DNA of 64,000 nucleotides from Amycolatopsis sp. cg9 (GTDB lineage Bacteria > Actinomycetota > Actinomycetes > Mycobacteriales > Pseudonocardiaceae). The notes under the pieces were generated by a model. That model was not told the DNA's origin and made no database searches. It was given only the letters and a program-made list of their open reading frames with translations. Each line of letters opens with the position of its first letter. Positions within the stretch are counted from its first letter, which is position 1. Positions 1 to 64,000 of this stretch are shown here, piece after piece. Position numbers and translations under genes: made by a program. The stretch is taken from NCBI RefSeq assembly GCF_041346945.1, contig NZ_CP166850.1:6060501-6124500 (forward strand). The letters are read 5' to 3'.

Positions 1-3000
1 GGCGTGTTCGTCGTCGCTCGTCGCCCTGCACCTCGCGGCCCGCGCGCTGCAGAACGGGGAGTGCTCCCTCGCGCTCGCCGGCGGTGTCACGGTGATGTCG
101 ACGCCGAGCACCTTCATCGGCTTCAGCCGGCAGCGCGGCCTGTCCGCCGACGGCCGCTGCAAGTCCTTTTCGGACAGCGCCGACGGCGTCGGCTGGTCCG
201 AGGGCGCCGGGATCCTGGTGCTGGAGCGGATGTCCGACGCGAAACGCAACGGTCACGAGATCCTCGCCGTCGTCCGCGGCAGCGCGGTGAACTCCGACGG
301 CGCGTCCAACGGTCTCACCGCGCCGAACGGCCCGGCCCAGCAACGCGTGATCCGCCAGGCCCTCGCCGCGGCCGGTCTGTCCACTTCGGACATCGACGTC
401 GTCGAGGCGCACGGCACCGGGACCACCCTCGGTGACCCGATCGAAGCCCAGGCACTGCTGGCCACCTACGGCCGTGACCGGGACGAGCCCCTGCTGCTCG
501 GGTCGATCAAGTCGAACCTCGGGCACACCCAGGCCGCGTCCGGCGTCGCCGGGATCATCAAGGTGGTGCAGGCCATGCGCGCAGGCTCGCTGCCGCGGAC
601 CCTGCACGTCACCGAGCCGTCCACGCACGTCGACTGGTCGGGCGGTGCGATCGAGCTGCTCACCGAGCCGCGGGCCTGGCCCGACCGCGGCCGTCCGCGC
701 CGCGCCGCCGTGTCGTCGTTCGGGATCAGCGGCACCAACGCCCACACCGTCCTCGAAGCGCCGCCGGCCGCGCCGGTCCCACCGCGCGCCGCACCGGCGC
801 CGTCGCCGCTGGCTTGGCCGTTGTCCGCGCGCACCCCGGAAGCGCTGCGGGAGCAGGCTTCCCGGCTGCTCGCGCACCTCGCCGGGCACCGCGACGCGAG
901 CCCGGCCGACATCGGGTTCGCGCTGGCCACCACCCGGACGCAGTTCGCCGAACGCGCGGTCGTCACCGGCGGCACCCGCACCGACCTGGAGACCCGCCTG
1001 GCGGTGCTGGCCCGCGGCGGCAGCGTCCCCGGGCTGGTCACCGGGACGGCGGGGGAGCAGGTCGCCGCGTTCCTCTTCGCCGGGCAGGGCAGCCAGCGCG
1101 CCGGCATGGGCCGCGACCTCCACGAGCGCTTCCCGGTGTTCGCCGAAGCGCTCGACACCGTCCTCGCGCGGCTCGACCGGGAGCTGGACCGCCCGCTGCG
1201 CGAGCTGCTCTTCGCCGAGGAGGCGGGAGCGCTCGACGAGACGCAATACGCGCAGCCCGCGCTGTTCGCCTTCGAAGTCGCGCTGTACCACCTGGTCCGC
1301 TCGTGGGGGGTGACGCCGGAGTACCTGGCCGGGCATTCGATCGGCGAGATCGCCGCCGCGCACGTCGCCGGGGTGTTCACCCTCGACGACGCCTGCACGC
1401 TGGTCGCCGCGCGCGGCCGGCTGATGCAGCAGCTGCCCGGGGGCGGCGCGATGATCGCCGTGCAGGCCACCGAAGCCGAGGTCCGGCCGCTGCTGGCCGG
1501 CCGCGAGGACGAGGTCGCGCTGGCCGCGGTCAACGGCCCGGCGTCGGTCGTGGTGTCCGGCGCCGCCGGCCGGGTCGAGGAGATCGCCGCGCACTTCGCC
1601 GCCGACGACCGCAAGACCCGGCGGCTGCGCGTCAGCCACGCCTTCCACTCGCCGCTGATGACCCCGATGCTCGACGACTTCCGCAAGGTCGTCGCCGGGC
1701 TGACCGCGGCCGAGCCGCGGGTCCCGATCGTCTCGACGGTCACCGGCGACCTGGTCACGGCGTCGACGCTGGCTTCGGCCGAGCACTGGGCCGAGCAGGT
1801 CTGGCGGCCGGTGCTGTTCGGCCCGGCCGTGCGGCGGCTGACCGAGCTGGGGGTCACCGCGTTCGCCGAGATCGGCCCCGACGCCACGGTGTCCGCGATG
1901 GCCGCGGAGTCCCTCGGCGCGCGGGACGTCGCGGTCCCGTTCCTGCGCCGCGACCGGTCCGAAGCCGACGCGGTCGTCGAGGCCCTCGGCCGGCTGCACG
2001 TCGCCGGGGTCGCCCTCGACTGGCCCGCGGTGTGCGGCCCGGACGTGCGGGTCGTGCCGCTGCCCACCTACGCCTTCCAGCACCAGTGGATCTGGCCGGG
2101 CGGCGGCCTTTCCCAGGCCGGCGACGTCTCCGCGGCCGGGCTCTGGGCGGCCGGGCACCCGCTGGTCGGTGCCGCGGTCGAGCTGCCGGACTCCGGCGGC
2201 CTGCTGTTCACCGGACGCCTCTCGCTCGCCGCCCAGCCGTGGCTGGCCGGGCACACCGTCGGCGGGGCCGTGGTGGTCCCCGGCACGGCGCTGCTGGAGC
2301 TGGCCGTGCGCGCCGGCGACCAGGCCGGCTGCCCGCGCGTCGACGAACTGACGCTGGAGGCGCCGCTGGTCGTCCCGGACGGCGGCCGGGTTGTCGTCCA
2401 GGTCGCCGTCAGCGGCGCGGAGGACGGCGTCCGCACCCTGCGCGTCTACTCCCGCGACGAAGGCGAGCCAGGTGCGGCCTGGACCCGGCACGCGAGCGGC
2501 ACGCTGGTGTCCGCTGTGGACGAACCGGCCGCCGCTTGGCCCGAGTGGCCACCGGCGGGTGCGGAAGCCGTTGCCCTGGAAGGCTTCTACGACACGATGG
2601 CCGACCGCGGCCTCGGGTACGGCCCGATGTTCCAGGGCCTGACCCGGGCCTGGCGGCACGACGGCGACGTCTACGCCGAGGTCGCCCTGGCCGAGGACGA
2701 CCACGACACGGCCGCGCGGTTCGTCGTCCACCCCGCCCTGCTGGACTCCGCGCTGCACGCCGCGTCGCTGCTGGAGGTCGGGGGCGGCCTGCCGTTCAGC
2801 TGGTCCGGCGCCGCGTTCCTCGCCTCCGGCGCGACTTCGCTCCGGGTCCGGCTCCGGCCGGTCGACGGCGCGGTCGAGGTCACCGCGACCACGCCGGACG
2901 GCACCCCGGTCGTCGCCGTCCGCTCGCTGGCGCTGCGGGCCGTGCCCACCTTGGCGTCCCCGGCGCCGACCGGATATCGGCTCATCTGGCCCGCTCTGCC

Positions 3001-4708
3001 CGAAGTCCCGCTGCCACCCGGCACATCCCCGGTGACGTTGCTCCGGGTGCCTTCCGCGGAGGGACCGGTCCCGGCCGCCGTCCGCGCGGTCACGGCCCAG
3101 GTGCTGGCGGACGTCCAGCGTGCGCTCGCCGACGAGCCGACCCTCGTGGTCGTCACTCGCAACGGCGTCGCGGTCGAGCCGGCCGAGCACGTCGACCTCG
3201 CCCACGCCGCCGTCTGGGGCCTGCTGCGCGCGGCCCAGCTGGAGAACCCGGGCCGGATCGTCCTCGTCGACTCGGACACCGGCGAAGTCCCGGAGACAGC
3301 CCTCGCGGCCGCCCTCGCGGCCGCCGAACCCCAGGTCGCCCTGCGCGCCGGTCACCTCCACACCGCCCGGCTCGCCCCCGCACTTTCACGTGAAAGTGCC
3401 GACCTGGGCCCCGCACTTTCACGTGAAAGTGCGGCGTCCTGGGAGCCGGACGGGACCGTGCTGATCACCGGCGGGACCGGTGGGCTGGGTGCGGTCTTCG
3501 CCCGGCATCTCGCCGGACGCGGGGTGCGGCACCTGCTGCTGCTCGGCCGCCGCGGCGAGGACGCGCCCGGTGCCGGTGACCTCGTCGCCGAACTGGCGGA
3601 GCTGGGCGCGCGAGCCCGGGTCGTGGCCTGCGACGTCAGTGACCGGGACGCGCTCGCGAAGGTCCTGGAAGAGGTCGAGCCGACCGCGGTCGTGCACGCG
3701 GCGGGCGTCCTCGACGACGGCGTCCTCGGGGCCCTGACCCCGGAACGCCTGGACACCGTCTTCGCCCCCAAGGTCGACGCGGCCTGGCACCTGCACGAAC
3801 TCACCGCACCCGGCACCCGGCTGGTCTTCTTCTCCTCGATCGCGGGCACCCTCGGCGCGGCGGGCCAGGCCAACTACGCTGCCGCCAACGCCTTCCTCGA
3901 CGCGCTCGCCCACCAGCGAGCCGCCGAGGGCAAGGCCGGGGTCTCGATCGCCTGGGGTGCGTGGAGCACCGGCATGGCCGGCGCGCTCACCGACGCCGAA
4001 CTGGCCCGGATGCACCGTTCCGGCCTGCCGCCACTGTCCACGGCGGACGGTGTCGCACTGTTCGACGCCGCACTGGACACCGGCTCGCCCGCGGTCGCGG
4101 CCCTGCGGCTCGACCTCGCCGTGCTGCGCGGCCAGGACCCGCTCCTGCCCGCCCTGCGCGGCCTGGTCACCACCACGCCGAGGCGCACCACCGCCGCCGA
4201 GCCCGGCGGCGACCTGGCCGCCCGGTTGGCCCCGCTGCCGGCCGAAGAACGGCTCCCGGTCACGATCGGGCTGGTCGGCAAGCAGGTCGAGGCCGTGCTC
4301 GGGCACGACGGCACGATCGGGGCCGACGTCAGCTTCACCGACCTCGGCTTCGACTCGCTGACGTCGGTCGAGCTGCGCAACCGCCTGGAAGCCCGCACCG
4401 GCCTGCGGCTGCCCGCGACGCTCGTCTTCGACCACCCGACGATCACCCGGGTCGCCGAGTTCCTCGTCGCCGCCGCGCTCGGGGACGGCGCCGCCGCCCG
4501 CCCGGCGCTGGCCGAGATCGAGAAGCTGGAAAGCCTGCTGTCGGCCGTGGCCGCCGACGACGACGCCCGGGCGGCGATCACCGTGCGGCTGCAAGCCCTG
4601 CTCGTCAAGTGGACCGGACCCGGCGACGCGGGGGAGACCCCGGCCGCCGGCGCGCTGGGCGCCGACGAGCTCCTCGCGTTCATCGACAACGATCTGGGGG
4701 TGAAGTGA
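1..4708 (+). CDS. Modular type I PKS, C-terminal part: KS(partial)-AT-DH-KR-ACP-docking
   Basis: Partial at the left edge. The reading frame starts at base 2 and enters inside the ketosynthase, with the active-site Cys codon at 5-7 (ACSSS). The KS motifs EAHGTGT and NLGHTQAA follow. The AT has GHSIG (Ser codon 1337) and HAFH (1637-1648), the malonyl-CoA signature. The DH has the catalytic HxxxGxxxxP motif (His codon 2252) and DSALH. The KR (about 3457-4000) has GGTGGLG, the LDD motif of B-type reductases, and the Ser/Tyr/Asn set (FSS, NYAAAN). The ACP has GFDSL with the phosphopantetheine Ser at codon 4355. The tail (about 4500-4705) looks like a class 1 C-terminal docking domain: helical segments and an acidic end ([15 protein letters not shown]). 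There is no ER, so the module should leave an E double bond. The stop lies 3 nt before the next PKS gene, which probably takes the chain through docking helices. A palindromic insertion lies in the DH-KR linker. Confidence 0.95.
3380..3433. repeat. Doubled 20-bp palindrome inside PKS coding sequence, copy A
   Basis: The perfect palindrome GCACTTTCACGTGAAAGTGC occurs at 3380-3399 and again at 3413-3432, a 33-bp step. The second copy extends to a 22-bp palindrome, 3412-3433. The element is in frame and encodes [11 protein letters not shown] followed by PALSRESA, directly before the KR Rossmann fold. The same doubled element is found at 28818-28871 in another module. Other DH-KR modules in the window lack it. 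Confidence 0.95.
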
Positions 4709-4711
4709 CCC

Positions 4712-7700
4712 GTGGCGACCGAAGCCGAGCTGCTCGACTACCTCCGCCGGGTGACCGCCGACCTGCAACGCACCCGCGAGCGCCTGGTCGCCGCGGAGTC
4801 CGCGGGCGACGAGCCGATCGCCGTGGTCGGCATGAGCTGCCGCTACCCCGGCGACGTCGACACCCCCGAAGCCCTGTGGCGGCTGGTCGACGACGGCACC
4901 GACGCCATCTCCGGCTTCCCGGACGACCGCGGCTGGCCGCTGGCCGACCTGCTCGGCGACGTCGGCGGGCCCGGCACGTCGGCCACCGCGGAGGGCGGCT
5001 TCCTGCACGGTGCGGGCGGGTTCGACGCGGCGTTCTTCGGGATGAGCCCGCGCGAGGCGCTGGCCACCGACCCGCAGCAGCGGCTGCTGCTCGAAACCGC
5101 ATGGGAGGCCTGCGAAAGCGCGGGCATCGACCCGCTTTCCCTGCGCGGCAGCGACACCGGCGTGTTCGTCGGCGTGATGTACAACGACTACGCGATCGCG
5201 CTGCAGGGCGTCACCGAGGACCTGGAGGGCTACCAGAGCAACGGCAGCGCCGGCAGCGTCGCTTCGGGGCGCATCTCCTACACCTTCGGGTTCGAAGGCC
5301 CGACCGTCAGCGTCGACACCGCGTGCTCGTCGTCTCTGGTCACCCTCCACCTGGCCGCCCAGGCCCTGCGCCGCGGCGAGTGCTCCCTCGCACTGGCGGG
5401 CGGGGTCGCGATCATGTCGACGCCGATGGTGTTCATCGAGTACAGCCGCCAGGGCGCGCTCTCGCCGACCGGCCGCTCCCGCGCGTTCGCCGAGGGCGCC
5501 GACGGCACCGGCTGGTCCGAAGGCGTCGGCATGCTGGCGCTGGAGAAGCTGTCCGACGCGCGGCGCCACGGCCACGAGGTCCTGGCCGTGCTGCGGGGTT
5601 CCGCGGTCAACTCCGACGGCGCGTCCAACGGCCTCACCGCTCCCAACGGCCCGTCGCAGCAACGCGTGATCCGCGCCGCGCTGGCCGACGCCAAGCTGTC
5701 ACCGTCCGATGTGGACGTCGTCGAGGCGCACGGCACCGGCACGGCGCTCGGTGACCCGATCGAGGCGCAGGCGCTGATCGGAGTCTACGGCCAGGACCGG
5801 CCCGAGAACCGTCCGTTGTGGCTCGGCTCGCTGAAGTCGAACATCGGGCACACCCAGGCCGCGGCCGGCGTCGGCGGCGTGCTGAAGATGATCCTCGCCA
5901 TGCGCAACGGCGTCCTGCCCCGCACCCTGCACGCCGAACAGCCGTCCACCAAGATCGACTGGACCGCCGGCGACGTCGAGCTGCTCACCGAACCCCGGCC
6001 GTGGCCGCGGACCGGGGCACCGCGCCGGGCCGCCGTGTCGTCCTTCGGCGTCAGCGGGACCAACGCGCACGTCGTCCTCGAACAGGCCCCGCCCGTCGAA
6101 CCCGCCGCCGCCGTCGCGGCGGAGCCGGCCGCGATCCCGTGGGTGCTGTCGGCGAAGTCGCCGGAAGCCTTGGCCGCGCAGGCTGCCCGGCTGCTGGCCC
6201 ACCTCGACGAGCACCCCACGCAGCCGCTGTCCGGGATCGCCCGCACGCTGCTGGCCCGCAGCCGCTTCGACCACCGTGCCGTCGTCGCCGGGACCGGGCA
6301 CGCCGCCCTCCGCGAAGGGCTGTCCGCGCTCGCGGCCGGCGTCCCGGCGCCGACCGTGGCCACCGGCACGGTGACGTCCGCGCCCGGCCCGGTGTTCGTG
6401 TTCCCCGGCCAGGGCTCGCAGTGGCCCGAGATGGCGGTGGAGCTCCTCGAAACCCAGCCGGTCTTCCGCGCCCGCGTCGAAGAATGCGCCGAAGCCCTGG
6501 AGCCGTACGTCGACTGGTCGCTGCTGGACGTCCTGACCGGCGTCGAAGGCGCGCCCTCGGTGGACCGGGTCGATGTCGTGCAGCCGGTGCTGTTCTCGGT
6601 GATGGTGTCGCTCGCGCACCTCTGGCGCTCCTACGGCGTCCGGCCCGCCGCGGTGCTCGGGCACTCGCAGGGCGAGATCGCCGCCGCGTGCTTCGCCGGG
6701 GTGCTGTCGCTGCCCGAAGCCGCGCGGATCGTGACCCTGCGCAGCCGCCTGATCGGCGACCGGCTGGCCGGGCACGGCGGCCTGCTGTCGGTGATGGCGT
6801 CGGAAGCCGAAGTCGGCGAGCTGCTCGGCGACTTCGCAGGCACCTTGTCGATCGCGGCGGTCAACGGGCCGCGCACGGTCACCGTGGCCGGCGAGCCGGA
6901 AGCGCTGACCACGCTGGAAAAGCGCCTCTCGGCGGCCGGGCTGATGCGCTGGCGCGTCGAGGGCGTCGACTTCGCCGCGCACAGCCCCCAGGTGCGCGTG
7001 CTGCACGACGAACTCCTCGACGTCCTGGGCGAACTGCACCCCGGTGAGTCCGCGATCCCGTTCTTCTCCACGGCCGACCAGCGCTGGCTCGACGGCCCCG
7101 AGATGGACGGCGAGTACTGGTACCGCAACCTGGAACGCACCGTCCGGTTCGATGCCGGGGTCCGCGCCGCGCTCGACCGCGGCGCCCGCCACTTCGTCGA
7201 GATCAGCCCGCAGCCGGTGCTCAGCCTCGGCCTGCAGGCGCTGCTGGAGCAGTCGGGCACCGGGGCGACGGCGTCGGCGACCCTGCTGCTCGGCCACGGC
7301 GGCCCGGACCGGTTCCTGGCCGCGCTCGGCGCCGCGTTCGCCCGCGGCGCCGACGTCGACTGGCAGCTCCCCAACGGCGACCGCGTCGCCCTCCCGACGT
7401 ACCCCTTCCAGCGCACGGACTTCTGGCCCCGCGGCACGCTGCAGGTGACCGGCGACATCACCGCGCTCGGCCTCGCCGCCGCCGGCCACCCGCTGCTCGG
7501 CGCCGTGACGGCGTTGCCCGACACCGAAGGGTTCCTCTTCACCTCGCGGCTCTCGGTCCCGACGCACCCGTGGCTGGCCGAGCACACCTTCGGCGGCGCG
7601 GTCCTGCTGCCCGGCACGGCGTTCCTGGAGCTGGCCGTCCGCGCCGGCGACGAGGCCGGCTGCCCGGTCGTCGACGAGCTGACCCTGGCCGTGCCACTGG

Positions 7701-10700
7701 TCATCCCGCCCGGGCAGGCCGTGCGCACCCAGGTGGTGCTCGGCCCGCTGACCCCGGCCGGCCGCCGCACGCTGTCCGTCTACGCCCGGCCCGACGCCGG
7801 CGACGAGCCGTGGACCTGCCACGCCACCGGCGTGCTGCGGGCGGGCGAAGTGCCCGAGGCGGGGGACTTCCCCGCCGAATGGCCGCCGGACGGGGCCGAG
7901 CCGATCGACTTGACCGGGTTCTACGAGCAGGCCGCCGAGCACGGGTTCGGCTACGGCGCGCTCTTCCGCGGCCTCGAAAAGGCGTGGCGGCACGGCGAAG
8001 ACGTCTACGCCGAAGTCGCGCTGCCGGAAGCCAACCGCCCCGAAGCGGCCGCCTGCGCCCTGCACCCCGCGCTGCTCGACGCGGCGCTGCACGCGGCGTC
8101 GTTCACCGGCGAAGGCCGCAGCAGGCTGCCCTTCTCGTGGACCGACGTCGAGCTGTACGCGGTCGGCGCGTCCCGGGCCCGCGTGCGGATCAGCCCGACC
8201 GGCACCGACGGCGTCCGCGTCGACCTCGCCGACACCACCGGCACGCCGATCGTCTCGGTCGGCTCGCTGCTGCTGCGGGCGGCCGGCGCCATCGAGACCG
8301 CCCCGGCCCACGGCGACAGCCTCTTCCGCTGGGAGTGGCAGCCGGTGCCGGCCCCGGAGCCCGGCCGGCTCGCCGACGGCACGTGGGTCGTCGCCGGCGC
8401 CGACGAGTACGGGCTGACCGGCGCGGTCTACACCCTCGGCCGCGCGGTCGAGACGTTCCTCGGCCTCGGCGCGCTTTCCCGCGCCCTCGACGACGGCCTG
8501 CCCGCACCCCAGGTGATCCTGGTGCCGCTGGTGCCGGTGCGGCCGGAGAACGACCGCGACGCCGCCCGCGACCTGACGAAGTGGGTGCTGGGCGAGGTCC
8601 AGGCGTTCCTCGAGGAGGACCGGCTGCGCACCACGCGGCTGGTGTTCGTCACCCGCGGTGCCACCGAGGACGCGCTCGCCGGCGCGACCGCGTGGGGCCT
8701 GCTGCGGTCGGCGCAGACGGAGAACCCCGGCCGGATCGTGCTGGCCGACCTCGAACGCGAAGGCGACCAGTCCATCCGCGACCTGCTGCCGCTGCTGCCC
8801 GGCCTGCTCGCCTCGGGCGAGCCCCAGGTGGTGCTGCGCGACGGCGTCCCGCACGTCGGCCGGCTGACCCGCGCCCGCGGCGGGGAATCCACTGTGGACT
8901 GGACCGCGGCGGGGAAGGTACTCGTCACCGGTGGTACCGGGGCACTGGCCCGGGCGGTCGCGCGGCACCTGGTCGCCGAGCACGGCGTCCGCGAACTGCT
9001 GCTGGTCAGCCGCAGCGGGCCGGACGCGCCTGGCGCGGCGGAGTTCGCCGCCGAGCTGGCCGCCACTGTGGACATCCGCGCCTGCGACGTGTCCGATCGG
9101 GACGCGCTGGCCCGGCTGCTCGAGGCCGAACCCTCGGTGCGGGCGGTCGTGCACACCGCCGGCGCGCTGGAGGACGGCGTCCTCGGTTCGCTGACCCCGA
9201 AGAAGCTCGACACGGTGTTCGCGCCGAAGCTCGACGCGGCCTGGCACCTGCACGAGCTGACCCGTGACCGTGAACTGACGGCGTTCGTCCTGTTCTCCTC
9301 GTTCGCCGGGTTGGCGGGCAACGCGGGGCAGGGCAACTACGCCGCCGCAAACGCTTTCCTCGACGCCCTCGCCCGCCATCGGCGCGCCCTCGGCCTGCCG
9401 GGGACGTCGATCGCGTGGGGTACCTGGGCCGGGGACCGCAGTGTGATGGCCGCGCAGCTGGACGAGACCAGCCGCCGCCGTCAGGAACGCGGGGGAGCGC
9501 TGGCGCTGTCGCCCGAGCAGGGGGTGGCCCTGTTCGACGCCTCGCTGGCCCGCCCGGAGCCGGTGCTCGCCGCCATCCGGCTCGACCTGGCCGCGATGCG
9601 CGCGGCCGGCGAGGTGCCGCGGCTGATGCACGCGCTGCTCCCGCCGCCGTCCCGCCGCTCGGCGGCCGCGGCCGAACAGGACACGGGCTCGTTCGCCCGG
9701 ACGTACGCGCAGCTGCCGTCCGGCGACCGGCCGGGCGCGGTGCTGGAGCTGGTCCGCGGCCTGGCCGCCGCGGTGCTCGGGCACCCGGGCGCGGCCGCCG
9801 TCCCGGCCGACGGCAGCTTCCCGGAGCTGGGCTTCGACTCGCTGACCGCGATGGACCTGCGCAACCGCCTCCAGACCGCGACCGGCCTGATCCTGCAGGT
9901 CGGCGTGGTGTTCGACCACCCGACACCGGACGAGCTGGCCGCCCACCTGGCCGCCGAGCTGACCGCGGAAGCGGCGTCCGGCGAGGGCGCGGCGACGGTG
10001 TCGGTGCAGGCTCCGGAGACGATCGCGGGCCTGTTCACCGACGCGCTCAAGGCCGGGCGGCAGGCGGACGCGATCGCGTTCCTGCGCGCGGCGGCGACGT
10101 TGCGCCCGAAGTTCCGCACGCCCGAGGAGCTGACCCGCCCGATCCGCCCGCTCCGGCTGGCCCGCCGCGACCCGGACGCCCCGCCCGGCCCGCACCTGAT
10201 CTGCGTCCCGGCGCTGGTGGCGATGGCGGGGGTGCAGCAGTACTCGCTGTTCGCGGCGTCCTGCCGCGGCCGCCACGACGTCTCGGCGATCCCGATCCCC
10301 GGCTTCTCCGACGGCGAGGCGCTCCCGGCCGACCGCCAGGCGCTCGTCGAAGCCGAGGCCGACGCGATCTCGGCGTACACCGGCGGCGAACCGGCGATCG
10401 TGCTCGGCGTTTCCACCGGCGGCCTGCTGGTGCACGCGATCGCGACCGAGCTGTGCCGCCGCGGCACACCCCCGGCCGGTGTCGCGCTGCTGGACCCGTA
10501 CGCGGTGGACAGCGAGTTCGTCGCGAGCGCCGGCGGCGGCCTGATGCAGGGGCTGTACAAGCGCAACCAGCAGTACACCGAGGTGACGAGCGCGGGCCTG
10601 TCGGCGATGGCGTGGTGCTTCGACCTGATGGAGGGCTGGGAGCTGGGCCCGCTGCCGTGCCCGACGCTGCTGGTCCGCGCGTCGGAGCCGATCGTGGCGG

Positions 10701-10843
10701 CGCAGGAGTCGGTGGACTGGCGCTCGGCGTGGGCCCACGCGGACACCGTGACGGACGTGCCGGGCAACCACTTCACGATCGTCGAGGAGCACATCGCGGA
10801 CGCGGTCGCGGCGGTGCGGGCCTGGCTGCCCCCGGTCGGCTAG
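4712..10843 (+). CDS. Type I PKS terminal module: docking-KS-AT-DH-KR-ACP-TE
   Basis: 2,043 residues from GTG 4712. The N-terminus (about residues 5-29) is a helical class 1 docking segment, as expected for a protein receiving a chain from another PKS. The KS has ACSSS (Cys codon 5324), EAHGTGT and NIGHTQAA. The AT differs from all others here: GHSQG (Ser codon 6665), typical of methylmalonyl ATs, and FAAH (6971-6982) where methylmalonyl ATs usually have YASH and malonyl ATs HAFH. The DH has [10 protein letters not shown] (His codon 7583) and DAALH. The KR has GGTGALA, LED in place of LDD, and NYAAAN. The ACP Ser is codon 9839. A thioesterase fills about 10190-10840: the nucleophile motif is GVSTG (Ser1901) instead of the usual GHSxG, with an Asp near 1928 and His2020 (GNHF). 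It should make an alpha-substituted enoyl thioester and release it by hydrolysis or cyclisation; the release mode cannot be read from sequence. Confidence 0.95.
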
Positions 10844-10852
10844 CGTGCGGGG

Positions 10853-11269
10853 GTGCCCGGCCTGCTCGACACCCTCCGCGAGTTCCCCTCGGCAGCGGTG
10901 ACCGACGAGATCGGCGCCCTGTCGAGGTGGCGGCTGAGCGGACGGGACTGGCAGGCCACCGTGCTCGTCGAGCCGGGCCGCTGGCTCGGGCTGGCGTTCG
11001 AGGCGCGCGATCCGGCGACCGGCCGGCGCGCCACCTACGACCTCGACACCGACGGGCAGCTCGGCTACGCGGCGGAGGTCGAACGCGACATCGTCGAATT
11101 CCTCGGCAACCTGAGGCGGGGACGCGTTCTGCGCGGGCGCGACGGGCGGAAGTTCGTGCTCGTCTTCCCCCTGGACGGTGCCTACGTCCGGGTCGTGCGG
11201 GGACGCTTCCTGACTCGCGCTTCGACGCACGCCACCCGCCCCGGCGGTGACTTCGTCCCGCTGGGCTGA
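10853..11269 (+). CDS. Hypothetical protein, 138 aa
   Basis: Starts with GTG nine bases after the stop of the TE-containing PKS, so it may be read from the same transcript. No family recognised. The protein is soluble-looking, has no signal peptide or membrane segment, and mixes charged and aromatic residues in alternating strands (for example WQATVLVEPGRWLGLAFEAR and KFVLVFPLDGAYVRVVRGRF), suggesting a small beta-rich fold. No ribosome-binding site is obvious before the GTG. Coding potential is supported by codon-position GC bias and by placement between two clear features; function unknown. Confidence 0.6.
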   Translation: MPGLLDTLREFPSAAVTDEIGALSRWRLSGRDWQATVLVEPGRWLGLAFEARDPATGRRATYDLDTDGQLGYAAEVERDIVEFLGNLRRGRVLRGRDGRKFVLVFPLDGAYVRVVRGRFLTRASTHATRPGGDFVPLG

Positions 11270-11280
11270 GCGCGCGAAGA

Positions 11281-11310
11281 AACCCCGGCACCTGGGGTCG
11301 TGCCGGGGTT
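11281..11310. terminator. Bidirectional hairpin terminator
   Basis: Perfect 11-bp arms (AACCCCGGCAC at 11281-11291 and its complement at 11300-11310) around an 8-nt loop, lying between two convergent genes that end at 11269 and 11338. There is no long U tract, which is usual in high-GC actinomycetes. Confidence 0.7.
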
Positions 11311-11337
11311 CTCCGCCGCGGGAAGGCAGCCGCGAGA

Positions 11338-12117
11338 CTAGGGGACGGGGTCGGGGGTGGGGCGTTCCAGCACGGGCGTCTTCGTGTCCGCCGCGAGGGC
11401 CGGCTCGACCGGCACCGCGGCCTTCGCCGCCGCGCGCTTGGCCGCCTGGCGGCCCAGTGCCCGGTAGCGCGCCCGGTGGTTGAACCACTCCGCGATCAGC
11501 AGGTTGACCACCCACGGCACCCACGACGTCAGCGTGGACACCTGGTCCTGCACCGCCGGCGGGCCGTCGACGCCCATCGTGAACACCTCGGGCTCCAGCC
11601 ACAGGATGGCCGGGCCCAGCCAGAAGCGGGACGCCAGGATCGAGAAGCACAGCGCGAAGCTGCGCAGCATCCACTCGCGGTGCTCGACGATCCGGCCCTG
11701 CCGCGCCCGGCGGAAGCCGACGATCGTCGTGCCCAGCCACAGCAGCCCCAGCAGCGCGTTGCCCGCCTTCTGGCCCGGGCCGTGCGTGAGGAACGGCGTG
11801 ATGGTCAGGATCGCGAGCCCGGCCGGCAGCGCGCCGCCCAGGACGTAGACGCGGCCGGAGATCCGGTGCAGCTTCGGGTTGCGGTTGCGCAGCCACGGCC
11901 AGACCTGGATCGCCGCCGTCACGAACGCGACCGACCCGAAGACGATGTGCGCCACCAGCAGCGGGTAGTAGAACGGCAGGTCGAGGCGGGTGGCCGCGGT
12001 CGACTTGCTCGGGTCGAAGCCCAGGTAGTTCGGCAGCCGGAACGCGAGGAACCCGAACACCAGGAAGTAGAAGGGGACGATCCAGGGGCGTCTCAACGCC
12101 CGTCCGATGCTTGCCAT
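11338..12117 (-). CDS. DUF2306 family integral membrane protein
   Basis: 259 residues from ATG 12117 (reverse strand). A strong AGGAAGG ribosome-binding site just upstream chooses this start over a longer open frame. About six or seven hydrophobic segments are visible, including residues 12-30 and further spans in the middle and C-terminal half. Family signatures are a His-containing helix (AHIVFGSVAF), the HRISGRVYVLGG motif, and HREWMLRSFALCFSI, matching DUF2306 membrane proteins of unknown function, some of which have been suggested to handle haem or electrons. The C-terminal 45 residues are Ala/Pro/Lys-rich and probably cytosolic. It interrupts the PKS gene run and is convergent with the preceding gene; there is no sign that it belongs to the biosynthesis. 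Confidence 0.85.
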   Translation of the reverse strand: MASIGRALRRPWIVPFYFLVFGFLAFRLPNYLGFDPSKSTAATRLDLPFYYPLLVAHIVFGSVAFVTAAIQVWPWLRNRNPKLHRISGRVYVLGGALPAGLAILTITPFLTHGPGQKAGNALLGLLWLGTTIVGFRRARQGRIVEHREWMLRSFALCFSILASRFWLGPAILWLEPEVFTMGVDGPPAVQDQVSTLTSWVPWVVNLLIAEWFNHRARYRALGRQAAKRAAAKAAVPVEPALAADTKTPVLERPTPDPVP

Positions 12118-12638
12118 GGCCTGCCTTCCTTCGGGACATCCGGCGCGACGAGCATGCCGCCGCGAAACCACGGAAAACCGCAGACTTCGCGGGTGCGGCG
12201 GGCGTGCGGGTCCCGGCACCGCCCGGCCGCCGACCTCGCGAGGCCACACCGCCCGGCGCTCGGCGTTGGGCCCCGCGCGGGTTCTCCGCAGCTCGGCTGG
12301 GGCCGCCCCGACCGGCGGGCTTCCTCTGCTCGGCCTCGGTCGCGGCGCGCGTCCGGTCCCCGGCCTCACTCGGGTTGCCGACGCGCCTGTGGGTGTCGCG
12401 AATGACTCATTCGGGACGTCAGCGGTCCCGAATGAGTCATTCGCGACCTCGCCGCGCGGATTCCCGCCACCCGAGCGTCTTGCATGACTCAGTCAAGACT
12501 TCCGCGCCCGGGGCGATCTCTGGGGAAAAACCGGCCCCGTCCCCGGCATAGTCGCCTTCGACCTGAACCCCGGCGGTGGCTCCGGCGTCGCGAAGGCGGC
12601 CGGGCGCCCGCCCGAACCGGATCACTGGGAGCGCCGCG
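12118..12638. other. 521-bp gene-free divergent intergenic region
   Basis: Lies between the start of the DUF2306 gene and the start of the giant PKS gene, so it should hold both promoters. It contains a perfect 23-bp inverted repeat (12395-12447, listed separately) and an 11-bp palindrome TGACTCAGTCA at 12485-12495. No convincing -35/-10 pair was found by eye. The open frames crossing it show no recognisable protein. Confidence 0.7.
12395..12447. repeat. Perfect 23-bp inverted repeat with 7-nt loop
   Basis: Arms 12395-12417 and 12425-12447 are exact reverse complements around the loop GTCAGCG. Each arm also contains an internal AATGA(C/G)TCATT palindrome, so several foldings are possible. 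It lies about 190 bp upstream of the giant PKS start. It could be an attenuating hairpin, a large operator or a dispersed intergenic repeat; the sequence alone does not decide. Confidence 0.9.
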
Positions 12639-39746
<27,108 letters not shown>

Positions 39747-39800
39747 CCGCAAGCCGATCACGGATTCTCGCGGGAAAACCCCAGTCCGCGTTGCCTACGC

Positions 39801-39840
39801 TTCGCCAATCGTCCCAGTCCTTAGGAAAAAGATTGGCGAA
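39801..39840 (+). promoter_or_regulatory. Inverted repeat just upstream of the carbamoyltransferase start
   Basis: TTCGCCAATC (39801-39810) and its exact complement GATTGGCGAA (39831-39840) enclose a 20-nt loop containing AGGA (39823-39826), the only Shine-Dalgarno-like sequence near the ATG at 39846. Linear spacing from AGGA to ATG is 19 nt, too long; folding would put it in the loop. It may be a protein operator or an RNA structure controlling translation. Confidence 0.6.
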
Positions 39841-39845
39841 CCGCG

Positions 39846-41843
39846 ATGCTGATTCTGGGAATAAACGGCAACTTCTCGGCCGAAGGCGAAGAGATCGCCC
39901 GGGTCGAGGAGTATTCGTTCCACGACTCCTCCGCGAGCTTGATCCGGGACGGCGAACTGGTCGCCGCGGTCGAGGAGGAGCGACTCAACCGGATCAAGCA
40001 GACCACGAAGTTCCCGGCCAGAGCCGTGCGCGCGTGCCTGGCGAAGGCGGACGTGAGACCCGAGGAGGTCGACGCGGTCGGGTTCTACGTCACCGAGGAC
40101 TTCGCCGACAGCACCCTCAACGAGCTCTACATGCGCAATCCGCGCGTCCCGGCGCGCTATTCCCGGGAATTGATCAAGGAACGCTTCGCGAAAGACCTCG
40201 GCTGGCGGCTGCCCGACGAAAAGCTGCTGTTCTTCAACCACCACTACAGCCACGCCCTCTCGACCTACACCCGCTCGGGCTTCGACGACGCGCTCGTGCT
40301 GGTCGCCGACGGCCGCGGCGACTGGGAGTCCACCAGCGTCTACAAAGCGGTCGGCGGCAAGCTCGAAGTCCTCGCACAGGTCCCGGCGATGTTCAGCCTC
40401 GGCCTGCTCTACAGCCTCGGCACCTGGCGGCTCGGGTACGGCGTCGGCGACGAGTACAAGGTGATGGGCCTGGCGCCCTACGGCGACCCGAGCGTGCTCC
40501 GCCCGCAGCTGGAAAGCCTCTACGGCCTGCTGCCGGAAGGCCAGTTCTACTTCACCTTCCGCCCCGCGGGCTACCACTACATGCAGGACTTCTACGCCGA
40601 CCCGGCGCTGGCCCTGCGGCGCAAGGGCGAGGAGTTCACCCAGGACCACAAGAACTTCGCCGCCGCACTGCAGGAGGCGCTGGAGAAGATCCTGACCCAC
40701 GTGCTGGCGCACTGGGCGAAGGAAACCGGGCTGCGCAAGCTGGCCTTCGGCGGCGGGGTCGCGCACAACTGCAGCTTCAACGGGAAACTGTTGCGCGGCG
40801 GTCTGTTCGACGAGGTCTTCGTCCACCCGGCGTCGCACGACGCGGGCGCGGGGGAGGGCGCGGCACTGGCCGCGCACGAGCGGCTCACCGGCTCCCTGCC
40901 CGCCCCGATCCGGTTGCGGCGCGCGGACCTCGGCCCGGACGTCGGGACGGCGGCGGAGATCGAGACCGCGCTGAAGGCGTGGTCGGGCGTGGTCGAGTTC
41001 GAGGCGCGCGACGACGTCACGACGTGGTCGGCGGGGCAGCTCGCCGAGGGCGCGGTGCTCGGCTGGGTGCAGGGCGCGTCGGAGTTCGGGCCGCGCGCGC
41101 TCGGGTACCGCAGCATCCTCGCCGACCCGCGGCCGAAGGAGAACCAGACGCGGATCAACGCGATCGTCAAGAAGCGCGAGAGCTACCGGCCGTTCGCGCC
41201 GTCGGTGACCGCCGAAGCCGCCTCCGGGTACTTCGAGATCCCCGAGACGCGCGGGAACTTCGACTTCATGTCCTTCGCGCTCCAGGTGCGACCCGAACGC
41301 CGTGAAGAGCTCGGCGCGGTCACCCACGTCGACGGCACCGCGCGGGTCCAGGTCGTCGAAGCGGACGCGAACCCGCGCTTCCACGCGCTCATCGAGGAAT
41401 TCGGGCGGGTGACCGGCACGCCGGTGGTGCTCAACACGTCGTTCAACAACAACGCCGAGCCGATCGTGCAGACCGTGGCCGACGCGGTGACCACGTTCCT
41501 CACCACCGACCTGGACTACCTGGTGGTCGGCGACTTCGTCGTCCGCCCGGGCCTCGACCGGACCGCGGCGCTGGCCGAGCTGGTCTTCTCGTTCCGCCCG
41601 GTGACGCGGCTGCGCACGACGGCCCGCGCCGACGGTGACGCCGCCCCGGAGACGGTGCACCAGGTGTACCTCGACTACCCGGGCGGCCCCGAGCTCACGG
41701 TGCGCCCGGAGACCCACGAGCTGCTGACCCGCCTCGACGGCCGCACCCGGATCGGCGACCTGGCACCGGAGCTGACCCCGGCGGTGGCCGCCGAGCTGCA
41801 GGAACTGTGGAACCTGCGGTACTTCACGGTCGCCCCGGCATGA
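39846..41843 (+). CDS. O-carbamoyltransferase (NodU/CmcH/TobZ family) with C-terminal extension
   Basis: 665 residues from ATG 39846, 99 bp after the giant PKS. The family transfers a carbamoyl group from carbamoyl phosphate, via carbamoyl-AMP, to a hydroxyl. Visible signatures: N-terminal LILGINGNFSA and FHDSSA; the metal-binding cluster NHHYSHA (His132, His133, His136); DGRGDWEST; FGGGVAHNC; and the C-terminal domain signatures RESYRPFAPS and NTSFNNNAEPI. The first roughly 580 residues cover a complete enzyme. The last 80 or so (after about 41590) are extra; TVRPETHELLTRLDGRTRIG followed by ELWNLRYF resembles a small PqqD-like winged-helix domain (a resemblance by eye). Placement makes it the likely tailoring enzyme for the polyketide or an attached sugar; no glycosyltransferase is seen in the window. 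Confidence 0.9.
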   Translation: MLILGINGNFSAEGEEIARVEEYSFHDSSASLIRDGELVAAVEEERLNRIKQTTKFPARAVRACLAKADVRPEEVDAVGFYVTEDFADSTLNELYMRNPRVPARYSRELIKERFAKDLGWRLPDEKLLFFNHHYSHALSTYTRSGFDDALVLVADGRGDWESTSVYKAVGGKLEVLAQVPAMFSLGLLYSLGTWRLGYGVGDEYKVMGLAPYGDPSVLRPQLESLYGLLPEGQFYFTFRPAGYHYMQDFYADPALALRRKGEEFTQDHKNFAAALQEALEKILTHVLAHWAKETGLRKLAFGGGVAHNCSFNGKLLRGGLFDEVFVHPASHDAGAGEGAALAAHERLTGSLPAPIRLRRADLGPDVGTAAEIETALKAWSGVVEFEARDDVTTWSAGQLAEGAVLGWVQGASEFGPRALGYRSILADPRPKENQTRINAIVKKRESYRPFAPSVTAEAASGYFEIPETRGNFDFMSFALQVRPERREELGAVTHVDGTARVQVVEADANPRFHALIEEFGRVTGTPVVLNTSFNNNAEPIVQTVADAVTTFLTTDLDYLVVGDFVVRPGLDRTAALAELVFSFRPVTRLRTTARADGDAAPETVHQVYLDYPGGPELTVRPETHELLTRLDGRTRIGDLAPELTPAVAAELQELWNLRYFTVAPA

Positions 41844-42040
41844 CGGCGACCGTGACCGCCGACGCGGTGGCCGAGGCGTACCACCAGTGCCGGGACGCGA
41901 CGGAGCTGCTCGGCGGCCTGGTCCTCGACGCCGGCGGCGCGCGGACGTCGGAGCAGGCGTTGCGGGAGGCCCTTTCGGCGACCCGCGCGGCGGTGGCGGC
42001 GGTCCGCTTCGCCCTGGTGGCGGACCACGGCCGGCCGTGA
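41840..42040 (+). CDS. Small helical protein, 66 aa, coupled to the carbamoyltransferase
   Basis: ATG 41840 overlaps the carbamoyltransferase stop in ATGA, so translation is probably coupled; a longer open frame exists upstream but this start fits better. The protein is Ala-rich and almost entirely helical (AEAYHQCRDATELLGGLV and EQALREALSATRAAVAAVRF), with one Cys and two His. No family recognised. Coupling suggests a partner or stabiliser of the carbamoyltransferase, which is inference only. Confidence 0.65.
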   Translation: MTATVTADAVAEAYHQCRDATELLGGLVLDAGGARTSEQALREALSATRAAVAAVRFALVADHGRP

Positions 42041-42046
42041 GCCGGC

Positions 42047-42072
42047 GGGGGCTTCCCGCGCGGGAAGCCCCC
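42047..42072. terminator. Bidirectional palindromic terminator
   Basis: A perfect 26-bp palindrome with 13-bp arms beginning GGGGGCTTCCCGC, between convergent genes ending at 42040 and 42074. It reads as a strong GC hairpin on both strands and is followed by TT on the plus strand. Confidence 0.8.
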
Positions 42073-42073
42073 T

Positions 42074-44773
42074 TCAGCCCATTGTGGAGCGGGTGCCCAG
42101 CACCGACGCCAGCTGGGCCCGGCCGTCGATCTTCAGCTTGCGGTACAGGCTCGTCAGGTGCTTCTCGACCGCCCGGCGGCTGATGCCGAGCTCGACGGCG
42201 ATCTCGGTGTTCGTCCGCCCGCCCGCCGCCAGGCGCGCCACGGTCGCCTCGCCCGCGGTCAGCTCCGCGGTGGCCCGGGGCAGCTCCGCGTGGCCGAACG
42301 TGCCGTCCTCGCGGGCTTCCAGCCGGCCCGCGCCGCAGCTTTCGGCCAGCTCCCGCGCGCGGGCCAGCAACCGCCGCGCCGCCGCGGGTTCCGTCTCGCG
42401 CAGGCACGTGCCGAGGTCGGCGCACGCCTTGGCCGCTTCGAGCTCGTCCGGCGCACCGTCCAGCAGCTCGACGGCCTCCCGCAGCAGCTCGGCCGCGCGC
42501 GGCCGGTCGGCCAGCGCGGCGAGCACTCGCAGCGACCGCCCGACGGTCGTGGGCGCACCCCACGCGACGGAGTGGCGGTGGTGCTCCTCGGCGAGCTGCC
42601 GCGCCTGGCCGGTCCGGCCGAGCCGCCGGGCCAGCAGCGCCGCCGACCCGCGCCACGCGTAGATCGCCGGGTTGCGCCAGCCCGCCCGGTCCAGCACGCG
42701 GCCGCGGTCGAGGAACTGCGCCAGCGCCGCGTCCGGGTCCTCGCGCGCGGCCAGCATCCCGCGCAGGCCGCGCCGGACCGCGAACACCGCGAGGTCGTCG
42801 GTGTCGGGCAGGCCGCCGAGCACGTGCCGGGCCAGGTCGCGGCGGCGCGCGGAGTCCGCGACCAGCGCCAGGGTCGTGGCCGGCAGCGCCAGCACGTCGT
42901 AGCCACCCGGCTCGGCCGCGCGGAACGCCCGTTCCGCCGGCTCCGCGGCTTCGGCGAACCGGCCGCGCGAAAGCAGTGCCAGCGCCTGGTGGACGTCGAC
43001 GAGCACGCGCGTCGCCGTCGTGGCCCGCGGCCCGCCCGCCGACGCCAGCCACGGCGCGACGGCGTCCGGGCGGCCGGCGGCGATCAGGACCAGCGGGACG
43101 ATCCGCAGCGCGGTGCCGGCCCGGACGGTCCGCGCCGGCTCGTGGTCCAGCAGGACGCCGGCGTGGCGGGCGGCTTCGCCGGCGGTGACGTGCCCGCCGA
43201 GGGTGGCGGCCAGGAGCAGCACCGCGCGCAGTTCCCGCTCGCCGGCGTTCCGCGGCGGCCCGGTCAGCTGCCGCAGCCGCCGCGCCGCCGCGGCCTTCCG
43301 GCCCGGCTCTTCGAGCGCGGCGAACCAGTCCCGGGCTTCCAGGCGCGGCGCCAGGCCGGGGTCGTCCGCGGCGGTCGCCGTCCGGACCAGCTCGGTCACC
43401 AGCGGCCCGCGCGCGGCGGCGGTGAGCGGGATCCGGGCGACCGCGTCGGCCCGCTCCCGGCCCGCGGGCAGCAGCGGCGCGGCCTGCACCAGGTACCGCA
43501 CGGCCGCGCGCGGATCGGGTTCGGCGGCGGCCAGTTCGGTGAGCAGCCGGGCCCGGCCGGGATCGCCGGGCGGCACGTCCAGCAGCGCCCGTCGCAGGTA
43601 GCGCGCGGCCAGGTCCGGGGCACCCCGGCGCTGGGCGGCGACGGCCGCGGTGCGCAGCGTCGCGACGTCTTCGCGGCCGCGGAGGGTGTCGACGCTGAGC
43701 AGCTGCGCGGCGACGTGCTCGGGCGGAAACCCCTGCGCGGTCAGCAAAGCCGCCGCCGCCCGGTGCGCGTCGGCGGCGTCGGCCGCGCTGCGCGTCTCCT
43801 CGACCACCCGCACCAGCGCGGGTTCGGGGACCAGCCGCCCGTCGACGGCGGTGCTCAGCCACGCCTCCCCGAGCAGGGAACCGGCTTCGGCGCACGCCGC
43901 CGCGTCCAGCCCGGCCAGCCGCGCGACCAGCTCGGGTTCCGCGTGCCGGCCGAGCGTCACGACCGCCCGCGCGAGTGCCTCGACCTCCGGCTCCCGCCGG
44001 ACCAGCAGCCGCAGCCGTTCCCGGCGCACGGCGGCGCCGAGTTCGCGCAGCGGCACGCAGTCCGCGGCCCGGCCGCCCAGCCGGTGGGCGAACGCGCGGG
44101 ACAGCAGCTCGTCGAGCTCCTTCGGCCGCCCGCCGGTGAGCTCGTGGCAGGCCGCCGCGAACGCCGGGTCGGTCCCGCCGCCGATCCGGGCGGCGGCCAC
44201 CCGGCGCGTGCCGTCCGGGGACAGCGGCCGCGCCCGCACCCCGGTCCCGGCGCTCCGTTCGATCTCCGGCAGCGCCGGTGCGCGCGGTGCGTCCGGCAGC
44301 ACCACGGCGAGCAGCACCCGCGTCCCGCGCAGCCGTCCGGCGAGGAAAGCCAAGGCCCGCACCGAAGGTTCGTCGGCCCAGCGCAGGTCGTCGACCAGCA
44401 CCACGACCGGCTCGTGGGCGGCCAGTGAAAGCAGCAGGACGTGCAGGCCGTGGAGCAGCGGCACGGCATCGGCGCAGGACGTGCCGGCCGCGCACCGGAG
44501 CAGCTTCCCGGCGAGCGGCGGCAGCGCGGCTTCGCACGGATCGCCGTGCAGCGGCAGGACGAGCTGCCGCACGACGCCGAAGGGGAAGTCCCGCTCGGCG
44601 GCCGCCCCGCCCGCCCGCAGCACCCGCGCGCCCCGGCGGGTGGCGAGGCGGCCGAGCAGCCGCAGCAGCGCCGTGCGGCCGGTCCCGGTTTCCCCGCGCA
44701 CCGCGACGACCCCGCCGTCCGTCCGCAGCGCGCCGGCCAGGGCGGCTTCCTGCGGTTCGCGTTCGAACAGCAC
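42074..44773 (-). CDS. LuxR-family LAL transcriptional regulator 1
   Basis: 899 residues from GTG 44773, chosen because GGGAGG lies 9 nt upstream and because a longer open frame would run deep into the preceding gene. N-terminal ATPase: Walker A GETGTGRT (residues 27-34), with Arg in place of the usual Lys, and Walker B VVVLVDDLRWADE. The middle is an Ala/Arg-rich helical region. The C-terminus is a LuxR helix-turn-helix (LTAGEATVARLAAGG, NTEIAVELGISRRAVEKHL). LAL proteins are usually pathway-specific activators. It follows the stop of the next LAL gene by only 5 nt, so the two are co-transcribed. Confidence 0.92.
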   Translation of the reverse strand: MLFEREPQEAALAGALRTDGGVVAVRGETGTGRTALLRLLGRLATRRGARVLRAGGAAAERDFPFGVVRQLVLPLHGDPCEAALPPLAGKLLRCAAGTSCADAVPLLHGLHVLLLSLAAHEPVVVLVDDLRWADEPSVRALAFLAGRLRGTRVLLAVVLPDAPRAPALPEIERSAGTGVRARPLSPDGTRRVAAARIGGGTDPAFAAACHELTGGRPKELDELLSRAFAHRLGGRAADCVPLRELGAAVRRERLRLLVRREPEVEALARAVVTLGRHAEPELVARLAGLDAAACAEAGSLLGEAWLSTAVDGRLVPEPALVRVVEETRSAADAADAHRAAAALLTAQGFPPEHVAAQLLSVDTLRGREDVATLRTAAVAAQRRGAPDLAARYLRRALLDVPPGDPGRARLLTELAAAEPDPRAAVRYLVQAAPLLPAGRERADAVARIPLTAAARGPLVTELVRTATAADDPGLAPRLEARDWFAALEEPGRKAAAARRLRQLTGPPRNAGERELRAVLLLAATLGGHVTAGEAARHAGVLLDHEPARTVRAGTALRIVPLVLIAAGRPDAVAPWLASAGGPRATTATRVLVDVHQALALLSRGRFAEAAEPAERAFRAAEPGGYDVLALPATTLALVADSARRRDLARHVLGGLPDTDDLAVFAVRRGLRGMLAAREDPDAALAQFLDRGRVLDRAGWRNPAIYAWRGSAALLARRLGRTGQARQLAEEHHRHSVAWGAPTTVGRSLRVLAALADRPRAAELLREAVELLDGAPDELEAAKACADLGTCLRETEPAAARRLLARARELAESCGAGRLEAREDGTFGHAELPRATAELTAGEATVARLAAGGRTNTEIAVELGISRRAVEKHLTSLYRKLKIDGRAQLASVLGTRSTMG

Positions 44774-44778
44774 CCGCG

Positions 44779-47700
44779 TCAGCCTCCCGGCGTCCGGGTG
44801 GGCCAGTGGTCGGCGAGCGCCGCCCGGCCCTTGAGCCCGAGCTTGCGGTACACCTTGGTCAGCCGCAGTTCGACGGTCCGCAGCGCGATCGACAGCTCCC
44901 GGGCGATCTCGCGGTTGGCGAGCCCGCGGGCCGCGAGCTCGGCGACGTCGCGTTCGGCCGGGGAGAGCGCGTCGGGGCGGGGCACCGGGAACCGCGGCGC
45001 GGGCAGCGGATCGGCGGGCCGCCGCGGCGCGGGAACGGCCCGTCGGCTCCCGGCGGCGCCCCGGTCCCGCAGCGCTTCGAGCGCGGCGGCCGTACCCCAC
45101 CGTTCGGCGAGGGCCAGCTCTTCGGCGGCCAGCGCGGCGGCGGCCCCGTGGTCCCCGAGCCGGCGCAGCGCGAGGCTCGCGGTCGTGCGCCAGAGGGCGA
45201 CCATCGGGTTGACCCACCCGCGCGAGCGCAGGACGCGGCCGCACTCGAGGGCCGCGTGGAGCGCGGCGGCCGGGTCGTCTTCGGCGAGGGCGAGTTCCGC
45301 CTCGGCGTGCCGCAGGAACGCGGCGGCCGCCCCGTGGTCACCACCCCGCGGCAGCGGCTCGGCGCCGAGGTGCCGCGCGTGTTCGAGCCGCCCGAGCCGC
45401 AACTGCGCGGTGATTTCGACGGCGGCCCGCACGGGCACGGCAAGGGGGTGCCAGCACCGTACGGGCAGCTCCCGATCAGCGGCAGCGAGATCGCGCAGCG
45501 CCTCTTCGGCACGATCATCCCGCAGCGCGGCGGCAGCCCGGTGCACGAGCGCCTGAGCGGCAGCGGCCCGGGCATCCCGCCGCCGCGCGGCGGAGACAAG
45601 GACGGTCAACCCCTCGACGGCATCGACCAGAGCCCCAGCCCAGAGCAAGGCCCGGCAGGCGGCGATCCGCGGCATGAGCGGCGCCTCTTCTCGCACGACG
45701 AGAGCACGAGCGGCGAGGTCGAGCACGGCCCCCCGCTGTTCCCCGCGCACGGCAAGCCGAAAGGCGGCAATCCCGGCGGCGGCGGGGTTTTGGGTGCCGA
45801 GGGTGTCCGGGTCGAGTGCTGCCTGGTTTTGGCGGGGCAAGCCGAAGGGGGCGGAGTGCTCGCCTTTGCCGGCTGCGGCCGGGCCGGTCGTGTTGGTGGC
45901 TTCGGCTGGGCGGCCTGTGTCCGGAGCAGCTGTGCCCTGGCCGACTGCACCCGAACCGGCCGCGGCTGGGCCGGTCGTGTCCGGTCCGGCTGTGCCCGGG
46001 CGGGCAGTGGCGGGGTGGGCTGTGCCTGGCCCGAATGCGTCCGGGCGAGCTGTGTCCGGGTGGGTTGCGGCTGGGCCGGTCGTGTCCGGTCCGGCTGTGC
46101 CCGGGCGGGCAGTGGCGGGGTGGGCTGTGCCTGGCCCGAATGCGTCCGGGCGAGCTGTGTCCGGGCCGATGGTGTCGAGGCCGGCCGGATCGGGGCCGGG
46201 CAGTGGGGGGACCGGCATTTCCGGGTCGGCCGCGGCTTCCTCCCTGGCGAGCCGGCCCAGGGCGGCCAATGTCGGGTCCACAGTGGACGCCCGGCCCGGT
46301 TCCGCGACCAGGCGGTGCACGGTGTCGGCGTCGCCGCGAGCCAGGAGGAGGTCCGCCGCCGTGGCGGCTGCCGGGAGGGTGGCCAGTGCCGGTTCCGCCA
46401 GGACCTGGACCAGGCGCCGGTCGGCGTGGTCGGGTTCGCGGCGGACGACCGCCGAAGCCAGGCGGACCAGCAGCGCCGCTCGCTCGGCCGGGGCGGCGGG
46501 CTCGGTCAGCGCGCGCCGCAGGGACTCGGCCGCCGCCACCGGGTTGCCCTGGGCCGACCACTGCTCCGCCGCCTCCTCGAGCACCGCCCGCGCCCACGGC
46601 TCACCGACCGGCGGTGCGGAGCGCAGCAGCTCCGCCGCGACCAGCGCACCCGCTCCGGTGCGGTGCGCCAGTTCCGCGCCCCGCCGGTACAGCCCGTCCC
46701 GTTCCGGCTCGGTCAGCTCCGCCAGCACGTCCGCCGCCAGGTGCGGCTCCGCCGGACGCCCGTCCGCCACCAGCCCACTCGCCTCCAGCGCGCTCAACGC
46801 ACCGGGCACGTCCGCCGCCGCCACCTCGGCCAGCCCGACCGCCGCGACGACGTCCAGCCGCTCCGAAACCGACATCGCCCGCAACAGGGTCAGCGCCGCC
46901 GCGGGCAGCCCCCGGCGGATCCGGGCCGCCCGCGCCGAGACCACCGCCCGCCCGGCAGCCGCCACCCGCGCCGGATCCCACCGCCCACCCGGCACGGCCC
47001 ACCCAGCAGCAGCCGCCCTCACCGGATCCCACCGCGCACCCGGCTGATTCACCGCTCGCCCGGCAGCCGCGGTCCACGGCGCGGCTGAAGTCACGGCCGG
47101 CCCGGCCACCTCCGGCTGTGCGGCGATGTCGTGCGGCCCCGCAGGCCTGGTGACCTCGTGCTGCCCCGACCAGGTGGCCGCCGCCTGGCGCTCGGCCGGC
47201 CCCGCCGGAGTCACAACCCGCCCGGTGCCCGCCCCTACCGAATCCCACCGCGGGCCCGCATCCTCCGACCCCGTCGCCCACTGGGCGGCCAGCTCGTGCA
47301 GCACCGCCGGGCGCCCCCGGACGACGTCGAGCACCGCCGTCTCCACCTCGGCCGGCAGCTCGCCCAGCACCCGCCGCACCAGCGTCGCCGTCTCCGCCGG
47401 CGTCAGCGGTGCCAACGGAATCCCTTCGGCGAACGGCTCGTACGCGGTCGCGACCAGCAGCACCGGCACGTCGCCAGTCCGCCCGGACATCTCCGCGAAC
47501 CACCGCAGCGACCACTCGTCCGCCCACTGCAAGTCGTCGACGGCCAGCACCAGCGCCCGTTCCGCGGCAAGCCCGGCGAACGCGTCGCACAGCCGCCCGG
47601 CCGCGCGCTCGCGCTCGTCGAGGCACGCGCTCACCAGGTCGCCGAACTCCGCCGGGGGCACCAGTGCCGCCGCGAGCTGGGTCACCGCTCCGAACGGGAC

Positions 47701-47889
47701 TCCGTCCGGGACGCACGAAGCCGACGCGCCCGGTGCCGCGGCGAGCACCCGTGACAGCAGCGCCGTCCGCCCGGTTCCCGCCGCGCCCGAGATCCCCGTC
47801 GTCGCCCCGCGCCCCCGCGACAGTCCCGCGACCAGGTCGTCGAGCACGCTCATCGCGCGTTCCCGGCCGACGAGACGCGGTTCGCGCAC
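44779..47889 (-). CDS. LuxR-family LAL transcriptional regulator 2, with Pro/Thr/Gly repeat insert
   Basis: 1,036 residues from GTG 47889, preceded by GGAGGAGG. N-terminal ATPase: Walker A GAAGTGRT (residues 35-42, Arg for Lys) and Walker B LVLAVDDLQWADEWS. C-terminal LuxR DNA-binding domain: LSPAERDVAELAARGLANRE and IALRTVELRLTKVYRKLG. Between them, residues about 520-660 are a low-complexity Pro/Thr/Gly/Ala stretch including two copies of a 35-residue unit (DNA repeat 45962-46165). This makes the protein longer than its two neighbours. The insert is probably a disordered linker between the sensor and DNA-binding halves. Confidence 0.92.
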   Translation of the reverse strand: MREPRLVGRERAMSVLDDLVAGLSRGRGATTGISGAAGTGRTALLSRVLAAAPGASASCVPDGVPFGAVTQLAAALVPPAEFGDLVSACLDERERAAGRLCDAFAGLAAERALVLAVDDLQWADEWSLRWFAEMSGRTGDVPVLLVATAYEPFAEGIPLAPLTPAETATLVRRVLGELPAEVETAVLDVVRGRPAVLHELAAQWATGSEDAGPRWDSVGAGTGRVVTPAGPAERQAAATWSGQHEVTRPAGPHDIAAQPEVAGPAVTSAAPWTAAAGRAVNQPGARWDPVRAAAAGWAVPGGRWDPARVAAAGRAVVSARAARIRRGLPAAALTLLRAMSVSERLDVVAAVGLAEVAAADVPGALSALEASGLVADGRPAEPHLAADVLAELTEPERDGLYRRGAELAHRTGAGALVAAELLRSAPPVGEPWARAVLEEAAEQWSAQGNPVAAAESLRRALTEPAAPAERAALLVRLASAVVRREPDHADRRLVQVLAEPALATLPAAATAADLLLARGDADTVHRLVAEPGRASTVDPTLAALGRLAREEAAADPEMPVPPLPGPDPAGLDTIGPDTARPDAFGPGTAHPATARPGTAGPDTTGPAATHPDTARPDAFGPGTAHPATARPGTAGPDTTGPAAAGSGAVGQGTAAPDTGRPAEATNTTGPAAAGKGEHSAPFGLPRQNQAALDPDTLGTQNPAAAGIAAFRLAVRGEQRGAVLDLAARALVVREEAPLMPRIAACRALLWAGALVDAVEGLTVLVSAARRRDARAAAAQALVHRAAAALRDDRAEEALRDLAAADRELPVRCWHPLAVPVRAAVEITAQLRLGRLEHARHLGAEPLPRGGDHGAAAAFLRHAEAELALAEDDPAAALHAALECGRVLRSRGWVNPMVALWRTTASLALRRLGDHGAAAALAAEELALAERWGTAAALEALRDRGAAGSRRAVPAPRRPADPLPAPRFPVPRPDALSPAERDVAELAARGLANREIARELSIALRTVELRLTKVYRKLGLKGRAALADHWPTRTPGG
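45962..46165. repeat. Tandem 105-bp direct repeat inside LAL regulator 2
   Basis: Bases 45962-46060 and 46067-46165 are identical by eye over 99 bp, with a 105-bp period. On the reverse strand each unit encodes 35 residues containing ARPDAFGPGTAHPATARPGT. The period is a multiple of three, so copy-number change would keep the frame. Confidence 0.92.
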
Positions 47890-48049
47890 GGGACGACCTC
47901 CTCCGGCGGCCGGTCGACGTCGACCCGGGCCGAGGGCAGCCTAAGCCGCCTCGGCGGCCACTACACCGGGCCGGGCGCCGGAGCCCGGAGCTCTGCCCGC
48001 GCGGCCAGGATTCCCGGGGACAGGCGGGCAAACCGCGACCGACCGTGAC

Positions 48050-50872
48050 TCAGTGGTCGCGCAACGCTTCCGCCAGTTCGGCGCGGCCGCCGATGCCGAG
48101 CTTCCGGTAGACGCTCGTCAGGTGCACCTCGACCGTGCGCTGGGTGATGAACAACGACTCGGCGATCTCCCGGTTGGTCGCGCCCTCCGCGGCCCGCTCG
48201 GCCACCCGCCGCTCGCTGCCGCTCAAGGCGTCCGACGGCGAATCGGTGCCGTGGCGCATCCGGCCGCCCGCCTCGGCCAGCGCCGGCAGCGAAAGCCCGA
48301 GCTGCTGCTTGTCCCGGCTCAGCACGGAAAGGTCGATCGACCGGCGCAGCCGTTCCCGCGCGCCCTCGGCGTCGCCGCGCGCCAGCAGCCGCCTGCCGAG
48401 GTGGTATTCGGCCTTCGCCTGCTCGATCTTCGCGGGCGAATCCGCCAGGAGCTCGGCCGCGTCGCGCAGCCGCTCGATCGCCGCGTCGCCGGCGGCGAGC
48501 ACCCCGCGCGACGTCTCGAGCATGCCCAGCGCCCGGTTGGTGCCCCAGCGGCGGACCGCGGGTTCGACGCCGTCGAGCACCGCCTCGCCCTCGGCGGTCC
48601 GGCCGAGCCCGGCCAGCAGCTCCGCCGACTCGTACCACCACGGCGCCAGCACGGGGTTGCCGATCCCGTTGCCCGCCAGGCTTTCCCCGCATTTGCGCAG
48701 CACGGCGAGCGCGCCTTCGGCAGCACCGGAGGCGGCCCGGGCGCGGGCCTTCGCGATCAGGTACCAGTGGTACTCGAGCGTGAAGTGCTCGAGCCGGGGC
48801 CGCACGATCGCGGCCAGCGCCGCCTCCGCCCCGGCCGGGTCGCCCTGGCGCACCAGCAGCGAGCCCAGCACGGTCTGCGGCATCGCCGTGCCGGGTGCCC
48901 AGCGCTCCTGCGTGATGACGTCGAACGAGTACTGCGCGTCCGCCAGCGCGTCGGTGAGGTTGCCGCAGAACTGGTGGACGAGCGCGCGCGTGGTCGCGCC
49001 GAGGACGTAGGTCCACCCCTGGCCGCGGCGCTGCGCGTGGTCGAGCACGCCGCCGAGCGCCGCCAGCGCGGGCTCGGGCCGGTCGGCGAGGTAGAGGGTG
49101 AGCACGGCGCCGAGCACGGCCCAGCCGCCCGGGGCGACGTCGCCGATGCGCAGCACCTGGGCGGCCTGGGCGACGACTTCGGCGGCGGGACGGCCCTGCA
49201 GCGTGCCCAGCGACGAGAGCATGCCGAGCAGCTCGCGCTCCTCGGCGGTGTCGCCCGGCGGCGGGACGACGTCGCGCAGCCTCGCCCCGACCTGGGCGAC
49301 CGTGGCTTTCTCGTCCAGCCCGGACAGCAGCAGCGCCGACTGGCCGACCATCCGCAGCGCCCGGTCGGCGGGGGAGGGGTCGGGACCGGCCACCGCGTCC
49401 AGCGCGTCGGCCACCTCCGTCGCCAGCGCGTAGGACCGCCGGGAGTTCTGCGCGCCCAGCGAAACCATGACGTACTGCATGACGATCGGCACCCGCCGCC
49501 GCGGGTCGGCCACGAGCCCGAGTGCGCGCTCCAGGTGCCGCAGCGACCCCGCCGGGTCGGTCTGCCCGAGCACCCGGGACAGGTGGACGAGCACGGCGAC
49601 GTCGTCGGCGTGGGCCCGCAGCACCTGCTCCAGGTACCGCGCGGCCGCCGCGGGGGCGCCCCGGCTCTCGGCCGCCGCGGCCGCTTCCCGCAGCACGGTG
49701 ACCATCCACGGCTGCGGCGGCCCGTCGAGCACCAGCAGGTGGACGGCGACCTCCTCGCTGGAGCGGCCGCTGTCGTTGAGCAGCGTGGCCGCGCGCTCGC
49801 GCAGCCGGGCCAGCTCGGCCGGCTCCGCGGTGTTCAGCGCCGCCGCGCGGATCAGGTCGTGGGCGTAGTCCAGCCGGTCCGGTTCGAGCAGCTCGCCGTC
49901 GCGCAGCGCCTGCACGGCGTGGCGCGCCGGCCCGGGCCGGGTGCCGGCGAGCGCGGCGATCGTCTCCAGCTCTTCACCGCCCAGCACCGCGATCGCGCGC
50001 GCGACGGCCAGCGCGTCCGGGGACAGCCGGTCCAGCAGCGGGCGGACCACGGCTTCCCGGCCGAGCTCCTCGAGTTCGCCGACGTGCCCGGCGTCCGGCG
50101 GCACGCGGTCGCGCAGCGCGCCGACCACGCGGTCGAGCAGGAACGGGTTGCCACCGGTGATGTCGACCGCGTGGCGGACGAACTCGGGGTCCGGGGCCGC
50201 GCCGAACCCGGCCGCCAGGACGTCGGCGACCGCGCCGGCGGCCAGCGGCGCGAGGTCGACCGCGAGGCAGTTCGCGGCCGTGCCGAGCTCGGCGAGCACC
50301 GCCGGGCCCGGCCCGTCGGACCCGGTGCGCTGGGTCATCAGCACCAGCACCGGCAGGTCTTCGGCCCGGCGCAGCAGGAAGCCGAGCCACCGCAGGGAAG
50401 TCTCGTCGCACCACTGGACGTCGTCGACCGCGAGGACGACCGGGCCGCGGGCGGCCAGGCCGGCCACCAGCCAGTAGAGGCCGTGCATGACCGAGTAGGT
50501 GTCGGCGGTGCCGTCGGCGCGGTCCGGGACGAGCGCGGGCAGGGCGAACCGGGCGCTGCCGGTGAGCAGGCCGGCCTCGCCGGCGTCGCCGCGCGGCCAC
50601 AGTGGACCGAACAGCGCCCGGACCGCTTCGTAGGCCCCGGAGCCGGTGTCGGCGCAGGTCACGGTGAGCACGGTGGCGGCGGTCCGGTCCAGCTCGTCGA
50701 GCGCGGCGGCGAGCAGCCCGGTCTTCCCGATCCCGGCGGGCCCGCGCAGCAGCACCGCCTGCCCTTCGCCGAGGGCGGCGGCGCGCGCCCGGTCGGTGAG
50801 CACCCGCAGTTCCCAGTCCCGGCCCGCCAGATCCGGCCGTCGTGATCCCCGCACACCACTCCGAACAGCCAC
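48050..50872 (-). CDS. LuxR-family LAL transcriptional regulator 3
   Basis: 940 residues from GTG 50872, preceded by GGGAG 4-5 nt upstream; an in-frame GTG at 50854 is the alternative. Unlike its two neighbours it has a canonical Walker A, GPAGIGKT (residues 44-51), and Walker B VVLAVDDVQWCDETS. The C-terminal LuxR domain reads LSGSERRVAERAAEGATNRE and IAESLFITQRTVEVHLTSVY. A 160-bp gap separates it from LAL 2, so it may have its own transcript or form a three-gene unit. The intact ATPase motif marks it as the best candidate for an ATP-dependent activator among the three. Confidence 0.92.
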   Translation of the reverse strand: MAVRSGVRGSRRPDLAGRDWELRVLTDRARAAALGEGQAVLLRGPAGIGKTGLLAAALDELDRTAATVLTVTCADTGSGAYEAVRALFGPLWPRGDAGEAGLLTGSARFALPALVPDRADGTADTYSVMHGLYWLVAGLAARGPVVLAVDDVQWCDETSLRWLGFLLRRAEDLPVLVLMTQRTGSDGPGPAVLAELGTAANCLAVDLAPLAAGAVADVLAAGFGAAPDPEFVRHAVDITGGNPFLLDRVVGALRDRVPPDAGHVGELEELGREAVVRPLLDRLSPDALAVARAIAVLGGEELETIAALAGTRPGPARHAVQALRDGELLEPDRLDYAHDLIRAAALNTAEPAELARLRERAATLLNDSGRSSEEVAVHLLVLDGPPQPWMVTVLREAAAAAESRGAPAAAARYLEQVLRAHADDVAVLVHLSRVLGQTDPAGSLRHLERALGLVADPRRRVPIVMQYVMVSLGAQNSRRSYALATEVADALDAVAGPDPSPADRALRMVGQSALLLSGLDEKATVAQVGARLRDVVPPPGDTAEERELLGMLSSLGTLQGRPAAEVVAQAAQVLRIGDVAPGGWAVLGAVLTLYLADRPEPALAALGGVLDHAQRRGQGWTYVLGATTRALVHQFCGNLTDALADAQYSFDVITQERWAPGTAMPQTVLGSLLVRQGDPAGAEAALAAIVRPRLEHFTLEYHWYLIAKARARAASGAAEGALAVLRKCGESLAGNGIGNPVLAPWWYESAELLAGLGRTAEGEAVLDGVEPAVRRWGTNRALGMLETSRGVLAAGDAAIERLRDAAELLADSPAKIEQAKAEYHLGRRLLARGDAEGARERLRRSIDLSVLSRDKQQLGLSLPALAEAGGRMRHGTDSPSDALSGSERRVAERAAEGATNREIAESLFITQRTVEVHLTSVYRKLGIGGRAELAEALRDH

Positions 50873-51172
50873 AGTTCTCCCGTCCGCGCGCGATCGCCGG
50901 AGCCCGTTCCGGCGTTCCCAGCCTGGCCCATCGGCCGGACGCGCGCGGCACCGGGCCCCGCCGGCCGCGGAACCCGGATTTCCCCGGACTTCGCCGGAAA
51001 AGCTTGACAATGCCGCCGTGTAATGAATTCGAAGTATTTTCGCGTAATTCTTTCGAATGGTGTGACGCGCGACCGGGTTTTCCCCGGATCGCGTTCGCGT
51101 GGCGTACCGTGAGCGCGCACGACGACGTGACCAGGCCGTCTTTTCTCCGCATCCCCAGGGAAGAACCAACCA
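50873..51172. promoter_or_regulatory. 300-bp divergent promoter region of LAL 3 and the EIIA-like gene
   Basis: An AT-rich island (about 51001-51060) in otherwise GC-rich DNA. TTGACA at 51004-51009 is a good -35 match, but no well-spaced -10 is obvious. ATTCGAA (51027-51033) and TTCGAAT (51052-51058) form a 7-bp inverted repeat spaced by 18 nt, a possible operator. No gene is seen. Confidence 0.45.
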
Positions 51173-54140
<2,968 letters not shown>

Positions 54141-54187
54141 GCGGGCCGGCGCCGGGGCGGGTCTGCCGGGCTAGGTGGTGCGAGCCC

Positions 54188-54249
54188 GGATGCACCCAAT
54201 GTGGCGTTCGGTGCGTCAGACGCAACCAACGCCACATTGGGGCGCATCC
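54188..54249. terminator. Long stem-loop between convergent genes
   Basis: Arms 54188-54208 and 54228-54249 pair almost perfectly (one mismatch or bulge) around CCCAATGTGGCGTT. The element lies between enolase (ends 54140) and the MerR gene (ends 54271 on the reverse strand), so a bidirectional terminator is the simplest reading; it may also be a dispersed repeat. Confidence 0.7.
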
Positions 54250-54270
54250 ACCGGCGCGGGGGCCCGGGGG

Positions 54271-54885
54271 TCAGGCTTCGGCCGGGGCCGTGCCCAGCGC
54301 GTCGACGAGCGCGAAGTGCCGCAGCCCGGCGAAGAGCCGTTCGCCGAGCAGGGTGGTGATGAGCGCGGTCTCGGCGGGGCGCCGGGCCGGGCCGACGTCG
54401 TCGATCAGGGCCGCGTCGACGGCGGCGACCTCGCGGGCGAGGGCGGCGTACTCGGCGAGCTTCCCGGAGACGGCGTCGTGCCCGAGGCCGTGGCAGACGG
54501 CCAGCACGGTGACCAGGTTCGCCACGGCGGGATCGGTGTCGTCCGCCGGCGCGCCGAGCAGTTCGCCGACGCGTCCGAGCGCCCACGCCCGCGCCGGCGG
54601 GGAAACCGGCCGGACGGTGACCCGGCCGTCCTGCGCGACGCCGAGCACGACCCGCGCCGCGCGGCCGGCGTCGAGCGCCCCGAGCACGTCGGCCACCTCG
54701 GCCAGGGAAAGCCCGCCGATCTCGCGCAACGCGCAGACGAGCCGCAGCCGCTTGACGTGCTCGGGGGTGTACTGCGCCTGGTTGGGCCCGACCCGGCGGC
54801 CCGCGGGCAGCAGGCCCTCGCGCAGGTAGTACTTGACGGTCGCGACCGGAACACCGGTTTCCGCGCTGAGCTCGGCCATCCGCAT
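54271..54885 (-). CDS. MerR-family transcriptional regulator
   Basis: 204 residues from ATG 54885; a second ATG two codons on is possible. N-terminal winged helix: MAELSAETGVPVATVKYYLR then LPAGRRVGPNQAQY, followed by a helical dimerisation region. The C-terminal half is a larger Ala-rich helical domain than in simple MerR proteins, suggesting an effector pocket. Divergent from the hydrolase-TetR pair, with paired palindromic sites between them that it may bind. Confidence 0.9.
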   Translation of the reverse strand: MRMAELSAETGVPVATVKYYLREGLLPAGRRVGPNQAQYTPEHVKRLRLVCALREIGGLSLAEVADVLGALDAGRAARVVLGVAQDGRVTVRPVSPPARAWALGRVGELLGAPADDTDPAVANLVTVLAVCHGLGHDAVSGKLAEYAALAREVAAVDAALIDDVGPARRPAETALITTLLGERLFAGLRHFALVDALGTAPAEA

Positions 54886-55010
54886 TGCGCCCGGTTCCGC
54901 CCTTCTCCGCCCGCACCCGCGGGGGAGCCCAGTGAACCGCCCGCGGGCGGGCCCGGCCCAGCGCCGGGCGCGAAGTCTGGTGGGATGCCCAGATTTCGGG
55001 CCCGCTCGGT

Positions 55011-55053
55011 TAACCGGGACACTGTCCCATATAGTAACCGGGACAGTGTCCCA
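55011..55053. promoter_or_regulatory. Paired palindromic operator over the hydrolase promoter
   Basis: Two 19-bp direct repeats, 55011-55029 and 55035-55053, differ only at one central base. Each holds a 13-bp palindrome (GGGACACTGTCCC and GGGACAGTGTCCC). They flank a -10-like TATAGT at 55030-55035. The 24-bp period puts both sites close to the same DNA face. A regulator bound here would control the hydrolase gene starting at 55072; the divergent MerR protein or the TetR protein encoded downstream are the candidates. Confidence 0.8.
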
Positions 55054-55071
55054 CTTGAAGGGTGATCGCTC

Positions 55072-55803
55072 ATGACGACGACGTACGTGCTGGTCCACGG
55101 TGCCTGGCACACCGGGCAGTGCTGGGCGCGGGTGGTGCCGCGGCTGGCGGCGAGCGGGCGCCGGGTCTTCACCCCGACGCTGACCGGCTACGGCGAGACC
55201 GCGCACCTGCTCGGCCCGGACGTCGGGCTCGGTACGCACACCGCCGACGTCGTGCGGCTGCTGGTCGAGGCCGATCTGCACGACGTCGTCCTGGTCGGGC
55301 ACAGCTACGCCGGGCTGGTGATCTCCGCCGTGGCCAACCAGGTGCCCGAGCGCGTCGCGCGGCTGGTCTACCTCGACGCGATGGTGCCCACCGACGGGGA
55401 GAACGCCCTCGACGTCATGCCGGTCACCCGCAGCATGCTCGGGAACGGCTGGCGCGTGCCGCCGCTGCCCGAGCTGCCCGCGCCGTTCGGGCTGTTCGGC
55501 GTGACCGATCCCGGGGACGTGGCCTGGGTGCGGACCATGTTGTCCGACCAGTCGCTGCGCTGCCTCGAAGAGCCGGTGGCCATGGACAACCCGGCCCTCG
55601 CCGCGATCCCGCGCACCCACATCCACTGCACCGTCAAGCCCGAGGGGTTCGACCGGCGTCCGGTGCCCGCCGTGCAGCCGAACGGCGAGCCCGCGGACGT
55701 GCGGGAGCTGGCCGCCGGCCACGACTGCATGATCACCGAGCCGGCGGGGCTCGCCGCGCTGCTGCTGGACGTCGGGGAGCGGGCCGGTAGCCTGCGGGCG
55801 TGA
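55072..55803 (+). CDS. Alpha/beta hydrolase (esterase-like)
   Basis: 243 residues from ATG 55072, with AAGGG upstream. Classic fold: VLVHGAWHTG oxyanion segment, nucleophile motif GHSYAG (Ser78), and catalytic His217 in GHDCM near the C-terminus. This resembles the EstC-like esterase / hydroxynitrile lyase-related group of small hydrolases. Substrate unknown. First gene of an operon-like run; its stop overlaps the TetR start. Confidence 0.9.
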   Translation: MTTTYVLVHGAWHTGQCWARVVPRLAASGRRVFTPTLTGYGETAHLLGPDVGLGTHTADVVRLLVEADLHDVVLVGHSYAGLVISAVANQVPERVARLVYLDAMVPTDGENALDVMPVTRSMLGNGWRVPPLPELPAPFGLFGVTDPGDVAWVRTMLSDQSLRCLEEPVAMDNPALAAIPRTHIHCTVKPEGFDRRPVPAVQPNGEPADVRELAAGHDCMITEPAGLAALLLDVGERAGSLRA

Positions 55804-56342
55804 AGCGTGCCGACGCGCGGCGCAACGCCGAGAACGTCCTGGAAGCCGCCGCCGCGGTGTTCGTGACCTCCGGTGTCGAAGCGCCGATCCGGGAGATCGC
55901 CGCCCGGGCCGGGGTCGGGACGGCGACCATCTACCGCCACTACCCGACCCGCGCGGACCTGATCCTCGCGGTGTACCGGCTGCAGGTGGAGTCGCTGGCC
56001 GAGGCCGGCCCGGCGCTGCTCGCGAGCGAACCGGGGCCGCACCGGGCGCTCGCGGCGTGGATCGACCGGTTCGTCGGCTTCGTCATCACCAAGCAGGGCC
56101 TCGCGTCGGTGCTGCAGTCCGACGAACCGTGCTACGACCCGCTCCACGCCTACTTCCTGGAGCGCCTCGGCCCGGTGTGCGCGCAGCTGCTGGACGCGGC
56201 CGCGGACGCCGGCGAGATCGCCCCCGGCCAGGACCCGTACGAGCTGATGCGCGGCGTCGGCAGCCTGTGCGCCGGCGCGGGCGCCGCCTACGACCCACGT
56301 CACCTCGTGCGGCTCCTGGTCAACGGGCTCCGGCGCGCCTGA
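55800..56342 (+). CDS. TetR-family transcriptional regulator
   Basis: 180 residues from GTG 55800, which overlaps the hydrolase stop as GTGA, so translation is coupled. The DNA-binding domain is clear: IREIAARAGVGTATIYRHYP followed by TRADLILAVY. The C-terminal ligand domain is divergent, as is normal. Co-expression with the hydrolase suggests autoregulation through the paired palindromes upstream. Confidence 0.92.
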   Translation: MKRADARRNAENVLEAAAAVFVTSGVEAPIREIAARAGVGTATIYRHYPTRADLILAVYRLQVESLAEAGPALLASEPGPHRALAAWIDRFVGFVITKQGLASVLQSDEPCYDPLHAYFLERLGPVCAQLLDAAADAGEIAPGQDPYELMRGVGSLCAGAGAAYDPRHLVRLLVNGLRRA

Positions 56343-56427
56343 GCCGTCCGAAGGGTGGAACGCCCGCCGCCGGCCGGACCGGTTTCTGCACGATGACCGC
56401 GTACCCCCGGCGCGAGCGAGGAACGCG

Positions 56428-57564
56428 ATGAGATTCCAGGTCCTGGACATCCTGCCCCACCTGACGAACCCGGTGACCGGCCGCCTGATCCGCACCGACG
56501 AGCGCTTCTCGCAGGCGCTCACCTCGGCGCGCTACGCCGAGGAGTTCGGGTTCGACGCCGTCGCACTAGGCGAACGCCACGCCGGGCACTTCCTGAGCAG
56601 CGGCGTGACCGTGCTGCTGGGGGCGATCGCCGCGACGACGAGCCGCGTCCGGATCCAGACCGGCGTCTCGGTTCTGTCGGTCCACGACCCGCTGCGCGTC
56701 GCGGAGGACTACGCCACCGTCGACCAGCTGTCCCGCGGCCGGCTGGAACTGGTGATCGGCAAGGGCAACGAGCTGCGCCAGCTGCCGATGTTCGGCATCG
56801 ACAACGGCGACCAGTGGGACGCGCTCGCGGAGAAGTACGAGCTGCTGCGGCGGCTCTGGCGCGAGGAGGACGTCACCTGGACCGGCCGGTTCCGCTCTCC
56901 GCTGCACGAGGTGACCAGCCTGCCGCGCCCGTTCGCCGGGGCGCCCCGGGTCTGGCACGGGTCGGCGACGACGGCGACGTCGGCCGAGCTGGCGGCCCGC
57001 TGGGGCGATCCGCTCTTCTCCGCGAACGCGATCCAGCCGCGGGACAACTACACCGTGCTGATCGAGCACTACCGCAAGCACTACGCCGAACACGGCCACG
57101 ACCCGCGCTTCGCCTACGTCGGGGCCGGGGCCGGGTTCCTGTACCTGGCCGACACCACGCAGGAAGCGCGGGAGGCCTTCGGCCCGACCTACGAGCGGAT
57201 CGTCGAGTTCTTCAACCGGCCCGGGAACCACACGCCGGGCAACGCGATGGAGTTCCCGACCATCGACGACGCGATCGCGCGCGGCCCCGTGCTGGTCGGC
57301 AGCCCGCGGCAGATCACCGAGAAGATCCTGTGGTGGCACGAAGCCTACGGGCACGACCTGCAGTCCTTCAGCCTGCCCACGATGATCCCGCACGAGCAGC
57401 AGCTCGCCATGCTCGAACGGTTCGCCGCCGAGGTCGTGCCCGTCGTCCGCGCCGCGGCACCGACGACACTGTGGACAGAACACGACCCGTACGGCGGCCG
57501 CCCGGCCGTCCACGGGCGCACCGCCGCCGACGCGGCGAGCACGATCGAAGGAGCCGCGCTGTGA
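56428..57564 (+). CDS. LLM-class flavin-dependent oxidoreductase 1
   Basis: 378 residues from ATG 56428. Luciferase-like monooxygenase family (F420 or FMN dependent). Recognised by the N-terminal strand, the ARYAEEFGFDAVALGERH region, the LDQLSRGR-type motif (here VDQLSRGRLELVIGKG) and the GSPRQITEKI helix near the C-terminus. Substrate cannot be predicted. Its stop overlaps the start of the next monooxygenase (GTGA). Confidence 0.9.
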   Translation: MRFQVLDILPHLTNPVTGRLIRTDERFSQALTSARYAEEFGFDAVALGERHAGHFLSSGVTVLLGAIAATTSRVRIQTGVSVLSVHDPLRVAEDYATVDQLSRGRLELVIGKGNELRQLPMFGIDNGDQWDALAEKYELLRRLWREEDVTWTGRFRSPLHEVTSLPRPFAGAPRVWHGSATTATSAELAARWGDPLFSANAIQPRDNYTVLIEHYRKHYAEHGHDPRFAYVGAGAGFLYLADTTQEAREAFGPTYERIVEFFNRPGNHTPGNAMEFPTIDDAIARGPVLVGSPRQITEKILWWHEAYGHDLQSFSLPTMIPHEQQLAMLERFAAEVVPVVRAAAPTTLWTEHDPYGGRPAVHGRTAADAASTIEGAAL

Positions 57565-58850
57565 CCGGGAAGTCCCTGCACTTCAACGCTTTCATCTGGC
57601 CGAACGGCTACCACGAGTCCGCGTGGCGCGTGGTCGGCGACGACGTCCGCGGGGTGCTCGGGCTGCCGTACTACGCCGGCATCGCGCGGACCGCCGAGCG
57701 CGGTCTGATGGACTCGATCTTCCTGGCCGACAACATCGCCATCGCCGAATACCGCGTGACCCACCTGCCGCAGACGCAGTTCGACCCGATCGCGGTGCTG
57801 TCCGCGCTGGCCGCGGTGACCGAGAAGATCGGCCTGATCGGCACCGGGTCGACGACCTACAACAAGCCGTGGGAGCTCGCCCGGCGGTTCGCCACGCTGG
57901 ACCACCTCAGCGGCGGCCGCGCGGGCTGGAACATCGTCACCACGATCACCCCGCTGGCCGCGGCGAACTTCGGCGAGCGGGCCCACCCCGACCACGCCGA
58001 CCGGTACGAGCGCGCGCACGAGTTCGTCGACGTCGTCACGCGGGCGTGGGACAGCTGGGACGCCGACGCGATCGTCGGCGACCGCGAGCAGGGCGTCTGG
58101 GCCGACCGCGCCAAGCTGCACGCGCCGCGGTTCCACGGCAAGTTCTACGACGTCGAGGGCGTGCTGCCGTTCCCGCGGTCGCCGCAGGGGTGGCCGGTGC
58201 TCGTCCAAGCGGGACAGTCGGCCGCCGGGATCGGGCTCGCGGCCCGGTACGCGGAGCTGGTGTTCTCCGGCCCGCCGTCGCTCGAGGCGGCGGTGAAGTT
58301 CCGCGCCGAGCTGGGCGCCCAGGTCGTCGCGGCGGGCCGGGACCCGTCGCGGGTGCGCGTCCTGCCCGCGCTGATGGTGACCCTCGGCGGCACCGAGGCC
58401 GAGGCGAAGGCGCGTGCGCAGCGGCTGGAAGAGCTGGCCAGCCCGGAGTTCCGCTGGCAGAACGCGTTGTACACCGCGGGTCTCGACCCGGACGCGTTCG
58501 ACCCGGACGCCCCGCTGCCCGCCGAGCTCCGGGCCGGCGGCGGTTCTTCGCGCCTGCAGCAGCTCGCGGCGGCCGCGCGGGAGCGGCCCGAGGCCCCGCT
58601 GCGCGAGATTGCGGCGCGGATCACCGGGGGAGCGGGGCAGGTCCACTTCGTCGGCACGCCGGAGCAGCTCGCCGACCACGTGCTCACCTGGCAGGACGCC
58701 GGCGCCGTCGACGGGTTCACCATCATGGGATCGACGCTGCCGTACGAGCTGACCGCGTTCGTCGACCACGTGGTGCCGATCCTGCAGGCCAAGGGCCGGT
58801 ACCGGACCGAGTACGCGGGCTCGACGCTGCGTGAGCACCTGGCCGGGTGA
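57561..58850 (+). CDS. LLM-class FMN-dependent monooxygenase 2 (NtaA/SnaA-like)
   Basis: 429 residues from GTG 57561, with AAGGAG 8 nt upstream inside the previous gene; translationally coupled. Matches the nitrilotriacetate monooxygenase component A / SnaA type: HFNAFIWPNG start, TARTAERG-type helix, LDHLSGGRAGWNIVTT motif, and the RSPQGWPVLVQAGQS signature. Such enzymes are the oxygenase half of two-component systems that need a separate flavin reductase, which is not seen nearby. Substrate unknown; relatives act on C-N or C-S compounds. Confidence 0.92.
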   Translation: MTGKSLHFNAFIWPNGYHESAWRVVGDDVRGVLGLPYYAGIARTAERGLMDSIFLADNIAIAEYRVTHLPQTQFDPIAVLSALAAVTEKIGLIGTGSTTYNKPWELARRFATLDHLSGGRAGWNIVTTITPLAAANFGERAHPDHADRYERAHEFVDVVTRAWDSWDADAIVGDREQGVWADRAKLHAPRFHGKFYDVEGVLPFPRSPQGWPVLVQAGQSAAGIGLAARYAELVFSGPPSLEAAVKFRAELGAQVVAAGRDPSRVRVLPALMVTLGGTEAEAKARAQRLEELASPEFRWQNALYTAGLDPDAFDPDAPLPAELRAGGGSSRLQQLAAAARERPEAPLREIAARITGGAGQVHFVGTPEQLADHVLTWQDAGAVDGFTIMGSTLPYELTAFVDHVVPILQAKGRYRTEYAGSTLREHLAG

Positions 58851-58926
58851 ATCCCAGTATGTGGTTTCTGTCGGTGGTGCTGGTTAGTGTCCTGACCGTC
58901 CGATCTTGACGACAGGAGTGTGGGAC

Positions 58927-59844
58927 GTGGGCTGGACCCGGAACATCCGAGTGGCCGCGCTGGTGGCGGTGGCCGCTCTGGGCCTGACAGCGTGCGGCGG
59001 CGGGGACGACAAGCCCGCCGCGGCGGGCAAGGGCGGGGCGCCGATCGTCGTCGCGTCCTTCAACTTCACCGACAGCCAGATCCTGGCCGAGATCTACGCG
59101 GGCGCGCTGGAAGCCAAGGGCTACCCGGTGACGAAGAAGCTGAACCTGGGCTCGCGGGAGCTGATCTACCCCTCGCTGAAATCGGGCGAGCTGCAGTTCA
59201 TCCCGGAGTACCAGGGCTCCGCGATCGCCGCCGGCTTCGGCAAGGAGCCGGTGAAGGACGCGAAGGGCGAGCACGAGCAGCTGGCGAAGCTGCTCGAACC
59301 CAGTGGCGTCTCGCTGCTGGACTACGCCGCGGCCGAAGACAAGAACACCTACATCGTGAAGGCGGACCTGGCCCAGTCGAAGGGCCTGGCGACCATCGGC
59401 GACCTGAAGAAGCTCGACAAGGTCGTGCTCGCCGGCGGGCCGGAGTGCGAGAAGCGCGCGACGTGCTTCAAGGGCTTCACGGACGTGTACAAGCTGACGA
59501 ACGCGACGTTCCAGACGGTCCAGGAGCTCGGCCCGCGCGTGCAGCAGCTCGATTCCGGTGCGGTCACGGTGATCCCGGTCGACTCGGTGAGCCCGCTGGC
59601 CGGCGACCCGAAGTACGTCGCGCTGAAGGACGACCTGGCCATGGTCCCCACCGAGAACGTGGTCCCGGCGGTGAACAAGAAGGTCCTCGACGAACGCGGC
59701 GCCGACTTCGCGGCGGCGGTCGACGCCGTGAGCGCGAAGCTGACCACGGAAGGGATGCGCGACCTGAACAAGCGCGTCGACTCGGACGGTGAGAAGGCCG
59801 CGGACGTGGCGAAGGACTGGCTGTCGCAGCAGGGCCTCGGCTGA
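58927..59844 (+). CDS. Osmoprotectant-type ABC transporter substrate-binding lipoprotein (OpuAC/ProX-like)
   Basis: 305 residues from GTG 58927, chosen because AGGAG (58914-58918) sits 8 nt upstream; an in-frame TTG at 58906 precedes that site. Signal peptide with lipobox LTAC and lipidated Cys23. The mature part has SFNFTDSQILAEIYAGALEA, LGSRELIYPSLKSGELQFIP and NQIGT-free lobes typical of quaternary-amine binding proteins, with EYQGS near the ligand site. No permease or ATPase gene is adjacent. It follows the monooxygenases by 76 bp and ends 6 nt before the convergent hydrolase. Confidence 0.9.
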   Translation: MGWTRNIRVAALVAVAALGLTACGGGDDKPAAAGKGGAPIVVASFNFTDSQILAEIYAGALEAKGYPVTKKLNLGSRELIYPSLKSGELQFIPEYQGSAIAAGFGKEPVKDAKGEHEQLAKLLEPSGVSLLDYAAAEDKNTYIVKADLAQSKGLATIGDLKKLDKVVLAGGPECEKRATCFKGFTDVYKLTNATFQTVQELGPRVQQLDSGAVTVIPVDSVSPLAGDPKYVALKDDLAMVPTENVVPAVNKKVLDERGADFAAAVDAVSAKLTTEGMRDLNKRVDSDGEKAADVAKDWLSQQGLG

Positions 59845-59850
59845 CGCCGG

Positions 59851-60666
59851 TCAGCCGAGCAGGAGCGGGAGGAGGGCGTCGGGGCGGTCCAGCGGGACGA
59901 TGTGCCCGCAGTCCTCGATCAGGTGCTCCGTGAGGTCGTCGGCCACCGGGCGCAGCTGACGCGCGAGGGCGTCACCCACGGGGTGCGCGCCGATCGCGGT
60001 CGTGGGCACGGTGAGCCGGCCGCCCGCGACGGCGCCGGCGATCTGCCGCGCGCTTTCCGGCATGGCGCGGTAGTGGCCGAAAGCGCACCGCAGCGCCTCA
60101 CGTCCGGTGTAGGCCGCCGTGAAGTGGTCCCGGATCGCGGGCGGCACGCCGCGCCCCAGGGTGCCGGCGTCGAGGAACCAGTCGACGTACTCGGCCTCGT
60201 GCCCCGCGAGCACCGTCTCGCCGAGCCCGGGGACGCCGTGGAACCCGAACCACCACGGCGGCCCGCCGGCGAGGAAGTCCTCGGCGCCGGGCAGCCGCCC
60301 GAGCAGCGACTCCAGGAGCACGAGCCGCCGCACCCGAGCGGGCCGCCGCATCGCGAGCAGGAACGCGGGCGGTGCGCCCGCGTCGATGCCGGCGACCGTC
60401 GCGTCCGCTGCGCCCAGCGCGTCGAGGAGCGCTTCGGCGTCGTCCGCGAGGGTGCCCGCGTCGTAGCCGTGCCCGGCGCGGGTGCTGGCCCCGAGCCCGC
60501 GCAGGTCCGGCGCGATGACCCGGTACCGCCGGGCGAGGTGCGGGACGACTTCGGTCCACAGCCGCCAGGTGTGCGGGAAGCCGTGCAGGAGCAGGAAAGC
60601 CGGTCCCTCCCCGGCGACGGCCACGTTCACCTCGATGCCGTTCGCCTTGACCCGCCGCTCGCGCAC
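59851..60666 (-). CDS. Alpha/beta hydrolase with Asp nucleophile (epoxide hydrolase/dehalogenase-like)
   Basis: 271 residues from GTG 60666 with GGGAGG just upstream. The oxyanion motif HGFPHTW and the nucleophile elbow AGIDAGAP (Asp95) put it in the Asp-nucleophile branch of the fold, which includes epoxide hydrolases and haloalkane dehalogenases; His255 (DCGHIVPLD) is the likely base. WWFGFHG matches the cap region of such enzymes. Substrate not predictable. Divergent from an HxlR regulator that probably controls it. Confidence 0.88.
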   Translation of the reverse strand: MRERRVKANGIEVNVAVAGEGPAFLLLHGFPHTWRLWTEVVPHLARRYRVIAPDLRGLGASTRAGHGYDAGTLADDAEALLDALGAADATVAGIDAGAPPAFLLAMRRPARVRRLVLLESLLGRLPGAEDFLAGGPPWWFGFHGVPGLGETVLAGHEAEYVDWFLDAGTLGRGVPPAIRDHFTAAYTGREALRCAFGHYRAMPESARQIAGAVAGGRLTVPTTAIGAHPVGDALARQLRPVADDLTEHLIEDCGHIVPLDRPDALLPLLLG

Positions 60667-60680
60667 GTGACCTCCCGGAA

Positions 60681-60716
60681 TTGGTTACCATTGGTTACCA
60701 GCTGAGCGTAAGTAAC
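60681..60716. promoter_or_regulatory. Direct and inverted repeat operator between hydrolase and HxlR genes
   Basis: TTGGTTACCA occurs twice in perfect tandem (60681-60700); GTAACC at 60711-60716 is the inverted half-site. The element lies 15 bp upstream of the hydrolase start and 51 bp upstream of the HxlR start, a natural position for autoregulation by HxlR. Confidence 0.7.
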
Positions 60717-60766
60717 CGGCGAGACCGGGCCAAGACGGCACTTCCCCGACAGGTGGTGAGCTCCAG

Positions 60767-61147
60767 GTGACCCCCTCACCGAAAGGCAGGCGCGGCGACC
60801 TCTTCGACCCCGCCTGCCCGACCCGCAAGCTCCTCGACCGCATCGGTACGAAGTGGACGTCGATGGCGGTCAAGGTCCTGGCCGAAGCCGCGCCGGCCGA
60901 GGTGCGGTTCGCGGAGCTGCAACGCAGGATGCCGGGCGTCTCGCAGAAGATGCTCTCGGCGACCCTCCAGAGCCTCGTCCGCGACGGCTTGGTCGCGCGC
61001 CGGGTGGAGCCGACCGTGCCGCCGAAGGTGCACTACCGCCTGACCGAGCTGGGCCTGTCGCTCGAGGTCCCGCTCGCCGCGCTGCGAACGTGGGCGGAGG
61101 AGAACATGGCGGCGATCGACCGGGCCAACGCGAGCGCGGGGGAGTGA
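60767..61147 (+). CDS. HxlR-family transcriptional regulator
   Basis: 126 residues from GTG 60767. Typical HxlR start (CPTRKLLDRIGTKWT, Cys17), winged helix (FAELQRRMPGVSQKMLSATL, QSLVRDGLVARRVEPTVPPK) and VHYRLTELG wing. Length is normal. Cys17 occupies the position of the redox-sensing Cys in some family members. Likely controls the divergent hydrolase. Confidence 0.93.
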   Translation: MTPSPKGRRGDLFDPACPTRKLLDRIGTKWTSMAVKVLAEAAPAEVRFAELQRRMPGVSQKMLSATLQSLVRDGLVARRVEPTVPPKVHYRLTELGLSLEVPLAALRTWAEENMAAIDRANASAGE

Positions 61148-61355
61148 AACCGCGCCCACGGTGAGTGCGGCCGAAAAGGTCGATCTCACCTGTTTGGCTC
61201 ATGATTCGCGCATCGAACCGGCTGCGTGATTCGTCGGGGGTCGCGCCTGGTGGTGGGGGACCTCCGATGTCGTCGTACGCACTACAGCCACCGGCCCGCG
61301 GACGTGCGCCGGTAGGGGCTGAAACGAACGGTCGGCGGCGGGCGACTCACCGGGG

Positions 61356-64000
61356 GTGAACGACACCCCGCCGACGGTCGAGCAGCTCATCGAGGAGTCG
61401 GGCCGCACGCCGGGCCCTCGAGTCGCCGAGTTCGCCTCGCTGGCGTGGGCGGTGCAGCACTACCGGCGGAGAACGGGCGCCAGCGACACCTCCGGGATCA
61501 CCCGCTCCACCGCGCTCTGGGCGCTGATGACGACCGACGAGGGCATCCTGCGGACGGTGCGGGACGCCGGTGGGGATCGCGCGCGGCTCGGCTCCCTCCT
61601 CGGTCTCCCGGCTGGTCTGGACCTGACCGGCGAAGAGGGGGCGGTCACGCACGCAGCGTTCGCCCGGGCGCTGAGCACCCACCTGCGGTCGCTGCCCGGC
61701 GATCAGCCGGTCGTCGGCCTCGCCGACATCGCGATCGCGATCGCGCGGTCGGCCCTCGAAGATCGCGGTGGAGCGCTGCCCGACCGGCTGAAGCAACTGG
61801 GCGTCCCGGCCGGTTCCCTCTTCGACCGGCTCTCGCTGCTCGTCACGCGGAACGACCGCAGGATTCCGCTGTCGCGCAGCATGCAGGCGGTGGCGAGCAG
61901 CCTTCCCCCGACCGACCTGACCACGTTGGACATCGTCCGGGCGATCGCCCGGCGGCACCCGGAGTACGCCGGCGGCCGATTGGACGGGGTGATCACGCGG
62001 AGTCCTCGCCGGCAGCGCGACTGGGACGAGTGGTACGAGCTCGTCGCGCGCTGGTTCGACGCGGAGGCTGTCGCGAAGACCCGCCACGAGGTGCTCGACG
62101 GCCGGTTGTTCGTGCTCGGGCTGGGCCTTTCCGCCCCCAATCTCCTGGATGCGCTCAAGAGCGAAGGAGCCTGGACCGCGTTGATCACGGAGGTCGACGA
62201 GGCCGTGGCCCCACCCGGCTCACCCGTCTGGCCCGTCCTGAACGGCGTCCGCTTCGCCCACGGCTACCGCAACGACGGCACCGGCGGCGCCGACCAGCTG
62301 GACGTCCAGGGCTACGTCGACGCCGTCTGCGAAGTCATCACCGACCCCGACGTCACGCCGCCGCTGTCCATCGGCCTCTTCGGCAAGTGGGGCACCGGCA
62401 AAAGCTTCTTCATGGAGAAGATGCGGGAACGGATCGCCGGCCGCGTCCCCGGCGACGACGAATTCACGGTGGTCCAGGTCCGGTTCAACGCCTGGCACTA
62501 CGCGGACACGAGCCTCTGGGCGAGCCTCGCGATCGAGATCTTCGAACGCCTGGCCGACCCCGAGCCCGTCGATCCCCGTGAACGGGAGCACTGGCACCGC
62601 AGTCACGGCGACGCCCACCGCGCCGAACGTGAAGCGCTGCTGTCCGAGCTCGAAACCTACCGCGACGCCAAGTCCACTTTGGACGCCGAGCGCACGCAGC
62701 TGGAACACGAGCGCCGGCAGCTCGTCACCCGGCGGCGCGAGGCGGAGGAGAAGCGCGCAGCGGAGATCAAGCGGGCGCCGCTCACCGAAGTCGCCAAAGA
62801 ACTCGCGAACGACCCCGAAGTCCGGGCCAAACTGCAGGACATCTCGATGGAGCTCGGGTTCGAGCCGGCCATCGACGAGCTCACCGGACTGGGCAAGGAC
62901 CTCCGCACCACGGCCGGGTACCTGCCGGCGGTCTGGCGCGGGGTCCGGTTCAAGTCCTTGTTCGCGACGCTCGCCGCCGCGTTCGCCGTGCTGGCCGTGC
63001 TCACCATCGCGCTCGCCGGGCGCGGGGGAGTGGAGTGGCTCTACTCCCTGGGCGGGACCGCCGCCTCGATTGTCGGCGTCACCCAGCTGATCCGGCCCGC
63101 CGCGAAGCGGGTCAACACCGCGCTCGGGCACGTCCAGGACGCCATCCGGATCACGAGCGAAGTCCGGGAAACCCTGCGCAGCAAACGAAGCCGCGAAGAA
63201 CGCGTCCTCGACCTCAAGCTCGCCGACGCCGAACACGCCATCGCCGAGGCCACCCAGGCGATCACCGCCCTCGACGAGAAGATCGCCACGACCAAGGCCG
63301 CCGCCGAGGCGCTCTCCGTCGGGCGGAAGCTGTTCGAGTTCCTGAACGATCGCGCTTCGGGGTACCAGAAGCACCAGGGCGTGGTCGGCACGCTGCACCG
63401 CGACTTCCGCTTCCTGGACGCCCTCCTGCGCAACCACCGCCGAAGCGTCGAGGCCGGCGTCAAACCCGTCTCCCGGGTCGTGCTCTACATCGACGACCTC
63501 GACCGGTGCCCGCCGGCCAAGGTCCTCGAGGTGCTGGAAGCCGTCCACCTGCTGCTCGCGCTGGAGCTGTTCGTGGTCGTCGTCGGCGTGGACCCGCGGT
63601 GGCTGAGCAGCAGCCTGTGGCACCAGTACCGCGACCTCGCGGCCGGCGGCGATCCCCGCGCGGACGCCTACCTGCGCGGCATGCCGGTCGAATACCTGGA
63701 GAAGATCTTCCAGATCCCGTTCACCCTGCCGGAAATGGAGCCCGAAGCCTACGCCCGGCTGATCGGGAGCGTCGCGGACCTGCCGCTGCCGCCCGCGCCG
63801 GCGCCGGCGGACCCGCGGGACACGATCGACGCCGGCCGGCCGGTCGCGACCACCGGCGAAGAACGCACGCCGGTCCGGGCCCGGCTGGACGTCGAGCCCG
63901 GCTCCGCGGCCGCCGCCGGTCCGGGGGAGCGCATCGGGCTCACCGAGCCCGAGGTCGAGTTCGCCCAGCAGCTGGGCGCCCTGGTCACCAGCCCGCGGGC
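61356..64000 (+). CDS. KAP-family P-loop NTPase with extra N-terminal domain, truncated by the window edge
   Basis: Open to the right edge, at least 881 residues. GTG 61356 is the first start after an in-frame stop at 61320; its ribosome-binding site is weak. Residues 1-290 are helical with repeats (VVGLADIAIAIARSALE, FARALSTHLRSL) that recall Clp N-domain-like folds, a resemblance by eye. The NTPase has Walker A GKWGTGKS (343-350) and Walker B VVLYIDDLDRC (Asp713, Asp714). Between them lie a coiled coil (about 428-470), two hydrophobic segments (about 534-554 and 561-580) and a second coiled coil (about 612-655): the membrane insertion inside the P-loop domain is the defining feature of KAP proteins (Kidins220, ARMS, PifA). 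PifA excludes phage T7, so defence is plausible but unproven here. Confidence 0.88.
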   Translation, partial: MNDTPPTVEQLIEESGRTPGPRVAEFASLAWAVQHYRRRTGASDTSGITRSTALWALMTTDEGILRTVRDAGGDRARLGSLLGLPAGLDLTGEEGAVTHAAFARALSTHLRSLPGDQPVVGLADIAIAIARSALEDRGGALPDRLKQLGVPAGSLFDRLSLLVTRNDRRIPLSRSMQAVASSLPPTDLTTLDIVRAIARRHPEYAGGRLDGVITRSPRRQRDWDEWYELVARWFDAEAVAKTRHEVLDGRLFVLGLGLSAPNLLDALKSEGAWTALITEVDEAVAPPGSPVWPVLNGVRFAHGYRNDGTGGADQLDVQGYVDAVCEVITDPDVTPPLSIGLFGKWGTGKSFFMEKMRERIAGRVPGDDEFTVVQVRFNAWHYADTSLWASLAIEIFERLADPEPVDPREREHWHRSHGDAHRAEREALLSELETYRDAKSTLDAERTQLEHERRQLVTRRREAEEKRAAEIKRAPLTEVAKELANDPEVRAKLQDISMELGFEPAIDELTGLGKDLRTTAGYLPAVWRGVRFKSLFATLAAAFAVLAVLTIALAGRGGVEWLYSLGGTAASIVGVTQLIRPAAKRVNTALGHVQDAIRITSEVRETLRSKRSREERVLDLKLADAEHAIAEATQAITALDEKIATTKAAAEALSVGRKLFEFLNDRASGYQKHQGVVGTLHRDFRFLDALLRNHRRSVEAGVKPVSRVVLYIDDLDRCPPAKVLEVLEAVHLLLALELFVVVVGVDPRWLSSSLWHQYRDLAAGGDPRADAYLRGMPVEYLEKIFQIPFTLPEMEPEAYARLIGSVADLPLPPAPAPADPRDTIDAGRPVATTGEERTPVRARLDVEPGSAAAAGPGERIGLTEPEVEFAQQLGALVTSPR

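Follow-up and report, generated by a model that had tools for sequence, protein, structure and literature searches.

Among the closest described relatives of the element studied here are the REP/BIME/REPIN repeats. In the part of the source drawn on here, REPs are known inside genes and at convergent gene ends, also as dimers encoding 20-30 residues, and they occur in GTAG- and CGTC-tagged forms, the CGTC REPs likewise without a dedicated transposase (PMC3733652). As REPs are known inside genes and at convergent ends, the kind of element is already known. In the Amycolatopsis palindrome neither a GTAG nor a CGTC tag was seen, the GTAG ends having been checked by eye on the printed palindromes. 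Intrinsic terminators form a second point of reference, and for these a survey reports, in the portion consulted, that U-trails are unnecessary (PMC8355165).

The window, i.e. the whole stretch of 64,000 nucleotides that was analysed, corresponds to C1:6060501-6124500 of the genome of Amycolatopsis sp. cg9 (10.6 Mb, two contigs). It contains two identical doubled palindromes, both in frame with PKS genes and with the same 18-residue reading:

2-4708, + strand: PKS ORF hosting the first unit, open at the window start
3068-3370, + strand: SpnB_Rossmann match, bordering the linker on its upstream side (Pfam, converted from amino acids 1023-1123)
3380-3399, no strand: palindrome 1 of the first doubled unit, perfect GCACTTTCACGTGAAAGTGC, in frame, reads ALSRES
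3400-3412, + strand: class A spacer, 13 bp, directional, CGACCTGGGCCCC, between both palindromes
3413-3432, no strand: palindrome 2 of the first doubled unit, perfect GCACTTTCACGTGAAAGTGC, at a step of 33 bp from palindrome 1
3452-3967, + strand: KR match, bordering the linker on its downstream side (Pfam, converted from amino acids 1151-1322)
12576-39746, + strand: PKS ORF hosting the second unit, start uncertain (12639 according to our own gene caller)
28818-28837, no strand: palindrome 1 of the second, identical unit, in the large PKS gene that comes next
28838-28850, + strand: class A spacer, letters identical to 3400-3412
28851-28870, no strand: palindrome 2 of the second, identical unit

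When up to three mismatches are allowed, GCACTTTCACGTGAAAGTGC has four matches in the window versus none in 100 shuffles, and five further doubles are located in PKS ORFs up to 80 kb upstream. The first-pass annotation had reported two perfect copies of GCACTTTCACGTGAAAGTGC at a step of 33 bp with the frame kept, and this was borne out (3380-3399 and 3413-3432 in ORF 2-4708). Its claim that other modules here lack the pair is wrong, since the large PKS ORF carries an identical pair, 13-bp spacer included, at 28818-28870. The assignment to a DH-KR linker was imprecise, as Pfam places the first unit, at about amino acids 1127-1144, between SpnB_Rossmann, which we take to be the structural half of the ketoreductase, and KR; the linker bearing the PKS copies is the one that joins the two halves of the ketoreductase. 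Also, the roughly 20 added residues were an overestimate, the stretch being only 11 and 7 residues longer than the native linkers of the relatives G062 and G067, respectively.

Based on the copy number, the seat relative to genes, the predicted hairpin, the stem covariation, and the presence/absence and subtype changes between relatives, we favour, with some reserve, the reading that the window pair is probably one copy of a REP-like hairpin repeat family of Amycolatopsis, most likely a 3'-end hairpin operating at the RNA level, spread by copying and exchange. The usual seat is a few bases past a stop codon, with gaps between convergent genes the most frequent location, and there the unit would most likely act as a bidirectional 3'-end hairpin, either in termination without a U-tract or in protection of mRNA ends. 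Units would have spread through copying to new sites and exchange among resident copies, and copies that landed in frame within protein linkers would have survived; those in the KR linkers may have travelled with their PKS modules. The PKS linker copies are best read as tolerated passengers.

The 16-bp core ACTTTCACGTGAAAGT is present in 129 exact copies genome-wide (reversed control 0), in agreement with a broad-sense REP, a short palindrome in many similar copies. The 20-mer with up to three mismatches is found at 133 places (control 0), and slightly worn copies are therefore few. The doubles amount to 47, namely 31 of class A, nine of class B, two of class C and five others. Class A, the commonest doubled form, spans 53 bp and consists of two perfect 20-bp palindromes flanking the 13-bp directional spacer, with a step of 33 bp in 30 doubles and 32 bp in one, and with 16 and 15 copies in the two chromosomal orientations; in class B the inner part forms an additional hairpin. 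Hence both checks proposed for the complete genome, a count of the palindrome and a search for doubling at the same 33-bp step, returned many copies (129 cores, and 30 of the 47 doubles). Approximately 35 copies are singles (129 cores minus 47 pairs), of which positions and contexts are available for the 12 within the first 3.13 Mb, and some are partnered by a hairpin of equal stem and different loop (L007, L009). We also note two loci, L030:524-1549 and G008 C1:5122460-5123461, from two genomes, in which cores 976 and 986 bp apart possibly flank an orthologous gene.

The seat was determined for 59 sites, comprising all 47 doubles plus the 12 singles located in the first 3.13 Mb, using gene calls from our own codon-score script. 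Intergenic sites number 39, of which 21 are convergent, 18 tandem and none divergent, and the other 20 were called intragenic; for scale, the gene pairs in a 100-kb block of the same genome are convergent in 17 cases, divergent in 17 and tandem in 60. At 35 of the 39 intergenic sites a stop codon lies 4-20 bp from the core, the exceptions being L027, L036, L044 and L058, so that the repeat is also mainly extragenic and near gene ends, again as in broad-sense REPs. The coding frame is equal on both sides at 15 of the 20 intragenic sites and differs at five. Among ten host proteins, with the KR-linker copies excluded, eight have the insert outside any matched Pfam domain and two have it within one (SoxG, AMP-binding). 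A single palindrome at L064:2015-2031, whose host gene matches ABC_tran, is situated 17 residues past the matched domain and reads TALSRESALLFITHDL.

The predicted folds are compatible with a role in RNA. As RNA, the window unit is predicted to form one long hairpin of at least 22 pairs (-40 kcal/mol, z -7.65), and the class B unit scores -48.5 (z -12.6); a long hairpin is likewise predicted for the window unit as single-stranded DNA. Covariation in the outer stem was assessed on 30 of 49 distinct hairpins, the 19 omitted rows being taken to differ mainly outside the palindrome. The observed paired cells, the cells changed on both sides and the covariation score were each reached by 0 of 500 shuffles, which do not remove relatedness, and the remaining two of the five measures by 127 and 53. 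Furthermore, among the gaps of 25-400 bp in eight orthologous, and hence not independent, 100-kb blocks, inverted repeats scoring at least 12 are found in 65 of the 77 convergent gaps, in 33 of the 200 tandem gaps and in none of the 97 divergent ones, compared to 0 of 374 after shuffling. Taken with the folds and the seat, these gap counts indicate a stable predicted hairpin soon after stop codons, as in intrinsic terminators. No U-tract is evident beside the units; the dispensability of the U-trail is disputed for mycobacterial RNA polymerase. Among window gaps of at least 25 bp, repeats with a score of at least 12 are present in two of three convergent, two of five divergent (one divergent gap measures 542 bp) and none of five tandem gaps; the divergent cases imply that the 3'-end rule has exceptions or that the caller misses genes. 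A GAATGACTCATTC-type hairpin at 12395-12447, in a gap called divergent (12097-12638), is such an exception or marks a missed gene, and a GGGACACTGTCCC/GGGACAGTGTCCC repeat at 55016-55052, in a divergent gap, appears more operator-like than terminator-like. An always-terminating hairpin is difficult to reconcile with the copies within very long PKS genes, where it would be harmful.

The family is unevenly distributed. The core is present in 18 of 80 genus genomes, with 1 to 167 copies each (reversed control 0), and the stem with any loop of 3-8 nt in 27 of 80, with up to 254 copies (reversed control at most 3 per genome), the loops among the matches listed including ACGT, CCGG, ACGG, GTAGG, CCTAT and GTCAT. 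The 7.0-Mb genome G028 has 254 stems with GAAAGTGC, centred on CCGG among the matches listed (GCACTTTCCCGGGAAAGTGC), while the ACGT core is entirely absent from it; G037 has 168 stems. In a draw of 346 family genomes the stem occurs in 15, namely 14 Amycolatopsis genomes and a single one from a different genus, with loops TGCA and CATG; the reversed control reached 26 in one genome (G190, genus g31 of the same family), and these matches represent a CGTGAAAG-loop-CTTTCACG hairpin family of another genus. Stretches with two copies 11-19 bp apart among GTDB r220 species were all from Amycolatopsis (43 of 43 named stretches; rifamycinica, eburnea, sp. A133 and sp. CA-128772), a tally that may leave out records at or near the window; of their 44 doubles 12 were judged coding and 29 noncoding, and three were too close to an edge.

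Comparison of orthologous coding sites reveals how occupancy changes. Seven PKS sites were compared with G042, G025, G048, G051 and G062, and with G017 where orthologous, its rows at sites 1, 2 and 4 being uncounted as apparent paralogous cross-hits with at least one flank below 75% identity. The resulting 34 species-by-site cells comprise 12 class A doubles, two class C doubles, two triples, 11 singles, two degenerate or other hairpins and five native linkers, and all printed translations are open. At the site of the first window unit, G000 and G042 have class A, G025 and G048 have class C, G017 and G051 (one change) have a single, and G062 and G067 have a native linker. Thus the empty orthologous site that had been proposed as a check exists in some relatives, and the suggestion that the element domesticated a linker overreaches, as the same site may be native, single, double or triple. 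At site 2, the single RASLSRESDAWDPDG in G048 is as long as the native linker RATLDTTETTWDPDG in G062, and replacement is therefore possible besides insertion. Exchange between resident copies could explain the changes between class A, class C and single at occupied sites, not the arrival at empty ones.

Within the class A doubles at these sites the core is constant. In the 12 orthologous class A comparisons, i.e. every orthologue with a class A double among the seven sites, no difference is seen among the 336 positions of the 14-bp core CTTTCACGTGAAAG, third codon positions included, compared to 12 of 480 in the arms, 24 of 156 in the spacer and 150 of 792 in the flanks. Indels in three comparisons (site 3 in G048, site 5 in G042, site 6 in G025) raise the flank value, which becomes 69 of 594 once these comparisons are removed, with 0 of 252 in the core. 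By-eye inspection of all orthologous hairpins at PKS sites shows 42 exact cores among 47, three with one change and two that are degenerate. An unchanged core in coding DNA points to a further sequence-specific constraint, exerted by a binding or copying protein or by homogenisation, and suggests that something also reads the core sequence. Homogenisation alone does not readily explain why, in G048, the outer stems differ while enclosing one core. An invariant core in coding orthologues speaks against the terminator reading, as terminators need none. These coding copies represent a natural experiment, in which the core of a hairpin is held constant even at synonymous sites in the KR linker of PKS modules.

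At gene ends the hairpins themselves differ between relatives. Twelve relatives, with surroundings approximately 88-95% identical, were compared at the convergent slot occupied by the copy at 3,684,548. Class A is found in G017 and G066, and an intact single palindrome of the same family as those in the window in G051. A TTTCATAGGGAAAG hairpin in G042 and G048 and a TTTCCTAGGGAAAG hairpin in G030, G062 and G067 have CTTTC/GAAAG in common with the window family. Three unrelated hairpins occupy the slot in G025 (GAATGACTCATTC), G041 (GAATGGCACATTGA) and G075 (GAACGACTCTTTC), and G040 has an ordinary GC hairpin. Across the 17 convergent slots of a 100-kb block compared in seven relatives, differing hairpins are found at slots 0 and 2; several others show overlaps, lack the orthologue or keep the hairpin unchanged. 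Two further families were counted. TGAATGAGTCATTCA is present in 18 of 80 genomes (G025 has 276 on the forward and 282 on the reverse strand; the genome of the window has 21 and 22), and GCACCGAACGCCACATTGGG in 29 of 80 (167 and 186 in G075; 106 and 102 in the genome of the window), with reversed controls of at most 1. A CCCAATGTGGCGTTCGGTGCG-type hairpin at 54195-54241 of the window, in the convergent gap 54141-54270, belongs to one of these other high-copy families, and the 510-bp convergent gap G000 C1:3668090-3668599 is full of degenerate CTGGCTGCC-type repeats together with a GAATGAGTCATTC hairpin.

A more far-reaching model, which we put forward only tentatively, is that these are swappable hairpin cassettes in fixed gene-end slots, copied and exchanged by a dedicated, undescribed non-RAYT machinery that would read the apical core (CTTTC-loop-GAAAG, with a lineage-specific loop). 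Such cassettes would have been dropped in frame into megasynthase linkers, with a core kept free of change at synonymous positions too; one candidate is a core reader of the ParB/Noc kind. Should the slot exchange be real, the 3' ends of genes in an antibiotic-producing genus would be renewed by whole-cassette replacement between neighbour genes about 90-95% identical, and terminator turnover would become measurable.

Alternatively, the units may constitute a functionless miniature mobile element (MITE- or REPIN-like) that is moved by a transposase in trans, with the gene-end seat a matter of tolerance only, which we consider unlikely. The 31 class A units with a common directional spacer fit such an element, as does site 3, which is native in G025 and occupied in G042, G048 and G051 with flanks 89.7-93.4% identical to G000. 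However, Y1_Tnp (PF01797, the RAYT transposase) was detected in 0 of 80 genus genomes, compared to 5 of 14 control genomes, by-eye inspection of occupied and native PKS sites disclosed no target duplication, and tolerance predicts neither the proximity to stop codons (35 of 39 intergenic copies) nor the invariant core. A RAYT-driven REPIN was rejected on the same Y1_Tnp count. The absence of Y1_Tnp also weighs against the preferred REP-like reading, in which copying would proceed without the RAYT transposase of classical REPs. Returning to that reading, the earlier description as REP-like is upheld by the 129 cores, the gene 3' ends, the hairpins, the doublets and the presence/absence between relatives. 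Mobility, proposed with it, is likely, although the Y1_Tnp result, the lack of a duplication noticed by eye and a single that may equal the native linker in length count against it.

Also unlikely, in our view, is that CTTTCACGTGAAAG serves at some 130 places as the binding site of a dimeric protein (a relative of ParB/Noc, a different nucleoid protein or a regulator) and that the capacity to form a hairpin is incidental. This would account for coding orthologues in which the core is unchanged but the outer stem and spacer are variable, and the core equals the parS consensus, as given in the excerpt of PMC7383237, with the outer G/C flipped. Relative to TGTTTCACGTGAAACA or TATTTCCCGGGAAATA, the parS/Noc consensus in that excerpt, it is the outer pair of the 14-bp core that is flipped. 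The exact parS, GTTTCACGTGAAAC, has 25 of the 47 doubles within 1.5 Mb, which conserved core genes may account for. However, GTTTCACGTGAAAC occurs only once, at 2,575,661, beside a ParA-type gene; its neighbours match ParA-type ATPases, GidB and R3H, and by this gene order the site is presumably near oriC. A true parS was rejected owing to the flipped outer pair and this single exact occurrence. Other 4- or 5-nt loops on the same stem in the genus, the patchy distribution (18 of 80 genomes) and the exchange at the slot, taken in relatives mostly by unrelated hairpins, speak against a ParB site. The suggestion of a DNA site with a CACGTG core gains from the constancy of the core (0 of 336) and loses from the alternative loops.

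Selection on the peptide, with LSRES as a useful linker, is very improbable. In its favour, the class A coding copies in the genome are in sense orientation in 11 of 13 cases, six of these being KR-linker copies in one gene cluster. However, third positions of the core are invariant, other genes read HFHVKV in place of LSRES (L039; L181, L189), native linkers serve in G062 and G067, and the majority of placed copies are extragenic. Finally, an origin as an old linker of the window PKS or as a product of local slippage in it, to which the linker position common to several modules might point, can in effect be discarded, since the genome has 129 cores, 39 of the 59 placed sites are extragenic and orthologues differ in occupancy.

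DNA-word, peptide-word and topic searches, with subscription literature not covered, found no literature on these Amycolatopsis repeats, and matches to TTTCACGTGAAA were by title mostly on parS/ParB. As far as the searches go, the repeat set in a genus without Y1_Tnp, the exchange of different hairpins in one slot and the invariant core in PKS linkers are new. Judged on the parts of the sources available, the TTTCACGTGAAA centre resembles parS (ParB) and the CCGG-centred form of G028 resembles NBS (Noc) (PMC7383237), but the Amycolatopsis core has its outer pair flipped, a variable loop length, a patchy occurrence in the genus and a tie to gene 3' ends. Intrinsic terminators in single or clustered form similarly place one or two hairpins soon after stop codons, as far as the excerpt of PMC8355165 extends, whereas the putative terminators described here are members of high-copy families whose sequences are nearly identical and which are also intragenic. 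Rickettsia palindromic elements (RPE) are alike, by their description in PMC3733652 (in part), in being palindromic units within protein genes; they differ in organism and sequence, and the main seat of the Amycolatopsis repeat is the gene 3' end. REP/BIME/REPIN, in the same partial source, are similarly short, high-copy and palindromic, located 3' of genes and between convergent genes, arranged in doublets and at times intragenic, encoding about 20-30 residues (PMC3733652). In contrast, the Amycolatopsis palindromes are perfect, different hairpins are swapped in one slot, and the 14-bp core is invariant in PKS genes. REP biology also gains an example from a genus that lacks the RAYT-type transposase, the factor usually blamed.
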